Shown here piece by piece: positions 1-64,000 of a stretch of DNA of 64,000 nucleotides (positions within the stretch are counted from its first letter, which is position 1; each line of letters starts with the position of its first letter). Source of the DNA: Flavobacterium resistens. Its GTDB lineage: Bacteria; Bacteroidota; Bacteroidia; Flavobacteriales; Flavobacteriaceae. A program made the position numbers and the translations under genes. Below the pieces are notes generated by a model, which saw only the letters and a list, made by a program, of their open reading frames with translations, had not been told where the DNA came from and made no database searches. The stretch lies in contig NZ_FXTA01000003.1 in assembly GCF_900182645.1 (NCBI RefSeq), positions 62,001 to 126,000 of the forward strand. Direction: 5' to 3'.

Positions 1-348
1 GATCACGATAAAAACCTGAATTTCGATTATTTCTTTGTGAGAAAAGTTATGTTCGTTAAATATTCGCAAGGTTTTGTGGTTATGCCTGGAGGTTTTGGAA
101 CTTTGGATGAAATGTTTGAAGCGATTACTTTGATTCAGACAAAGAAAATTGGAAAATTCCCAATTATACTTGTTGGAGTTGAATTCTGGTCAGGATTAAT
201 TGATTGGGTAAAAACGGTTTTAGTAGAAAAAATGCATACCGTAAGCCCAGAAGATTTGAACTTATTTAAAATTGTTGATACTGAAGATGAAGTTGTTGAT
301 GTTTTAGATAAATTCTACAAGAAATACGATTTGAGTCCGAATTTCTAA
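1..348 (+). CDS. LOG-family (TIGR00730-type) Rossmann-fold protein, 3' part
   Basis: The reading frame is open from the first base, so the gene starts outside the window; the GTG at 37 is internal. The visible C-terminal ~115 residues contain the family signature PGGFGTLDE (around window residues 26-34), the nucleotide/phosphoribose-binding loop of LOG proteins. Members cleave nucleoside 5'-monophosphates such as cytokinin riboside monophosphate to base and ribose phosphate; many bacterial members were once called lysine decarboxylases. A terminator hairpin lies about 85 bases after the stop, so this is probably the last gene of its transcript. The family is clear; the physiological substrate is unknown. 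Confidence 0.85.
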   Translation, partial: DHDKNLNFDYFFVRKVMFVKYSQGFVVMPGGFGTLDEMFEAITLIQTKKIGKFPIILVGVEFWSGLIDWVKTVLVEKMHTVSPEDLNLFKIVDTEDEVVDVLDKFYKKYDLSPNF

Positions 349-434
349 TTTTTCACGACATAAGTCATATAAGCTATTTGTCTGATACTTAGCAGTATCA
401 ACTTCATTTACTTATAATATGATTAAATTTTAAG

Positions 435-460
435 AGCTGTTTTTTAAAACAGCTTTTTTT
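435..460 (+). terminator. Rho-independent terminator after LOG-family gene
   Basis: A 9-bp perfect stem (AGCTGTTTT / AAAACAGCT) with a 2-base loop is followed by a T-run, downstream of the LOG gene and upstream of the next plus-strand gene. Confidence 0.8.
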
Positions 461-525
461 ATGCTATTTTTACAAAAAACCGAAACATCTTTATGCTCGT
501 TACTTAATATATATCAATAATTTTT

Positions 526-3369
526 TTGCGCCACTATTTGAAATCATTTTTTAAAATTATCATCCTGTTTTTTGTTTTATTGAGTTCGATAAAACAATAT
601 GCACAACATCAATCTAAGATGGAAGTGGCGGTTAACCTCGACCTTAAAACGCTTAATGTCAGACAGGATATTACGTATTACAATACTTCTAACGATTCAT
701 TGATTTCGATTGTTTTGAATGATTGGAACAATGCCTTTTCGGATAAAAATACACCGCTTGCGAGACGATTTTCAGATGAATTTTATAGAGGTTTTCATCT
801 AGCAAAACCTGAAGAAAGAGGAAATACAACTATTTTGAATCTTACTGATTCTGATAATATGGCGCTCGAATGGGAAAGAACAGATAAAAACCCTGATTTT
901 ATTGTTATAAAACTAAACCGAAAACTGCGTCCGGGTGAAAAAATGGATTTGCATTTGACGTATATTGCAAAAATTCCGAGTGCAAAATTCACGCATTATG
1001 GTTTTGATCAAAATGGCGGAATGAATTTAAAAAACTGGTTTTTAACTCCTGCCCGATTTGAAAATCATCGTTTTGTAAAAAACAACAATTTCAATCTTGA
1101 TGATATTGCCAATTCAGTTGTTGATTATCAGCTTGAAATAAAACTTCCTGCAAAATATTCTATTAGTACAGATTTAGATTCGGTTTCAAAAGACGAATCA
1201 AATCCTTCGTTTACAAGTTATCTTTTTTCAGGAACTAACAGAACCGATTTTAATGTTATTATTGAAAAACAAAATAATTTCAGAAGTTATACAACTGGTA
1301 ATTTAGAAGTAGTTTCGGATTTAAAAACAAAAAAACTGAACGAAATTCAAAGAGCGATAGTCATTAACAGAGTGGCTTCTTTTGCAAATCAATTTATTGG
1401 AAAATACCCACATTCAAAAATCACTGTTTCACAGGCAGATTATGATCGAAATCCGTTTTATGGATTGAATCAGCTTCCTTCCTTTATTAGTCCGTTTTCA
1501 GATGAATTTATATTTGAAATTACGTTTCTGAAAACCTATCTGAACAATTATCTAAAAAACAGTCTCCGATTAGATCCAAGACAAGATAATTGGGTTTATG
1601 ACGGAATTCAGATTTATGCGATGATGAAGTACATGGAAGAAAACCATTTAGATCAAAAAATGCTGGGAAGGCTTTCGGACATGAAACTCTTTAAAAGTTA
1701 TAACATTACCAATCTGACTTTCAACGAGCAATACAGCTATTATTATATGCTGATGGCGCGAAAAAATTTAGATCAGCCACTTGGTGATCCAAAAAATACG
1801 CTTATTAAATTCAACGAGCAAATAGCAAGTAAATATCGCGCTGGTTTAAGTTTGAGTTATTTAGATGATTATTTAAACCATAATATTGTTCCAGAAAGTG
1901 TTCAGGAATTTTATACGCTGAATAAATCACAACAAACGAATCGATATGATTTAGAAACAATACTGAACAAAAAAAGCAATAAAAATATTGAGTGGTTTTT
2001 TAGAACTATTATTGAATCACGTGATATTATTGATTATAAATTCACTGATGTTTCAAGAACAAAAGACAGCGTTCAATTTTCAATAAAAAATGTTACAGGC
2101 GTTTATGCACCAATTCCAGTTTATGGAATGAAGAAAAACGAAATAGCTTTTAAGGAATGGATTGAACCCAAAAACAATGATTCTGTTTATCATTTTGAGC
2201 GAAAAAATGCCGACAAATTAGTACTGAATTACGACAACGAAGTTCCGGAATACAATCAGCGTAATAACTGGAAATCCTTAAAAAGCATTGCGATTACCAA
2301 TCGTCCAATCAAATTTAATTTTGCTAAAGATTTAGAAGATCCTTATTACAATCAAATTTTATATATCCCGACCTTGACCTATAACTATTATGATGGATTT
2401 ACGCCGGGAATTCGTTTTCATAATAAAACAATATTAGACAAACCCTTTAATTTTGACATAAATCCCGCTTATTCTATTAAAGCAGGGACAATATCAGGCT
2501 CTTCTGCATTTTCATGGAATCAATATTATAGAAACAGCACACTTTATAATGTTAGATATTCTATCAGTCAGAATTACTTTCATTATGCGCCCGATGCAGC
2601 TTATTTTAGACTAAACCCAATGGTGCAATTGCGCATTCGTGAAGAAAACTTTAGAGACAATCGAAAACAGCTGATTATGTTTCGTCAGGTAATTGTAAAT
2701 CGTGAAGCAAGTCAATATATTACTGATAATTCAAAACCAAACTATTCTATTTTTAATGCGAGATATTCGAACATAAAAACAGAATTGGTCAATCATTTCA
2801 GTTATATGAATGATATTCAGTTTTCTGGAGATTTCGGCAAACTTTCAGGCGAAGTTGAATACCGAAGATTATTTGAAAACAATCATAAATTAAATTTACG
2901 ATTATACGCAGGAATGTTCCTTTATAATACAACAAATTCAGATTATTTCAGTTTTGGTTTAGACAGACCGACTGATTATTTATTTGATTATAATCTTTTT
3001 GGACGATCAGAATCTACGGGATTTTTCAGTCAGCAATATGTAATTGCCGAAGGTGGATTTAAGTCACAATTAGAGCCATCATATGCAAATCAATGGATGA
3101 CAACTATGAATGCCAGTTATGCCATCTGGAACTGGGTTGAAGTTTATGGAGATGTTGGTTTCCTGAAAAATAAACATCAAAAAGAGTTCTTTGCATACGA
3201 CAGTGGTATTCGTTTAAATTTGGTTCCAGATTATTTTGAACTCTATTTTCCGGTTTATTCAAATAATGGATGGGAAATTGCACAAAGTAATTACAACGAA
3301 AAAATACGATTTGTAATCACTTTTTCTCCAAAAACATTACTCAATCTTTTCACTAGAAAATGGTTCTAA
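526..3369 (+). CDS. Secreted M1-like (gluzincin-fold) protein with degenerate active site and barrel-like C-terminus
   Basis: This 947-residue protein starts at TTG 526, directly before a basic/hydrophobic signal peptide ending near YAQ (residue 27); no in-frame ATG gives as good a leader. Residues ~30-550 resemble the N-terminal beta domain and thermolysin-like domain of M1 aminopeptidases (for example FDQNGGMNLKNWFLTPARFE). Where HEXXH and its downstream Glu should lie (about 330-365) the sequence reads FEITFLKTYLNNYL and then WVYDGIQIY, so the zinc ligands are missing. Residues ~600-947 alternate polar and aromatic residues and end in W-F, which suggests an outer-membrane beta barrel. It probably acts as a non-catalytic envelope protein rather than a peptidase. 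It stands alone between terminators. Confidence 0.7.
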   Translation: MRHYLKSFFKIIILFFVLLSSIKQYAQHQSKMEVAVNLDLKTLNVRQDITYYNTSNDSLISIVLNDWNNAFSDKNTPLARRFSDEFYRGFHLAKPEERGNTTILNLTDSDNMALEWERTDKNPDFIVIKLNRKLRPGEKMDLHLTYIAKIPSAKFTHYGFDQNGGMNLKNWFLTPARFENHRFVKNNNFNLDDIANSVVDYQLEIKLPAKYSISTDLDSVSKDESNPSFTSYLFSGTNRTDFNVIIEKQNNFRSYTTGNLEVVSDLKTKKLNEIQRAIVINRVASFANQFIGKYPHSKITVSQADYDRNPFYGLNQLPSFISPFSDEFIFEITFLKTYLNNYLKNSLRLDPRQDNWVYDGIQIYAMMKYMEENHLDQKMLGRLSDMKLFKSYNITNLTFNEQYSYYYMLMARKNLDQPLGDPKNTLIKFNEQIASKYRAGLSLSYLDDYLNHNIVPESVQEFYTLNKSQQTNRYDLETILNKKSNKNIEWFFRTIIESRDIIDYKFTDVSRTKDSVQFSIKNVTGVYAPIPVYGMKKNEIAFKEWIEPKNNDSVYHFERKNADKLVLNYDNEVPEYNQRNNWKSLKSIAITNRPIKFNFAKDLEDPYYNQILYIPTLTYNYYDGFTPGIRFHNKTILDKPFNFDINPAYSIKAGTISGSSAFSWNQYYRNSTLYNVRYSISQNYFHYAPDAAYFRLNPMVQLRIREENFRDNRKQLIMFRQVIVNREASQYITDNSKPNYSIFNARYSNIKTELVNHFSYMNDIQFSGDFGKLSGEVEYRRLFENNHKLNLRLYAGMFLYNTTNSDYFSFGLDRPTDYLFDYNLFGRSESTGFFSQQYVIAEGGFKSQLEPSYANQWMTTMNASYAIWNWVEVYGDVGFLKNKHQKEFFAYDSGIRLNLVPDYFELYFPVYSNNGWEIAQSNYNEKIRFVITFSPKTLLNLFTRKWF

Positions 3370-3557
3370 TCGAATAAATTTTAAACAAAAAGTTGTATTA
3401 TTATTATATAAATTGATTTTTCACTGAAAATTACATAAATAAAATACGTAGTTTTTTGATTTTAAATACAAATAATTAAATTATATTTATTTTAAAGAAT
3501 TATGATTATTGATTGTTTTTAAGTAATTTCGCAGTCTAAACATGACCATTAAAGATT

Positions 3558-5969
3558 ATGATAAAAGAAAAAAGCAATACTACTTTGACATTTGAAGATT
3601 TCAAAACTGAGGTATTGAACGACTACAGAATTGCCGTAACTAGCCGTGAATGTAGTCTTTTAGGTCGTAAAGAAGTATTAACAGGAAAAGCCAAATTTGG
3701 AATATTTGGAGACGGAAAAGAAGTACCGCAGCTTGCAATGGCAAAAGCTTTCAAAAACGGTGATTTTCGTTCAGGATATTACCGCGATCAGACTTTTATG
3801 ATGGCGATTGGCGAATTGACTCCAAAACAATTTTTCGCTGGTTTATACGGTCACACCGATTTGGATTTTGATCCAATGTCTGCCGGAAGACAAATGGGCG
3901 GACACTTTGTAACGCACAGTTTAAACGAAGACGGTTCGTGGAAAGACTTAACTAAACAAAAAAATTCAAGTTCAGATATATCGCCTACAGCAGGACAAAT
4001 GCCAAGATTATTGGGATTAGCACAGGCTTCAAAAATTTACAGAAATGTTGACGGAATTACCATCAAGGATAAATTTACTGTAAACGGAAATGAAGTTGCA
4101 TGGGGAACTATTGGTAACGCAAGTACATCTGAAGGATTGTTTTTTGAAACCATAAATGCTGCCGGAGTTTTACAAGTTCCGATGGTAATGAGTGTTTGGG
4201 ATGATGAATACGGAATTTCGGTTCATGCCAGACATCAAACTACAAAAGAAAATATCTCAGAAATCCTTAAAGGATATCAACGTGATGAAGATTCTAAGGG
4301 TTACGATATTTTTAGAGTTAAAGGCTGGGATTATGCTGAATTAGTTTCAACATATGAAAGAGCCGGACAAATTGCACGTGAAGAACATATTCCGGTTTTA
4401 ATTCACGTAAATGAATTGACACAACCTCAAGGTCACTCTACATCTGGTTCGCACGAACGTTATAAAAACGGAGAAAGATTGGCTTGGGAAAGAGATTTTG
4501 ACTGTATTCGTCAAATGCGTTTATGGATGATTGCGATTAATATTGCATCGCCAGAAGAACTTGAAGTGATTGATTTTCAATTGAAAAAAGAAGTTCTTGA
4601 AGCTAAAAAAGAAGCTTGGAATTCCTTCATTAATCCAATTATTGAAGAACAAAAGAATCTTTTGGCTTTGTTGGAACAAATTGCAGAAGCAAGTATCAAC
4701 CACAAAGACAGAATCAGAAAATATATTTCGGAATTAAGTGCGATTAAAGCGCCACTTAAAAAAGAATTACTGGTTTATGCGAGAAAGATTCTTCGTTTTA
4801 TTGAAATTCCAAATAGTAAAGTGATCTTAAGAGAATGGATTACTAGATTCTTGAATGAAACTCAGGAAAAATTCAGCAGTAACTTACATTCTGAATCAGA
4901 TAAAAATGTTTTCTCAGTTCAAAAAGTACTTCCTGAATATGGAGAAAATGCGAAAGCTGATATTGACGGAAGAATGCTTTTACGCGACAACTTTGACGCT
5001 TTGTTTGCTAAATATCCAGAAACTTTAATTTTTGGTGAAGATGTTGGAAACATCGGAGACGTAAACCAAGGTTTAGAAGGAATGCAGGAAAAATACGGAG
5101 AACTTCGTGTTGCCGATGTTGGAATTCGTGAAGCAACGATTATCGGTCAGGGAATCGGAATGGCTTTGAGAGGTTTGCGCCCAATTGCTGAAATTCAATA
5201 TCTAGATTATTTATTATATGCCATCCAAATCATGAGTGATGATTTGGCTACATTACAATACAGAACTGTCGGAAAACAAAAAGCACCATTAATCATCAGA
5301 ACGCGCGGACACCGTTTAGAAGGTATCTGGCACTCTGGTTCTCCAATGGGAATGATTATCAATGCGATTCGCGGTATTCACGTTTTGGTTCCAAGAGACA
5401 TGACACAAGCTGCAGGTTTTTACAACACACTCTTAGAATGTGATGAACCGGCTTTAGTAATTGAATGTCTAAACGGTTACCGTTTAAAAGAAAAAGCGCC
5501 ATTGAATTTTGGTGAATTTAAAACGCCAATTGGAGTAATTGAAACTATGAAAGAAGGTTCAGATATTACTTTAGTTTCTTACGGATCAACTTTAAGATTA
5601 GTTCAGCAAGCAGCAGCAGAATTATTAGATTTAGGAATTGACTGTGAAGTTATCGATATTCAATCTTTACTTCCATTTGATATCAATAAGGATATTGTAA
5701 AAAGTATAGCAAAAACGAATCGTCTTTTAGTAATTGATGAAGATGTTCCTGGAGGAGCTTCAGCATTCATTTTACAGCAAATTTTAGAAGAACAAGACGC
5801 TTACAAATATCTTGACAGCAAACCACAAACTCTTGCTGCAAAAGCCCACAGACCAGCATACGGAACTGATGGCGATTATTTCTCAAAACCTTCTGCCGAA
5901 GATATTTTCGAGAAAGTGTACAACATGATGAATGAAGTTAATCCTTCTAAATTTCCTAGTTTATACTAA
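3558..5969 (+). CDS. Fused E1 alpha/beta subunit of a 2-oxoacid dehydrogenase complex
   Basis: This thiamine-diphosphate enzyme decarboxylates a 2-oxoacid and passes the acyl group to lipoyl-E2. Residues ~1-400 are an E1-alpha domain (GDGKEVPQLAMAKAF, RSGYYRDQTFM, and a TPP-site region around GNASTSEG at ~184 and WDDEYGIS). A helical linker of ~70 residues follows, then an E1-beta domain from ~475 (GEDVGNIGDVNQGLEGM, REATIIGQGIGMALRG, HSGSPMG). At 803 residues it matches the single-chain alpha-beta E1 common in Bacteroidota. Branched-chain 2-oxoacid (2-oxoisovalerate) or pyruvate are the likely substrates; the sequence alone does not decide. No E2 or E3 gene is adjacent, so the complex is assembled from dispersed genes. 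Confidence 0.88.
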   Translation: MIKEKSNTTLTFEDFKTEVLNDYRIAVTSRECSLLGRKEVLTGKAKFGIFGDGKEVPQLAMAKAFKNGDFRSGYYRDQTFMMAIGELTPKQFFAGLYGHTDLDFDPMSAGRQMGGHFVTHSLNEDGSWKDLTKQKNSSSDISPTAGQMPRLLGLAQASKIYRNVDGITIKDKFTVNGNEVAWGTIGNASTSEGLFFETINAAGVLQVPMVMSVWDDEYGISVHARHQTTKENISEILKGYQRDEDSKGYDIFRVKGWDYAELVSTYERAGQIAREEHIPVLIHVNELTQPQGHSTSGSHERYKNGERLAWERDFDCIRQMRLWMIAINIASPEELEVIDFQLKKEVLEAKKEAWNSFINPIIEEQKNLLALLEQIAEASINHKDRIRKYISELSAIKAPLKKELLVYARKILRFIEIPNSKVILREWITRFLNETQEKFSSNLHSESDKNVFSVQKVLPEYGENAKADIDGRMLLRDNFDALFAKYPETLIFGEDVGNIGDVNQGLEGMQEKYGELRVADVGIREATIIGQGIGMALRGLRPIAEIQYLDYLLYAIQIMSDDLATLQYRTVGKQKAPLIIRTRGHRLEGIWHSGSPMGMIINAIRGIHVLVPRDMTQAAGFYNTLLECDEPALVIECLNGYRLKEKAPLNFGEFKTPIGVIETMKEGSDITLVSYGSTLRLVQQAAAELLDLGIDCEVIDIQSLLPFDINKDIVKSIAKTNRLLVIDEDVPGGASAFILQQILEEQDAYKYLDSKPQTLAAKAHRPAYGTDGDYFSKPSAEDIFEKVYNMMNEVNPSKFPSLY

Positions 5970-5994
5970 GGATTTAGAATATTTTAGATAAAAG

Positions 5995-6023
5995 AAAAGC
6001 TCCAATAATTTTGGAGCTTTTTT
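5995..6023 (+). terminator. Terminator after E1 gene
   Basis: An 11-bp stem (AAAAGCTCCAA / TTGGAGCTTTT) runs into further T's, 25 bases after the E1 stop. Confidence 0.8.
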
Positions 6024-6052
6024 ATTTTATAGACCAAGTAACCCTAACGTTT

Positions 6053-6072
6053 GTCATTCCGAGGAATGACAA
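6053..6072. repeat. Short REP-like palindrome
   Basis: TGTCATTC / GAATGACA arms surround a 4-base centre. The arm resembles the TGTCA... sequences of the longer palindromic elements at 49.9 kb and 56.9 kb in this window. It lies between convergent genes. Confidence 0.5.
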
Positions 6073-6099
6073 GATTCTGGGTAATGTTATTCAAATTAA

Positions 6100-6834
6100 T
6101 TAAATATCTTTAAGCATCATTCTCGCCTTCTCTAAATCCTCAGCCGTATCAATTCCAATTCCAACATGAGTAGTTTCGACCATTTTAATACGTTTTCCAA
6201 ATTCTAAATAACGAAGTTGCTCTAACTTTTCAGAAGCTTCTAAAGATTTCATTGGAAGGCTGTAAAAATCCAATAAAGCCTGTTTTCTAAAAGCATAAAT
6301 TCCGATGTGTTGAAAATATCTCACCCCAACATTTTTCTCTCTCGGATACGGAATTACAGAACGAGAAAAGTACAAAGCAAACTGTGATTGATCAACGACT
6401 ACTTTTACATTATTAGGGTTATTGATTTCGTCTTCGTTTGTGATTTCACGCATTAATGAAGCAAGATCAACTTTTTTATCTGGATCATTTTTAAAAACAG
6501 ATAAAACCTGCGCTAAAGGCTCTGCTTCTGTAAAAGGCTCGTCTCCCTGAACATTTACCACAATATCAACATCAAGATTAGCAATTGCTTCGGCGATTCT
6601 ATCACTTCCTGATTCGTGTTCTTTGATGCTCATAATTGCTTTTCCACCGTTGGAAACTATTTCGTCAAAAATCAAATCCGAATCGGTTACAACAAAAACA
6701 TCAGCAAATAATTTTGTAGAAACTGCTGCTTCGTAGGTTCTTAGAATTACTGTTTTTCCACCTAAATCCTGCATTAGTTTTGCAGGAAAACGTGTTGAAG
6801 CATATCTGGCTGGAATTACCGCTATTATTTTCAT
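6100..6834 (-). CDS. kdsB: 3-deoxy-manno-octulosonate cytidylyltransferase
   Basis: The enzyme activates Kdo with CTP to CMP-Kdo, the donor for the inner core of lipopolysaccharide, in the cytoplasm. The 244-residue product has the nucleotidyltransferase N-terminal signature [15 protein letters not shown], the NVQGDEPF motif (~95) and the C-terminal [11 protein letters not shown], all typical of KdsB at normal family length. It starts at ATG 6834 and is separated by 143 bases from the methyltransferase upstream on the same strand, so it may have its own promoter, although I saw no clear consensus there. It faces the E1 gene convergently. Confidence 0.95.
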
Positions 6835-6977
6835 TCTTATATTTTACTGAGTTTAAAAAACTCAAAATTTAGTAATTTAATTTTCACTGGTTTTAAGTGT
6901 TTGCAAATATGCAAAAATTACTTTTAAATTTTCTGTTTTTCTATTTCTTAAAAGGATGAAAATCATGTTCAAGAATA

Positions 6978-7790
6978 TTAAACCAAAACTGTAACATGAA
7001 GATAAGTTGCGGGAATTAATGTAGAATTTTCGTCATTACTTTGGTTTTGGCTATTAACTAATCCTTCAAGTTTAGCATACAAATCCGAAGTTTTCCCATT
7101 TTGTTCAGCAGCTTCAAAAGCATTCATAGTTGGACCATAATAATTCTTCAATCGATCTAGCCACTCCGAAGGTGGGAATGCTGCTTTAAATGTAAAGGTC
7201 TCTCTCTCAAAAGAAATATTTTCTTTAGGAACACCCGCATTTGTAAATCTTTCGATTACGTTATCCTCAATACCCCAAAGCATCGGGCTTACAAAACCTT
7301 CAGGAGGCGGTGGTGTAAATTCAGAGCTAATCTTCAAGATTTGTGCAACCAACGTTGGATCTCCCGGTATCCAATTACCCATAATAATTTTACCTCCAGG
7401 TCGTGTAACACGAACCATTTCTTTAGCAACATCAAAAGGTTTTGGAGCAAACATTGCCCCAAAAATACTCATCGTAACATCGTAAGATTGATTTTTCAAT
7501 TCATTCAAATCGGTTGCGTCACCTTCTTTAAATTCAATATTAACCAATCCTTCCTTTTTTGCTCGAAGATTGCCAGCTTCAACTAAATTTCTTGCTATGT
7601 CAACACCTAAAACATTGGCTCCTAATTTTGCCGAAGGTATTGCGGTAGTACCATCTCCACAGCCGAGATCTAAAACGTTAGTATTTTCTTTAATTCCAAT
7701 TTTAGCAACCAATTCCGCACCACTTTCTCTCATAGATTCTGCAACGCGCGTAAAATCGCCTTTTTCCCATAATGCTTTGTTTGGATTCAT
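6978..7790 (-). CDS. Class I SAM-dependent methyltransferase
   Basis: Motif I, VLDLGCGDGTTAIPSA (~40-55), and motif II, GVDIA, identify a Rossmann-fold methyltransferase of the UbiE/Methyltransf_25 type. Later motifs include DVTMSIFGAMFAP and RPGGKIIMGNW. At 270 residues it is a single-domain enzyme without signal peptide or membrane segments. The C-terminal part (FPPSEWLDRLKNYYGPT) resembles small-molecule methyltransferases rather than rRNA enzymes. The acceptor cannot be inferred and the neighbours give no pathway. It is divergent from the beta-propeller gene across a ~420-base gap. Confidence 0.85.
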   Translation of the reverse strand: MNPNKALWEKGDFTRVAESMRESGAELVAKIGIKENTNVLDLGCGDGTTAIPSAKLGANVLGVDIARNLVEAGNLRAKKEGLVNIEFKEGDATDLNELKNQSYDVTMSIFGAMFAPKPFDVAKEMVRVTRPGGKIIMGNWIPGDPTLVAQILKISSEFTPPPPEGFVSPMLWGIEDNVIERFTNAGVPKENISFERETFTFKAAFPPSEWLDRLKNYYGPTMNAFEAAEQNGKTSDLYAKLEGLVNSQNQSNDENSTLIPATYLHVTVLV

Positions 7791-8211
7791 CTTAATTTCA
7801 TCAGTGATTATAGTGCTGATTCCGCACTTTTACTTAATTTGTAAACATCTTCTATCCTTTTTTTAATTATCACCAGTTAATCACAAAAGGCATTTAAAAA
7901 ACTACTCAAAAAGAAGACACAAATCAAACAACCAACTGATAAACAATTACTTATGTAAAAATAAACAAATTTAGACAAAACATTTTACTATCTCATCAAA
8001 TTTATTTTTTAAACAAATTGTGTAGATTATAACTTTAGACCATTATTGCATAAATGTAAAACGATTAGAAAACTTTGAGGTGTTCTTCTGCTATTTCCAT
8101 GTAAAAACAACTATACTATACACAAAGAGCTTTCTAAAATATTTTTATAACATTTTCATTAAAGCATTGCTATTTAATTTCTTAGAATCTTTTTATTTTT
8201 ATGTAAAAAAC
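7791..8211. other. AT-rich divergent intergenic region
   Basis: This 421-base gap lies between the divergent methyltransferase and propeller genes. It should hold promoters for both. A partial -7 match (TAACTTTA at 8030-8037) is present but without a TTG at the right spacing. An in-frame extension of the propeller gene back to 8080 has no signal-peptide logic and is probably untranslated. I see no RNA gene. Confidence 0.5.
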
Positions 8212-9540
8212 ATGAAAAGAACCTTTACTTCTATCCTGCTCTATTTCTTTTTAATTTTTACTACCAATACTTTTTCCCAGAATAAATCCATCAATGCATT
8301 TACAAATCGAATTTTTGATGAAAAAGGTTATCGCCCATTGGGTGATTTAAAATGGAAATTTAAAACAGATGGCAAAATCTTTTCCTCGCCAATTGTTAAA
8401 AACGGAGCAATTTATATAGGAAGTGAAGACGGTTTTTTATACTGCATCAATGAAAAATCAGGAAAAATAAACTGGAAATTTAAAACCAATGGCGCAGTTC
8501 ATAGTTCGGCTAGCATCGATAATAATATTGTTTATTTTGGAAGTTTCGACGGGTATTATTATGCCGTAAATGCAACAACCGGCAAAGCAATCTGGAAGTT
8601 TAAAACCAAAGGCGAACATTGGTACCAAGAAATTGGAATGTGGGGAATGAAGCCAAGCGAGATGCTAATGGACGATTTATGGGATTTTTATTTGTCATCG
8701 CCCGTTATTTATAAAGACAAAAATACTGCTTTAGTCATTTTTGGAAGTAGTGATGGAAATATGTACGCTGTCGACTCAAAAAACGGTACTTTAAAATGGA
8801 ATTTCAAAACCAATGAACCAATTCACAGTACACCAGTTATTGCAAAAGACAAATTATATTTTGGAGGTTGGGACGGAATTTTCTACGCTTTAGACTGCAA
8901 AACCGGAAAAGAGAAATGGCATTTTTCAACTGAAGTTAAAACTGGATTTAAAGGTATCCAAGCTTCTGCTGTTGTTGCAGATGGATTAGTTTATTTTGGC
9001 GCCAGAGACCCTTTTTTGTTTGCGCTTGATACAGAAACCGGAAAATTAGTATGGAAATACAATGCAGAGAATTCCTGGATTTTGAGCTCGGCTATTGTTC
9101 AGGATAATACACTTTACGTTGGAACTTCTGACACTTATGCTTTATTAGCCCTTGATTCAAAAACAGGTCAGGAAAAATACAGATTTAAAGGAAACGGCTA
9201 TATTTATTCTTCACCAGCAATATCAGGAAACACGGCTTATTTTGGAGATTTTAGCGGTAATTTTTTCGCTTTAAACTTGCTTTCAAACGGAAAAGAATCA
9301 GCTTTTGTAAGTACTGAAAATAGAAAAAAATATGCTCCTGAAATTCTAAATAATAATCATCTTGATTTTACATACGTTTCCAAACAAGCCGATTTATCTG
9401 TTTATGCCGAAAACCAAAAAGTAATGGATGAATTTTACAAATTAGGACCAATTGTTTCGTCGCCATTTATAAGCAACAATACGATTTATTTTGGAAGCAC
9501 TGATGGTTATTTATATGCCTATAATTTAAAAAAAGAATAA
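8212..9540 (+). CDS. Secreted PQQ-binding-like beta-propeller repeat protein
   Basis: The chosen start is ATG 8212 because it opens directly into a signal peptide (MKRTFTSILLYFF... ending near FSQ), whereas the longer frame from 8080 adds 44 residues of low-complexity sequence. The 442-residue product contains about seven propeller blades with the recurrent pattern W-K-F-K-T-x-G, YFGSFDGYYYAVN and G-K-x-x-W, the PQQ-enzyme/BamB-like repeat. Most blades keep the Trp docking motif. It lacks a BamB lipobox and the catalytic residues of quinoprotein dehydrogenases are not evident, so it is best read as a periplasmic or surface scaffold. It ends 4 bases from the convergent dioxygenase gene. Confidence 0.8.
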   Translation: MKRTFTSILLYFFLIFTTNTFSQNKSINAFTNRIFDEKGYRPLGDLKWKFKTDGKIFSSPIVKNGAIYIGSEDGFLYCINEKSGKINWKFKTNGAVHSSASIDNNIVYFGSFDGYYYAVNATTGKAIWKFKTKGEHWYQEIGMWGMKPSEMLMDDLWDFYLSSPVIYKDKNTALVIFGSSDGNMYAVDSKNGTLKWNFKTNEPIHSTPVIAKDKLYFGGWDGIFYALDCKTGKEKWHFSTEVKTGFKGIQASAVVADGLVYFGARDPFLFALDTETGKLVWKYNAENSWILSSAIVQDNTLYVGTSDTYALLALDSKTGQEKYRFKGNGYIYSSPAISGNTAYFGDFSGNFFALNLLSNGKESAFVSTENRKKYAPEILNNNHLDFTYVSKQADLSVYAENQKVMDEFYKLGPIVSSPFISNNTIYFGSTDGYLYAYNLKKE

Positions 9541-9544
9541 AACT

Positions 9545-10375
9545 TTACATTATTTTTACTGAGGTCATACTCAAAGAACCTGCTAATAATTTATCGTTAA
9601 AAAGTTCCAATTCATCAGTTTTATCTTTTAGACCTAAAGTATACAAAAGCGGTAAATAATGATCCGGAGTTGGAATTGCAACTTGAACTGCTTTATTCAT
9701 TTTTTCAAAATCAATCAGCGGCTGAAAATTCCCATCTAATAAATAATTATTTACAGTTTCTCTGGCTTCAATTGCCCAGTCGTAACCGTAATTGTCTTTG
9801 TCAAAATTCCTGAAATCGACCAAACGAAGATTATGGACAATATTCCCGCTTCCGATTATCAAAACGCCTTTGTAACGCAAGGCTTGTAATTTCTGCGCCA
9901 ATTCAAAATGGTATTGCCCTGATTTTGTATAATCAATACTCAACTGAATCACCGGAACATCGGCATTTGGATATAAATGTTTAATAACACTCCACGCGCC
10001 ATGATCCAAGCCCCAATGTTCGTCTAATTCGACCTGAACTGGATCTAATATTTTTTTAGTTTCAACTGCTAATTCCGGGCTTCCTTTTGCCGGATATTGC
10101 ACGTCAAAAAGCGCTTGCGGAAAACCCCCAAAATCATGAATGGTTCTTGGCATTTCCATAGAAGTAACTTTTGTTCCTTTGGTAAACCAATGCGCCGAAA
10201 CACATAAAATTGCATTTGGCTGCGGTAAAGTTTTGGCCAAATTTCGAAAACCAGCTACAAATTGATTTTCTTCAATGGCATTCATTGGACTTCCATGTCC
10301 TAAAAAAAGAACCGGCATTTTATCTGTATTCGAAAACATTGATGAAATCGAATGTAAATCGTTTAGTGTTGTCAT
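9545..10375 (-). CDS. ygiD: 4,5-DOPA-type extradiol dioxygenase (LigB superfamily, YgiD-like)
   Basis: This is a 276-residue class III extradiol ring-cleavage dioxygenase. It shows LFLGHGSPMNA with a metal-ligand His (~26), SAHW (~60), LDHGAWSVIKHLYP (~124) and the IGSGNIVHNLR block (~175), matching YgiD/DODA proteins that open the ring of L-DOPA or related catechols using Fe(II) or Zn(II). It is cytosolic, with no leader. The first ~18 residues precede the conserved KMPVLFLGHGSP, so the true start could be slightly downstream. It is transcribed alone, next to a palindromic repeat at its 5' side. The physiological substrate is unknown. Confidence 0.88.
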   Translation of the reverse strand: MTTLNDLHSISSMFSNTDKMPVLFLGHGSPMNAIEENQFVAGFRNLAKTLPQPNAILCVSAHWFTKGTKVTSMEMPRTIHDFGGFPQALFDVQYPAKGSPELAVETKKILDPVQVELDEHWGLDHGAWSVIKHLYPNADVPVIQLSIDYTKSGQYHFELAQKLQALRYKGVLIIGSGNIVHNLRLVDFRNFDKDNYGYDWAIEARETVNNYLLDGNFQPLIDFEKMNKAVQVAIPTPDHYLPLLYTLGLKDKTDELELFNDKLLAGSLSMTSVKIM

Positions 10376-10385
10376 TGTTTAGATT

Positions 10386-10480
10386 TTTTCCGCCACGACC
10401 CGAGCAAAAGCAAACAGGCGAAGCAATTCACGAATTTTATTTTAAGCATTCCGATTAATTTAATTCGTGAATTCGTGGCT
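10386..10480. repeat. Imperfect intergenic palindrome (ATTCACGAAT family)
   Basis: A left arm containing CGCCACGA and CAATTCACGAATTTT mirrors a right arm AATTCGTGAATTCGTGGC. It fills the gap between two minus-strand genes and looks like a flavobacterial REP-type element or processed hairpin. The outer 8 bp and inner 12 bp pair; the left arm carries an inserted segment. Confidence 0.5.
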
Positions 10481-10487
10481 AATAAAA

Positions 10488-11897
10488 CTATTCCTCAAAA
10501 CTCTCGTCTTTAAATCCTATCAAATATAACTTATTTTTGGCACGTGTCATAGCGGTATAAAGCCATCTGATATAATCACGATCAATTCCGTCCGGTAAGT
10601 ATGGCTGTTCAATAAAAACCGTATTCCATTGTCCTCCCTGCGATTTGTGACACGTGATTGCGTAGGAGAATTTCACCTGAAGACCATTGAAATATTCGTT
10701 TTCTTTTACTTTTTGAAATCTCTTGTATTTTGTTGGTTCGTCTTCGTAATCTTTCATTACTTCTTCGTACAAACGATTTGATTCTTCATACGTTAACGAC
10801 GGAGATTCGCTTTTTATGGTATCTAAAATCAAAACCGTTTCAAAAGGTTTCTGATCCGGATAATCGACCATTCTGATTTTTACTTTCGCAAAAGTAAATC
10901 CGTATAATTCTTTGATTCCGAACATCTCCAGAACTTCAATAATATCGCCATTGGCAATAAATCCGGCTTCATCTGTTTCTTTCAGCCAGAAATAATTGTT
11001 TTTGACAACCATCAAAAAATCGCCAACCGAAAGTTCACTTTCCTTAAATAAAATTCGGCTTCTGATTTGCTCGTTATACTGGTTTGCTCTTTTATTCGAA
11101 CGAACAATAAAAGCCGTGTCTTCAATACTATAATTGCTGTAAGCCGAATTTATAGCATCCTGAATGTCGTATCCATCTGTCAATCGAACAATATCTTTGA
11201 ACTTTTTTACATTGAATTTAAATTCTGTAATAAAACTTTCTTTCAGCAACTCACGCAGTTCTGTCGCATTAAATAAAATTCCAGAATTTTCTTCCTGACG
11301 CATAACTTCATCTAACTCGATATGCTCAATTTCTTTATCGTAATGAACACCTAATGTCTGAATATCAAGTGCCGGAGAAATATCTAAATTCACGGGAGGA
11401 AGCTGAGCCGTATCTCCTAAAAGAATCATTTTGCAATTGCTTCCCGAATATACATAATTGATTAAATCATCCAGAAGTGATCCGCTGTCAAGCGTGCTGT
11501 CTGAAATCATCGAAGCTTCATCGACTATAAAAATGGTATTTTTATGTTTATTGACTTGTTTTGTAAAAGCCACTCCTCCGCCCGATGATTTTTTAGGAAA
11601 ATATATTTTTTTATGAATCGTAAATGCTGCTGTATTGGAGTAATTCGAAATCACTTTTGCTGCACGTCCTGTTGGCGCAAGCAAAACAAATTTTTTATTA
11701 ATCTCTCCAAGATTATTTACAATCGTTGAAATCACCGTTGTTTTTCCGGTTCCGGCATATCCTTTCAGTACAAAAATCGTATCGTTTTTAGGTTCAGTTA
11801 AAAAAATTGCGATTTTCTGAAAAAAAATATCTTGTTTGTATGTGGGTGCAAAAGGAAATCTTTTTTGTAAAACGCTGTAAAACAATGTTGAATTCAT
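10488..11897 (-). CDS. RecD-like AAA ATP-dependent DNA helicase with UvrD_C_2 domain
   Basis: Starting at ATG 11897 gives 469 residues; an in-frame extension to 11939 adds 14 residues before the conserved beginning. It has Walker A GYAGTGKT (46-53), Walker B-like FIVDEASMISD, LLGDTAQLPPV (motif III) and the C-terminal UvrD_C_2 block SYAITCHKSQGGQW...YTAMTRAKNKLYLIG. This is the SF1B helicase layout of RecD/Dda-type enzymes without the N-terminal extension of RecD2. It probably unwinds 5'-3' in recombination or replication-fork repair. It is monocistronic, with a ~320-base upstream gap. Confidence 0.85.
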   Translation of the reverse strand: MNSTLFYSVLQKRFPFAPTYKQDIFFQKIAIFLTEPKNDTIFVLKGYAGTGKTTVISTIVNNLGEINKKFVLLAPTGRAAKVISNYSNTAAFTIHKKIYFPKKSSGGGVAFTKQVNKHKNTIFIVDEASMISDSTLDSGSLLDDLINYVYSGSNCKMILLGDTAQLPPVNLDISPALDIQTLGVHYDKEIEHIELDEVMRQEENSGILFNATELRELLKESFITEFKFNVKKFKDIVRLTDGYDIQDAINSAYSNYSIEDTAFIVRSNKRANQYNEQIRSRILFKESELSVGDFLMVVKNNYFWLKETDEAGFIANGDIIEVLEMFGIKELYGFTFAKVKIRMVDYPDQKPFETVLILDTIKSESPSLTYEESNRLYEEVMKDYEDEPTKYKRFQKVKENEYFNGLQVKFSYAITCHKSQGGQWNTVFIEQPYLPDGIDRDYIRWLYTAMTRAKNKLYLIGFKDESFEE

Positions 11898-12130
11898 AGG
11901 GTAAAATTGGAATACAAAGTTCGTCTTTTTTAATGGCAATTACAATCTAAATAGCGAATCGAAAAATTCAATATCAATATCAAAATTTAAAAACAAGGTC
12001 TGAAATTTAAAATCCACCGACATCACTTAAACACCTCATAATAAACACAATAATAATACTTTGCTAACTTTATTGTAACATTAATTTTTGAAATTGCATT
12101 TTTATTTTGTCATTTTCATTAAAATTGAAA
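11898..12130. other. Divergent intergenic region
   Basis: AT-rich spacer between the helicase and DUF3822 genes. It contains no open frame of note. The only recognised element in the gap is the promoter match just downstream of this segment. Confidence 0.4.
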
Positions 12131-12163
12131 TTGACATTGTTATTTATTTTATTTGTAAGTTTG
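12131..12163 (+). promoter_or_regulatory. Flavobacterial promoter for the DUF3822-rsmD pair
   Basis: TTG at 12131-12133, a 22-base spacer and TAAGTTTG at 12156-12163 match the Bacteroidota sigma-A consensus TTG-N17-23-TAnnTTTG. The predicted start falls near 12170, upstream of both candidate start codons. Confidence 0.6.
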
Positions 12164-12218
12164 TGGTCGCTTAAATTCTTTCTTGATTCAAAAACAGGTA
12201 ACGATTTGTAAATCAGAT

Positions 12219-13040
12219 ATGTCATTACAAAATATTAACATTACTTCCAAAAATTACAAAAAACTTTCTATTCAGGTTTCTCTGACTGGATTTTCATTTT
12301 GTTGTTTTGACACTTTAAATAATATCATTACAACCTATAAAGAAATAAAGTTTGATACGTCAGGCAAAACCAGTAAAATTGAAGATCTGTTTAGCGAGGC
12401 TTTCAAAAATAATTCTGAATTAAAGGACATTTACGACGAAGTAATGGTGATTCATACCAATAACCTTTCGACTTTTGTTCCTGAAGCTTTGTTTGATGAG
12501 GAATATCTTGGAAGTTATCTACAATACAATACAAAAGTTTTTGAAACAGACTTTTTTACGTTTGATCAAATTTCAAATTATCAAATGAATTCAGTTTATA
12601 TTCCGTATGTGAATATCAATAATTTTTTGATTGATAATGTTGGATCATTTGATTACAAACATGCCAATAGTATTTTGGTCGAAAAAATTCTGGACAATTC
12701 AAGAAACAATGACGAAAAGAAAATGGTGGTCAATTTTAATCCTGGTCATTTTGAAGTTATTGTGGTTCAAAACCAGAAACTTCTTTTTTTCAATTCATTT
12801 GAATATCAAACCCCTGAAGATTTTCTATATTACCTACTATTTACTGCCGAACAATCGAATTTAAATCCGGAAATTTTTCCTCTCGAATTATTAGGCACGA
12901 TAGACCAAAACGATCCGTTTTATGCCATCGCGTATAAATACATTCGTAATATATCCTTTCTGGATGTAAGCACGTTACAGCAAAAAAACAGCTTCTCTTT
13001 AAAAGAAAATCAAAAACATTATATTTTATTCCAATCATGA
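12219..13040 (+). CDS. DUF3822 family protein
   Basis: ATG 12219 (273 residues) is preferred because the conserved part begins MSLQNINITSKNY; a TTG at 12183 would add 12 residues. DUF3822 is a Bacteroidota family of unknown function usually found directly before rsmD, as here: the stop overlaps the rsmD start by four bases (ATGA at 13037), implying translational coupling. There is no leader or membrane segment. The stretch VVNFNPGHFEVIVVQNQKLL followed by an FNSF...DFLYYLLF helix recalls the beta-hairpin/helix pattern of actin-like ASKHA folds such as PilM. That fold assignment is my inference. Function is unknown; coupling suggests a role near ribosome maturation. Confidence 0.8.
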   Translation: MSLQNINITSKNYKKLSIQVSLTGFSFCCFDTLNNIITTYKEIKFDTSGKTSKIEDLFSEAFKNNSELKDIYDEVMVIHTNNLSTFVPEALFDEEYLGSYLQYNTKVFETDFFTFDQISNYQMNSVYIPYVNINNFLIDNVGSFDYKHANSILVEKILDNSRNNDEKKMVVNFNPGHFEVIVVQNQKLLFFNSFEYQTPEDFLYYLLFTAEQSNLNPEIFPLELLGTIDQNDPFYAIAYKYIRNISFLDVSTLQQKNSFSLKENQKHYILFQS

Positions 13041-13642
13041 GAATTATTTCAGGAAAACACAAAGGGCGTCGAATTTCTCCACCAAAAAACCTTCCTGTAA
13101 GACCAACAACTGATATGAGCAAAGAAGCATTATTCAATGTTTTGAACAATCATTTTAGTTTTGACAGCTTAAAGGTTTTAGATCTATTTTCAGGAACTGG
13201 AAATATCAGTTATGAATTCGCGTCACGCGGAAGTGCACCAATTACCTCTGTCGATGGTGATTTTGGATGTGTAAAATTCATCAAACAGGTTTCGTCAGAA
13301 TATGACTTTGATATTGCTGCAACAAAAAGTGATGTTTTTAAATTTTTGGAAAGCTGCAAAACTTCTTATGATATTGTTTTTGCCGATCCTCCTTACGGAC
13401 TCGATCAGGCAACTTTTGAAAAAATTGTACTAACTGTTTTTGAAAGAGATTTGCTTCATGAAGACGGAATGATGATCATTGAGCATTCAAAATATACGAA
13501 GCTTGATCATTTGAGTAATTTTTCTTTTCAGAAAAGTTATGGCGGTTCTTTTTTCAGTTTCTTCGAATTAAACTCAACCGACGATGATGAAGAACTTCCG
13601 GGTGATTCTCCAATAAAAATTACTGAAGAAGACGAAGGATAA
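13037..13642 (+). CDS. rsmD: 16S rRNA (guanine(966)-N2)-methyltransferase
   Basis: RsmD methylates G966 of 16S rRNA during 30S assembly. The 201-residue protein begins with the diagnostic MRIISGKHKGRRI and PTTDMSKEALFNVL, then motif I LDLFSGTGNISYE and the catalytic FADPPYGL (an N6/N2-MTase DPPY motif). The length is usual for the family, with a short acidic tail (DDDEELPGD...EEDEG). It overlaps the upstream DUF3822 stop by four bases and is followed by a strong palindromic terminator. Confidence 0.95.
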   Translation: MRIISGKHKGRRISPPKNLPVRPTTDMSKEALFNVLNNHFSFDSLKVLDLFSGTGNISYEFASRGSAPITSVDGDFGCVKFIKQVSSEYDFDIAATKSDVFKFLESCKTSYDIVFADPPYGLDQATFEKIVLTVFERDLLHEDGMMIIEHSKYTKLDHLSNFSFQKSYGGSFFSFFELNSTDDDEELPGDSPIKITEEDEG

Positions 13643-13660
13643 TTTTCGTTTTTAGCATAA

Positions 13661-13690
13661 AAAAATCCCTTGAAATTTCAAGGGATTTTT
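13661..13690. terminator. Bidirectional terminator between rsmD and outer-membrane protein gene
   Basis: A perfect palindrome (AAAAATCCCTTGAAA / TTTCAAGGGATTTTT) lies 18 bases after rsmD and 16 bases before the end of the convergent gene. Each strand ends in a T-run. Confidence 0.85.
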
Positions 13691-13705
13691 GTTTTATTTC
13701 AGCTT

Positions 13706-14350
13706 TTAAACTTTCTTCTTTTTCAAATTAATATAATAGTTAATACCTAAACCGATCGTCCATTTTGTATCTACCCGATTGGCATTCGGACTTAATTTAT
13801 TTAATGGTTTTCCGAGATCGACATTCTGAAGATCTAAAATAAGACTCATTGAATCTGAATATTCATCAGAAAAACTAAAAGTATAGCCAATTCCAATACC
13901 AAAAGACTGACTCCATTCTTTTGCAATTTCCATTTTGCTGGAAGTAAAATTGCCGTTCGTATAATTATATGAATTTTTATGTGCTTCAATAGTCGAAATG
14001 GAATATTTAGGAAGAATTTCAAAATAAGAAACCAATTCATTTCCCAAAATAATTTTTGGACAAAAACTAAAATTAACCGCAGATACCGACCTTCTAATTT
14101 CAGCAATCATGACATTATTTGCATCAAGCTTACTGCTAGATTCCAGACTTCCTAACAAACCGCTAATTTCGATTTCAGGTTTTATGTATTTACTCACATT
14201 AAATTCAGCTCCAGATCTCAAACTTAAAAAGCCTGAATTTTCAAAATCAGAATGCAGATAAATTCCAGCACCAACAAAAGGCTTAACAATCTGAGCGTTA
14301 GCAAAAACAAAACTCAATAAAAACAAAACAGTCAATATTCTTTTTTTCAT
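13706..14350 (-). CDS. Putative outer-membrane beta-barrel protein
   Basis: The 214-residue protein has a clean signal peptide (MKKRILTVLFLLSFVFANAQ, residues 1-20). The mature part alternates hydrophobic and polar residues typical of an 8-stranded OmpX/OmpW-size barrel, beginning KPFVGAGIYLHSDF and ending KWTIGLGINYYINL. The last strands are aromatic at alternate positions. I do not recognise a named family beyond the porin-like small outer-membrane beta-barrel class. It is 95 bases downstream of the TonB-receptor-like gene on the same strand, so the two may be expressed together. Confidence 0.6.
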   Translation of the reverse strand: MKKRILTVLFLLSFVFANAQIVKPFVGAGIYLHSDFENSGFLSLRSGAEFNVSKYIKPEIEISGLLGSLESSSKLDANNVMIAEIRRSVSAVNFSFCPKIILGNELVSYFEILPKYSISTIEAHKNSYNYTNGNFTSSKMEIAKEWSQSFGIGIGYTFSFSDEYSDSMSLILDLQNVDLGKPLNKLSPNANRVDTKWTIGLGINYYINLKKKKV

Positions 14351-14445
14351 ATTCTTTATTAGATTTCTATTCTTTTAATTACGATCTAAAGAACGTTACT
14401 TTTTTTTAAAATAGGTAAGAATAAGCTTAAAAATATTTTTAGTTT

Positions 14446-16563
14446 TTATCGGACTCTATTTTCGTTTTCATCAATATTTTTTTCTTTGAACTGGCTTTCT
14501 TTTATTTTTCCGAAAGAATATTTAATTGCAATCGAAACTTCATGAGCATCAACCACATATCTTGCTTTTGAACTAATATTGTTGATCGTAAATTCTTCTT
14601 TTTCAATTACATTTTTAAAGACATTATTCCAGCTCAAAGTACAATTCCATTTTTTAAAAAACTTCTTTGACAGCGCCATATCAAAAACAAATCTAGGATT
14701 TCGTTCAAAAACACCTTTATATTGCGTTGTAGCACCCCACCAACCAATCATTATATTATAATCTTTTGGAAGCTTGAATTCATTATTAGAATAGAAATAC
14801 AAATAAGGTTTTGAAGATAAAAATACCGCCGATGCATCTTCAATTTTTTCCAGAATAAAAATCACGGAGTTATTCATTGTCCAAAATTTATAAGTAAAAG
14901 GCACTTCAAAATCAAGGTTTAATCCCCATTCTTTATCAAAGTTCACATCTTTAAAAGTCATGATATTTTGTTCATTGTCGAAAAAGAAACTATTGTAAAC
15001 CGGATTTTTATTTTGATAATAACTCAGTTTTACCGATTTATCATGATATTGAAAAGAAGTCGAAATTTCATTAATAATAGTTGGGTCAAGAAAAACATTT
15101 CTCGAATACAAAAAATACGGATTAATGTATGTTGCACCTTGACTTAATGAAGAATAATTAGGTCTCGAAATGCTTTTTGCGTAATTAATACTAAGACTTT
15201 TTGTACTATCAATTGCATAAGTAAGCTGTGCTTTTGGGAAAAAGTTGGTGTAATTTTTATCAATTAAAGGCAATAAATCGGTTTTAAATTTTCCATTTAC
15301 GTTTGTGTTTTCAACTCTGAATCCAACTGAGAAATTGACTTTTTTAACCTTTCCAGTAAACTGGCTATAAGCTGCCAAATTCTGTTCTTTAAAATCGTAA
15401 TGACTTATTTCGTTTTCGTTTGTTTTGTAGTCATAAATATCAATATCTGATTTTGACTTTGCCGATGAGTAGAGTCCGCCAACTTCCAATTTCATTTCGT
15501 TTTTGAACTTTTTCTCCAAATCAATTCTTCCTGAAAAGACATTTACTTTAAATTTCTGATTTCTGTTTTGCGCCAATTCAAATTCTGTTTCATTAAAGTT
15601 ATTTTGCACCTGACTCCATGATGTCTGATTAAAATCAGAATATTGAAATCCGCTAAAAAACTGTGTATCAATAGCTTTTATTTTCTCAGAATAATTCAAA
15701 AATGAGTTTACAAAATTCTTTTGCCCATCATTATCACTATACGTTACAACATTATTTACTTCATCTTTATTTTTATTATTCGTGATTGTATTAATCGGAA
15801 AAGAATCACTTTGCAGTTTGCTGCTTACATTAAACGAAAAATAATCTTCATCGTTTATTTTAAAAAAGAAACCGCCTCCAAAAACAAATTGCTTTCTTTT
15901 TGTATTGGCCGAAACATCATATACAGAAGCAATATTTGCATTTGGAATTTGATAATCAATACTATGATTCTCCCACGGATTCAAGCGGTTGTAATTAAAA
16001 TTAGCTTTCCACTCAATCTTATTTTTTTTGAAACTGGAGTTAAATCCTAAGTAGTTATTGAAGTTCTTTTTAAAAGAAGCCGTTTCAGAAATTTCAGTTC
16101 TAAAACTGTCTTTTTTGCTAAATTTTCTGGTAATTAAAATCACGGCGCGGCCTTCAGCTTCATATTTTGAAGATGGATTTTGAATGATTTCTATGGTTTT
16201 AATATCGGCGACAGCCAAAACATTCAGATCATTCATAGTTACTTTTTGATTGTCGATGTAAATCAGCGGACTTCCTTTACCAACAACCGTTATTTTTTCC
16301 CGATCTGAACTCACTTGCACCGCTGGCAATTTTGCGAGCAAATCAACCGGATTCGGAATTGCATTGTAAATTGAATTCGCAACATCAACTTTTATATTTC
16401 CGTTTGAGTTGGTAAACGTTTTTTTATTTCTACTGATGACGACTTCTTTCAAATGATTTGAAATTGAGTCTTTTGAATTTTCATTTTGAGCATTCGCAAA
16501 TAATGTAAGAAGAAAAAGAAAAATAATCAAAAAGATTTTTACAGGCACATAAATAAAATTCAT
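14446..16563 (-). CDS. TonB-dependent receptor-like outer-membrane beta-barrel protein
   Basis: ATG 16563 is chosen because it starts the signal peptide MNFIYVPVKIFLI...FANAQ; an extension to 16593 is in frame but not leader-like. After a short linker, residues ~40-135 form a plug-like domain (LKEVVISRNKK, PVDLLAKLPAVQV, GKGSPLIYIDN, IKTIEIIQNPSSKYEAEG). A ~550-residue barrel of the OMP_b-brl_3 type follows (FRVENTNVNGKF, NYAKSISRPNYSSLSQ). The usual N-terminal CarboxypepD_reg domain is absent, and no TonB box is obvious. It is 705 residues and probably takes up a ligand or peptide. It is divergent from a histidine kinase gene, 136 bases apart, which suggests that system controls it. Confidence 0.78.
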   Translation of the reverse strand: MNFIYVPVKIFLIIFLFLLTLFANAQNENSKDSISNHLKEVVISRNKKTFTNSNGNIKVDVANSIYNAIPNPVDLLAKLPAVQVSSDREKITVVGKGSPLIYIDNQKVTMNDLNVLAVADIKTIEIIQNPSSKYEAEGRAVILITRKFSKKDSFRTEISETASFKKNFNNYLGFNSSFKKNKIEWKANFNYNRLNPWENHSIDYQIPNANIASVYDVSANTKRKQFVFGGGFFFKINDEDYFSFNVSSKLQSDSFPINTITNNKNKDEVNNVVTYSDNDGQKNFVNSFLNYSEKIKAIDTQFFSGFQYSDFNQTSWSQVQNNFNETEFELAQNRNQKFKVNVFSGRIDLEKKFKNEMKLEVGGLYSSAKSKSDIDIYDYKTNENEISHYDFKEQNLAAYSQFTGKVKKVNFSVGFRVENTNVNGKFKTDLLPLIDKNYTNFFPKAQLTYAIDSTKSLSINYAKSISRPNYSSLSQGATYINPYFLYSRNVFLDPTIINEISTSFQYHDKSVKLSYYQNKNPVYNSFFFDNEQNIMTFKDVNFDKEWGLNLDFEVPFTYKFWTMNNSVIFILEKIEDASAVFLSSKPYLYFYSNNEFKLPKDYNIMIGWWGATTQYKGVFERNPRFVFDMALSKKFFKKWNCTLSWNNVFKNVIEKEEFTINNISSKARYVVDAHEVSIAIKYSFGKIKESQFKEKNIDENENRVR

Positions 16564-16699
16564 CTTAAAAAATATTGGTTTGTAATCCTGCAAAAATGAT
16601 TTGAAAAAATAATTCCGAAAGTTAATTGAAGGTTAATGCGCGGTTAATCTCTTTTTTGTTGCTCAAAAGCATTATTTTTGGAACAGATTTAAGATTGGT

Positions 16700-18058
16700 A
16701 TGAAACAAAGAATCAATTTATTAATAGCTTTTTCTGTCGTCGCATTTATTGTTTTGACGACTGTCCAATGTTATTTGGTAAAAACTACTTACGATTATAA
16801 AGTGGCGCAGTTTCATACTCAGATTAAGAATGAAATTGCTCAAATCACTAATAATTACAGTGATATTGATTCGGTATTGGTTTCTAAAAAAGAAGCACTT
16901 TACAAAAGTTTATCTGAAAATTATATTGTTGGAAAAAACAGCAAATCAGTTGTTAAAACCGGAATTTTAGAAAATGAATATAAAGATGCTTTAACGCAAA
17001 AAATTCAACGAAAATTTGAACGGGATTTGCCTAATTTCAAAATTGATTTTGCGATTGTTCTCAACAAATTTATTCTCTACAAAAACGCCAAAAAAGCCGA
17101 TACAATTTTCTCTGAAAAACCTTTTATTGAAAATAAATTATACGGAAATCTGGCTTCTCTGAATCATGCTTTTTTGGTTCGAAGTTATGTTGGAACTACA
17201 AACGGAAGCTTTGAAAATCAGAATTATCAATTATTGACAGAAGATTCAATGTACGTTTCGGTAATTGATTGGGAAATGATTATTTTAAGACGAATGACCT
17301 TTATTTTGATTTTGTCTTTGTTTTCGATTGCTACGATTATCAGTCTTTTTGTGATTGCGATTAAAGCTTTGATTAAGCAGAAAAAAGTCAGCGATGTCAA
17401 AACGGATTTTATCAATAATATTACACACGAACTTAAAACGCCATTGGCAACTTTAGGAATCTCTACAAAGATTTTAGAACAAAAAAGCATTCGTGACAAC
17501 GACGAAAATTTCAATTCAATTGTAAATACAATTTCGCGTCAAAACAATCGACTTCAAAATTTGATTGATCAGGTTATGGCAAATTCATTGGCAGAAAATG
17601 AAATTGAACTGAAAAAAGAAAAAATTGAAACCGAAGACTTTCTGCTTTCGATTGTAAACGATTTTAAAATTACATTTCCGAAAATCAATCTTAAAACAGA
17701 TTTTCAAACACAGAAAACTGTTTTAATTTTAGATAAATTTCATTTAACAACTGCGTTTCTAAATGTCTTGGAAAATGCTGTAAAATATGGTTCCAAAACC
17801 ATTACCGTTAAAACGAGAATAGTCGAAAAACAATTATCAATTATTTTTGAAGATGATGGAATTGGCATTGCCAAAAACAAACAATCACTGCTTTTTGAGA
17901 AATTTTATCGCGTAGAACAAGGAAACCTTCACAATACAAAAGGTTTAGGTTTAGGACTTTATTATGTTGATCAAATCGTAAAAGCGCATCAGGGAACTGT
18001 TAGTGTGATTAGTGATTTAGGGAAAGGAGCTCAGTTTACTATTTTATTAAAAGTTTAA
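16700..18058 (+). CDS. Membrane sensor histidine kinase
   Basis: This 452-residue kinase has a first membrane helix at ~8-28, a ~165-residue extracytoplasmic sensor, a second helix at ~196-224, and then HisKA with the phospho-accepting H243 (HELKTPLATLG). The HATPase domain follows with N-box NVLENAVKYG, G1 DDGIGIA and G2 GLGLGLYYV. No HAMP or PAS domain is evident. A -7-like TATTTTTG at 16673-16680 lies 20 bases before the start, with TTG 14 bases further upstream, a short spacer. The response regulator begins 10 bases after the stop. The divergent TonB-receptor-like gene is a plausible target. Confidence 0.93.
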   Translation: MKQRINLLIAFSVVAFIVLTTVQCYLVKTTYDYKVAQFHTQIKNEIAQITNNYSDIDSVLVSKKEALYKSLSENYIVGKNSKSVVKTGILENEYKDALTQKIQRKFERDLPNFKIDFAIVLNKFILYKNAKKADTIFSEKPFIENKLYGNLASLNHAFLVRSYVGTTNGSFENQNYQLLTEDSMYVSVIDWEMIILRRMTFILILSLFSIATIISLFVIAIKALIKQKKVSDVKTDFINNITHELKTPLATLGISTKILEQKSIRDNDENFNSIVNTISRQNNRLQNLIDQVMANSLAENEIELKKEKIETEDFLLSIVNDFKITFPKINLKTDFQTQKTVLILDKFHLTTAFLNVLENAVKYGSKTITVKTRIVEKQLSIIFEDDGIGIAKNKQSLLFEKFYRVEQGNLHNTKGLGLGLYYVDQIVKAHQGTVSVISDLGKGAQFTILLKV

Positions 18059-18068
18059 TTACCTTATT

Positions 18069-18758
18069 TTGAAAAAATTACTTTTGGCCGAAGACGATTT
18101 TGATTTTGCTGCGATTTTAAAACAATATTTAGAATTGCATCAGTTTGAAGTAATCTGGGCAGAAAATGGCGAAATAGCTTTAGATTATTTTAAAAACCAA
18201 ACTTTTGATATTTGCGTTCTTGATGTGATGATGCCCAAACTGGACGGATTTTCATTGGCAGAAAAAATAGTCGCCATCAATCCCGAAATTCCATTTATTT
18301 TTCTAACTGCGAGAAAATTAAAAGAAGACAAAATCATTGGATTAAAACTTGGAGCAGATGATTATATCGCAAAACCTTTTGAAGTCGACGAACTAGTTCT
18401 CCGTCTGCAAAATATATTAAAGAGAATTGAGCAAAAAAGAAGTCTGGAAGGAAATAATATTATTGAAATCGGTTCTTATATTTTTGATAACGAACGTTTA
18501 ACACTCAATAATAAAAATCACGTTCAACAACTCACAGAGAAAGAAGCTTCTCTTATAGAATACCTGTATCTAAATCATAATCAGTTATTAAAAAGAGACC
18601 AAATTTTAATGTCAGTCTGGAAAAAAGATGATTATTTCTCGGGGCGAAGCATGGATGTTTTCATCAGCCGATTAAGAAAATATTTTAATTCTGATCCAAA
18701 AATCAAAATTGAAAGTGTTCGAAATATTGGATTGGAATTTAAAATAGAAAAACCTTGA
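18069..18758 (+). CDS. OmpR-family response regulator
   Basis: The 229-residue protein starts at TTG 18069, directly at the conserved MKKLLLAEDD; no upstream ATG fits. The receiver domain carries acidic residues D9/D10, phospho-acceptor D52 (VLDVMMPKLDG) and the KPF motif. A winged-helix DNA-binding domain follows (LTEKEASLIEYLYLN, SMDVFISRLRKYF). It is the cognate partner of the kinase 10 bases upstream. The stop codon sits inside a long terminator stem, so the pair forms a closed two-gene operon. Confidence 0.93.
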   Translation: MKKLLLAEDDFDFAAILKQYLELHQFEVIWAENGEIALDYFKNQTFDICVLDVMMPKLDGFSLAEKIVAINPEIPFIFLTARKLKEDKIIGLKLGADDYIAKPFEVDELVLRLQNILKRIEQKRSLEGNNIIEIGSYIFDNERLTLNNKNHVQQLTEKEASLIEYLYLNHNQLLKRDQILMSVWKKDDYFSGRSMDVFISRLRKYFNSDPKIKIESVRNIGLEFKIEKP

Positions 18759-18780
18759 CGAATCAAGGTTTTTCTATTTT
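18741..18780. terminator. Bidirectional terminator overlapping the regulator stop codon
   Basis: AAAATAGAAAAACCTTGA / TCAAGGTTTTTCTATTTT arms surround a 4-base loop (18 bp). The palindrome includes the last codons and stop of the response regulator and ends 11 bases before the convergent gene's stop. Confidence 0.85.
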
Positions 18781-18790
18781 ATGATTAAAA

Positions 18791-19336
18791 TTATTTTCCG
18801 ATTACCCAGCCTAAACTAAAGTTTGCAATTGGTGTAAATTCAGTATCATATTGGTCGATATTTACTCCAGCTCCAATATGTAAATCAATATTTAATTTTC
18901 CTTTATAAGTACGCTGGATTCCCCAAACTGGGCCAATTGTAAAAGAAGGAACTTCTTCATCAAACCATTTATTTGTCGAAATTGATTGAAAATCATAATG
19001 AGCATTCAAAGCAATAAAATTTCCCGAATTATATGCGGTTCTTTTTCCTTTGGTTACTCTTTTTTCTAAATTATAATAATGACGTAATTGTTCCGTAATT
19101 CTTGGCGTAAAATACCAAGTAGATTCATCGTACCAGCCATTATGACGATAACCCGTTACTAAACTTGCCTCAGAATATAAAGTGTTTTTTGCAGAAAAAC
19201 CATGCTCATATACAAAACCTGGCAATAGTATTACATTGATTTTAAATTGATTTTTTGCAACTGAAACTGGTACATCATCTTGTGCATGAACATTAGATGC
19301 GGCAAAAAGCAACATAAAAAAGTAAATTTTTTTCAT
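18791..19336 (-). CDS. Secreted or outer-membrane protein of unknown function
   Basis: The 181-residue protein has a signal peptide ending near VHAQ (residue 19). Several beta-strand-like segments follow (KFNILVLLP-like pattern, TIGPVWGIQRTYKG, DLHIGAGVNIDQYD), and it ends in FSLGWVIGK. The size and alternating pattern suit a small outer-membrane barrel, possibly DUF3575-like, but I do not recognise the family. It is monocistronic and convergent with the response regulator. Confidence 0.55.
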   Translation of the reverse strand: MKKIYFFMLLFAASNVHAQDDVPVSVAKNQFKINVILLPGFVYEHGFSAKNTLYSEASLVTGYRHNGWYDESTWYFTPRITEQLRHYYNLEKRVTKGKRTAYNSGNFIALNAHYDFQSISTNKWFDEEVPSFTIGPVWGIQRTYKGKLNIDLHIGAGVNIDQYDTEFTPIANFSLGWVIGK

Positions 19337-19516
19337 ATTATGGTTTATCGATTAGTGGGCGTAAAAATAGTATTTAATCAATACGAAGCCATCAAAAACA
19401 AAAAGTATTTCTTACAAAAACAACCCTTGAAATCATATAATTTCCATAAGTAATTGTATAACAACATTTAACAAATACAAGAATAAATTTGTTATATAAC
19501 TTTAAAACTAATAATC

Positions 19517-19711
19517 ATGAACCTAAAAAGATTATTCGGCGGATTATTGACAATCCTCGGAATTATAGGACTTATCTATACAGCAATGATTTTTGCAGAT
19601 ACAACTGGAGGAACCAGAGATATAAAATCTCTAATTATTTATGGCATATTGGGAATAGTGTTTTTCACGTCCGGCATAAGTTTGGTGCGAACTACTAAAG
19701 ATGAAGCTTAA
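19517..19711 (+). CDS. Small two-helix membrane protein
   Basis: This 64-residue protein has two hydrophobic helices (about 6-27 and 40-57), a short polar loop GGTRDIKS and a basic tail. ATG 19517 is the only ATG-led frame with this membrane logic. Similar tiny proteins are common in Flavobacterium and lack a known function. It stands alone and is followed by a word-repeat hairpin. Confidence 0.6.
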   Translation: MNLKRLFGGLLTILGIIGLIYTAMIFADTTGGTRDIKSLIIYGILGIVFFTSGISLVRTTKDEA

Positions 19712-19715
19712 ATTT

Positions 19716-19786
19716 TAAGGGCAAAGGGACAAAGTTACAAAGGGGCAAAGTTTTAAATTCTTTGCGACTTTGTAACTTTATCAAAA
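19716..19786. repeat. Word-repeat hairpin (ACAAAG words)
   Basis: The left arm repeats a GGGCAAA/GGACAAA/GTTACAAA word, and the right arm CTTTGCGACTTTGTAACTTT is its complement. It lies between convergent genes and probably terminates both. Confidence 0.6.
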
Positions 19787-19789
19787 AAA

Positions 19790-21040
19790 TTATTGTTCAG
19801 AAACAGGATTCAAATTCAATTCTGTAAAATCTCTTTCGGTTTTTGAAATGATGATTGTTGCAACTGTATTTCCAATTAAGTTTGTAATAGCTCTGGCTTC
19901 GCTCATAAATTTATCTACGCCTAATAAAAAAGCCAAACCTTCAACCGGAATTTTATGAAGTGCTGTTAATGTCGACGCTAAAACTATAAAACCGCTTCCG
20001 GTTACGCCCGCAGCTCCTTTTGACGTAATCATCAAAATTCCTATTACGGTCAGGATTTCGAAAAAACTCAAATGCACATCATACAGCTGCGCCAAAAATA
20101 TCACCGACATCGAAAGATAAATTGAAGTTCCATCAAGATTAAAAGAATAACCTGTCGGAATCACCAATCCCACGACCGATTTACTACAGCCCATTTTTTC
20201 CAGTTTTACCATAATACTTGGCAAAGCTGCTTCAGAAGATGAAGTTCCAAGAACTAGTAGAAGTTCTTCTTTTATATATTTTAAAATGGAAAGAATACTA
20301 ATTTTATAATATCTCAGAATACTTCCTAAAACCAAAAAAACAAACAGCGCCATTGTCAGATAAACGCAAAGCATCAATTTTCCAAGCGGAATCAAAGTTG
20401 CTAAACCAAACTTGCCAATCGTATATGCCATTCCGCCAAAAGCGCCAATTGGAGCCAGATACATAACATATTTTAAACCTGTAAAAACAACATTCGAAAT
20501 TCGTTCTAAAACTAAAATCGTTTGTTCTCTTTTTTGATAAAAATTTAAAGCGATTCCGCAGACAATTGCAGCGACTAAAACCTGCAAAGTGAAATTAGAA
20601 AAGAAGAACTGTAACCACGAAAAATGCTCTGCTGAACTATTTGTATATTGGCTTGCATCGCCAATTTGCAATCCCGATTTGTCGATTTTCCCCGGCTTAA
20701 ACAAATACGCCACTGTAACGCCAATTGCTAAAGCAACAGTCGAAACGACTTCAAAATAACCTAAAGCTTTTACGCCAATTCGGCCGACTTTCTTTAAATT
20801 TCCCATTCCGGAAATTCCTAAAACAATCGTCAGGAAAATAATTGGTCCAATAAAAAGTTTGATAAGATCAATAAATCCTTTTCCAACTTTTTCCATTTTA
20901 ATTCCATTTTCAGGCGAAAAATGTCCGAGCAAAATTCCGGCAATAATCGCAATCAAAACCCAGAAAGTAAGGTTGGTAATTATAGTCTTAAAAAGACTTT
21001 TTTTATTTTTTGAAGAAGTATTTGGGGTAGAAATATTCAT
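19790..21040 (-). CDS. Dicarboxylate/amino acid:cation symporter (SDF/DAACS family)
   Basis: The 416-residue inner-membrane carrier has about eight transmembrane helices plus two re-entrant hairpins. Diagnostic features are the serine-rich loop LGTSSSEAALPS, the GYSFNLDGTSIYLSM motif in TM7, and SKGAAGVTGSGFIVLAS in HP2. These define GltP/DctA-type Na+- or H+-coupled importers of glutamate, aspartate or C4-dicarboxylates. The exact substrate cannot be fixed. A -7-like TATATTTG (minus strand, 21063-21070) lies just before the start and abuts the 3' end of the RNase P RNA gene. Confidence 0.92.
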   Translation of the reverse strand: MNISTPNTSSKNKKSLFKTIITNLTFWVLIAIIAGILLGHFSPENGIKMEKVGKGFIDLIKLFIGPIIFLTIVLGISGMGNLKKVGRIGVKALGYFEVVSTVALAIGVTVAYLFKPGKIDKSGLQIGDASQYTNSSAEHFSWLQFFFSNFTLQVLVAAIVCGIALNFYQKREQTILVLERISNVVFTGLKYVMYLAPIGAFGGMAYTIGKFGLATLIPLGKLMLCVYLTMALFVFLVLGSILRYYKISILSILKYIKEELLLVLGTSSSEAALPSIMVKLEKMGCSKSVVGLVIPTGYSFNLDGTSIYLSMSVIFLAQLYDVHLSFFEILTVIGILMITSKGAAGVTGSGFIVLASTLTALHKIPVEGLAFLLGVDKFMSEARAITNLIGNTVATIIISKTERDFTELNLNPVSEQ

Positions 21041-21072
21041 GAAAATTAGTTAGAAAGTTTCACAAATATATA

Positions 21073-21400
21073 AAAAAAGCAGACCTATAAGCCGGATTCT
21101 GTTTTTGTCTCGTTTTGCAACAAGACAATACCTTATCATTTATCTAGATCCCGAATTGCTTCGGGACTCAAGCTACCTACCCTTCAACAACGGACGAGAA
21201 GCCCTTAAATGCTGATATACTTGGTATTTCACCGCATAGAGTTTACCTGGTTTCACTACAGCATTACCTGTACATACTTTCTGTTGCACTTGTCCTTGCC
21301 TCATTTCTAAGACCGACGGGTGTTACCCGCTATGCTTCTCTGTGGTGTCCGGACTTTCCTCCCCTCCGATAAAATCGGAGCGACGATAAGGCGGTCTGCG
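21073..21400 (-). ncRNA. rnpB: RNase P RNA (bacterial type A)
   Basis: Read on the minus strand, the gene starts around CCGCAGACCGCC. It contains the universal 5' P4 strand GAGGAAAGTCCGGACACC (at 21344-21361) and ends with the 3' P4 strand ACAGAATCCGGCTTATAGG (around 21084-21103), then a T-run. The internal CGGGTAACACCCG hairpin and the cross-pairing of the terminal segments fit type A RNase P RNA. A TACTTTTG -7 element lies just upstream. It is the catalytic RNA that trims tRNA 5' leaders. The ends are estimates within ~5 bases. Confidence 0.95.
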
Positions 21401-21403
21401 GTG

Positions 21404-21411
21404 CAAAAGTA
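21404..21411 (-). promoter_or_regulatory. -7 element of the rnpB promoter
   Basis: TACTTTTG on the minus strand matches the flavobacterial TAnnTTTG element exactly and sits 4-5 bases before the inferred rnpB 5' end. I found no good TTG at the usual upstream distance. Confidence 0.6.
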
Positions 21412-21527
21412 ACACTTTATGAGTGAAGAATAATGTTTTTAAATTTTCCATTTTATGAATTATATCATAACTTTTTAATTTTAAAATAGTTATCTTTAAA
21501 ATTCCATAATTTTTAAATTCAGTTATC

Positions 21528-21821
21528 ATGAAAAGAATGTATCATTACGCAACTGTTTCAAAGGCTTTAGATCAATTGAATGAGAAAGGATTTACGTGCG
21601 ATTTTAATCGAAATGCTGACATGATTAAAAAGAATCCTGAGAAATTTGAAATTGTTCATGTGTATCGATACGAGGGTGAATCAGACCCGGGCGATGAGGC
21701 AGTTGTATACGGAATTAAATCGACTACAGGCAAAAAAGGAGTGTATGTTGCTGGCTTTTCAGCCGATTCAGATCAGGAAACAGCACAGTTTTTATTCAAT
21801 TTAAGTATTAGGGGAAGGTAG
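21528..21821 (+). CDS. Small conserved Bacteroidota protein
   Basis: This 97-residue soluble protein has the recurring family pattern [16 protein letters not shown]...[25 protein letters not shown]...KGVYVAGF. As I recall, close relatives in Bacteroidota databases often carry the label phosphoribosylpyrophosphate synthetase. The protein is far too short for that and lacks the PRPP-binding motifs, so the label is not credible. ATG 21528 is used; MYHYATV could be an alternative start three codons later. It is monocistronic with a 16-bp terminator palindrome after it. Function unknown. Confidence 0.7.
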
Positions 21822-21830
21822 TTTTTAATT

Positions 21831-21871
21831 TAGTTTTCAGTCTCAGTTTTTTAATCTGAGACTGAAAACTA
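21831..21871. terminator. Bidirectional terminator
   Basis: A 16-bp stem (TAGTTTTCAGTCTCAG / CTGAGACTGAAAACTA) with a 9-base loop lies between the small conserved gene and the convergent cupin gene; the tandem-word arms resemble other intergenic hairpins here. Confidence 0.75.
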
Positions 21872-21878
21872 AAAAACA

Positions 21879-22358
21879 TTAATCCAAATAATCCGGCGGA
21901 AACATTTCTTGTCCGTATTTTACAAAAATGGAGTTTATTTTTTCTTTCTTTTCAATTTCAGAATCTGAAGAATTAGTTTCCATATAACTTGCAATTTCTT
22001 CAAACAAATCATCTAAACCAGCGGGAGTAACTGTACATAATAATTTTGCAGATTCGTTGCTCAGGTTTTTAAAACCATGTACAATTCCACTTTTTGGAAT
22101 ATTGACAAAAGCATTTTTCTTCGCAACATAAATCCCTAATTCCGATTTAAAAGTAACCTCGCCTTCCAACACAAAAAAAGTTTCTGTAAAATCAGCATGT
22201 GCGTGCGGATTTGGTCCAGCACCAGGAGGAACCGACATTTCGATTACAGCATATTCACCATTCGTTTCTTTTCCTGAAATGACAATACGGTAACTTCCTC
22301 CGGCAATTTTTAGTTTATGTCCTTGTGTTTCGTCTACGGTTATTATTGGATTTTTCAT
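21879..22358 (-). CDS. Cupin-domain protein
   Basis: The 159-residue protein shows the two cupin motifs: PGAGPNPHAHADFTETFFVLEGEV (motif 1, split here by family spacing, with His pairs and Glu) and, later, NIPKSGIVHGFKNLS (motif 2). It belongs to the quercetinase-like small cupins that bind a metal ion. It is cytosolic, with no leader. It is the last of a minus-strand run that also includes the NTF2-like secreted protein 56 bases upstream. The substrate is unknown. Confidence 0.82.
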   Translation of the reverse strand: MKNPIITVDETQGHKLKIAGGSYRIVISGKETNGEYAVIEMSVPPGAGPNPHAHADFTETFFVLEGEVTFKSELGIYVAKKNAFVNIPKSGIVHGFKNLSNESAKLLCTVTPAGLDDLFEEIASYMETNSSDSEIEKKEKINSIFVKYGQEMFPPDYLD

Positions 22359-22414
22359 TTCGTTTTTTATTAATTTTCTCTTTTTACTTTATTTCTATAA
22401 AAGATAAAAATTAT

Positions 22415-22864
22415 CTATTCGTGCTGTGTCACGTCATTATATTGCCAAAGCACGTTTATAATTTTCCATTCGCCATTTTCCTTCACAATGTGCATATAAT
22501 CAATCCATGCATCAGCAAATAATTTAACCGATGCTGTTTTAGCAGAAACATCTAATAACTTAATTTCTTTTCTTGGATTCTTTGGAAACTTATCGCCTTT
22601 CACATTATAAGTTTCTGCCAGAATAACCATGTTTTCAGCAAAAAACTCTGAGATATAATCCTTTTGAGCGACTTTATTTCTAAAAACGGATCTTTTCACC
22701 ATTCTAGGATGTAAAGCACTTTCCATCAATTTAGGATTCGGATTATGTTGCGCTTCGATATATGCCAAAGCTACACGCTTAATATCTAATGAATCCTGCG
22801 CAGTTTGAGCCTGGATTTTAAAAGAATAAAATATAATTGCAATTAGTATTAAAAGTCTCTTCAT
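22415..22864 (-). CDS. Secreted NTF2-like (putative lumazine-binding family) protein
   Basis: This 149-residue protein has a signal peptide ending near IQAQ (residue 19). The mature region reads LDIKRVALAYIEAQHNPNPKLMESALHP, ...KLFADAWIDYMHIVKENGEWKI..., the cone-shaped NTF2 fold of the Lumazine_bd_2 group. Lumazine binding has not been shown for this group, and the name comes from the Pfam title. Active-site residues are not recognisable. It could be an exported small-molecule binder or enzyme. It lies between the cupin and a membrane protein, all on the minus strand. Confidence 0.7.
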   Translation of the reverse strand: MKRLLILIAIIFYSFKIQAQTAQDSLDIKRVALAYIEAQHNPNPKLMESALHPRMVKRSVFRNKVAQKDYISEFFAENMVILAETYNVKGDKFPKNPRKEIKLLDVSAKTASVKLFADAWIDYMHIVKENGEWKIINVLWQYNDVTQHE

Positions 22865-22898
22865 ATAAAAATGCGTTTAGAATTTATTTACAAAACCT

Positions 22899-23693
22899 CT
22901 AGCTTCCAAGTTTTCCATAACGCTGTTGCTCAGAAAAATACAGGATTATTTTCTTTCCATTTTTTTCATAAGGATAGAATAATTCATAAGAACCATTATG
23001 AGAACTATAACGTAATTCATTACTTCCTTTCTCGAAAACAGATTTCAGATACTCTCTTTCTTCTTTAGTAGTTTGATAAATATATCGTTGTTTTTGTGGG
23101 TGAATTGTATCTTTCAAATTCCCTTCATAATAATCAGTAAAGCCTAAATAAACTTGAGAACCTTTAAGCGAATCTTTTACAATTACTGTAACATTTGGGA
23201 AATTTTTATCTGTTTTAGACAAAATATCCAGAATCTCAGCTGTCTCTTTTATATAACTTTCAGAAAAACTATAATTTACTAATTTATCACTATTCCTTTT
23301 ATTAATCGCAATAATTGATTCCGCCGATTTAATCAATCGCTCTTCTTTCCTTGCCGTTGTTAAATAATCACCGCCAAATAAAATTATAGCGATCAAAGGA
23401 AAAATTAAAATCAAAGCTAAAAATCTCAATCTATTTGATTTATTATTTACTGTATCAAGATTATGTCTTTCAGCGATTCTGGTTAAATTAAACATTAAAT
23501 TGATAATTAAAGAACCAGCCATCAAAGCAAGAATTCCTAAAATACTCAGATAAAACGTTTCGGTCATATTCTCTTTAAATACTTTTAAACCAAAAACCTG
23601 TATTGTTATAAAAGTAAATACCCAATACACTAATAAGAGTATGGATGTGATTCCAATAATATTGCTTAATCTAACTATTTGTTTTGCGTTCAT
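22899..23693 (-). CDS. Membrane protein of unknown function
   Basis: The 264-residue protein has three predicted transmembrane helices at ~10-35, 46-66 and 88-108. A ~155-residue extracytoplasmic C-terminal domain follows (FPNVTVIVKDSLKG, YLGFTDYYEGNLK, YELFYPYEKNGKKIILYFSE). I do not recognise a family. The soluble part has a mixed alpha/beta look similar to small sensing domains. It is 34 bases upstream of the NTF2-like gene and may be co-transcribed. Confidence 0.6.
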   Translation of the reverse strand: MNAKQIVRLSNIIGITSILLLVYWVFTFITIQVFGLKVFKENMTETFYLSILGILALMAGSLIINLMFNLTRIAERHNLDTVNNKSNRLRFLALILIFPLIAIILFGGDYLTTARKEERLIKSAESIIAINKRNSDKLVNYSFSESYIKETAEILDILSKTDKNFPNVTVIVKDSLKGSQVYLGFTDYYEGNLKDTIHPQKQRYIYQTTKEEREYLKSVFEKGSNELRYSSHNGSYELFYPYEKNGKKIILYFSEQQRYGKLGS

Positions 23694-23740
23694 AAATTAT
23701 CAAATTAATTGTTTTGTTAGTTCGTTATTTTTGTTTCGGA

Positions 23741-24139
23741 TTAATTCGGAGAATAATCAAGTTTAGTCAAAACCCGATCTTCAATATTTCCCACAACGTC
23801 ACCGTATTTTTTAATAAATTCTTTTTTAATTTCAATCCATTCTTTATCAGCTTTAAAACCTTCCCAAGCTTGTTTCATTGTTTTTTCGTCTGGCCATTCC
23901 AGAAAATAAACAAACTCGGTCTTCTTGTCTGATTTTGATTCGTAAATAGAAGTAATTTTAAAATTGTATTTTTTCATGATTCGCATCGCATGATCGCGAA
24001 AACGCTCATGAAAATGATTCTTGTTGTTTTCAAAAATTTCATAAATACGCAACTGATAAACAGGGTTTACTTGTGCTACATTCTGTGCTTTTGAAATAAA
24101 TGTTGTAACGAATAATAAAGTCAATAAAAATAGTTTCAT
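23741..24139 (-). CDS. Secreted NIPSNAP-family protein
   Basis: After a signal peptide (to about SKAQ, residue 18) the protein has the ferredoxin-like alpha/beta NIPSNAP/dimeric barrel pattern: VYQLRIYEIFENNKNHFHERF...MRIMKKYNFKITSIYES...FVYFLEWPDEKTMKQAWEGF. Length is 132 residues. The family's function is poorly defined; bacterial members resemble small stress-response dimeric alpha-beta barrels. It is the first gene of the minus-strand run and divergent from dnaX. Confidence 0.8.
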   Translation of the reverse strand: MKLFLLTLLFVTTFISKAQNVAQVNPVYQLRIYEIFENNKNHFHERFRDHAMRIMKKYNFKITSIYESKSDKKTEFVYFLEWPDEKTMKQAWEGFKADKEWIEIKKEFIKKYGDVVGNIEDRVLTKLDYSPN

Positions 24140-24268
24140 TTTAGGTCTTATTAAGGTTAAACTTGTAGTAAAAATATGAAAATCCTATTTATAAAATTAA
24201 ATTAAAACATCTTACTTTCTCAAATTCAAACCACTCACAAACGACTCAAAGATTTATTAATTTCAGAT

Positions 24269-24299
24269 TTGTGATTTGGTAATTTTCAGACTATATTTG
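24269..24299 (+). promoter_or_regulatory. dnaX promoter
   Basis: TTG at 24269-24271, a 20-base spacer and TATATTTG at 24292-24299 form an exact flavobacterial sigma-A promoter 19 bases before the dnaX ATG. This implies a very short leader. Confidence 0.72.
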
Positions 24300-24318
24300 C
24301 TATCGAATAAAAAAGAAT

Positions 24319-26078
24319 ATGGAACAATTTGTAGTATCGGCACGTAAATATCGCCCGCAAACCTTTAAGGATGTTGTGGGGCAAAAAGCCATTACAAACA
24401 CGTTGTTGAACGCTATTGACAGCAATCACCTTGCTTCTGCTCTTTTGTTCACCGGACCACGTGGAGTTGGAAAAACTACTTGTGCGCGTATCTTGGCCAG
24501 AAAAATAAATCAGCCTGGATATGATGATCCAAATGAAGATTTTGCATTTAACGTTTTTGAGTTAGATGCCGCTTCAAACAACTCGGTTGATGACATTCGT
24601 AATTTGATTGATCAGGTTCGAATCCCGCCACAAACCGGACAATACAAAGTATATATTATTGATGAGGTTCATATGTTGTCTTCGGCTGCTTTTAATGCTT
24701 TCCTGAAAACATTGGAAGAACCGCCAAAACATGCTATTTTTATTTTAGCAACAACAGAAAAACACAAAATCATTCCGACGATTTTATCTCGTTGCCAGAT
24801 ATTTGATTTCAAAAGAATTACAGTAAAAGATGCTAAAGAACATTTGGCTGATGTTGCTGCGAGTCAGGGAATCAATTTTGAAGATGATGCACTGCACATT
24901 ATTGCTCAAAAAGCTGATGGTGCAATGCGTGATGCTTTGTCTATTTTTGATCGTGTAGTTTCGTATTGCGGAACTAACTTAACGCGTCAGGCTGTAACTG
25001 AAAACCTAAACGTTTTAGATTACGAAACCTATATTTCAATCACAGACTTGATTCTGGAAAACAAAATTCCAGACTTATTGATTGCCTACAACGACATACT
25101 TTCAAAAGGTTTTGATGGACATCATTTTATTGCTGGTTTAGCCTCTCATTTTAGAGATTTGTTAGTGAGCAAAACTCCTGCAACTATTGCTTTATTAGAA
25201 GTTGGAGAACAGGCACAACAAATGTATGGCGTTCAAGCGCAGAAATGCTCTCAGGACTTTTTATTAAAAGGAATCGACATTGCAAATGACTGCGATTTAA
25301 AATATAAATTGAGTCAGAATCAGCGACTTTTAGTTGAATTATGCTTAATGCAATTAGCCTCTATCAATTTTGATGGAGAAAAAAAAAAGCTGAGCAATTC
25401 ATAATTCCGCCTACTTATTATAAAAATGGAAGCTTTTCGATTGTTGAAGTTCAAACCTCAAAATCGAAAGTTGAAAGTCAGACTGTTTCCGAAAATATAA
25501 AATCAGAAAATGTAACTGCTCCGACTGAAGTTGAAAGTCCAAAAGACACAACTATTTCTGAAACTCCGAAAGTTCAGACTTCACAAACTCCAGAAACAGA
25601 ATCTAGCAATACTCCAAAAGTTTCTGCATTTTCTCTTGCCAGTATCCGCAAGAAAAAAGAATTGGAACAAAGCAGCAAATCTTACGTTAAACCTTCTTCT
25701 GTATTACCTACTGAGGAATTTAATGAAACGGATATGCTTTTGCATTGGAATAAATATGCGGAGCGTTTAGGCCAGAAAGGTCTAAAAATCATGGAATCTA
25801 TATTATTGATCAGCGATCCTGTTTTAAACGGAACAAGAATCACTTATGAGTTACCAAATGAAGGTTCTAAACTGGAATTTGAAAGTCAGATGAATGGGTT
25901 ACTTGGACATTTAAAAGGACATTTACACAATCACGACATTACGATCGAGGTAATTGTAAATGAACAAGCTGAAACCAAAAGAACTTATAATAATCAGGAT
26001 CGTTATAATCGTCTTTTAGAAATCAATCCAAATCTTGAACTTTTGCGCTCAACATTTGGACTGGATTTAAAAGATTAA
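24319..26078 (+). CDS. dnaX: DNA polymerase III gamma/tau subunit, expressed across a -1 frame break
   Basis: The clamp-loader ATPase is encoded in two frames. Frame one (24319-25404, 361 residues) has the AAA+ core: GPRGVGKTT (Walker A, ~47-55), VYIIDEVHMLSS, sensor 1 TTEKHKIIPT and LSRCQIFDFKRI. It stops eight codons after an A10 run at 25379-25388. The -1 frame stays open from that run to 26078. It encodes a Ser/Thr/Glu-rich linker and a tau-like C-terminal domain (VLPTEEFNETDMLLHWNKYA...). A single extra A (or removal of two) would give a 586-residue tau. Either programmed slippage makes both isoforms, or the run holds a sequencing indel. The usual four-Cys zinc module after Walker A is absent, replaced by KINQPGYDDPNEDF. 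Confidence 0.9.
25379..25389 (+). promoter_or_regulatory. Candidate frameshift/slippage site in dnaX
   Basis: Ten A's followed by G contain the heptamer A-AAA-AAG in the zero frame (25383-25389), identical to the E. coli dnaX slip site. The preceding GGAG (25375-25378) is Shine-Dalgarno-like. The zero-frame stop follows at 25402-25404. Without RNA or protein evidence I cannot tell ribosomal from transcriptional slippage, or either from an assembly indel. Confidence 0.6.
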
Positions 26079-26098
26079 TTTTTTTTGATTTCAGAAAT

Positions 26099-26677
26099 TT
26101 ATTTATTCTGAAATCCGAAATTATATACTTTTTCAAGCCATTTTTTTCTTTGAATTTCATCGGCAGTTTTTATAATTCCGATGTAACTCACTTTTACTGG
26201 TTTTATTCCGCAAAATTCCAAAGTTGATTTTTTTAATTGGTTCACACTTGGTCTTCCAAAAAATAATCGATAATACCAGCCTGGCTGATCTAAAGTGGTA
26301 ATAATATGTGCTGTTTTTCCTTTAAGCAATTTATCCCACCAAACCGAATTTTCTCTATATTGAAAAGCCATTCCTGGTAGAAATAAACGATCAATAAAAC
26401 CTTTTGTAATTGCTGGAAGTCCGCCCCACCAAACAGGATGAATCCAAACTAAATGATCTGCTCTTTTGATTTTCTCCCAAGATTCAATTAAATCCGGTTC
26501 TAATTCAGTTCGTTTTTGATAACCAAACTGCAAATTCGGATTAAATTTTAAATCGGCAATTGTAATTGTTTCAACTTGAGTTCCAGAAGCAATTGCACCG
26601 TTTTTATAAGATTCAGCAATTCCGAAGTTGAAACTTGCTGAATTAGGATGTCCGTTTATAATTAGTATTTTTTTCAT
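26099..26677 (-). CDS. NAD(P)H-dependent oxidoreductase, flavodoxin-like fold
   Basis: The 192-residue FMN-binding quinone reductase-type protein starts KKILIINGHPNSASFN (phosphate-binding loop). It has HLVWIHPVWWGGLPAITKGFIDR, the flavin-facing block of the KefF/MdaB/NQO1 group, and LITTLDQPGWYYR-like sequence. It reduces quinones or electrophiles with two electrons in the cytosol. It is the last gene of the minus-strand array headed by sixA-ppk1, 39 bases after the Crp-like gene, so that regulator may control it. Confidence 0.85.
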   Translation of the reverse strand: MKKILIINGHPNSASFNFGIAESYKNGAIASGTQVETITIADLKFNPNLQFGYQKRTELEPDLIESWEKIKRADHLVWIHPVWWGGLPAITKGFIDRLFLPGMAFQYRENSVWWDKLLKGKTAHIITTLDQPGWYYRLFFGRPSVNQLKKSTLEFCGIKPVKVSYIGIIKTADEIQRKKWLEKVYNFGFQNK

Positions 26678-26716
26678 ATCAAAGTTTTTTCAAAAATACC
26701 ATTACGACACATTATT

Positions 26717-27292
26717 TTACTGGACAAATGTCTCTAAAAATCTTTTTCTGATTCGGCTTAAATGTCTTGGAGTAATTCCTAAATAAGAAGCTAAATATTG
26801 CAATGGAATTAGCTGCAAATATTTTTGATGATTCTGATATAGTTCTTCATAACGCTGTGCTCCAGATAATTTTTGAAAAGAGACCATTCTTTTATGAAGA
26901 TTGACAAATTCAATTTCGGTTAACTTTCTTCCCGTTTCCTGCCAGTTAAAACCTGATATATACAGTTTTTCTAAAGCTTTCCTATCTAAAATCTGTAATT
27001 CGGTTTCGGCAAGAGCCTGAATGTTTTCTTCGGCTTTTTCTTCTGTGATGAAACTGGCAAAAGAAGCCATAAATTCATTTTCAAAAGCAAAACAATTTGT
27101 GATTTCGTCACCTTTATGATTTACAAAAAAAGATCTCAGAATGCCTTTTTTGATAAAAACAATCTCATTGCAAACCTGATTTTCAGTCAGCAAAAGTTCA
27201 CCTTTCTTCAAAGTACGAAAAGTAATTAAATCATCTAGAAGATTTAATTCTTCCGGAGAAAAGTTTTGAATGGACTGAAAAACGGATTTCAT
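26717..27292 (-). CDS. Crp/Fnr-family transcriptional regulator
   Basis: The 191-residue protein has an N-terminal cyclic-nucleotide-binding-like beta-roll (~25-110; GELLLTENQVCNEIVFIKKGILRSFF) and a C-terminal helix-turn-helix (LQYLASYLGITPRHLSRIRKRF). It is shorter than E. coli Crp (209). The cAMP-contact residues of Crp are not conserved, so the ligand is uncertain, and no Fnr-type cysteine cluster is present. It sits three bases after the TMEM175-type gene and 39 before the flavin oxidoreductase, suggesting local or autogenous control. Confidence 0.85.
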   Translation of the reverse strand: MKSVFQSIQNFSPEELNLLDDLITFRTLKKGELLLTENQVCNEIVFIKKGILRSFFVNHKGDEITNCFAFENEFMASFASFITEEKAEENIQALAETELQILDRKALEKLYISGFNWQETGRKLTEIEFVNLHKRMVSFQKLSGAQRYEELYQNHQKYLQLIPLQYLASYLGITPRHLSRIRKRFLETFVQ

Positions 27293-27295
27293 GGA

Positions 27296-27877
27296 TTAAT
27301 CGTTAGAATCAAAAACTCTTTCGATTCTTTTGTCCGGAATAAGCCATGACATAGCTACTATAAAGTAAGCAGCGCCAGAAATCCATACGTTGTAAAACGA
27401 AGAAATAATTCCGATGATATATAAAACTGCTGAAACTTTCCCTTTTAAATCTTTACCAAGTGCTTTTCGCAAAGGAGAATCTTCGCCTTCATTACACATA
27501 ATTACATATTGCAAAATGACATAAGCAATTGCACATAGCAATAAAATAATACCGTACAAAGCCATTGACGCTTTTGCAAAATTATGCTCACCCATCCAGC
27601 CCGTTGAAACCGGAATCAATGAAAGCCAAAACAATAAATGCAGATTACTCCAAAGTACTTTTCCATTTACTTTAGATAAGCCATGAAGCAAATAATGATG
27701 ATTGTTCCAATAAATTCCAACATAAATAAAACTCAAAACATAGCTTAAAAACTTAGGAATAAGCGGTTTTAAATCAGCAAATTCATGCCCCGCAGGAACT
27801 TTTATTTCTAAAATCATAATAGTTATGATAATAGCTAAAACGCCGTCACTAAAGGCTTCAAGTCTGGTTTTGTTCAT
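27296..27877 (-). CDS. TMEM175-family (DUF1211) potassium channel-like protein
   Basis: The 193-residue protein opens with the family signature RLEAFSDGVLAIIITIMILE, the pore-lining first helix of TMEM175 channels. Five further hydrophobic helices follow, giving six in total, as in bacterial homologues that form tetrameric K+ leak channels. The FSDG motif is intact. It begins 17 bases after the ppx stop and ends three bases before the Crp-like start, so it is probably part of the polyphosphate operon, a link that is only inferred. Confidence 0.85.
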   Translation of the reverse strand: MNKTRLEAFSDGVLAIIITIMILEIKVPAGHEFADLKPLIPKFLSYVLSFIYVGIYWNNHHYLLHGLSKVNGKVLWSNLHLLFWLSLIPVSTGWMGEHNFAKASMALYGIILLLCAIAYVILQYVIMCNEGEDSPLRKALGKDLKGKVSAVLYIIGIISSFYNVWISGAAYFIVAMSWLIPDKRIERVFDSND

Positions 27878-27894
27878 TTATTGAAAATATAAAA

Positions 27895-28791
27895 TTAAAT
27901 TTTTCCGTAATACATTGCTTTTACGATACCATCAGAAAGTCCAATTTTTGGAACATAAATCTGACGTGCTCCGCTCCATTTCATTGCGTTCAAATAAATA
28001 CGCGTTGCATGTATGATAACGTCGGCACGGTCGGAATTCAAACCTAATTCAGCAATTCTTTGTTCATAAGTTAATGAATTCAAGAAAGCATATTGCGAAT
28101 TAATATAAATGTATGAAAGCGGTTTTTCCTGCTGTTTTCCAGACATTTTAAACAATTTATTGATGTTTCCTCCAGATCCGATTAGAGTAACTTCTTCATA
28201 ATCGGCAGTATTGGTTCTAATCCATTTTTCAATTTCATCCCAAACTACATCGCAAACCATATTATTTAATAAACGTACTGTTCCGGCTTTAAATGATCTT
28301 GAATTGATCATTTTTCCGTCAGAAAATAATGTAAATTCCGTACTTCCACCACCAACATCTACAAATAAATAGGTTTCATCTGTTTTTAATAAATGATGTA
28401 AATCTGTTGAAGCAATTATGGCCGCTTCTTTTTTACCGTCAATAATTTCTATTTTAATATCGGCTTTCTTTTTAATCAAGGCCACAACTTCTTTGGCATT
28501 GTAGGCTTCACGCATTGCCGAAGTAGCAAACGCCATATAGCGCTCTACTTTATGAACTTTCATCAAAAGATTGAATGCTTTCATGGCATCCACCATTCGA
28601 TCTGTATTTTCTTGTGATATTTCTCCAACAGTAAAGGCATCTTGTCCCAAACGAATTGGCACACGAACAAGCGAACTTTTATTAAATTGTGGTTCTTTGC
28701 CTTCTTGTTCTACAACATTCGATATCAGAAGCCTCATGGCATTTGAACCGATATCTATTGCTGCAAATTTTCTAATATTAATCATGCTCAC
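27895..28791 (-). CDS. ppx: Ppx/GppA family exopolyphosphatase
   Basis: The enzyme removes terminal phosphates from polyphosphate (or pppGpp). The 298-residue protein is the short, N-terminal two-lobed version of the ASKHA fold. It has phosphate-1 AAIDIGSNAMRLLIS, phosphate-2 LFVDVGGGSTEFTLF and adenosine-side LIGSGGNINKL motifs. It lacks the C-terminal HD-like domain of E. coli Ppx (513 residues). It starts 25 bases after ppk1 on the same strand, so synthesis and degradation of polyphosphate are co-encoded. It could act on pppGpp instead. Confidence 0.9.
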   Translation of the reverse strand: MSMINIRKFAAIDIGSNAMRLLISNVVEQEGKEPQFNKSSLVRVPIRLGQDAFTVGEISQENTDRMVDAMKAFNLLMKVHKVERYMAFATSAMREAYNAKEVVALIKKKADIKIEIIDGKKEAAIIASTDLHHLLKTDETYLFVDVGGGSTEFTLFSDGKMINSRSFKAGTVRLLNNMVCDVVWDEIEKWIRTNTADYEEVTLIGSGGNINKLFKMSGKQQEKPLSYIYINSQYAFLNSLTYEQRIAELGLNSDRADVIIHATRIYLNAMKWSGARQIYVPKIGLSDGIVKAMYYGKI

Positions 28792-28816
28792 TTATGATTT
28801 GAAAAATTGGTTTTAA

Positions 28817-30895
28817 TTAATCTATTTTTTGAGGAATTGCTTCAGCTATCTCAATTTTGTTTTGGTAATATTTATAGGTTTCAAATTGCGCTCTAAATGG
28901 GGCATGATGATTTCGAGGCTTGTATTTGTTATCTAATTTATAAGAATGATATCTCACTTTAACATTTCCTTTCCAAGCAATATTAAAATTATCAATCAAT
29001 TCTTTTTTAATTTCAAGATCATAAATTGGACAGGTCACTTCTACTCTTCCATCAAGATTTCTAGTCATAAAATCGGCAGATGAAATATAAACTTCGGTTA
29101 AACCTGCATTTCCAAAAATATAAACTCGTGAATGTTCCAAATAATTATCTACGATACTTATGGCTTCTATATTTTCGCTCATTCCTGGAATTCCCGGAAT
29201 AAGAGAACAAATTCCTCTTACCTGAAGCTGAATTTTTACGCCGGCATTACTTGCTTCGTAAAGTTTGTCAATCATTTTAAAATCAGACAAACTGTTCATT
29301 TTTAATTTTATATGTGTTTTTCTACCGGCAAGAGCGTGCAAAATTTCACGATCGATTAATTTAATGAACTTACTTCTTGTATAATGAGGTGATACAATTA
29401 AATGTTTGTATCTGTGTACTCTATAATTGATATCGAAGAATTCAAATATTTTTGATGTGTCTTTTAAAATTCCCTGATGACAGGTAAAAAGCGTAACATC
29501 AGTATAAATTTTTGCTGTCGATTCATTAAAGTTTCCAGTTGAAATAAATCCGTAACGACGTGTTTTTCCTTCTTCAAGTCTTTCAATTACACATATTTTA
29601 CTGTGTACTTTTAATCCTTTGATTCCAAAAATAAGATCAATTCCTTCCGTTTGCATTTGCTCTGCGTACGAAATATTACTTGCTTCGTCAAAACGAGCCT
29701 GAAGCTCAATTTGTACCGTTACTTTTTTACCATTTTTCGCTGCATTAATTAAAGAACTGATGATTTGCGAATTCTTTGCTAAACGATATAACGTAATTTT
29801 AATACTTGCAACCTTTGGATCTAAAGCTGCTTCACGTAAAAATTTAGTCAAATATGAAAAAGACTGATAAGGAGCATGTACCAAATAATCTTTTTTGGTG
29901 ATTTTTTCCAGAATACTTCCATCGAGACTTAAACCTGGAACCGGCAAAGGTTCATTTGGTTTATACAACAAATCGTAACGTCCTAGATTTGGAAATCCCA
30001 TATAATCACGACGGTTATGATATCTTCCACCGGGAATTATACTATCTGTTTCTACAATTTTCATTTTTTCTAAAAAGAACTGAAGCGTATCTTCTTCAAT
30101 TAAATTATCATAAATAAAACGAACAGGCTCACCAATTCGGCGGTCTTTTACAGAAGTTGATATTTTTTCCAACATACTTTTACTTAAGTCGCTGTCTATA
30201 TCTAACTGTGCATCGCGCGTAATTTTGATCATATGTGCCGAAACACTTTTATAATCAAAAATATTGAAGATGCTTTTCAGTTTATAACGAATTACATCAT
30301 CAATTAAAATTACATATTGTTTATCGTCTTCTGAAGGAAGTACAACGAATCGGTTTATGTTTTTTGGAATTTCAATTAGAGCGTATCGAACTTCATCATT
30401 TGCCAATTCTAATCGAACTGCCAAGTATCCCAAAGTATCTTTTAAAACTGGAAAAACTGCCAGATCATTCAAAATAATAGTTACCAACTCCGGACTTAAT
30501 TTTTGTGTAAAAAAGTCTTTTAAGAAACATTCCTGTTTTTGGGTAATCTGAGTTTCGTTGATAATAAAGATATTTTCTGCTTCCAGCTCTGCTTCAATAT
30601 TTCCAAGAATACGCAAACTTTCAGACTGTTGCTGAATTACGATTTCGGTAATATCCTTAATTAATTGATGGGCAGAAATTCCGCCTAAATATTTTTCGCC
30701 AGAAATACCTGAAAGGCTCAATCTCCGAATTGCAGCATATCGAACTCTGAAAAATTCATCTAAATTGTTTGAAAAAATTCCAACAAAACGCAGTCTGTCT
30801 AAAAGTGGAACTGTATTATCTGCAGCTTCCTGAAGCACTCTTGCATTAAACGCTAACCAACTTTTTTCTCGATCGATATATTTCTGTTCGTACAC
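28817..30895 (-). CDS. ppk1: Polyphosphate kinase 1
   Basis: PPK1 polymerises the gamma phosphate of ATP into polyphosphate via a phospho-histidine. The 692-residue length is standard. The N domain starts YIDREKSWLAFNARVLQEA, the head domain follows, and two phospholipase-D-like C domains carry the catalytic His motifs (KVHSKICVIER and LEHSRVYIFG). The block FISTGNFNESTAKIYTD is strongly conserved. Membrane association is typical for the family. It lies five bases after sixA and 25 bases before ppx; the three form the core of a minus-strand operon. Confidence 0.96.
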   Translation of the reverse strand: MYEQKYIDREKSWLAFNARVLQEAADNTVPLLDRLRFVGIFSNNLDEFFRVRYAAIRRLSLSGISGEKYLGGISAHQLIKDITEIVIQQQSESLRILGNIEAELEAENIFIINETQITQKQECFLKDFFTQKLSPELVTIILNDLAVFPVLKDTLGYLAVRLELANDEVRYALIEIPKNINRFVVLPSEDDKQYVILIDDVIRYKLKSIFNIFDYKSVSAHMIKITRDAQLDIDSDLSKSMLEKISTSVKDRRIGEPVRFIYDNLIEEDTLQFFLEKMKIVETDSIIPGGRYHNRRDYMGFPNLGRYDLLYKPNEPLPVPGLSLDGSILEKITKKDYLVHAPYQSFSYLTKFLREAALDPKVASIKITLYRLAKNSQIISSLINAAKNGKKVTVQIELQARFDEASNISYAEQMQTEGIDLIFGIKGLKVHSKICVIERLEEGKTRRYGFISTGNFNESTAKIYTDVTLFTCHQGILKDTSKIFEFFDINYRVHRYKHLIVSPHYTRSKFIKLIDREILHALAGRKTHIKLKMNSLSDFKMIDKLYEASNAGVKIQLQVRGICSLIPGIPGMSENIEAISIVDNYLEHSRVYIFGNAGLTEVYISSADFMTRNLDGRVEVTCPIYDLEIKKELIDNFNIAWKGNVKVRYHSYKLDNKYKPRNHHAPFRAQFETYKYYQNKIEIAEAIPQKID

Positions 30896-30900
30896 TTTAT

Positions 30901-31386
30901 TTATTTTAAATCTTTGGGGAAAATTGTTTTATGTGTCTTGCCTTTATTGAGAGCATCCCAGCTATCAGAATCGAATTGCAGGGATACAAAACCTGAAGTC
31001 GGAACGTTTTCTATAAAAACATCCCCAAATTTATTAACAAAATTTGTAATAGCCTCGTTATGTCCAAAAAGAATAACGCTTTCTAAACTATTATCACATG
31101 ATTTGATAACTTTTTCGAGCTGCTTATCATCAAAAGTATAAAGATCGTCTTTAAAAACAATACTTTCTATAGGGTAAGAAATATTTTGAGCAAAAATAAG
31201 AGCTGTTTCTGAAGCACGTGCAGCCGTACTACTCCATATTATATAAGTTTTCGGGAGATATTTTGAAATATTTGAAGATACTTCGTGAGCATCTAAAATC
31301 CCTCTTTTCATTAAAGGTCTGTCAAAATCTTTTAAGGGTGCTTCCCAACTTGATTTTGCATGTCGTATTAAAATTAAGTTTTTCAT
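30901..31386 (-). CDS. sixA: SixA-type phosphohistidine phosphatase
   Basis: ATG 31386 is chosen because it opens MKNLILIRHAKSSWE, the RHG catalytic motif region of the histidine phosphatase superfamily; a frame extension to 31413 adds nine residues upstream of the beta strand. The 161-residue protein keeps RHAKSSW, the WSSTAARASETALIF block and the second catalytic His in LFGHNEAIT. SixA removes phosphate from phosphohistidine in proteins. Here it is five bases before ppk1, whose own mechanism uses a phosphohistidine. A promoter-like sequence lies about 35 bases upstream. Confidence 0.88.
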   Translation of the reverse strand: MKNLILIRHAKSSWEAPLKDFDRPLMKRGILDAHEVSSNISKYLPKTYIIWSSTAARASETALIFAQNISYPIESIVFKDDLYTFDDKQLEKVIKSCDNSLESVILFGHNEAITNFVNKFGDVFIENVPTSGFVSLQFDSDSWDALNKGKTHKTIFPKDLK

Positions 31387-31420
31387 AAAAAGAGTATTTA
31401 ATAATAAATGCATTAATTCA

Positions 31421-31450
31421 GAAAACTACTTTCTAAGTTCTAATTTACAA
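31421..31450 (-). promoter_or_regulatory. Candidate promoter of the sixA-ppk1-ppx array
   Basis: On the minus strand, TTG (31448-31450), a 19-base spacer and TAGTTTTC (31421-31428) match TTG-N19-TAnnTTTG except for the last base. Confidence 0.42.
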
Positions 31451-31887
31451 AAGAATTTTTAATCCTCCTCTATTTTTTATTTCTGTTAACATTCTAAGAA
31501 AATTTTAACAAGAATGCGAAATCTTCAAAACTTTAACAATCCAAAAAACCGATGGATCTGTTTTAACAAAAAAGTGTACTTCATCTATTAAAACAATCAC
31601 TTCATCGATATTTTGCAAATTTGTAAAATTTTAACTAAATAATTGATTATTAAGTATTTACAAAGATTTAAAAGTTGCTTTTTTGATCAAAAAAGGAAGA
31701 AAAACGGAAATTCAAATTTGTTAAAATCGGTCAAAAAATGATTTTTTTTGATCGATTTTTAGTTAAAAAAAGGTAGTTAAACGAGTTTTTAGGTTAGTTA
31801 CAGAGAAAAAAATTTAAATACAAAAACTCTAATATAATTTTGATTCTGTTAAAATTTCATAAATACCACAAAACTAAATCTTAAGTT
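31451..31887. other. Long AT-rich leader upstream of the adhesin locus
   Basis: No gene is seen. The region holds two GATC-centred hairpins: a perfect 18-base palindrome at 31678-31695 (six T, GATC, six A between C and G) and an imperfect inverted repeat at 31723-31759 (AAAATCGGTCAAAAAA with TTTTTTGATCGATTTT). A TAATTTTG -7-like element lies near 31838, 50 bases before the first gene, but no TTG is at the right distance. Confidence 0.5.
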
Positions 31888-32439
31888 ATGAAAAGTAAAT
31901 CTACTCTTGAAAAAGCAGTGAAATTTGTAGCAAATTGTAAGTCTATTTTTTCGTTCAGAAAAAACATCTTCGATAAAAGTATTTTTTCATTACTGCTTTG
32001 TTTGATTACAACCGTTTCATTTGCGCAATCTGGTTCGTGTAGAGCAACTCTGGGAGTTGAAAAAGACAGAATCTACAGCAATGCAGGCAAGGACGGTGCT
32101 TATTTTACACTGGTTTTATCCAATACAGGAAATTCAGATGATGTTTATAACTTAAGCGTTTTAAACATAAACTCCAGCTGCTCGAACAATGATGGTAGTA
32201 GTTCGTCTCAAAACGTGAATTTAACCGGCAGTTTTTTGGATAATAGCAATGTTCCAATCACTTCTATCTCGCTTTCGGCCAATCAAACAGCTACTTTTTC
32301 AGTTCATTTAACAGTACCGCAGGGTACGGCCTACAACAAATGGAACTGCATGCAAATTAATGCTACATCAACAAACTGCGCTAATTACACAGTGAACACT
32401 GTTGTACATACGATCGTAAATAATCCTTCTGAAAATTAA
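31888..32439 (+). CDS. Small secreted protein upstream of giant adhesin
   Basis: This 183-residue protein has an unusually long N-terminal leader (~46 residues): a basic, KSIF-repeating n-region, then a hydrophobic stretch ending SFAQ. The mature ~137 residues look like one immunoglobulin-type beta sandwich of the COG1361/NEW3 kind (YFTLVLSNTGNSDDVYNLSVL...LSANQTATFSVHLTVPQG), with paired Cys residues. It lacks a T9SS C-terminal domain. It ends 49 bases before the giant adhesin ATG and is probably co-transcribed, possibly as an accessory or binding partner. Function inferred from position only. Confidence 0.6.
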   Translation: MKSKSTLEKAVKFVANCKSIFSFRKNIFDKSIFSLLLCLITTVSFAQSGSCRATLGVEKDRIYSNAGKDGAYFTLVLSNTGNSDDVYNLSVLNINSSCSNNDGSSSSQNVNLTGSFLDNSNVPITSISLSANQTATFSVHLTVPQGTAYNKWNCMQINATSTNCANYTVNTVVHTIVNNPSEN

Positions 32440-32488
32440 ATATTCACAGCAAAATATTTAGTTGTTTTTCAATTTAAATTCCTATAAA

Positions 32489-35400
32489 ATGAAAAAAACA
32501 TTACACTTTATCCATTTAATATTAAGAGCTGGCATAACGTTTTGTATGTTGCTTTTCTTATTTTCATCAACCAAAGGTTTTGCCCAAACAATAACACCAA
32601 CGAAAACTGTTACTGTTGCGCCTGGGGTTTGTGGAGCGCTGGATGTAGAATTAAAAATTCAGGGTTCTAATCCGGTCGCAAGACCTTTAGAAGTTGTATT
32701 AGTTATTGACGTATCAGGAAGTATGGGTGATGGAAACAATCCTAAACCGTTATCCCGTGCACAAGATGCTGCTACAGATTTTATCAATAAAATGTTTCTT
32801 CCTGCTAATAATCCAACAGGAAAAAACAAAGTGGCAATTGTGACCTATAGTACAACTGCAACAATTAGAAGAAATCTAACTGATAGCACTGGCCAGTCCG
32901 ATTTAATATCGGTCATAAATGGACTTACTGCAAATGGAAATACTAATATTCAGGACGGACTTGTAAAAGCAAATACGGTTTTAAATAGTGCAACCTACGA
33001 CTGCGCAACAGCTAGAAGTATTGTATTATTAACAGATGGTGTTGCGAATGTAACTGGAACAAACGGCGACAGCTGTTCATCAGGACAACAAGGTTCTTGT
33101 ATACAAAGTGCCATCACTGCAGCCAATAATGCAAAAAGTAGAACTGTATCGGGTACTGTTTACAACAATCAGATTTTTTCCGTTGGATTATTTGGCGCCA
33201 TTTCAGGCGGAACTCAAACAGATGCTGAATATACTTTAAATCAAATTCAGTCTGGAGGTTCATTTTTCACAGAAACTGCTGCAGACTTAACAGGTATCTA
33301 CAACCAAATTTTCACTCAATTATCATGGGTTGCCAAACAGATTACAGGGACGCCTTTTGAAAAAGAAACTGTAGGTGCTAATTTTACAATTGGGTCAGTT
33401 ACGGTAACTAAAGGAACTACCACAATTACCGGACAAGAAATTGCCTGGAATATTGATTTCTTAAATGTTGAGACAATAACTTTAAAATATCGATTGACTC
33501 CAAAACCAAATACATGTGGAAGTCAACAAGTGAGTTCATCGAAACTTTTCTTTCAAAACGCCCTTTGTACTAATGCAACGCAAGACATAGTTTCACCTAT
33601 GACGAATGTTCCGTGTCCAATTATAACAATTGCTTCACAAACAAATGTAACATGTTATGGAGGAAACAATGGAGCTATCACTCTTAATACTCCAACAGGA
33701 GGACAAGGTCCATACACTTACAAATGGACAAAAAACGATGTTGATTTTGCTACAACAAAAGATATTTCTGGTTTAAGTGCTGGAATATACAAAGTTAGTG
33801 CAACAGATAGTAATAATTGTGCAACAGGTATTTTAACTATTGAAATAACGCAACCTGCTGGAGCTTTAGCAATTGCCGCATCGTCTAAAACAGATGTTCT
33901 TTGTTATGGAGCAAGTACAGGAAGCGTTACAGCTGGAACTGTAACAAACTCCGTGGGAACTGTTACTTATTCTTGGAAAAATGCCTCTAACAATGTAGTT
34001 GGAACAACTCCATCAGTATCTAATTTACCAGCCGGAACTTATACCGTGACTGTAACAGATTCCTGTTCGAGCAAAACTGATACTGTAACAATTGGACAGC
34101 CAAACGCTGCTTTAGTTGCTGCTGTAAATACCAAAGTAGATGTAAAATGTAAAGGAGATTCTACCGGTTCGGCTACTGCATCTGCAACCGGAGGAACAGG
34201 AACTTATTCCTATTCTTGGAATACTGTCCCTGTTCAAACTGGAGCAACTGCAAGCGGACTTAAAGCTGGAACATACATTGTAACAGTAACAGACCAAAAT
34301 GGATGTACCGATACTGAAACAGTTACAATCGGCGAGCCATCAAATACTTTGGTTGCCGCAATAAATTCTAAAACAGATGTAAGCTGCAAAGGTGATTCTA
34401 CTGGTTCTGCAACCGCTTCTGCTACTGGTGGAACAGCGGGGTATTCTTATTCTTGGAATACGGTTCCTGTGCAAACTGGAGCTACTGCAAACGGACTTAA
34501 AGTTGGAACATACATTGTAACAGTAACAGACCAAAATGGATGTACCGATACCGAAACAGTTACAATCGGCGAGCCATCAAATACTTTGGTTGCCGCAATA
34601 GACTCTAAAACAGATGTAAACTGTAAAGGTGACTCTACTGGTTCTGCAACCGCTTCGGCTACAGGTGGAACAGCAAGCTACTCTTACTCTTGGAATACCG
34701 TTCCTGTGCAAACTGGAGCTACTGCAACAAATCTTGCTGCAGGAACTTATATCGTGACAGTGACCGATTCAAAAGGATGTACCGATACTGAAACAGTGAC
34801 AATCAGCGAACCTTCTAATGCTTTACTTGCCGCAATAGATTCTAAAACTAATGTAAACTGCAAAGGCGATGCTACTGGTTCTGCAACAGCTTCCGCTACT
34901 GGAGGAACAGCGGGCTACTCTTACTCTTGGAATACGGTTCCTGTACAGACTGGAGCAACTGCAACAAATCTTGTTGCCGGAACTTATATCGTGACTGTGA
35001 CTGATTCTAAAGGATGTACCGATACTGAAACAGTGACAATCGGAGAACCTTCTGATGCTTTGACTGCTGCAATAGATTCTAAAACTGATGTAAACTGCAA
35101 AGGCGATGCTACTGGTTCTGCAACAGCTTCAGCTACTGGAGGAACAGCGGGCTACTCTTACTCTTGGAATACGGTTCCTGTACAGACTGGAGCAACTGCA
35201 ACAAATCTTGTTGCCGGAACTTATATCTTGACTGTGACTGATTCTAAAGGTTGCACCGATACTGAGACAGTGACAATCGGAGAGCCTTCAAATGCTTTGG
35301 TTGCCGCAATAGACTCTAAAACAGATGTGAACTGTAAAGGAGATGCGACTGGTTCTGCAATGGCTTCAGCTACTGGCGGAACAGCGGGCTACTCCTATTC

Positions 35401-38400
35401 TTGGAATACCGTTCCTGTTCAGACTGGAGCTACTGCATCAAATCTTGTTGCAGGAACTTATATCGTGACTGTGACCGATTCTAAAGGATGTACTGATACT
35501 GAGACAGTGACAATCGGAGAACCTTCTAATGCTTTGATTGCTGCAATAGATACTAAAACTGATGTAAGCTGTAAAGGTGATGCTACTGGTTCTGCAACAG
35601 CTTCGGCTACTGGCGGAACAGCAGGCTACTCTTACTCTTGGAATACTGTTCCAGTTCAGACTGGAGCTACTGCATCAAATCTTGTTGCAGGAACTTATAT
35701 CGTTACAGTGACTGATTCTAAAGGATGTACCGATACTGAAACAGTGACAATCGGAGAGCCTTCAAATGCTTTACTTGCCGCAATAGATTCTAAAACTGAT
35801 GTAAGCTGTAAAGGCGACGCAACTGGTTCTGCAACAGCTTCGGCTACTGGAGGAACAGCGGGCTACTCATATTCTTGGAATACTGTTCCGGTTCAGACTG
35901 GAGCTACTGCATCAAATCTTGTTGCCGGAACTTACATCGTGACAGTGACCGACTCTAAAGGATGTACCGATACTGAGACAGTGACAATCGGAGAGCCTTC
36001 TAACACTTTAGTTGCTACAATCGACTCTAAAACTGATGTAAGCTGTAAAGGCGACGCGACTGGTTCTGCAACAGCTTCGGCTACTGGAGGAACAGCAGGC
36101 TACTCCTATTCTTGGAATACTGTTCCTGTTCAGACTGGAGCTACTGCATCAAATCTTGTTGCTGGAACTTATATTGTGACAGTGACCGATTCAAAAGGAT
36201 GTACCGATACTGAAACAGTGACAATCGGAGAGCCTACAAATGCTTTACTTGCCGCAATAGATTCTAAAACTGATGTAAGCTGTAAAGGCGACGCAACTGG
36301 TTCTGCAACAGCTTCGGCTACTGGCGGAACAGCAGGATACTCTTATTCTTGGAATACTGTTCCTGTTCAAACTGGAGCTACTGCATCAAATCTTGTTGCA
36401 GGAACTTACATCGTGACAGTGACAGACTCTAAAGGATGTACCGATACTGAAACAGTGACAATCGGAGAGCCAACAAATGCTTTACTTGCTGCAATAGATT
36501 CTAAAACTGATGTAAGCTGCAAAGGCGATGCAACTGGTTCTGCAACAGCTTCGGCTACTGGCGGAACAGCGGGCTACTCTTATTCTTGGAATACTGTTCC
36601 GGTACAGACTGGAGCTACTGTAACAAATCTTGTTGCTGGAACTTATATCGTGACAGTGACTGATTCTAAAGGATGTACCGATACCGAGACAGTGACAATC
36701 GGAGAGCCAAGTGCAGTTTTAAGCTGCTCAATTGTACAAAACAAAGCTGTTAGTTCTAACGGATTAAGTGACGGAGAGGCAACAGTTACTCCGCTTGGAG
36801 GAAACGGAGGCTACACTTACTTGTGGGACAACAACGAAACTACTCAAAAAGCACTTGCACTTAGTGCAGGTCTTCATTCAGTAACCGTAACGGATTCTAA
36901 AGGTTGCAAAACAACTTGTACTGTGACCATCACTGAACCAAATGTTCTTTCTTGCAGCATTACTCAGGACGATCCTGCCAAATGCTACGGAGACAACAAC
37001 GGTAAAGCGACTGTAGTGGCAATAGGTGGAAATGGCGAGTACACTTATTTATGGGACAACGGCGAAACAACTGCTCAGGCTATCGGATTGACAGCCGGCA
37101 CTCACGAAGTAACCGTTACTGACAAATTAGGCTACAAAACAAAATGTTCAGTTGTAATCAGCCAACCACAAGCACCTTTAGCCGCTGCAATAGATTCTAA
37201 AACTGATGTAAACTGCAAAGGTGATGCTACTGGTTCTGCAACAGCTTCTGCTACAGGAGGAAACGGAACTTACTCTTATACTTGGAACACTGTTCCAGTC
37301 CAAAATACAGCTACTGCAACAAATCTTGTTGCAGGAACTTATATCGTGACAGTGACTGATTCAAAAGGATGTATCGATACTGAAACAGTGACAATCGGTG
37401 AGCCTTCTAACACTTTAGTTGCTGCAATCGACTCTAAAACTGATGTAAGCTGTAAAGGCGACGCAACTGGTTCTGCAACAGCTTCGGCTACTGGCGGAAC
37501 AGCAGGATACTCTTATTCTTGGAATACCGTTCCTGTACAGACTGGAGCAACTGCAACAAATCTTGTTGCCGGAACTTATATTGTGACAGTGACCGATTCA
37601 AAAGGATGTACTGATACTGAAACAGTGACAATCGGAGAGCCTACAAATGCTTTACTTGCTGCAATAGATTCTAAAACTGATGTAAGCTGCAAAGGCGATG
37701 CAACTGGTTCTGCAACAGCTTCGGCTACTGGCGGAACAGCAGGATACTCTTATTCTTGGAATACTGTTCCGGTTCAGACTGGAGCTACTGCATCAAATCT
37801 TGTTGCGGGAACTTATATCGTGACTGTGACTGATTCAAAAGGATGTACCGATACTGAAACAGTGACAATCGGAGAGCCAAGTGCAGTTTTAAGCTGCTCA
37901 GTTGTACAAAACAAAGCTGTTAGTTCTAACGGATTAAGTGACGGAGAAGCGACTGTTACTCCACTTGGAGGAAACGGAGGCTACACTTACTTGTGGGACA
38001 ACAACGAAACTACTCAAAAAGCAATTGCACTTAGTGCAGGTCTTCATTCAGTAACCGTAACGGATTCTAAAGGTTGCAAAACAACTTGTACTGTAACCAT
38101 CACTGAACCAAATGTTCTTTCTTGCAGCATTACTCAGGACGATCCTGCCAAATGCTACGGAGACAACAACGGTAAAGCGACTGTAGTGGCAATAGGTGGA
38201 AATGGCGAGTACACTTACTTATGGGACAACGGCGAAACAACAGCTCAGGCAACTGGCTTAACGGCAGGTTTACATAACGTAACAGTTACTGATAAATTAG
38301 GTTATACTACTACTTGTACTGTGACTATCGGCCAGCCACAATCGGCTTTGACAGCTTCAATCACTTCTAAAACTGATGTGAACTGTAAAGGAGATGCAAC

Positions 38401-41400
38401 TGGTTCTGCAACAGCTTCTGCAACTGGTGGAAATGGAACTTACTCTTATTCCTGGAATACTGTTCCAGTACAAAATACTGCAACAGCAACTGGCCTTATC
38501 GCAGGAACTTACATAGTAACGGTGACAGATGCAAAAGGATGTACGGATACCGAACAAGTAATCATATCTGAACCAGCCAATCCATTGACTGCTTCTATCT
38601 CTTCTAAAACTGATGTAAACTGTAAAGGAGACGCAACTGGGTCTGCAACAGCTTCTGCAACTGGTGGAACTGGAACTTACTCTTATTCTTGGAATACTGT
38701 TCCGGTACAGACTTCAGCTACAGCAACTGGTCTTATTGCAGGAACTTACATTGTGACTGTAACAGATGAAAAAGGTTGTACAGATACTGAACAAGTAATC
38801 ATTTCTGAACCAGCCAATCCATTGACTGCTTCAATCACTTCTAAAACTGATGTGAACTGTAAAGGAGATGCAACTGGTTCTGCAACAGCTTCTGCAACTG
38901 GCGGAACTGGAACTTACTCTTATTCTTGGAATACTGTTCCAGTACAGACTTCAGCTACAGCAACTGGTCTTATTGCAGGAACTTACATTGTGACTGTAAC
39001 AGACGAAAAAGGTTGTACAGATACCGAACAGGTAATTATATCTGAGCCTCAAGCGCCATTGACAGCGACTAAATCACAAATAAATCCTGGTTGTGGCGGT
39101 GCTGCTACTGGATCTGCTACTGTTGTTGCTTCTGGCGGAACTGCTCCATATATTTACTCTTGGAATACAAATCCTGTACAGACTACAGCTACAGCAAGTA
39201 ATCTTGCTTCAGGAAGTTATACAGTAATAATCACTGATGCTAAAGGATGTACACATAGCGAATCATTCGAAATTATCGACGGAGATTCTATCTTGCCAGT
39301 AATTGATCCGCTTCCAGCAACTTCAACAATTAACTGTCCGGCAGAACCTGTATTTGCTCAGGCAACTGCAACAGATTTAAATGGTACAATTTCTTCTTTA
39401 ACTTATGAAGATACTGTTACTCCAGGCGATTGCGCTGGATCATACACTAAAACAAGAACTTGGACAGCTAAAGATGCTTGTGGAAATGTTTCACTTCCGG
39501 TTAGTCAGACAATAATTGTTCAGGATATTACAGCTCCAACTTGGAAAACTGAAATTGCTTCTTTAAACAGAACTGTGGAATGCAGTGATCAGCAAGCTTT
39601 GGCATCGGCGCAAGCCTTATTCCCAACAGCAACTGATGCATGCGATACTGATGTTTCAAATATTGTAAAAGTAAGCGGTCAGTTTATGGCTTCTGAAGGA
39701 TGCTCAAATGCTGGGACTTACACTAATACCTGGACTGTAAAAGATGCTTGCGGAAACACTTCTGAAACATTCACTCAAGTAATTACAATTCAAGATACTA
39801 CAGCACCAACTTGGACAACACAAACTGCTTCTTTAAACAAAACTATCGAATGCAGTAATCAGGAAGCTTTGGCATCGGCGCAAGCTTTATTCCCAACAGC
39901 AACTGATACATGTGATACTGATGTTTCTAACGTTGTAAAAGTAAGTGGCCAATTTATAGCTTCTGAAGGATGTGCTAATTCTGGAACTTATACTAATACT
40001 TGGACTGTGAAAGACGATTGTGGAAATACATCAGCTACTTTCACTCAAGTAATTACAATTCAAGATACTACAGCACCAACTTGGACAACACAAACTGCTT
40101 CTTTAAACAAAACTATCGAATGCAGTGATCAGGAAGCTTTGGCATCGGCGCAAGCCTTATTCCCAACAGCAACTGACGCATGTGATACTGACGTATCTAA
40201 CGTTGTAAAAGTAAGTGGCCAATTTGTAGCTTCTGAAGGATGTTCAAATGCTGGAACTTATACCAATACTTGGACTGTAAAAGATGATTGTGGAAATACT
40301 TCTGGAACTTTCACTCAAATAATTACCATCCAAGACACTACAAATCCAGTCTTTAATGGTGAACTTCCAACTGATATTACAGTTTCATGTGATGCAGTTC
40401 CGGAACCAGCTAATGTTCAGGCTTCTGATAATTGCGGTGGTGATTTACCAATTGTATTGTCTGAGACTAAAAGCGATATTAAAAATGAATGTGGAACAGA
40501 ATATACGCTGACACGCAAATGGACAACAAGTGATTGTTCTGGAAACACAGCTTCATTTACTCAAATCATAACAGTTAGAGACACAACACCTCCAACAGGA
40601 ACTGCTCCAGCAAATGTTGCGGGCTTACAAAGCACAGCTGAAATTCCAACTGGTAGCCCAGATGATATTACAGATGAAGCTGATAATTGTGGAGGAAAAG
40701 TAACCGTTACTGTAAGCGATTCTAACAATGGAGCTAATGGTTGCGATGGAAATGCTTATGTACTGACTAGAACTTATACTTTAACAGATTGTGCAGGAAA
40801 CAAAACAGAATTAGTTCAGACATTTACTGTTGACAATAAAGTATCAGTTTCTGGAGTTCCAACAAATGTTAGCTGTCTTGACGGAACTGATGGTTCTATC
40901 GCTGTAACCAGCAGCCCTGGTGCAACGGTTGTAATTACAAATGCAAATAACGAAGTGGTTGGTAATACTAACTTGCCTGCTGGAACTTATACACTTACTG
41001 CAACTGCACCTGTTAATGGTGAAGGCCAAGTTTGTACCGCAACAGCAACTGTTACCATTACCCAACCAAATTATAAAGTGAAAGTATCTGGACAGGTAAT
41101 TAATGTTGACACTAACACTCCTATTGCGAATGTGCCTGTAACATTGATCCCTCAAGGTACTACACCTGGTCCGATTTTAATTCGCATTACTAATGCCAAT
41201 GGAGAATATTCATTCTCTGGCATGGTTGCAGGAAGTTATTTAGTTCAGGTTCAAGATGCTAATTTGAATAGTGCTTATCAATTATATCCTGTAAATTCAA
41301 GCTTGTTCTTTACAACTCTTGAAGAATGTAAATTCCAAGTACATGACTTCTTATATGGAAAATCAAAACTTCCAGTTTTAGGAGATTATGTTTGGTACGA

Positions 41401-43804
41401 CACCAACAGCAACGGAATTCAGGATGAATGGTATGATGCCAACAATGATGGCGTGGTAACTAAAAATATTCCAGATGCCGATGGTGCTATTGACTATAGC
41501 CTTTGGGAATGGCTTGACTTGAATGGAGACGGAAGCTATACTGGCCCACAGAATGCTGGTGAGTTAAATGCCGGTGGATTCGGAAACGCTAAGAGTGCTA
41601 ATGTTATTGTCGATGGTCCAAACGGATATCATGATGAGGTAATTGTCGGAATTCAAGGTTTCTGGAGAAACAGACCAGAAGGTGAAAATCCTTATGGAGA
41701 ATACAAAGTTAAACTTGTAAGAGATGCCAACTTAGATGCTGTTGCAGCTGCTTTAGGAGCAACTGGATTAGTAAAAGTATTGCCATCAACAAATACAGAT
41801 AAAAAAGCTGTCGCCAAAACTGGCAAAACTCAAATGCACACCGTTTGTACAACAACCAGTGCTGATGGCTACGTTGTAAATGTAACTCCGGAAGATTTAG
41901 TTCATTTAGATATTGACTTTGGAGTTAACTGTAAAGAGTACCAAGATATTGTTGCAAATGACGACAATGGCGGACCTTTCCCAGGAGTTAATCATACAAC
42001 ACCAAATGTGTTGAATGTACTAACAAATGATACACTTGAAGGTCAACCGATAACTGCTTCAGATGTGATTATCACAACGGTAACTCCAAACGAATTTTTA
42101 CAATTGAATCCTGATGGTTCTGTAGATATTCTGCCAAATGCGCCAGTTGGAACATTAACAATGGTATATCAAATTTGTGAAGCAGACCAAACTTCAAATT
42201 GTGATACAGCAACTGTAACCATTACAATTGAAGCTCCGGTTATGACAGTTACTGCGACATCTATTTGTGTAAACGATGTTCCGTATCTTGACTATTCAGC
42301 AACGCCAGTAAACTTTACACCTGTAAACGGCGTAACTATTACATGGGCTGACAGTAATAATAATGTAGTCACTACGATGACCAACTTACCGCTTAGCGGA
42401 AGAGTATTATGGCCAGGTGCCGTAGTAGATCAGAATGGTAATGGTATTGACTGGCCAGGATGGGTATTCCAGGATAATAAATGGATTCAGGCTCCAGACG
42501 GATTTGAAAATCTTCGTCCAACAGCTACAGTTACTATCTCAGTTAACCCGAGTGAAACGATCGTTGTAAATTATCCGCCAGCTGATCCTTACTGTATCGC
42601 AAGACCAACATTTGCAATTGTTGCCAATGATGATACTGCAGGACCAATAAACGGAACAACAGGAGGAACAAATGTAATCAACGTTTATACAAATGATACA
42701 TTAAATGGTTCACCAGTAAATCCAAGTGATGTTACTTTGACAACAGTAACGCCAGACCCTAAAGGAGTACTGACATTAAATCCTGACGGATCAATTACTG
42801 TAGCGCCAAACACGCCTGCGGGAACATACACTCTGACTTATCAGATTTGTGAAAATGCTGATTTTGGAAACTGCGATACCGCAATTGTAACCGTGACAGT
42901 TTCTTCTTCTCCAATAGTTGCTAATGATGATAGTTATACTAATATTGGCTGTAACCGATTTGGAGTAGTTGGAAATTTACTAAGTAATGATTTACTAAAT
43001 GGTCTTCCGGTGACCTTGCAATTGGTAAACTTCAGTTTAGTACCACAGAACACAGATGTAAAATCTGATCCAAATATAACTGTAGATACTGCAGGTAATT
43101 TGACTGTAGGAAGTGCAACAGCTTCTGGTACTTACACTTATACTTATCAGATTTGTGAAAAACTAAACCCAAATAATTGTGATACTGGTACCATTACTAT
43201 AACAGTTATTCCAAATGGTGTAACAACGGTAAGCAGTTCAGCTTGTAATGATGACTCAACTTTAATCGACTTGCTTGCTCTTCTTCCGGCAGACACCCCT
43301 AGAAATGGAACTTGGGTTGACACAAATAACACTAATGCATTGAGAGATGGTATCTTAAATGCACTTGGATTAGCAATTGGCAACTACGCATTTGAGTACA
43401 AAATTGCTGATCAAAACTGCCCTCGAAGCATTGTACTTAATATGGAAATCAATGATGACTGTAAAGTATTACCATGTGAAAACATAGTTGTACACAATGC
43501 TTTCTCTCCAAATGGAGATGGTATAAATGATGTATTTGTAATTGATGGAATTGGCGACTTAACCTGCTACCCAGGAAATACAGTCGAGATCTATAATCGT
43601 TGGGGAATATTAGTCTTTGAAACAACTGACTATAATAATACAACGAATGCGTTTGATGGAACATCACGAGGAAGAACAACTGTTAAACAATCCGAAGGAT
43701 TGCCAACAGGAACTTACTTCTACATTGTGACTTACAAATCTTTAGACGGTAATAATGTAATTCAGTATAACAAAAAAGACGGATACCTCTATCTTTCAAA
43801 ATAA
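32489..43804 (+). CDS. Giant SprB-like repeat adhesin with VWA domain and type-B T9SS sorting domain
   Basis: Use ATG 32489 (3,771 residues); the frame extends to a TTG at 32462 without leader value. Signal peptide ends at ~33 (FAQ). Residues ~64-310 are a von Willebrand A domain with MIDAS D73-V-S-G-S77 and LLTDGVANVTGT. From ~380 to ~2265 run about 24 SprB-type repeats of 73-85 residues (typically 79), many near-identical (SCKGDATGSATASATGG). Three 90-residue HYR-like repeats follow, then SdrD_B-like modules (LGDYVWYDTNSNGIQDEW) and cadherin-like units (ANDDTAGP...NVYTNDTLNG). The C-terminus is the gliding-motility-associated type-B domain (NAFSPNGDGINDVFVIDG ... YLYLSK). It is a surface adhesin exported by T9SS, with the SprF-type protein downstream as likely partner. 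Not SprB itself, which is longer. Confidence 0.88.
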   Translation: MKKTLHFIHLILRAGITFCMLLFLFSSTKGFAQTITPTKTVTVAPGVCGALDVELKIQGSNPVARPLEVVLVIDVSGSMGDGNNPKPLSRAQDAATDFINKMFLPANNPTGKNKVAIVTYSTTATIRRNLTDSTGQSDLISVINGLTANGNTNIQDGLVKANTVLNSATYDCATARSIVLLTDGVANVTGTNGDSCSSGQQGSCIQSAITAANNAKSRTVSGTVYNNQIFSVGLFGAISGGTQTDAEYTLNQIQSGGSFFTETAADLTGIYNQIFTQLSWVAKQITGTPFEKETVGANFTIGSVTVTKGTTTITGQEIAWNIDFLNVETITLKYRLTPKPNTCGSQQVSSSKLFFQNALCTNATQDIVSPMTNVPCPIITIASQTNVTCYGGNNGAITLNTPTGGQGPYTYKWTKNDVDFATTKDISGLSAGIYKVSATDSNNCATGILTIEITQPAGALAIAASSKTDVLCYGASTGSVTAGTVTNSVGTVTYSWKNASNNVVGTTPSVSNLPAGTYTVTVTDSCSSKTDTVTIGQPNAALVAAVNTKVDVKCKGDSTGSATASATGGTGTYSYSWNTVPVQTGATASGLKAGTYIVTVTDQNGCTDTETVTIGEPSNTLVAAINSKTDVSCKGDSTGSATASATGGTAGYSYSWNTVPVQTGATANGLKVGTYIVTVTDQNGCTDTETVTIGEPSNTLVAAIDSKTDVNCKGDSTGSATASATGGTASYSYSWNTVPVQTGATATNLAAGTYIVTVTDSKGCTDTETVTISEPSNALLAAIDSKTNVNCKGDATGSATASATGGTAGYSYSWNTVPVQTGATATNLVAGTYIVTVTDSKGCTDTETVTIGEPSDALTAAIDSKTDVNCKGDATGSATASATGGTAGYSYSWNTVPVQTGATATNLVAGTYILTVTDSKGCTDTETVTIGEPSNALVAAIDSKTDVNCKGDATGSAMASATGGTAGYSYSWNTVPVQTGATASNLVAGTYIVTVTDSKGCTDTETVTIGEPSNALIAAIDTKTDVSCKGDATGSATASATGGTAGYSYSWNTVPVQTGATASNLVAGTYIVTVTDSKGCTDTETVTIGEPSNALLAAIDSKTDVSCKGDATGSATASATGGTAGYSYSWNTVPVQTGATASNLVAGTYIVTVTDSKGCTDTETVTIGEPSNTLVATIDSKTDVSCKGDATGSATASATGGTAGYSYSWNTVPVQTGATASNLVAGTYIVTVTDSKGCTDTETVTIGEPTNALLAAIDSKTDVSCKGDATGSATASATGGTAGYSYSWNTVPVQTGATASNLVAGTYIVTVTDSKGCTDTETVTIGEPTNALLAAIDSKTDVSCKGDATGSATASATGGTAGYSYSWNTVPVQTGATVTNLVAGTYIVTVTDSKGCTDTETVTIGEPSAVLSCSIVQNKAVSSNGLSDGEATVTPLGGNGGYTYLWDNNETTQKALALSAGLHSVTVTDSKGCKTTCTVTITEPNVLSCSITQDDPAKCYGDNNGKATVVAIGGNGEYTYLWDNGETTAQAIGLTAGTHEVTVTDKLGYKTKCSVVISQPQAPLAAAIDSKTDVNCKGDATGSATASATGGNGTYSYTWNTVPVQNTATATNLVAGTYIVTVTDSKGCIDTETVTIGEPSNTLVAAIDSKTDVSCKGDATGSATASATGGTAGYSYSWNTVPVQTGATATNLVAGTYIVTVTDSKGCTDTETVTIGEPTNALLAAIDSKTDVSCKGDATGSATASATGGTAGYSYSWNTVPVQTGATASNLVAGTYIVTVTDSKGCTDTETVTIGEPSAVLSCSVVQNKAVSSNGLSDGEATVTPLGGNGGYTYLWDNNETTQKAIALSAGLHSVTVTDSKGCKTTCTVTITEPNVLSCSITQDDPAKCYGDNNGKATVVAIGGNGEYTYLWDNGETTAQATGLTAGLHNVTVTDKLGYTTTCTVTIGQPQSALTASITSKTDVNCKGDATGSATASATGGNGTYSYSWNTVPVQNTATATGLIAGTYIVTVTDAKGCTDTEQVIISEPANPLTASISSKTDVNCKGDATGSATASATGGTGTYSYSWNTVPVQTSATATGLIAGTYIVTVTDEKGCTDTEQVIISEPANPLTASITSKTDVNCKGDATGSATASATGGTGTYSYSWNTVPVQTSATATGLIAGTYIVTVTDEKGCTDTEQVIISEPQAPLTATKSQINPGCGGAATGSATVVASGGTAPYIYSWNTNPVQTTATASNLASGSYTVIITDAKGCTHSESFEIIDGDSILPVIDPLPATSTINCPAEPVFAQATATDLNGTISSLTYEDTVTPGDCAGSYTKTRTWTAKDACGNVSLPVSQTIIVQDITAPTWKTEIASLNRTVECSDQQALASAQALFPTATDACDTDVSNIVKVSGQFMASEGCSNAGTYTNTWTVKDACGNTSETFTQVITIQDTTAPTWTTQTASLNKTIECSNQEALASAQALFPTATDTCDTDVSNVVKVSGQFIASEGCANSGTYTNTWTVKDDCGNTSATFTQVITIQDTTAPTWTTQTASLNKTIECSDQEALASAQALFPTATDACDTDVSNVVKVSGQFVASEGCSNAGTYTNTWTVKDDCGNTSGTFTQIITIQDTTNPVFNGELPTDITVSCDAVPEPANVQASDNCGGDLPIVLSETKSDIKNECGTEYTLTRKWTTSDCSGNTASFTQIITVRDTTPPTGTAPANVAGLQSTAEIPTGSPDDITDEADNCGGKVTVTVSDSNNGANGCDGNAYVLTRTYTLTDCAGNKTELVQTFTVDNKVSVSGVPTNVSCLDGTDGSIAVTSSPGATVVITNANNEVVGNTNLPAGTYTLTATAPVNGEGQVCTATATVTITQPNYKVKVSGQVINVDTNTPIANVPVTLIPQGTTPGPILIRITNANGEYSFSGMVAGSYLVQVQDANLNSAYQLYPVNSSLFFTTLEECKFQVHDFLYGKSKLPVLGDYVWYDTNSNGIQDEWYDANNDGVVTKNIPDADGAIDYSLWEWLDLNGDGSYTGPQNAGELNAGGFGNAKSANVIVDGPNGYHDEVIVGIQGFWRNRPEGENPYGEYKVKLVRDANLDAVAAALGATGLVKVLPSTNTDKKAVAKTGKTQMHTVCTTTSADGYVVNVTPEDLVHLDIDFGVNCKEYQDIVANDDNGGPFPGVNHTTPNVLNVLTNDTLEGQPITASDVIITTVTPNEFLQLNPDGSVDILPNAPVGTLTMVYQICEADQTSNCDTATVTITIEAPVMTVTATSICVNDVPYLDYSATPVNFTPVNGVTITWADSNNNVVTTMTNLPLSGRVLWPGAVVDQNGNGIDWPGWVFQDNKWIQAPDGFENLRPTATVTISVNPSETIVVNYPPADPYCIARPTFAIVANDDTAGPINGTTGGTNVINVYTNDTLNGSPVNPSDVTLTTVTPDPKGVLTLNPDGSITVAPNTPAGTYTLTYQICENADFGNCDTAIVTVTVSSSPIVANDDSYTNIGCNRFGVVGNLLSNDLLNGLPVTLQLVNFSLVPQNTDVKSDPNITVDTAGNLTVGSATASGTYTYTYQICEKLNPNNCDTGTITITVIPNGVTTVSSSACNDDSTLIDLLALLPADTPRNGTWVDTNNTNALRDGILNALGLAIGNYAFEYKIADQNCPRSIVLNMEINDDCKVLPCENIVVHNAFSPNGDGINDVFVIDGIGDLTCYPGNTVEIYNRWGILVFETTDYNNTTNAFDGTSRGRTTVKQSEGLPTGTYFYIVTYKSLDGNNVIQYNKKDGYLYLSK
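33630..39285 (+). repeat. Tandem SprB-type repeats within the adhesin gene
   Basis: About 24 in-frame units, the standard one 237 bases (for example unit starts at 34351 and 34588). Units roughly 34.3-36.7 kb differ by only a few bases. A five-unit block is repeated at an offset of exactly 1,170 bases (36711 versus 37881), including two divergent units (SCSIVQNKAVSSNG and SCSITQDDPAKCYG) that mark the duplication. Confidence 0.9.
39531..40340 (+). repeat. Three 270-base HYR-like repeats
   Basis: Near-identical 270-base units start at 39531, 39801 and 40071, each encoding 90 residues (TAPTWTTQTASLNKTIEC ... TFTQVITIQD). Periodicity is exact and sequence divergence is low. Confidence 0.9.
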
Positions 43805-43817
43805 ACCCAGGCTGCAA

Positions 43818-43845
43818 AGGCTGATATAAATAACTATATCAGCCT
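43818..43845 (+). promoter_or_regulatory. Intercistronic stem-loop after the adhesin stop
   Basis: A perfect 11-bp stem (AGGCTGATATA / TATATCAGCCT) with a 6-base loop starts 13 bases after the stop. No T-run follows, so it looks more like an mRNA-stabilising or processing hairpin than a terminator. An outer GCTG/CAGC pairing may extend it. Confidence 0.6.
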
Positions 43846-43860
43846 GATACAGCAGAGAAC

Positions 43861-43901
43861 AAAAAATCCGGGAATTGAAAGTATAATATCGTGGATTTTT
43901 T
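43861..43901 (+). terminator. Weak terminator-like inverted repeat
   Basis: AAAAAATCC and GGATTTTTT arms flank a ~23-base loop. It could partly separate adhesin and sprF transcription; the long loop makes termination uncertain. Confidence 0.4.
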
Positions 43902-43953
43902 AGAGGATTTCATTAATAATTCAATAGTAAAATTGAAATAATAAATATCTACT

Positions 43954-44871
43954 ATGAGAACAAAATTATTTTACTTCGTCATTCTGTTTGTAACTATTGC
44001 AGGTCACGCGCAGCAAGATGCTCAATATACGCAATACATGTACAACACAATAAACATAAATCCTGCCTATGCAGGTTCTCGTGGAGCCTTAAGCATTTTC
44101 GGTTTGTACCGTACACAATGGGTTGGTTTGGATGGTGCTCCTGAAACAAGCAGTTTCTCCGTAAATACTCCTATAAATAATAGTAATCTGGGAATTGGAG
44201 GTTCGCTCGTTAACGATAAAATTGGTCCAACAAATGAAAACAATATTTCTGTTGACGTTTCATATACAATACAAACCTCAGCAAATTTCAAACTTTCATT
44301 TGGTATCAAAGGAACTGCCAATATATTCAATTTGGATGTAAGCAAACTGAATCCTGATATTTCAGGAGATCCACAGTTTCAGGATTTGGATAATAAATTT
44401 ACGCCTAACGTAGGAGCCGGAGTTTACTGGCATTCAGATAAAGCTTATGTTGGTTTTTCTATCCCAAATTTCATCGAAACAAATCGCTACGATGATAATG
44501 ATATTGCCATTTTCAAAGACAAAATCAATTATTATTTAATGGCAGGTTATGTATTTGATCTTGATAAATATCAGTATATCAGATTCAAACCAGCTGTACT
44601 TACTAAAATGGTTGAAGGTGCGCCACTTCAAGTAGATCTTTCAGCGAACTTTATGTTCTTTGACAAGTTTGTTGCCGGTGTCGCTTATAGATGGAGTGCT
44701 TCATTAAGTGCTATGGTTGGGTTCCAAATCACTGACGGTCTTTATTTAGGTTACGGTTACGACCATGAAACCACAAACCTGAATAATTATAATTCAGGAT
44801 CACACGAGATATTCCTGCGTTATGAATTCTTTACTAAAAATGGTAAAATAACAACTCCTCGTTTCTTCTAA
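43954..44871 (+). CDS. PorP/SprF-family type IX secretion outer-membrane protein
   Basis: The 305-residue protein has a signal peptide (to ~GHAQ, residue 19). Next comes the family hallmark QDAQYTQYMYNTININPAYAGSRG, then a beta barrel ending FLRYEFFTK. SprF-type proteins are needed for secretion or attachment of cargo with a type-B C-terminal domain, and each usually serves the adhesin encoded immediately upstream. Here that is the 3,771-residue protein, 149 bases away. The OmpA-family gene follows after 11 bases. It is a paralogue of SprF, not necessarily SprF itself, so no symbol is given. Confidence 0.92.
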   Translation: MRTKLFYFVILFVTIAGHAQQDAQYTQYMYNTININPAYAGSRGALSIFGLYRTQWVGLDGAPETSSFSVNTPINNSNLGIGGSLVNDKIGPTNENNISVDVSYTIQTSANFKLSFGIKGTANIFNLDVSKLNPDISGDPQFQDLDNKFTPNVGAGVYWHSDKAYVGFSIPNFIETNRYDDNDIAIFKDKINYYLMAGYVFDLDKYQYIRFKPAVLTKMVEGAPLQVDLSANFMFFDKFVAGVAYRWSASLSAMVGFQITDGLYLGYGYDHETTNLNNYNSGSHEIFLRYEFFTKNGKITTPRFF

Positions 44872-44882
44872 AAATAAGTACT

Positions 44883-46823
44883 ATGAAAAATTATATTTTC
44901 CTTTGCCTAACATTTGTAAGCGTTTTTTCATTGGACAGTTATTCACAGCAGTCAAAAGTAAATTCTGGCGATAAAAAATACAATAATTACGCTTACGTTG
45001 ATGCAATAAAGACGTATGAAAAAGTAGCAAATAAAGGATATAAATCTGAAGAAATGTTCAAGAAACTTGGAAATTCTTATTACTTCAATTCAGATTTTGA
45101 AGGTGCCGCTAAATGGTATAGTGAGTTGTTTGCAATGAGTTCGAACATAGAACCTGAATATTATTACAGATATGCTCAGTCGTTAAAATCAATAGGAGAT
45201 ACAGCAAAAGCAAATAAAATTTTGGATGAATTTGATACCAAAAACTCAAACGACAACAGAGCAAAATTGTATAAAGAAGATGTAAATTATCTAGAACAGA
45301 TTAAAGCAAATTCGGGACGATATAATATTGAAAACGCCGGAATAAATAGCAAATATTCAGATTATGGTTCCTTTGTTTACAACAACAAATTATACTTTGC
45401 TTCTGCTAGAGATACAGGAAATTTTTCACAACGAAAACACAAATGGACCGGCGAATATTTCACCAATATTTATGATGCTGATGTTGATCCAGCTACTTAT
45501 ACTGCAAGTAAAGTAAACAAATTCAAAAATGCTTTAAATAGTAAATTCAACGAAGCGACTCCAGTATTTTCAAAAGATGGAAAAACAGCATACTTCACAA
45601 GAAACAATTTTGTTGACGGAAAAAAAGGTAAAGATGCTAATAAAATTACTTTAGTAAAATTATACAAAGCCACACTTGACAGCAAAGGACAATGGACCAA
45701 TATAGCGCCACTTTCTTTTACAAGTGACAATTACAGCACCGCGCATCCGGCACTTAGTCCGGACGGAAAAACACTTTATTTTGCTTCTGATATGCCAGGC
45801 ACTGTCGGACAATCGGATATATATAAAGTGAGTATCAACGCAGATGGAAGTTATGGAACTCCGGAAAATCTGGGAAAAACTATAAATACAGAAGGAAAAG
45901 AAACATTTCCGTATGTAACAGATGACAACGAAATTTACTTTGCTTCAGATGGCCATCCCGGACTGGGCGGATTAGATGTTTTTGTGGGCGATATTGACAG
46001 CGATGGAACAATCAGCAATATTCAGAATTTAGGTGCCGATATCAATTCTCCAAAAGATGATTTTGCCTATTTTATTGATCCTGTTAGCAGATTGGGTTAT
46101 TTCAGTTCTAATAAAGACGGCGGATTAGGTTCTGATGATATTTACAAATTTTTGGAAACCCGAAGGCTGAAATGTATTCAGGAATTGAGCGGTATTATAA
46201 CTGATATTGCCACAAATGAAATTTTGCCAGGCGCAAAAGTTACTTTATATGAAAATCAAGTAATCAAAGCTACTACAACTGCAGACGATACAGGATTGTA
46301 TAAACTTCCAGTCGATTGTAAAAAAACATACAATGTACGTGCTGAAAAACAAGATTATGAAACTAAAGAAGTTAGTGTAACAATTGATAAAGTAAGTGGA
46401 AAAACCGATTTGCCAATTGCTTTAACCAAACGCATGTGCCGTGTAACTGTTGGTGACGATTTAGGAAAATGTTTTGGTATCAAAATGATTTATTTCGATT
46501 TGGACAAATCAAACATTCGACCTGAAGCTGCATTGGATTTAGAAAAAATTCTGGCCGTGTTAAACGACTATCCTGCAATGAAATTGGATATTCGTTCACA
46601 TACCGATAGTCGTGCATCACATCAATACAATGAAGGTTTATCTGACCGAAGAGCAAAATCCACTATTCAATGGTTGATCAAAAACGGCATAAAAGCCGAT
46701 CGTTTAACCGGAAAAGGATATGGTGAAACTCAGCTTGTAAACAAATGCTCTGATGGCGTTCCTTGTACAGAAGAAGAACATCAAATGAACAGACGAAGCG
46801 AATTTATAATTACAGCACTTTAG
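44883..46823 (+). CDS. OmpA-family protein with TPR, PD40 and carboxypeptidase-regulatory domains
   Basis: The 646-residue envelope protein is ordered: signal peptide (to ~SYSQ, 22), TPR-like helices (~25-145), WD40/PD40 beta-propeller repeats (LSPDGKTLYFASDMPG, ~215-420), a CarboxypepD_reg-like beta sandwich (~430-515, LSGIITDIATNEILPGAKV), and a C-terminal OmpA peptidoglycan-binding domain (MIYFDLDKSNIRPEAALDLE...DSRASHQYNEGLSDRRA). This set is standard for the OmpA partner of PorP/SprF proteins in Bacteroidota. It probably tethers the SprF-adhesin complex to peptidoglycan. It ends the operon at a strong terminator. Confidence 0.92.
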   Translation: MKNYIFLCLTFVSVFSLDSYSQQSKVNSGDKKYNNYAYVDAIKTYEKVANKGYKSEEMFKKLGNSYYFNSDFEGAAKWYSELFAMSSNIEPEYYYRYAQSLKSIGDTAKANKILDEFDTKNSNDNRAKLYKEDVNYLEQIKANSGRYNIENAGINSKYSDYGSFVYNNKLYFASARDTGNFSQRKHKWTGEYFTNIYDADVDPATYTASKVNKFKNALNSKFNEATPVFSKDGKTAYFTRNNFVDGKKGKDANKITLVKLYKATLDSKGQWTNIAPLSFTSDNYSTAHPALSPDGKTLYFASDMPGTVGQSDIYKVSINADGSYGTPENLGKTINTEGKETFPYVTDDNEIYFASDGHPGLGGLDVFVGDIDSDGTISNIQNLGADINSPKDDFAYFIDPVSRLGYFSSNKDGGLGSDDIYKFLETRRLKCIQELSGIITDIATNEILPGAKVTLYENQVIKATTTADDTGLYKLPVDCKKTYNVRAEKQDYETKEVSVTIDKVSGKTDLPIALTKRMCRVTVGDDLGKCFGIKMIYFDLDKSNIRPEAALDLEKILAVLNDYPAMKLDIRSHTDSRASHQYNEGLSDRRAKSTIQWLIKNGIKADRLTGKGYGETQLVNKCSDGVPCTEEEHQMNRRSEFIITAL

Positions 46824-46850
46824 TTATTAGATTATCATACTTGGAAAGAA

Positions 46851-46880
46851 AAAAGCTGCCGAAAATGGGCAGCTTTTTTT
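46851..46880 (+). terminator. Terminator of the adhesin operon
   Basis: AAAAGCTGCC / GGGCAGCTTTT stem with a 6-base loop, then a T-run, 28 bases after the OmpA-family stop. Confidence 0.85.
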
Positions 46881-46881
46881 C

Positions 46882-46963
46882 AAAAAAAAAAAAAAAAAAA
46901 AAAATTAAAACTTAAAAAAAAAAAAAAAAAAAATTTTTTTAAAAAAAAAAAAAAAAAAAAAAA
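46882..46963. repeat. Poly-A / poly-T low-complexity tract
   Basis: Three A-runs of 23, 20 and 23 bases are broken by short ATTAAAACTT-like and seven-T segments. The tract lies between a plus-strand and a minus-strand terminator. Such long pure runs occur nowhere else in the window and the exact lengths may not be reliable. Confidence 0.85.
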
Positions 46964-46994
46964 TCGTTACAGCTTAAAAAAAACCTGCAACGAT
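46963..46994 (-). terminator. Terminator of the CAP-domain gene
   Basis: On the minus strand ATCGTTGCAG and CTGTAACGAT pair with one mismatch across a 12-base loop, then run into the long T-tract (poly-A on the plus strand). Confidence 0.7.
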
Positions 46995-47024
46995 CACTAA
47001 AAACCAACCAGTTTTCAATCAAGC

Positions 47025-47528
47025 TTATAATCTAACAAAAATGTTAGTATAATATTTTTTACCAGTTTTAGCATCGACAGTTATTGCTATACCAAAATGA
47101 GTAAAATTACCTTCAATATTTTCCTTATGTCCTGGACTTTCTAACCAAGCTTTTACAACAGCTTCAGAAGTCTTGTAATTGTAAGCTACATTCTCACCCA
47201 CTTTTTTTGCACCAAGAACTTTTTCAAGATTTTCAGAACGAGCCACAAAATCATTATGATCAACAACATTTTTTTCGATCATATATTTATTGTGTTCTTC
47301 GCATTTAGCAGAAATATGATTGATTGGTTCTAAAGCATTTAGACCAATACTCACACGGTAATCGTTAATCAATTTCAAGGTTTCTAATTCTGAATCATTA
47401 TACGTGTAGTTCGTAATCAGAATTTCAGTTGAAGTACTGTTTTCGGTTCCCTCGGCAGTGTCGGCAGAACATGCGTTCATTGCAAAAAGTATTGCAATGA
47501 ACGTCATGATGCGCATTATCTTCTTCAT
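47025..47528 (-). CDS. CAP-domain (SCP/PR-1) lipoprotein
   Basis: Start at ATG 47528 (MKKIMRIM), or two codons earlier at 47534. A lipobox near residue 20 (FAMNAC) marks it as a lipoprotein. The ~140-residue CAP domain has CEEHNKYM, VGENVAYNY and the signature AWLESPGHKENI with a catalytic-type His pair and Glu. Bacterial CAP proteins are exported and of varied, mostly unknown function (protease, lipid or cell-wall binding). It is a stand-alone gene, convergent with the adhesin operon. Confidence 0.88.
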   Translation of the reverse strand: MKKIMRIMTFIAILFAMNACSADTAEGTENSTSTEILITNYTYNDSELETLKLINDYRVSIGLNALEPINHISAKCEEHNKYMIEKNVVDHNDFVARSENLEKVLGAKKVGENVAYNYKTSEAVVKAWLESPGHKENIEGNFTHFGIAITVDAKTGKKYYTNIFVRL

Positions 47529-47703
47529 AATCATACAGTAGTTTAATGCTTAAAGTAAATGTTGGGGCAAATCCTTTAAATTTTTATATTTGAATAAATT
47601 GTTTCACTTTTCTTACGTCAAACGTATTCAAATTGTCGGTAAACTACAAAAATAATCGATGAAATACATTAAAATTTTAATTTAACATATAATTTTCTTA
47701 CAA

Positions 47704-48348
47704 TTAAGACGATAATCGCTCAATCTTCCATGAAAAATCAGATTGGCTTGTATAACGAATTCTGTCGTGAAGTCTATTAGGTCTTCCTTGCCAAAATTCT
47801 ACTTGTAAGGGAGTTACTAAATAACCACCCCAATTTTCAGGTCTCGGAATTTCTTTTCCTTCAAATTCTGCTTCCAGTTTTTTCAGATTTTCTTCCAAAA
47901 AAGTTCTCGACGGAATAACTTCACTTTGATTTGAAACAATAGCACCAAGTTTGCTTCCATTCGGACGCGAATCAAAATAACCATCTGAAATATTTTCAGA
48001 AGTCTTTTGGGCAATTCCTTTAATAATAACCTGGCGCTCCATTTCCTGCCAAAAGAAAGACAGGCAAACATTTGGATTATTGGCAATCGCTTTTCCTTTT
48101 TCCGAATTATAATTGGTATAAAATATAAATCCTTCTTCAGAAAATTTCTTCAATAAAACAACACGCGATTTCGGGAAACCATCCAGTCCAATTGTCGAAA
48201 CCGTCATCGCATTCACTTCTCCACTTCCACCAAAATCTTCCACTTCATAAAACCAGCGATTAAAAAGATTAATTGGATCTTCCGGAATATTGGTTTCCAA
48301 TAATTCGCTCTTTTCGTATGATCTTCTATAGTTGCTTAAATCATTCAT
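47704..48348 (-). CDS. pdxH: Pyridoxamine 5'-phosphate oxidase
   Basis: The FMN enzyme oxidises pyridoxine or pyridoxamine 5'-phosphate to pyridoxal 5'-phosphate. The 214-residue length and motifs are standard: LSNYRRSYEKSELLE, GFPKSRVVLLKKFSEEGFIFYTNYNS (FMN site), RPNGSKLGAIVSNQSEVI and the C-terminal VEFWQGRPNRLHDRIRY. It is followed by a probable promoter gap and lies 83 bases after rnz on the same strand; that spacer contains an ACATTTTACATTTC word-repeat hairpin. Confidence 0.96.
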   Translation of the reverse strand: MNDLSNYRRSYEKSELLETNIPEDPINLFNRWFYEVEDFGGSGEVNAMTVSTIGLDGFPKSRVVLLKKFSEEGFIFYTNYNSEKGKAIANNPNVCLSFFWQEMERQVIIKGIAQKTSENISDGYFDSRPNGSKLGAIVSNQSEVIPSRTFLEENLKKLEAEFEGKEIPRPENWGGYLVTPLQVEFWQGRPNRLHDRIRYTSQSDFSWKIERLSS

Positions 48349-48354
48349 ATTTTT

Positions 48355-48427
48355 CTTTGTTAAAAGTTAACTGTAAAACGTAAAATGACTAGATTTCACA
48401 TTTTACATTTCACATTTTACATTTTAC
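48355..48427. repeat. Word-repeat hairpin (CATTTTACA words)
   Basis: TGTAAAACGTAAAATG on the left pairs with repeated CACATTTTACATTT / CATTTTACA words on the right, filling the rnz-pdxH gap. Confidence 0.55.
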
Positions 48428-48431
48428 ATCA

Positions 48432-49337
48432 CTAAAATTCAAAACTCAGGCCGTCATCTGCCAAAAGCACATTTGGGAAAACTTCCTCCGCTTCTACTTT
48501 AAAACGTTCCAAACCATCATATCTAGTCGAATAATGACCTAAAACCAATTGCTTTACATTTGCTTTTAAAGCAATTCTTGCTGCCTCTTTTGCAGTTGAA
48601 TGCAATGTTTTTTGTGCCAAAGCCGCTTCTGATTCCAAAAAGGTAGATTCATGATACAAAACATCTACATTTTCAATAATCGGGATGATGGCTTCGTGAT
48701 AAACAGTATCCGAACAAAAAGCATAACTTTTCGGTGGTGCTGGGTCAAAAGTCAGTTTTTCATTTTCAATTACAGTTCCGTTATCCAATGTAATATCTCC
48801 TCCGTTTTTTATCTTCTGATAATAAGCAACGTGAATATCATAGTTCTGAACAGCTTCAACATTCAGTTTTCTTTCATCCGGTTTTTCCTGAAAAAGATAA
48901 CCATTCGTATAAACACGATGTTTCAACGGAATTGTTTTTACTATAACTTTTTTATCTTCAAAAATAATTTCGCTTTCTTTCGATTCTAATTCGTGGAAAA
49001 ACAAATTGTAAGTTGTCCAGGATTCCGTCAGTTTCAATTGAAGTAGAATAAGCTCTTTAATTCCTTTTGGTCCGTAAATATGTAAATCCGTTGTTCTTCC
49101 TAAAAGAGAAAAAGTCGAAATGGTTCCGATCAATCCAAATAAATGATCGCCATGAAGATGGGAAATAAAAATGTGATTAATTTTTGAGAATTTAATCTTG
49201 TTTTTCCTGAGTTGTACCTGAGTTCCTTCTCCACAGTCAATCAAAAACAAACGATTTTTTATTTCTAAAACCTGCGCAGTCGGGTTGGTTATTGTTCTCG
49301 GAGTAGCTGCATAACAGCCAAGTATCGTTAGTTTCAA
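48432..49337 (-). CDS. rnz: Ribonuclease Z
   Basis: This zinc metallo-beta-lactamase-fold endonuclease makes the 3' cut of tRNA precursors lacking encoded CCA. The 301-residue short form has the metal-binding ISHLHGDHLFG motif (~61-71), FLIDCGEGTQVQL, and later FCSDTVYHE, YHESTFLE and LGHYSTRYDG, all conserved in bacterial RNase Z. It is 94 bases downstream of the STAS-like gene on the same strand. Confidence 0.95.
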   Translation of the reverse strand: MKLTILGCYAATPRTITNPTAQVLEIKNRLFLIDCGEGTQVQLRKNKIKFSKINHIFISHLHGDHLFGLIGTISTFSLLGRTTDLHIYGPKGIKELILLQLKLTESWTTYNLFFHELESKESEIIFEDKKVIVKTIPLKHRVYTNGYLFQEKPDERKLNVEAVQNYDIHVAYYQKIKNGGDITLDNGTVIENEKLTFDPAPPKSYAFCSDTVYHEAIIPIIENVDVLYHESTFLESEAALAQKTLHSTAKEAARIALKANVKQLVLGHYSTRYDGLERFKVEAEEVFPNVLLADDGLSFEF

Positions 49338-49431
49338 TTTGTTTATTTGTTTAATTGGTAAATCGTTTAATCGGCTAAAATCAAATCAAAACGATTAAAC
49401 AGTTAAACGAATAAACAATTAAACCTTATTT
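49338..49431. repeat. Word-repeat hairpin (GTTTAATC words)
   Basis: The left arm (TTTGTTTAATTGGTAAATCG, then TTTAATCG) is mirrored on the right by CGATTAAACAGTTAAACG and AATAAACAATTAAAC. It occupies the whole rnz/STAS-like gap and shares its word with the element at 50.95 kb. Confidence 0.6.
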
Positions 49432-49764
49432 TTAAAATCCCAAGTCTCTTTCGATTTCTTCCATTTCGATAATATCGTGTGCTTCCAAAAGTGACGGAAC
49501 CACAAGCAGCTTATCTGAAATAGCGTTAAAATCAAGATCAGTAGCCACAATTACAAATGATTTTTTGGCTTTTTTCTGTTGTTTTGAAAGTGGTAAAAAA
49601 AGCTTTAAATCATTTTCAGTCAGAGCAGCATCAGATGATAGGTCGATTATAATATTATGTTTTTCAAAAGTCTTAATTTGTTGCGTTACTTTTTCCAAGA
49701 AAGAATTTACATCTCCTTGAGTATCTTTAATCGTAACGGTATGTCCTTTTTGATCTACTTTCAT
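49432..49764 (-). CDS. STAS-like small protein next to RNase Z
   Basis: The 110-residue protein reads FEKHNIIIDLSSDAALTENDLKLFLPLSKQQKKAKKSFVIVATDLDF, the strand-helix pattern of a STAS domain (anti-sigma-factor-antagonist fold). The phospho-serine loop typical of SpoIIAA is not clear. As I recall, database entries for close relatives sometimes carry the name ribonuclease Z, which is only a neighbour-based transfer: no HxHxDH motif is present. It lies directly upstream of rnz and may be co-transcribed. Function unknown. Confidence 0.72.
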   Translation of the reverse strand: MKVDQKGHTVTIKDTQGDVNSFLEKVTQQIKTFEKHNIIIDLSSDAALTENDLKLFLPLSKQQKKAKKSFVIVATDLDFNAISDKLLVVPSLLEAHDIIEMEEIERDLGF

Positions 49765-49837
49765 TTTATAATTAGTGGGGCTTATATAAAAATTGATTTT
49801 TCAGAGAGCTAAGATACGAAGTTTTTTTATTTTTTTG

Positions 49838-50005
49838 TTTCACGTTTCAGGTTTCAAGTTCCATATTTGTCAGGCTGAGCGATCCCGAGGCATCGGGAGA
49901 AGTCCACGTTTGTAAAACACGTTTTTACATAAAAAACACTTCGACTTCGCTCAGTGTGACAACCAAATATTAACGTTCCAAAACTTGAAACCTGAAACCC
50001 GAAAC
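49838..50005. repeat. Nested palindromic element between STAS-like gene and pyrB
   Basis: Outer arms GTTTCAGGTTTCAAGTTCC and AACTTGAAACCTGAAACC enclose an inner inverted repeat: TTGTCAGGCTGAGCG on one side and CGCTCAGTGTGACAA on the other, plus a CCCGAGGCATCGGG hairpin. The inner part is a typical flavobacterial REP sequence (TGTCA..CTGAGCG..). No transposase is encoded. Confidence 0.7.
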
Positions 50006-50015
50006 AAAATTAAAA

Positions 50016-50945
50016 TTATTGCTGAATCTTAGAAGCTAATAAATAAATAACGGCCATTCTAATCGCAACACCATTCTCCACTTGATTCAAAATCACTGAA
50101 TGATCCGAATCGGCAACTTCAGAAGTAATCTCTACTCCTCTGTTGATTGGTCCCGGGTGCATGATTACGATTTCTTTTCCAAGAGAATCCAAAAGCGGTT
50201 TATCGACTCCATATTGTTGCGCATACTCACGAGTTGATGGGAAGAAATTCACATCCATACGTTCGTTTTGTACACGAAGCATATTCGCAACGTCGCACCA
50301 TTCTAATGCTTTTCTCAAATTTGGTTCAACCGTAACACCAAGCGATTCAATATATCTCGGAATCAATGTTTTTGGTCCGCAAACTTTAACTTCAGCGCCT
50401 TGCATTTTCAAAGCATATATATTTGATAAGGCAACTCTTGAATGCAGAATATCACCTACAATAACTACTTTTTTTCCGGCAACGCCTCCCAATTTTTCTC
50501 TGATGGAATAACTATCCAATAAAGCCTGAGTTGGATGTTCGTGTGCTCCGTCTCCGGCGTTTACGATACTGGCTTTGACATTTTTAGATAAAAAATAAGC
50601 CGCTCCGGGATTGGAGTGGCGCATTACAACCATATCTACTTTCATCGAAAGGATATTATTTACAGTATCAATCAAGGTTTCTCCTTTTTTAACCGACGAC
50701 TGAGCTGCAGAAAAACTGATCACATCAGCAGATAAACGTTTCTGCGCTAATTCAAAAGAGAGTTTGGTTCTGGTACTGTTTTCGAAGAAAATATTGGCAA
50801 TAGTAATATCTCGTAATGAAGGAACTTTTTTAATCGGTCGGTTAATGACTTCTTTAAAATGATCTGCCGTCTCAAAAATCAGGTTAATATCATTCTCGTT
50901 GATATATTTAATTCCTAATAAATGATTTACGCTTAATTCTTTCAT
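50016..50945 (-). CDS. pyrB: Aspartate carbamoyltransferase catalytic subunit
   Basis: PyrB condenses carbamoyl phosphate and aspartate in pyrimidine synthesis. The 309-residue protein carries the carbamoyl-phosphate loop FENSTRTKLSFELA (~53-66), the RHSNPGAAYF block, DGAHEHPTQALLD and the C-terminal MHPGPINRGVEI. No pyrI regulatory subunit is adjacent, so it is likely an unregulated trimer. It is 99 bases downstream of pyrR on the same strand, and the gap contains a word-repeat hairpin. Confidence 0.97.
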   Translation of the reverse strand: MKELSVNHLLGIKYINENDINLIFETADHFKEVINRPIKKVPSLRDITIANIFFENSTRTKLSFELAQKRLSADVISFSAAQSSVKKGETLIDTVNNILSMKVDMVVMRHSNPGAAYFLSKNVKASIVNAGDGAHEHPTQALLDSYSIREKLGGVAGKKVVIVGDILHSRVALSNIYALKMQGAEVKVCGPKTLIPRYIESLGVTVEPNLRKALEWCDVANMLRVQNERMDVNFFPSTREYAQQYGVDKPLLDSLGKEIVIMHPGPINRGVEITSEVADSDHSVILNQVENGVAIRMAVIYLLASKIQQ

Positions 50946-51044
50946 TGTGTGTGTTTATATGTTTTATTTGTTTAATCTCTTATTTGTTAAATCATTTAAT
51001 CGTTGGCTTTTCCGATTAAACAATTAACCGGTTAACCGATTAAA
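50946..51044. repeat. Word-repeat hairpin between pyrR and pyrB (GTTTAATC words)
   Basis: TTTGTTTAATCTC and TTAAATCATTTAATCG on the left pair with CGATTAAACAATTAACC and GGTTAACCGATTAAAC on the right. It is the same word as at 49.34-49.43 kb but a different copy. Confidence 0.6.
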
Positions 51045-51584
51045 CTAATTTGTCACTAGGTGAACAACATCTTCACCATCATTTTCTTTCCAGCTTACAA
51101 TTACTTTTTCACCATTAATAGCATCTACCTGACGGCCTCTGTAATCGGGTTGAATTGGCAAATGACGGCTGAAACGTCTATCTATTAAAACCAATAACTC
51201 AATTTCTGAAGGTCTTCCGAAAGATTGAATGGCAGTTAAGGCAGAACGAATGCTTCTTCCTGTAAACAAAACGTCATCAATAAAAATGACTTTTTTGTCT
51301 TCGACTATAAAATTGATTTGGGTTTTATTGGCTTCAAGCGGTTTATCAGTACGACGGAAATCATCTCTAAAAAAAGTGATGTCCAGATATCCTAAAGAAA
51401 TTTCAGGAACCTTGTATTCGTTTTCTAATATTTGTTTTAAACGTTCAGCTAAAAAAACGCCTCTTGGCTGAATTCCAACTAGAATAGTTTCAGAGAAATC
51501 AAGATGTTTTTCGATTAACTGACAAGCCAAACGATGGAGTATGATAGTAACTTCTTTAGAATTAAGTAATACTTTTTGACTCAT
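51045..51584 (-). CDS. pyrR: Bifunctional pyr operon regulator / uracil phosphoribosyltransferase
   Basis: ATG 51584 is used (MSQKVLLNSKEV); an in-frame extension adds nine residues. The 179-residue type-I phosphoribosyltransferase has the PRPP loop VIFIDDVLFTGRSIRSAL (~95-112), TIILHRLACQLIEKH at the N-terminus and IQPRGVFLAERL. In Firmicutes PyrR binds pyr mRNA; whether it does so in Bacteroidota is not established. It precedes pyrB on the same strand. A TATATTTG -7 element lies 25 bases before the start. Confidence 0.93.
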   Translation of the reverse strand: MSQKVLLNSKEVTIILHRLACQLIEKHLDFSETILVGIQPRGVFLAERLKQILENEYKVPEISLGYLDITFFRDDFRRTDKPLEANKTQINFIVEDKKVIFIDDVLFTGRSIRSALTAIQSFGRPSEIELLVLIDRRFSRHLPIQPDYRGRQVDAINGEKVIVSWKENDGEDVVHLVTN

Positions 51585-51608
51585 AAGTAATTGTAATGTT
51601 TGGTTGGG

Positions 51609-51616
51609 CAAATATA
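51609..51616 (-). promoter_or_regulatory. -7 element of the pyrR promoter
   Basis: TATATTTG on the minus strand fits TAnnTTTG exactly and sits 25 bases before the pyrR ATG. No TTG was found 17-23 bases further upstream. Confidence 0.45.
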
Positions 51617-51865
51617 CGAAATCAGAATTTATTTGTTGGGGTGTTGAGGTTGGAAATATTTTTATTGATATTTAGAAAACCATTTTGTAAATAAAACTTT
51701 AGCTTTTATAAATGACTTTAATTTTAAAAATATATTTTAGCAGAATTAACTTATTTTCATCTTTATAATATATATCAACCTAAAAACATGATTTTGCATG
51801 ATGTTATCAAACATATAAACTAAATCATGCACACTTTTACACTAAACATTTTCAATCGTAAAAAA

Positions 51866-53140
51866 ATGAATGATTTATTAAAAATATATCGTGATTCAAA
51901 TCAACTAGACTTTGAAAAAATATGGAAAGAAGGAACTTTTGTCTTTGACGCAAATGTACTACTTGATCTTTATAGGTTACCAGAATCAGCCAAAAATGAC
52001 TTATTAGGAGTACTTCAAAATGACAATTTTAAAGATCGAATTTGGATTGGATTTCAAGTATTTCTAGAGTATTTGAGTAATCGATTATCTGTGATCGGGG
52101 ATCAAAAAAATATGTTTGCTAAAGTTAAAACAGCAACCTTAAGTACGATCGAAAAAATCAATACTATTAATGCTGAATATAAAAGCGAAATCGACAATCA
52201 TAAATTATCTCAAAGACATGCTTTAATAAATCCTGAACATTTTTTGAATGACAGTAGTTTTAAAAAAAGCACTAAAATTTTCAGAAAGTTTGTAAAGCAT
52301 TTAGAAAAATTAGAAAAACAACAAGCCGATGTAAATGACAGCGATAAATTAAGAGATTTAATTACTACTATATTTGAAAATAAAATTGGTTCTACACTTA
52401 CAAAGGAGGAATTGGAAGATATTTACAAAGAAGGAGTAAAAAGATACGCTAATAAAATTCCACCAGGTTACATGGACAATAAAAAAGATGGATCTTATTA
52501 TTTCAAAGAAAATGAATACATAAGAAAATATGGTGATCTTACATTTTGGAAGGAAATCATTAAGCACGCTAAAAAACAAAAATTAAAATACTTAGTACTT
52601 GTAACTGGAGATGTAAAAGAAGATTGGTGGGAAGAAAAAAGAGGTAGAAAAATTAGTGCAAGAAAAGAACTTTTAAATGAGATTTATACAGAATGCCCTG
52701 ACTTAGAAGTTTTTTATTTATACAATACATCTTCTTTTTTACAGTTCGCAAAGAAAGAAATTGATAATAACATTAAAGATTCTTCTATAGATGAAACATT
52801 TAAATTGATAAGCAATTATTACAATGAGCGTGCTATAAAAATTGGAGATATTTCTCCTAATAAAAAAGAATATTTAAAACAACTTTATTCACTTAATCAA
52901 TCAATTTCGACAAATCATCTTAAACTTCAAGATGTAAATTCGCAACTTTCAAAACTTAATTTATATCGGGATAATTTATACGAAAAAAGCAATCCCTTAG
53001 ATGACATAAGAGAACTTGCTCATAATTTAGCTTATACAGAGGAAGAATATACAGAGGAAATTAATGAAATTCAAAATAGATTGAATCTTGATATGGAAAT
53101 ACAAAAAAGATTAATAGAAAAACTTAAGCTAGAAGAATAA
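51866..53140 (+). CDS. PIN-like domain protein (PIN_8/DUF4935 type) with coiled-coil tail
   Basis: ATG 51866 (424 residues) is preferred; an ATG at 51827 would add 13. The N-terminus is a PIN-type nuclease: FVFDANVLLDLYRLPESAK gives the first acidic residues, then FLEYLSNRL, and LVTGDVKEDWWEEKRGRK supplies a later acidic pair. The rest, ~290-424, is a long charged helical/coiled-coil region (LSKLNLYRDNLYEKSN...). PIN-like families with this layout often sit in variable or defence-associated loci. No antitoxin is visible beside it. It is AT-rich and lies between core genes, so acquisition is likely but not proven. Confidence 0.75.
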   Translation: MNDLLKIYRDSNQLDFEKIWKEGTFVFDANVLLDLYRLPESAKNDLLGVLQNDNFKDRIWIGFQVFLEYLSNRLSVIGDQKNMFAKVKTATLSTIEKINTINAEYKSEIDNHKLSQRHALINPEHFLNDSSFKKSTKIFRKFVKHLEKLEKQQADVNDSDKLRDLITTIFENKIGSTLTKEELEDIYKEGVKRYANKIPPGYMDNKKDGSYYFKENEYIRKYGDLTFWKEIIKHAKKQKLKYLVLVTGDVKEDWWEEKRGRKISARKELLNEIYTECPDLEVFYLYNTSSFLQFAKKEIDNNIKDSSIDETFKLISNYYNERAIKIGDISPNKKEYLKQLYSLNQSISTNHLKLQDVNSQLSKLNLYRDNLYEKSNPLDDIRELAHNLAYTEEEYTEEINEIQNRLNLDMEIQKRLIEKLKLEE

Positions 53141-53285
53141 AAAAACTGTATACAACAACTGATACAAAGGATTTGAACAATTAGCGTAATTGAAAATTGG
53201 TTTTGCATTTAGAATGATTTAGCAGAACAGCTCTCCGAAATCTCCTGACTTCGTAGCAACAACAATAGAACACAACTAAAATCTA
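53141..53285. other. Cassette-boundary-like spacer
   Basis: The 145-base gap starts with CTGTATACAACAACTGATAC and contains AGCGTAATTGAAAATTGG. I recall similar sequences after short accessory genes in Bacteroidota genomes; I cannot confirm that from this window, and there is only one copy here. Confidence 0.3.
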
Positions 53286-53918
53286 ATGGATAAATACCAA
53301 GAAACTTTTGAAACGTGGAATAAAATTGCCAATCTCTATGAAGATAAGTTTATGAATTTAAGCTTGTACGATGAGACTTACGATTTCTTTTGTAACATTC
53401 TAAAACAGGAGCAAATAAACATATTTGAAATTGGTTGCGGGCCAGGAAACATTACAAAATATTTATTATCCAAAAATCCCAACCTAAAAATTACAGGTAT
53501 TGACATTGCTCCAAAAATGATTGAATTGGCAAAAGCAAATAATCCTTCTGCCAACTTTGAAGTAATGGATACAAGAGAACTTAGCACATTAAATCAAAAA
53601 TTTGATGCCATTATGTGTGGCTTTTGCTTGCCTTATTTATCCGAAGAAGATTGTTCTAAACTAATAAATGACTCGGAAAAAATACTTTTAAACGATGGGA
53701 TTTTATATTTAAGTTTTGTTCAGGGAAAACCTTCTGAATCTGGTTTTATTTCTGGAAGCACTGGTGATCGTACTTATTTTTATTATCATTCTTTAGAAGA
53801 TATAAGCAATCAACTTTTAAGACATCATTTTGAGGTAATTAAACTATTCAATGTAAATTATCCAAAAGCTGAAAGTATAGAAATTCATACCATAATAATT
53901 GCTAAGAAAAAAGGATAG
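53286..53918 (+). CDS. Class I SAM-dependent methyltransferase (accessory)
   Basis: This 210-residue methyltransferase has motif I IFEIGCGPGNITKYLL, motif II KITGIDIAPKMIELAK, and motif IV FDAIMCGFCLPYLS. It lacks a leader and any additional domain. The small-molecule type (Methyltransf_25) is most likely; no acceptor can be named. It follows the PIN-domain gene across a cassette-like spacer and shares its AT-rich character. A restriction-modification role is unlikely because there is no DNA-methyltransferase NPPF/DPPY motif. Confidence 0.82.
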   Translation: MDKYQETFETWNKIANLYEDKFMNLSLYDETYDFFCNILKQEQINIFEIGCGPGNITKYLLSKNPNLKITGIDIAPKMIELAKANNPSANFEVMDTRELSTLNQKFDAIMCGFCLPYLSEEDCSKLINDSEKILLNDGILYLSFVQGKPSESGFISGSTGDRTYFYYHSLEDISNQLLRHHFEVIKLFNVNYPKAESIEIHTIIIAKKKG

Positions 53919-54026
53919 TCAATTCAAAAATTATCTCCAAATCCTAAAACATTTCCCAAAAATTCTATAACACATTTTTCTGATTCCTGAAGTAATTTTA
54001 AATATCAATTTAAAACATCAGAAGTC

Positions 54027-54200
54027 ATGCAAAATAAAATACTAAGATTGTTAATGGTATTTGTAATACTGTTTTCATTTACAAGCTGCGAAGTTATTGG
54101 AGACATTTTTAAAGCCGGAATGGGATTCGGGATATTTATCGTAATTTTTGTGGTTGCGATTATTATCTGGATTTTCGCAAAAATGTTCGGCAGTAAATAA
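54027..54200 (+). CDS. Very small lipoprotein with one membrane helix
   Basis: The 57-residue protein begins MQNKILRLLMVFVILFSF and has a lipobox TSC at 19-21. After a short spacer, a second hydrophobic helix (about 31-52) follows. Similar short proteins are annotated phosphatidate cytidylyltransferase in some Flavobacterium genomes, which is not credible at this length. A perfect hairpin terminator follows 10 bases later. Function unknown. Confidence 0.6.
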   Translation: MQNKILRLLMVFVILFSFTSCEVIGDIFKAGMGFGIFIVIFVVAIIIWIFAKMFGSK

Positions 54201-54204
54201 GACA

Positions 54205-54240
54205 TAAAAAAATCCCGTTATTCTCATAACGGGATTTTTG
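54205..54240. terminator. Bidirectional terminator
   Basis: AAAAAATCCCGTTAT / ATAACGGGATTTTT arms with a 4-base loop lie between the small lipoprotein gene and the convergent ABC-F gene; both strands end in T-runs. Confidence 0.85.
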
Positions 54241-54246
54241 TTTTTA

Positions 54247-55922
<1,676 letters not shown>

Positions 55923-55963
55923 AGATACTAAGGTGCTAAGGTTTTTTATGCGAACGAATATTT

Positions 55964-55995
55964 CTCGCAGTCCCAATAGCTATCGGGATTGCGAG
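55964..55995. repeat. Hairpin with CCCGATAGCTATTGGGA core
   Basis: CTCGCAGTCCCAATAGC mirrors GCTATCGGGATTGCGAG with two mismatches. It is REP-like and sits between two minus-strand genes. Confidence 0.55.
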
Positions 55996-56005
55996 ATTAA
56001 TTCAT

Positions 56006-56779
56006 CTAAAGCTTACTTTCTTTAGCTAACGCAACTTCCAGACTTTCGAAATTCGGCAGAACTTTCGAAATCATTCCTTCTTTGTTTATAATAAAATGCG
56101 TTGGAAATGAATTTAGCTGCAAAGCTTCATTCATATATTCTTTCATATCAGGAATTACGGAATACGAAAGTGGTTTTCTTGCTAAAAATGTTTTTAATTG
56201 CTCTGGAGAATCTTCGGCTAAACTTATAAAAAGAATATCTTTTTGGTCTTTGTAATCTTCTACTAATTTATTGACTTGTGGAAACTCTCTGATACAAGGC
56301 GTGCAGTGAATGTACCAACATTTTATTACGATGATTTTTCCTTTCATGGATTCATTCGTTACCAAATTTCCGTTTAAATCTTTAAATGAAAATTTTGGAA
56401 ATGCGGTTCCTTCCATTTTGAAGTTTTTATAAGCATCAAAACCAATTTGGTTTATTGTTGCTTTTATACTTGTATCGGTTTTCGGCTGAATTTTGAATAG
56501 TTTATAGACATATTCACTAGATTCTGATTTTAAACGAATTGGGATAAAATTTCCGTTTGCTAATTGATCCAAAAAAACTTCTTTTGAGATTTCTTTCGAA
56601 TTAAAATCAAATGCCGTAAAATCTCTGGAAAGCATTATTTTTTTACTCTGATAAATTGACCAATCGCTAAAAGTTTTCTGAATTTGAATGGGATCAACTT
56701 CTGGATTTCCAAGTTTGTTTTGGCTGAAGCTTGAAGTGAAAAATAAAAATATAATTATAATAGTGAATGATTTTTTCAT
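56006..56779 (-). CDS. Secreted TlpA-like thioredoxin-fold protein
   Basis: After a signal peptide (to ~SFSQ, residue 20), a ~100-residue N-terminal region of unknown fold precedes a redoxin/TlpA domain: FPKFSFKDLNGNLVT, IVIKCWYIHCTPCIREFPQVN (CxxC as C-T-P-C, Trp replaced upstream by His-Ile), then LNSFPTHFIINKEG with the cis-Pro. Length 257 residues. It probably reduces or isomerises disulfides of exported proteins. It has a strong promoter and is a single gene. Confidence 0.88.
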   Translation of the reverse strand: MKKSFTIIIIFLFFTSSFSQNKLGNPEVDPIQIQKTFSDWSIYQSKKIMLSRDFTAFDFNSKEISKEVFLDQLANGNFIPIRLKSESSEYVYKLFKIQPKTDTSIKATINQIGFDAYKNFKMEGTAFPKFSFKDLNGNLVTNESMKGKIIVIKCWYIHCTPCIREFPQVNKLVEDYKDQKDILFISLAEDSPEQLKTFLARKPLSYSVIPDMKEYMNEALQLNSFPTHFIINKEGMISKVLPNFESLEVALAKESKL

Positions 56780-56805
56780 GAAGTTTTATGCGATAATTCT
56801 AAGGT

Positions 56806-56834
56806 CAAAAATACTGATTTCTTTTTAACTGCAA
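56806..56834 (-). promoter_or_regulatory. Promoter of the thioredoxin-like gene
   Basis: On the minus strand TTG (56832-56834), an 18-base spacer and TATTTTTG (56806-56813) match the flavobacterial consensus. Confidence 0.65.
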
Positions 56835-56865
56835 TGAAAGCAAAAGGTTTTCACTGGGGACACAA

Positions 56866-56911
56866 AGGTCTTGTCTGGCATTTGCCATCTCTCCTTCGTC
56901 GAGATGACAAT
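56866..56911. repeat. REP-like imperfect palindrome
   Basis: TTGTCTGGCATTTGCCATCTC, then CTTCGTCGAGATGACAA. The GAGATGACA arm is related to the TGTCA-type REP elements at 6.05 and 49.9 kb. Confidence 0.45.
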
Positions 56912-56932
56912 ATTGTGTTTAAATTTAGACAT

Positions 56933-56965
56933 AAAAAAAACCTGGCAATAGAGATTTGCCAGGTT
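56933..56965 (-). terminator. Terminator of the chitinase gene
   Basis: On the minus strand AACCTGGCAAA / TTGCCAGGTT with a ~6-base loop runs into an eight-T tract, ~150 bases downstream of the chitinase stop. Confidence 0.8.
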
Positions 56966-57113
56966 CATAATGCGCTTTTCAAGGAGAAAACCAAATAACA
57001 AATCTCCCTAATTCACAGCATTTGTTTGAAATAAAAATTAGATTAAAAAATAAATAACCAAACTCAATTTTAACCGTCCCAATTTTTTATTTCGAAATTT
57101 TCAATTCTTTACT

Positions 57114-60100
57114 CTAGTTTAAAAAATTCATTACTTTGAGTGTTTTTTTGTTTCCTGCTTTGTCTGTCACTATCACTAAAAATACTTGTTTAGATGAAAA
57201 ATTATGATTCTGAAGCAGTACTTCCTTATTATTCAAAGCGTTTCTCTTGCTTACTAAATTTTGTCCAAAAACATTAAAAACATCAACTTGAGCAATATCT
57301 TCATTGTCATTTGAAACTAGTAAGGCATCATTTCTAAAATAGGCTATCGTTGCATCGTTTTTTGGAGAAATATCATCAAGAGCTAATGTTTTTGCTGCTG
57401 ATTGCGATGCAAAATAAGCGGCATAAGCATTAGACAATTCAGATGAATTACCACAAGAAGATGCATCCCAGTTTACAGACCAAGTCATTAAACCTCTTAA
57501 AGAAGGATATGGTCCGCCTGGCTGCATAGTGTATGTTCTTCCTGAAAAAGTGGTTCCCGTTCTTAAATAATTCATAGCACTAATTCCTTCTGTCGGCGTT
57601 AAATAACCGCTACCTGCTGCACTTGGACAAGCTGGTAATGCAATAAGAACTTTTGAAGCCGGTAAACCATCAAAATGCATTCCTGTTGTAGCAATGTTAT
57701 ATCCTTTTATTACCATATCAGTTAGAGCTGTTACCATGTTTGCTTTCTTAGCTGTACCATAATATTGACCATCTAATCCGTTTTCTCCTCCTGTATTATA
57801 CAATTGTACCGCTAACAAATCCAATTCATTACGCAAGTTTTGAATAATTGGCAGGAAAGAACCAAAAGTATCTGTATAAGTAGAATACCCTCCTTGTACA
57901 TATTGTGTTTCCGGAGCTGCAGTTAATAAAAATCCAGGTCCATAGTACGCTTTTAATTCTTTGCAAGCATCTACTATGTTTTTTAATCTTGGATAAGCAG
58001 AAATACCCGCATAAGAAATATCTCTTAAACCTCCTGCGTTAAAATTCATCGATCCGCCTTCAAAATCCAAATCAACTCCATCAAATTGATACTCATCAAT
58101 AATGGCTTTTAGACCATTAACAAAAATATTTTTTTGAGTTACATTGTCTAAAACAACATGACCATTTTGACCTCCGATAGAAACAATAACAGGAACGCCG
58201 CTATCTCTTAAAGATTTGATATCATTTTTCAACAATTGCTTATTGAAAACACCATTGGTCAAATATCTGTTGTCATTTGTAGTTAATACTGGTGTATAAC
58301 CATCACGATTAACTGTTTCTACGAAAGAATAATCAACTACGTTAAACTTTTTCCCCACCATTTGAGAAAAATATAAAAATGGCGCTGAAGTATTTTCCCA
58401 AGAATGTGCATACCCTAAAATAATTTTAGACGGAAGCGGAATGAATCGATTAGTGCTCACTGGAGCAATTTTAATGGTATTGTTTAATGTAGTTACGGCA
58501 GCTTTATTATCGGTTGCTTTAATTACAACTGGATAATCCTGATAAGCAGATGGTGTGAAATTATACGTGTAAGTATTATTTGTACCTGCTGTCATATTGA
58601 ATGTACCTCCGTTTATAGTAATAGTAACACCTGAAACTGATCCGTCACTATCTACAGCTGTAACTGAAATTGGTACAACTTGAAAAGTACTTTGATTTAC
58701 AGTAGTATTCGATGGCGAATTCCAAGTAATTACTGGCAATGAATTTGGGCAGTTTGCACCTGAACAAGTTAATGTAAAACTATATGTTTTTGAATCTGTT
58801 GTTCCGTTTGATGCAGTAGCCGTAACGGTTAAAGTATGACTAAGCGAAAACTGATTTGCGACTGGTGTCCAAACCGCTGTATAAGTTCCTGAAGAATTAG
58901 TAGCGCTCAAACTTTGTCCATCTAAACTAAATGCCACAGATGAGATTGTAGTAGCATCAGCAGCACTTAATCCAACACTTGCAACAAAATTAATTGATGA
59001 TCCTAAATTTATAGCAATCGTCGAAGCTGTTGGCGCCGTAATGGCAACCACTGGCTTAGTTGCAACCACCGCTTGTCTATTAAAATTATAAACTGTTGGT
59101 GTTGTTGGAACTGCAAAATTGGCTAAGTTGTTTGGATAATAAGTCACTTCACCATTTTCCCATGTGTTTAATTTCAAGCTTAAAATTTGAGTATAACCTG
59201 CTACAACTGAATTATCGAAAGTATAATTTCCTGATGCATCTGTTGTTGCTAAAACACTCTTCCAGTTGTGTGTACTGTCTGTCCAAGGTAACACGATTTC
59301 TACTTTAGCATTGGCTACTGGCGTTGTTCCGTCTTTAACACTACCGCTAATTAAATTTGTGGCTGCTGCCAATGCTGATTTTGCTGTAGAACTTGTATTA
59401 AAATTATAAACCGTTGGGTTTGCAGGAACAGCAAAGTTTGCCAGGTTATTTGGATAGTAATTTACTTCTCCGTTTTCCCACGTATTCAATTTCAAACTTG
59501 TTACTGTTGTGTAACCTGCTACAACCGAATTATCAAAACTGTATTTCCCTTGCGCATCAGTCACAGCAATAACGCTTTTCCAGTTATGCGTGCTGTCTGT
59601 CCATGGTAAAACTATTTCTACTTTGGCACCAGCAACCGGATTTGCTCCGTTTTTAACTGTTCCGCTTATTTTGTTTGTACTTACAACAACATCTTGTGCA
59701 AAGTTCAATGTTTTATTGGCATTCAAATTCGAATAAACTGTTGAAGCTGGTGTAAATGTTTGTCCTGTTAAAGCTGCAGTTACTGTATAGTTTCCGCCAG
59801 AAGGCAAACTAAGAGAATAACTACCGCTTGCATTTGTAACCGCTGCATAACTTCCACCTGAAAAACTAGCCGTAACTGTTACGCCAGAAACTGGAGCTGT
59901 ATTGTTTAAAACAGTTCCGCTAACAGTATAATTAACTACTGCCGCACCCTGTGCAAAGTTCAAAGTTTTATTTGAATCAATTGCGTTATAAACTGTTGAA
60001 GCTGGTGTATAAGAGAATCCAGATTTTGCCGCCGTAACAGTATAACTTAATCCTGCTGTTAAACCTGCAACACTGTAAACTCCGCTTGCATTTGAAACTG

Positions 60101-61850
60101 CTGTTAACGTCGAACTTCCTGAAACCGCAGAAATAGTTACACCAGAAACTCCTGTGCTTCCGTTAAGAACTGTTCCGCTTACTGTATAAGTTGGTTGTGT
60201 TCCGTTAATAACAACTGCTGTTTGATTTACCGTAACATTTGTTAAAGTTACAGGAGTAAATGTATAAGTCGCTTTTAAAGCTGTCAATGTATAATTTTGT
60301 CCTGAAGTTAAATTGTTGAATGCAAAATTTCCATTAGTAGAAACCACTGTTTGAATAACAGCATTACTTGCATTTCGTAATTCAACCGTAACATCTGTAA
60401 CTAAAGCTGATCCGTTTTTTACAGAACCCGAAATACTTACCGTTCCCGGAACAACGCTTCCGAAAGAAGTATCAACCTGAGTTAGCAATGAGTTTGGAAT
60501 TGAACCTCTTGTATCCTGAGATAATTCCCAAATCATTCCTCCAGCTAAGTTTTTAGATTTTATATACTGAACTTTTAAATCCATTGATTGTTTATCTTCA
60601 TAAGAAATAAACTCTTTTGTCGTAGCATTATATAAATAAGGAACTTTTGTAGTATTATCAAAATATCTTACCCATCCTGCTGCTGCAGCAGATGCCGTTA
60701 CCTGCATTGTATTTGGATCTAAATAAGCATGTGAATTCGTAACCGGATTTCCAACTAAATCACAAATTTCAATACTCCCTGAACGCTCGCACGCTCCAGA
60801 ACCATCCCAAGTTCCGATTGGGTTTTGCGGATTTGTACATCCTCCAACTATATCCCTTGGAGCCGAAACGAATAATCCGTTTGTTGAGTTAGTGGCAACG
60901 TGATCGAATTTTTTTCCGTAAAAAGGCAATCCCATAATTAATTTATTGGCTGGAAAACCAATTACGTTTAGATATTGATTTGTTAATTCATCTAATGATT
61001 CAGATTGTGTTGCACCATACAAAGGATCATTAGGGTTTCCACTTGCATATAAAGGAGCATTGTAGCATGTTTTATCATACCAGTTTCCTCCGAAATCATA
61101 TCCAAAATAAGTGATATAATCGCAATATGTAGAAATATCTTCAGTCATTCCGTATTGTGATCTGTTGTTTGGGCCTAAATATTGCTTTGCTACATTTCGA
61201 ACATTGTTTCCTGCAGCGATTGTAATCAGCTTATTTGGCATTGCCTGACGCATTGCTTTTAATAAAAGCACTAAATTTTTATTGTCATCAGGACTGTATT
61301 TTTGTGCAGGAACAGGCGCTCCATTCACTACTTCTGTACCATCAGTTCCGCCTGAAAGAGGATATTCCCAATCGATGTCGAAACCATCAATAAACGGATA
61401 AGTCACAATGAAGTTTGCCATATCTGCTGCTAATGCAGCTCTAGCTACCGGACTGGCAGCAATTGGCGAAAGATCCTGACCTTTTGTCCATCCTCCGACA
61501 GAAATTAAAACTTTTAAATGAGGATACTTTTGCTTAAGTTTCATTAAGTCATAAAAGTTTCCTTTTACGGGAGCATCCCAAGGGATTCCACCTTCCATAT
61601 GCTCATAATCAGCATAGGTATCCAAACATTTCAATTTTGTATTCTCCGGATGCGCCGGATCATACGTTGTACCATAAAAAGAATAATTTAAATGCGTCAA
61701 TTTACTTCCATCAATTTTCGGAACGTTAAAATCCCGGGCATAAATAGACCATTGCGCATAATACCCTACTACTTTTTTACCGTGAGCTGGTTGGGCTAAC
61801 GAAAGCAAGGGAAACAATAACAAAAAGAGCAATCTGTAATAATGTTTCAT
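57114..61850 (-). CDS. chiA: Secreted two-domain GH18 chitinase with T9SS sorting domain (ChiA-like)
   Basis: The 1,578-residue extracellular chitinase has a signal peptide to ~LAQ (20). GH18 domain 1 (~25-440) has DGFDIDWE with catalytic E162. Several CarboxypepD_reg/Ig-like linkers follow at ~460-1,110, including a near-duplicated ~95-residue unit (VAGAKVEIVLPWTDSTHNWK / VANAKVEIVLPWTDSTHNWK). GH18 domain 2 (~1,120-1,480) has FDGVDLDFEGGS with E1264, and a type-A C-terminal sorting domain ends at VMNFLN. Length and architecture match what I recall of F. johnsoniae ChiA, secreted by T9SS and acting from both chain directions. It is downstream of the GH20 gene, in one chitin locus. Confidence 0.94.
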   Translation of the reverse strand: MKHYYRLLFLLLFPLLSLAQPAHGKKVVGYYAQWSIYARDFNVPKIDGSKLTHLNYSFYGTTYDPAHPENTKLKCLDTYADYEHMEGGIPWDAPVKGNFYDLMKLKQKYPHLKVLISVGGWTKGQDLSPIAASPVARAALAADMANFIVTYPFIDGFDIDWEYPLSGGTDGTEVVNGAPVPAQKYSPDDNKNLVLLLKAMRQAMPNKLITIAAGNNVRNVAKQYLGPNNRSQYGMTEDISTYCDYITYFGYDFGGNWYDKTCYNAPLYASGNPNDPLYGATQSESLDELTNQYLNVIGFPANKLIMGLPFYGKKFDHVATNSTNGLFVSAPRDIVGGCTNPQNPIGTWDGSGACERSGSIEICDLVGNPVTNSHAYLDPNTMQVTASAAAAGWVRYFDNTTKVPYLYNATTKEFISYEDKQSMDLKVQYIKSKNLAGGMIWELSQDTRGSIPNSLLTQVDTSFGSVVPGTVSISGSVKNGSALVTDVTVELRNASNAVIQTVVSTNGNFAFNNLTSGQNYTLTALKATYTFTPVTLTNVTVNQTAVVINGTQPTYTVSGTVLNGSTGVSGVTISAVSGSSTLTAVSNASGVYSVAGLTAGLSYTVTAAKSGFSYTPASTVYNAIDSNKTLNFAQGAAVVNYTVSGTVLNNTAPVSGVTVTASFSGGSYAAVTNASGSYSLSLPSGGNYTVTAALTGQTFTPASTVYSNLNANKTLNFAQDVVVSTNKISGTVKNGANPVAGAKVEIVLPWTDSTHNWKSVIAVTDAQGKYSFDNSVVAGYTTVTSLKLNTWENGEVNYYPNNLANFAVPANPTVYNFNTSSTAKSALAAATNLISGSVKDGTTPVANAKVEIVLPWTDSTHNWKSVLATTDASGNYTFDNSVVAGYTQILSLKLNTWENGEVTYYPNNLANFAVPTTPTVYNFNRQAVVATKPVVAITAPTASTIAINLGSSINFVASVGLSAADATTISSVAFSLDGQSLSATNSSGTYTAVWTPVANQFSLSHTLTVTATASNGTTDSKTYSFTLTCSGANCPNSLPVITWNSPSNTTVNQSTFQVVPISVTAVDSDGSVSGVTITINGGTFNMTAGTNNTYTYNFTPSAYQDYPVVIKATDNKAAVTTLNNTIKIAPVSTNRFIPLPSKIILGYAHSWENTSAPFLYFSQMVGKKFNVVDYSFVETVNRDGYTPVLTTNDNRYLTNGVFNKQLLKNDIKSLRDSGVPVIVSIGGQNGHVVLDNVTQKNIFVNGLKAIIDEYQFDGVDLDFEGGSMNFNAGGLRDISYAGISAYPRLKNIVDACKELKAYYGPGFLLTAAPETQYVQGGYSTYTDTFGSFLPIIQNLRNELDLLAVQLYNTGGENGLDGQYYGTAKKANMVTALTDMVIKGYNIATTGMHFDGLPASKVLIALPACPSAAGSGYLTPTEGISAMNYLRTGTTFSGRTYTMQPGGPYPSLRGLMTWSVNWDASSCGNSSELSNAYAAYFASQSAAKTLALDDISPKNDATIAYFRNDALLVSNDNEDIAQVDVFNVFGQNLVSKRNALNNKEVLLQNHNFSSKQVFLVIVTDKAGNKKTLKVMNFLN

Positions 61851-62318
61851 AGTTATTAATATTGGTTAATAGAAAATAAATAATTGGGCCGAAGCAGTTT
61901 TCACTGCTGGGTTTCGCTCAACACAGGTTGGAAGGCTGCGTCGATTGGAAATAAACTCAAATTAAATTCTATAGATAAATATTACTATTACTGATTCTTT
62001 ATAATCATTAGCAAATAGTAGTGATTGATATTTATTTATAATTTTTAAAAAATTACTATTAAATACAACTGATAAATTTGGGACTACTCATCAATTAACT
62101 CTGTTTTGTCATGTTTTAAATTGTACTCTCTCTATTTGGTTTTTAAATGTTAATACTCCGTTAGTGGTTATTTTGTAATTATTCTGTTTGAGATGTGGAA
62201 TTAAAAAGAATCTAAAAGTTTAATTATAATTACCTCTGCCAAATGTTTTTTTGGCAGAGATAATCAGCATTCTTAAAACAATACTTAAACTTACTAAATA
62301 CTAATTCAAACCAAATCT
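61851..62318. other. Intergenic region between GH20 and chitinase genes
   Basis: A 468-base AT-rich spacer on the minus-strand side of the chitin locus. It contains a stem-loop at 62234-62259 but no open frame of note and no clear TAnnTTTG promoter for the chitinase. The length suggests a separate promoter or a regulated leader rather than simple operon spacing. Confidence 0.5.
62234..62259 (-). terminator. Stem-loop between GH20 and chitinase
   Basis: A 10-bp stem CTCTGCCAAA / TTTGGCAGAG with a 6-base loop. Neither strand has a good T-run immediately after, so it may be a processing or attenuating hairpin between the two chitin genes. Confidence 0.5.
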
Positions 62319-64000
62319 TTATATTAATTTCTTTAAACCTGCATAAACTGCAAGCTCAACATCAGCATATTCTTTTGTATTGCAGTCTTCGATTAATTTC
62401 TTCAAATCTTCTGATTTTAAAGTCGATTTATTATCCAAAACCAATAAAACCTGTTCTGACGCATCACTTAATTTTTTTGATAAAGGAAGGAATGACTGTA
62501 CTAGTGGCGCATTTGCACTTAATTCATTTAATCCTTTATTCACAGAAATCCATTTCGTTAAAAATGATGTCACTTTAGCTTTATTCTCAGGCGTTTTATT
62601 CGCTACATATTGCGTTACTGCTTCATTAAAAGTCAAAGCATCTTTTGCGTCTGGTGTGCATGCATCTGCGAAAAGCGTTAATGGCGAATACATTTGATAT
62701 TCAGTTCCGCCTTTGTTTCGCGTGTATCCTTTTAATGGTTCACAAACATTCGAAAACTCATTTAACAAACTGATATCCTGATTGTTTGCTATATTTCTTA
62801 AGATTACTGCTTTGTTGCGAATATGCGTCAATCCTAATTCTTCAAGTCTAAATGAAACTACATCTAAACGCTTACGCATATTTGAAACATCTGTAATATC
62901 TTCTGCTGACCAAAGTCTTTCTGCAATTGCAGCTGTTCTTGGCCAAACTCTTGAATCAATTGTCGTTTCAGATGCAAGCTCTGTCCACATTGTAGCTTCT
63001 CCACCTAGAATTCTTGCTTTTTCTTCTGCAGTCAATACAGCACCTTTAGGCATCGGATCATTTAAATAATGGCTTTCAACCGGATACATCAAGTCGATAT
63101 AATAACCGTTTGATAGTACGGTTTTATATCCTTTTTTTACAGCATCAACTAAAGACTGTCCAGCTGCCATTCCTTCATTTGCGCCTCTCCAAGAATGAAC
63201 AATTGCTTCTTTTGAAAGATCTTTAGTTAAAATTTCTTCCCATCCCATTAATTGTTTTCCATGTTTTTTAAGCATTGGAGCCAACTGCATAGTGAAATAG
63301 GTTTGTAATTCGTGGTTTGTTTTTAAATTATGTTTCTTTTTAAACTCTTGAATTTTTGGGTTGGCGTCCCAGTCTTTCCCTTCATTTTCATCTCCCCCAA
63401 TATGAAAATAAGCGCCTGGAAATAAGGGACAAACCTCATCAAAAAGTTCACTTAAAATTTGATATGTTTTAGGATTTGAAGGATCTAATGTTGGCGAAAA
63501 AATACCCGCATTTCTTTCAATTCCATAGGTAGCAATTGCTGTTCCTTGAATATTTTTTTCAGAAGTTCCTCCTGTCAACGTAATCACTTTGCTTCCAATT
63601 TCTGGATAAGCTGTTAGTATCGAAGATCCGTGACCTGGAACATCTATTTCCGGAACTATTAAAATACCGCGCTCATCAGCATATTTTACGATATTTTTAA
63701 TTTCCTCTTGTGTGTAATATAATCCATCCGAAGCAACCTCAATTAGCTTTGGATGTTTTTTCATTTCAATTCTCCATCCTTGATCGTCAACCAAATGCCA
63801 GTGAAAAACATTCATTTTCATTGCCGCCAATCCGTCAATATTTCTTTTGATAACATCAACAGGCTGAAAATGTCTTGAAGCATCAATCATTAAACCTCTC
63901 CATGTAAATCTAGGTAAATCTGATATTTGTGAATTCGGAAAGTAGAATGAGGTATTGTTATTCTGCAATAATTGCAATAAGGTTTCAAGACCATGCAAGG
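62319..64000 (-). CDS. GH20 beta-N-acetylhexosaminidase, N-terminus outside the window
   Basis: The frame runs off the end of the window; the in-frame TTG at 63998 is inside the protein (LHGLETLLQLLQ is an internal GH20 motif), so the N-terminal domain and any leader are missing. Visible: PRFTWRGLMIDASRHFQPV, MNVFHWHLVDDQGWRIE, PEIDVPGHGSS, and the catalytic pair in YFHIGGDENEGKDW (Asp polarising, Glu acid). GH20 enzymes remove terminal GlcNAc from chito-oligosaccharides, here probably in the periplasm, downstream of the secreted chitinase. The ~150-residue tail after the barrel is less conserved. Confidence 0.95.
   Translation of the reverse strand, partial: LHGLETLLQLLQNNNTSFYFPNSQISDLPRFTWRGLMIDASRHFQPVDVIKRNIDGLAAMKMNVFHWHLVDDQGWRIEMKKHPKLIEVASDGLYYTQEEIKNIVKYADERGILIVPEIDVPGHGSSILTAYPEIGSKVITLTGGTSEKNIQGTAIATYGIERNAGIFSPTLDPSNPKTYQILSELFDEVCPLFPGAYFHIGGDENEGKDWDANPKIQEFKKKHNLKTNHELQTYFTMQLAPMLKKHGKQLMGWEEILTKDLSKEAIVHSWRGANEGMAAGQSLVDAVKKGYKTVLSNGYYIDLMYPVESHYLNDPMPKGAVLTAEEKARILGGEATMWTELASETTIDSRVWPRTAAIAERLWSAEDITDVSNMRKRLDVVSFRLEELGLTHIRNKAVILRNIANNQDISLLNEFSNVCEPLKGYTRNKGGTEYQMYSPLTLFADACTPDAKDALTFNEAVTQYVANKTPENKAKVTSFLTKWISVNKGLNELSANAPLVQSFLPLSKKLSDASEQVLLVLDNKSTLKSEDLKKLIEDCNTKEYADVELAVYAGLKKLI

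Follow-up and report, generated by a model that had tools for sequence, protein, structure and literature searches.

Split dnaX genes in Flavobacterium and its relatives: a conserved A10 tract with an abutting hairpin as a candidate programmed transcriptional-slippage cassette

The dnaX locus and its two frames

The window analyzed here, a stretch of 64,000 nucleotides from Flavobacterium resistens, carries a dnaX gene that encodes its two forms, gamma and tau, in separate reading frames meeting at an A10 run (Table 1); the arrangement is real and conserved. The zero frame begins at an ATG and its product matches NCBIfam dnaX_nterm at 380.5 bits (cut-off 250), corresponding to the clamp-loader ATPase and lid, with a domain III match that lies under the Pfam cut-off. 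Across the junction this frame reads GAA AAA AAA AAG CTG AGC AAT TCA TAA, so that the stop is the fifth codon past the A10 run and not the eighth, as a preliminary description of the locus had counted. The same description had the zero frame ending at 25404 and the -1 frame open to 26078, which the sequence confirms, and had called the product of the latter a tau-like C-terminal part. This 232-residue product, ending at a TAA (26076-26078), does match the tail of the NCBIfam gamma/tau model PRK14971 (E 1.7e-25), the match being limited to profile positions 411-613 of 614; no Pfam family was matched at E 0.01. Between them the two frames cover PRK14971 positions 1-370 and 411-613, each scoring below the model's full-length cut-off, and the gene has the ATPase core followed by a tau C-terminal part that characterizes dnaX gamma/tau.

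Table 1. Features of the split dnaX gene, in window coordinates
Feature	Positions	Strand	Basis
dnaX zero frame, gamma, 361 aa	24319..25404	+	ORF; NCBIfam dnaX_nterm; Pfam
Stem-loop, 8-bp stem, 4-nt loop	25359..25378 (arms 25359-25366/25371-25378)	+	Fold, synonymous null, distance profile, pair counts
A10 tract, candidate slippage site	25379..25388	+	Sequence; conservation across loci
-1 frame, tau-specific C-terminal part	25380..26078	+	ORF, PRK14971 tail, dN/dS
TGA ending the +1 frame just past the tract	25391..25393	+	Direct reading
TAA ending the zero frame, gamma terminus	25402..25404	+	ORF

Gamma is the standard product of this gene and tau requires a shift, so that the roles known from E. 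coli are reversed. The preliminary description had already drawn this inversion from the zero-frame stop and the -1 tau, and it holds, the same split recurring in other Flavobacterium genomes (see below). By arithmetic, the gain of one A would give a tau of 586 residues and the loss of two a tau of 585, while the TGA just past the tract would terminate a gamma-like product of the +1 frame.

That a TAA stands between the frames could also mean that gamma is made alone and that the -1 frame is a separate or decaying gene. We consider this very improbable. Against 11 relatives of our choosing, dN/dS was 0.08-0.29 for the tau part and 0.02-0.04 for the gamma part, and the tau part is therefore evolving under purifying selection. 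Among 104 Flavobacterium-level loci with tau in the -1 frame, none has an ATG within 15 codons past the junction and just two have any start codon there; a separate tau gene with an internal start was rejected, as no conserved start was found. In addition, the two parts are fused in a single frame in most family genomes outside the genus, among the matches listed.

Conservation of the tract and drift of the tau frame

Genomes were drawn at the level of the genus (387 of 398 with a match), family (158 of 159), class (116 of 119) and phylum (176 of 178), and 180 further stretches were taken for junction scoring. The first set comprised 309 loci, 306 of them with a DnaX N-terminal match; removal of three duplicates left 303, and four more were dropped from the counts to give 299, namely L299 and L300 (no run of at least five, L300 being cut by its contig), L236 (A13, at the end of its contig) and L281 (split but lacking a tract). 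From the class draw, 66 of the 116 matches were scored (26 returned by the search and 40 chosen by us), 63 of them with a run; the three without a run of at least five, L363, L372 and L410, have single long open frames (638, 690 and 628), and the tau frame is unreliable in L365 and L413 because both are contig-cut. The phylum draw outside the class contributed 12 of about 132 matches, many taken for a short-looking frame, and they therefore say little about frequency. Naming was confined to the nearest loci, and the sample is therefore skewed to close relatives. Loci are termed Flavobacterium-level when the core is at least 86% identical to that of the window, and other Flavobacteriaceae at 65-86%. 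The tau frame was taken as the longest open frame past the run, which agreed with the tblastn tau match in 270 of 271 loci, the lone exception being L281.

For each locus we scored the longest run of A close to where the core ends. It amounts to a tract of at least A9 in 353 of 362 Bacteroidota loci (A10 in 312, A11 in 24 and A9 in 17), although draft errors may underlie some of the A9 or A11 cases. In the first set it stands at the junction in 297 of 299 loci; in the same loci, runs of this length are absent from 296 kb of upstream dnaX coding sequence and occur twice in the 203 kb that encode tau. A conserved A-run of nine or more, one mark of Thermus-type slippage, is thus a feature of these genes. 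Throughout the genus draw the open frame around the core spans just 362-424 codons in all of the matches listed. Comparison with dnaX from other Flavobacterium genomes, for which the preliminary description had proposed an alignment, recovers the same split: 109 of the 113 loci in the Flavobacterium set were readable, and 101 of these have a zero-frame stop near the run followed by a -1 frame of 204-245 codons, with A10 in 98 and A11 in three. Of the remaining eight, seven have a zero-frame tau, and in L037 an A9 run is followed by tau in +1.

These counts bear directly on the suspicion, raised in the preliminary description, that a one-base homopolymer error in the assembly had split a gene that is truly single-frame. 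An A10 run is hard for some sequencers, and the A9 of two loci could be such errors. Conservation across many separately sequenced genomes nevertheless refutes the idea for the junction at large, which leaves it hardly any credibility: the -1 split also recurs in single-contig genomes (L010, L018, L028, L033), several changes of frame arise from indels outside the run, and the stops and hairpin are conserved alongside the tract. The error reading had been tied to relatives with both parts in one frame and no A-run. Single-frame relatives are indeed the rule in the family outside the genus, among the matches listed, but they keep the tract. As to the two A9 loci, L037 (Flavobacterium sp. YO12) and L128 (G451) have flanks like those of their relatives and a tau frame unlike that of their close relatives; they could be genuine one-base flips or draft errors.

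Over the 353 loci with a tract, tau lies in the zero frame in 192, in -1 in 153 and in +1 in eight, and the A-run starts in codon phases 0, 1 and 2 with no constraint on the base that follows. A FastTree phylogeny built from the 299 core proteins requires at least 27 switches of the tau frame (29 with weak branches collapsed, 19 when limited to the 263 A10 loci), as against about 104 for shuffled frame labels. Several of these flips are small indels beside a retained tract and a few are changes of run length. Many zero-frame genera, for example, have A10-TAGCAGACATTACATAATTCC or near variants, while in the window the sequence is A10-GCTGAGCAATTCATAATTCC, with one base less ahead of the shared ATAATTCC; five Flavobacterium-level loci (L065, L068, L074, L076 and L079) have returned to frame. 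Such flips can be harmless only if the tract itself provides the other frames.

The stops past the tract show a similar regularity. In 345 of the 353 loci both off-frame stops fall within nine codons. In the first set the later of the two lies at a median of 5 codons past the tract, compared with 14-15 at controls in the same tau frames. Both other frames are thus closed soon after the run, another mark of the Thermus type. All nine scored loci with a run shorter than nine have a zero-frame tau, and in these the later off-frame stop recedes to a median of 19 codons (Mann-Whitney p 3e-6, uncorrected for relatedness). The association of tract loss with zero-frame tau, nine of nine, gives a Fisher p of only 0.21 without the Flavobacterium-level loci, and L281 goes the opposite way.

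This last locus (G415:C3:15366-17468) has a split dnaX with tau in the -1 frame and no A-tract, the junction reading GGAAAAGTAAGGGG; a different recoding signal may operate there, or the gene may be degenerate.

A hairpin abutting the tract

Immediately upstream of the tract, folding gives a stem-loop whose 3' end abuts the first A with zero gap. A tract-adjacent stem of at least six pairs is present in 99% of the 110 Flavobacterium-level loci (control 19%), and in other genera of the family in 83% of 129 zero-frame loci (control 13%) and 48% of 23 loci with a non-zero tau frame (control 9%). The mean fold is -8.5 kcal/mol in the 110 Flavobacterium-level loci and -6.9 kcal/mol in 152 other Flavobacteriaceae loci, each against -2.5 for synonymous recodings, and the natural fold exceeding the recoded ones means that the protein does not dictate the hairpin. 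In both family groups the distance profile peaks at distance 0 only (-8.4 and -6.4), being about -0.5 elsewhere with weak peaks to -2.4.

Pairing is likewise maintained. Standard pairs fill 80% of cells over all 152 other Flavobacteriaceae loci, a count made without selection, and 41-49% when the arms are slid. Covariation was scored in 83 of 124 distinct windows, omitting the Flavobacterium-level ones and 17 that we judged to be out of register, a choice that tilts toward structure. In these, 76% of cells are paired (71% shuffled, 37-62% slid), two-sided changes occur in 34 cells compared with 16 when shuffled (none of 500 shuffles reaching 34), and further pair types number 18 compared with 14 (one of 500 shuffles as high), all counts being inflated by relatedness; pairs that changed on both sides number four, which is no excess, 306 of 500 shuffles matching it. 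The hairpin thus covaries, by measures that mostly exceed 500 shuffles, and the comparisons point to a stem-loop conserved as a structure directly 5' of the tract in Flavobacteriaceae. An antisense terminator was rejected by inspection, as the T-run of the minus strand comes before the hairpin.

Beyond the family the picture is uneven. The first set includes 37 distant loci, whose mean fold of -3.2 is not above the synonymous null (-2.6), with 14% in the best 5%; 22% of them have stems of at least six pairs (control 17%). By comparison, 56 tract-bearing loci of the class draw have stems of unrelated sequence at the same place, with a mean of -5.9 at distance 0, weakening to about -1.3 to -2.8 at other upstream positions. 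A value of -5 or better is reached by 34 of the 56, as against 33% in the synonymous null, and 11 rank in the top 5% against their own null. A further 25 distant loci average -3.8 (null -2.3), but since the value is still -3.5 five bases off, the peak is not sharp, and none was seen in 10 loci of other classes. From these folds the hairpin is firm in Flavobacteriaceae; in other Bacteroidia it is likely, though uneven, and outside them it is unsupported.

Within the family set the hairpin is absent from 7 of 16 A11 loci (for example L107, L108, L253 and L273) and from 18 of 241 A10 loci, as if a longer tract compensated for its loss. The raw Fisher p of 0.0002 loses significance over eight independent pairs on supported branches, and the relationship is a lead only.

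Transcriptional slippage and competing accounts

The tract, the hairpin and the stops, like the conservation of all three and the frame flips, can be read directly from the genomes. The explanation that we favor, at odds of roughly two in three, is that dnaX is a programmed transcriptional-slippage cassette promoted by the hairpin, in which the frame of tau is nearly neutral. Its order would be a nascent-RNA hairpin, A10, stops in both unwanted frames and then the tau frame. Over A10 the RNA-DNA hybrid would consist of rA:dT pairs alone, which is where RNA polymerase would slip, helped to do so by the hairpin as it folds at the hybrid's upstream edge. The resulting mRNAs would carry differing numbers of A; ordinary translation would yield gamma from the A10 mRNA and from one other class, and tau from mRNA with 11 or eight. 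Slippage in the cell, its stimulation by the hairpin and the ratio of the products are what we infer, the combination of a hairpin with a kept run suggesting an RNA polymerase made to stutter so that both proteins arise. Because such a tract would supply all three frames, the tau frame could be nearly neutral, which would explain why it has flipped so often. A broader version, to which we give somewhat better than even odds, would make Bacteroidia dnaX frame-neutral as a whole: a terminator-like hairpin and A10 would lead RNA polymerase to give all three frames, and the frame of the second half would drift. On that broader version, and with the same slight preponderance of belief, selection would act only on the hairpin, the tract length and the off-frame stops.

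Several parts of this scheme have precedents. Antonov et al. (2013; PMC3711429) listed 17 split dnaX genes from 12 genera in a GeneTack cluster, nine of them with A10, and proposed slippage; like the gene described here, these are two-ORF dnaX genes in which tau needs recoding, and the pattern of a gamma stop just past a poly-A run with tau in another frame is found in the window as well. Those genes had been found as frameshift genes, whereas the present set also contains unsplit relatives that bear the tract, flips, stops in both frames and a 5' hairpin; the main text of that paper, in the portion available, mentions a hairpin for the E. coli-type signal only. Production of tau by frameshifting in some bacteria is noted by Atkins et al. 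(2016). In Thermus thermophilus dnaX, transcriptional slippage occurs at an A9 run with stops in both other frames (PMC5009743, PMC1088944), and the likeness extends to gamma and tau arising from one gene; it differs in having tau in the zero frame, and the accessible parts of these sources describe no 5' hairpin. The RNA-DNA hybrid of Thermus RNA polymerase is given as 9-10 bp (PMC5009743). A nascent stem-loop that enables slippage is reported for a Roseiflexus insertion sequence (Penno et al., 2015; PMC5009743), where it likewise lies directly 5' of the slip motif. That element has T5C5 and is reported to give a one-base deletion only, in contrast to the homopolymer and replication gene considered here; a tract of hybrid length with an abutting hairpin matches its arrangement, and by analogy may work alike in dnaX. 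Split dnaX genes needing recoding for tau are thus already published, and what is apparently new is the stimulator and the frame-neutral evolution. No mention of a dnaX 5' hairpin, of frame flips or of so widespread a tract was found in the open-access literature searched, which leaves many journals outside it.

E. coli dnaX offers an alternative, in that both genes carry A-AAA-AAG and make tau and gamma from a single gene. Under this account, ribosomal -1 frameshifting at the heptamer would yield Flavobacterium tau from a uniformly A10 mRNA, and zero-frame genera would obtain gamma in the same way. The preliminary description was correct in finding the heptamer, at 25383-25389, and 118 of the 140 loci with a -1 tau have it in their zero frame. 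The only tRNA-Lys found has a UUU anticodon (three genes among 50 tRNA matches in a draft genome), so that a case against ribosomal shifting from the tRNAs failed. Further, a one-base change is reported to be able to swap the roles at about 50% efficiency (PMC5009743), and the 70-base downstream fold is slightly better than control in 41 non-zero loci outside the genus (17% versus 2% below a z of -2). As the operative mechanism, on the other hand, the heptamer is probably not what acts. It is missing from 22 of the 140 -1 loci and from 129 of 153 zero-frame loci, eight loci need a +1 shift, and seven bases would suffice, yet A10 is retained in any phase and before any base. In E. coli the stem-loop is downstream; here none is clear, the hairpin being on the opposite side. 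No signal of downstream structure was seen with 40- and 70-base windows in 60 Flavobacterium-level and 60 zero-frame-genera loci, the former folding no better than their in-gene control. Upstream hairpins that adjoin the site reportedly weaken -1 shifting (PMC6321510). A GGAG does stand directly 5' of the tract; Bacteroidia ribosomes are reported to be blind to Shine-Dalgarno sequences, which are not generally used there (PMC9976891), and a stimulator of the E. coli type is unlikely to work in this class. Frame- and phase-independence therefore fit transcriptional slippage better than ribosomal frameshifting, since slippage would account for the free phase, the free next base, the +1 loci, the absence of the heptamer and the lack of downstream structure. 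We regard the ribosomal account as unlikely.

It is also conceivable, if again improbable and only a shade less so, that the tract slips while the 5' hairpin acts not on RNA polymerase but on the ribosome, blocking backward slip, or on mRNA stability. Ribosomes are reported to slide along A-runs (PMC4363877), and the attenuation of -1 shifting by upstream hairpins noted above would suit such a role; a zero gap next to a tract of hybrid length is, by contrast, the geometry of stem-loop-driven slippage (PMC5009743). This account has the slippage part in common with the hairpin-promoted cassette.

If hairpin-promoted transcriptional slippage is correct, what had been suspected to be a sequencing error would become a widespread control element of the replication machinery, and dnaX would be a chromosomal housekeeping gene with stem-loop-stimulated transcriptional slippage. 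It would imply that part of a core gene can change its reading frame nearly without constraint, and it would bear on the importance of gamma where ribosomal frameshifting is not used. Gene callers would likely mis-handle dnaX in many Bacteroidota, while the hundreds of natural variants, with tracts of 9-11, with or without the hairpin and in three frames, would allow the tuning of slippage by hairpins to be gauged.

The preliminary description had further pointed to suspicious homopolymers at 46.88-46.96 kb. The runs are indeed there, comprising A23, A20 and A23 with a T-run between (46882-46963), and may be genuine or an assembly artifact, but they occupy a convergent intergenic space just past a terminator-like hairpin and, because they lie between genes, say nothing about dnaX. 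Elsewhere in the window, positions 32001-44000 have a GC content of 0.38-0.43, as against about 0.30-0.35 in the rest.
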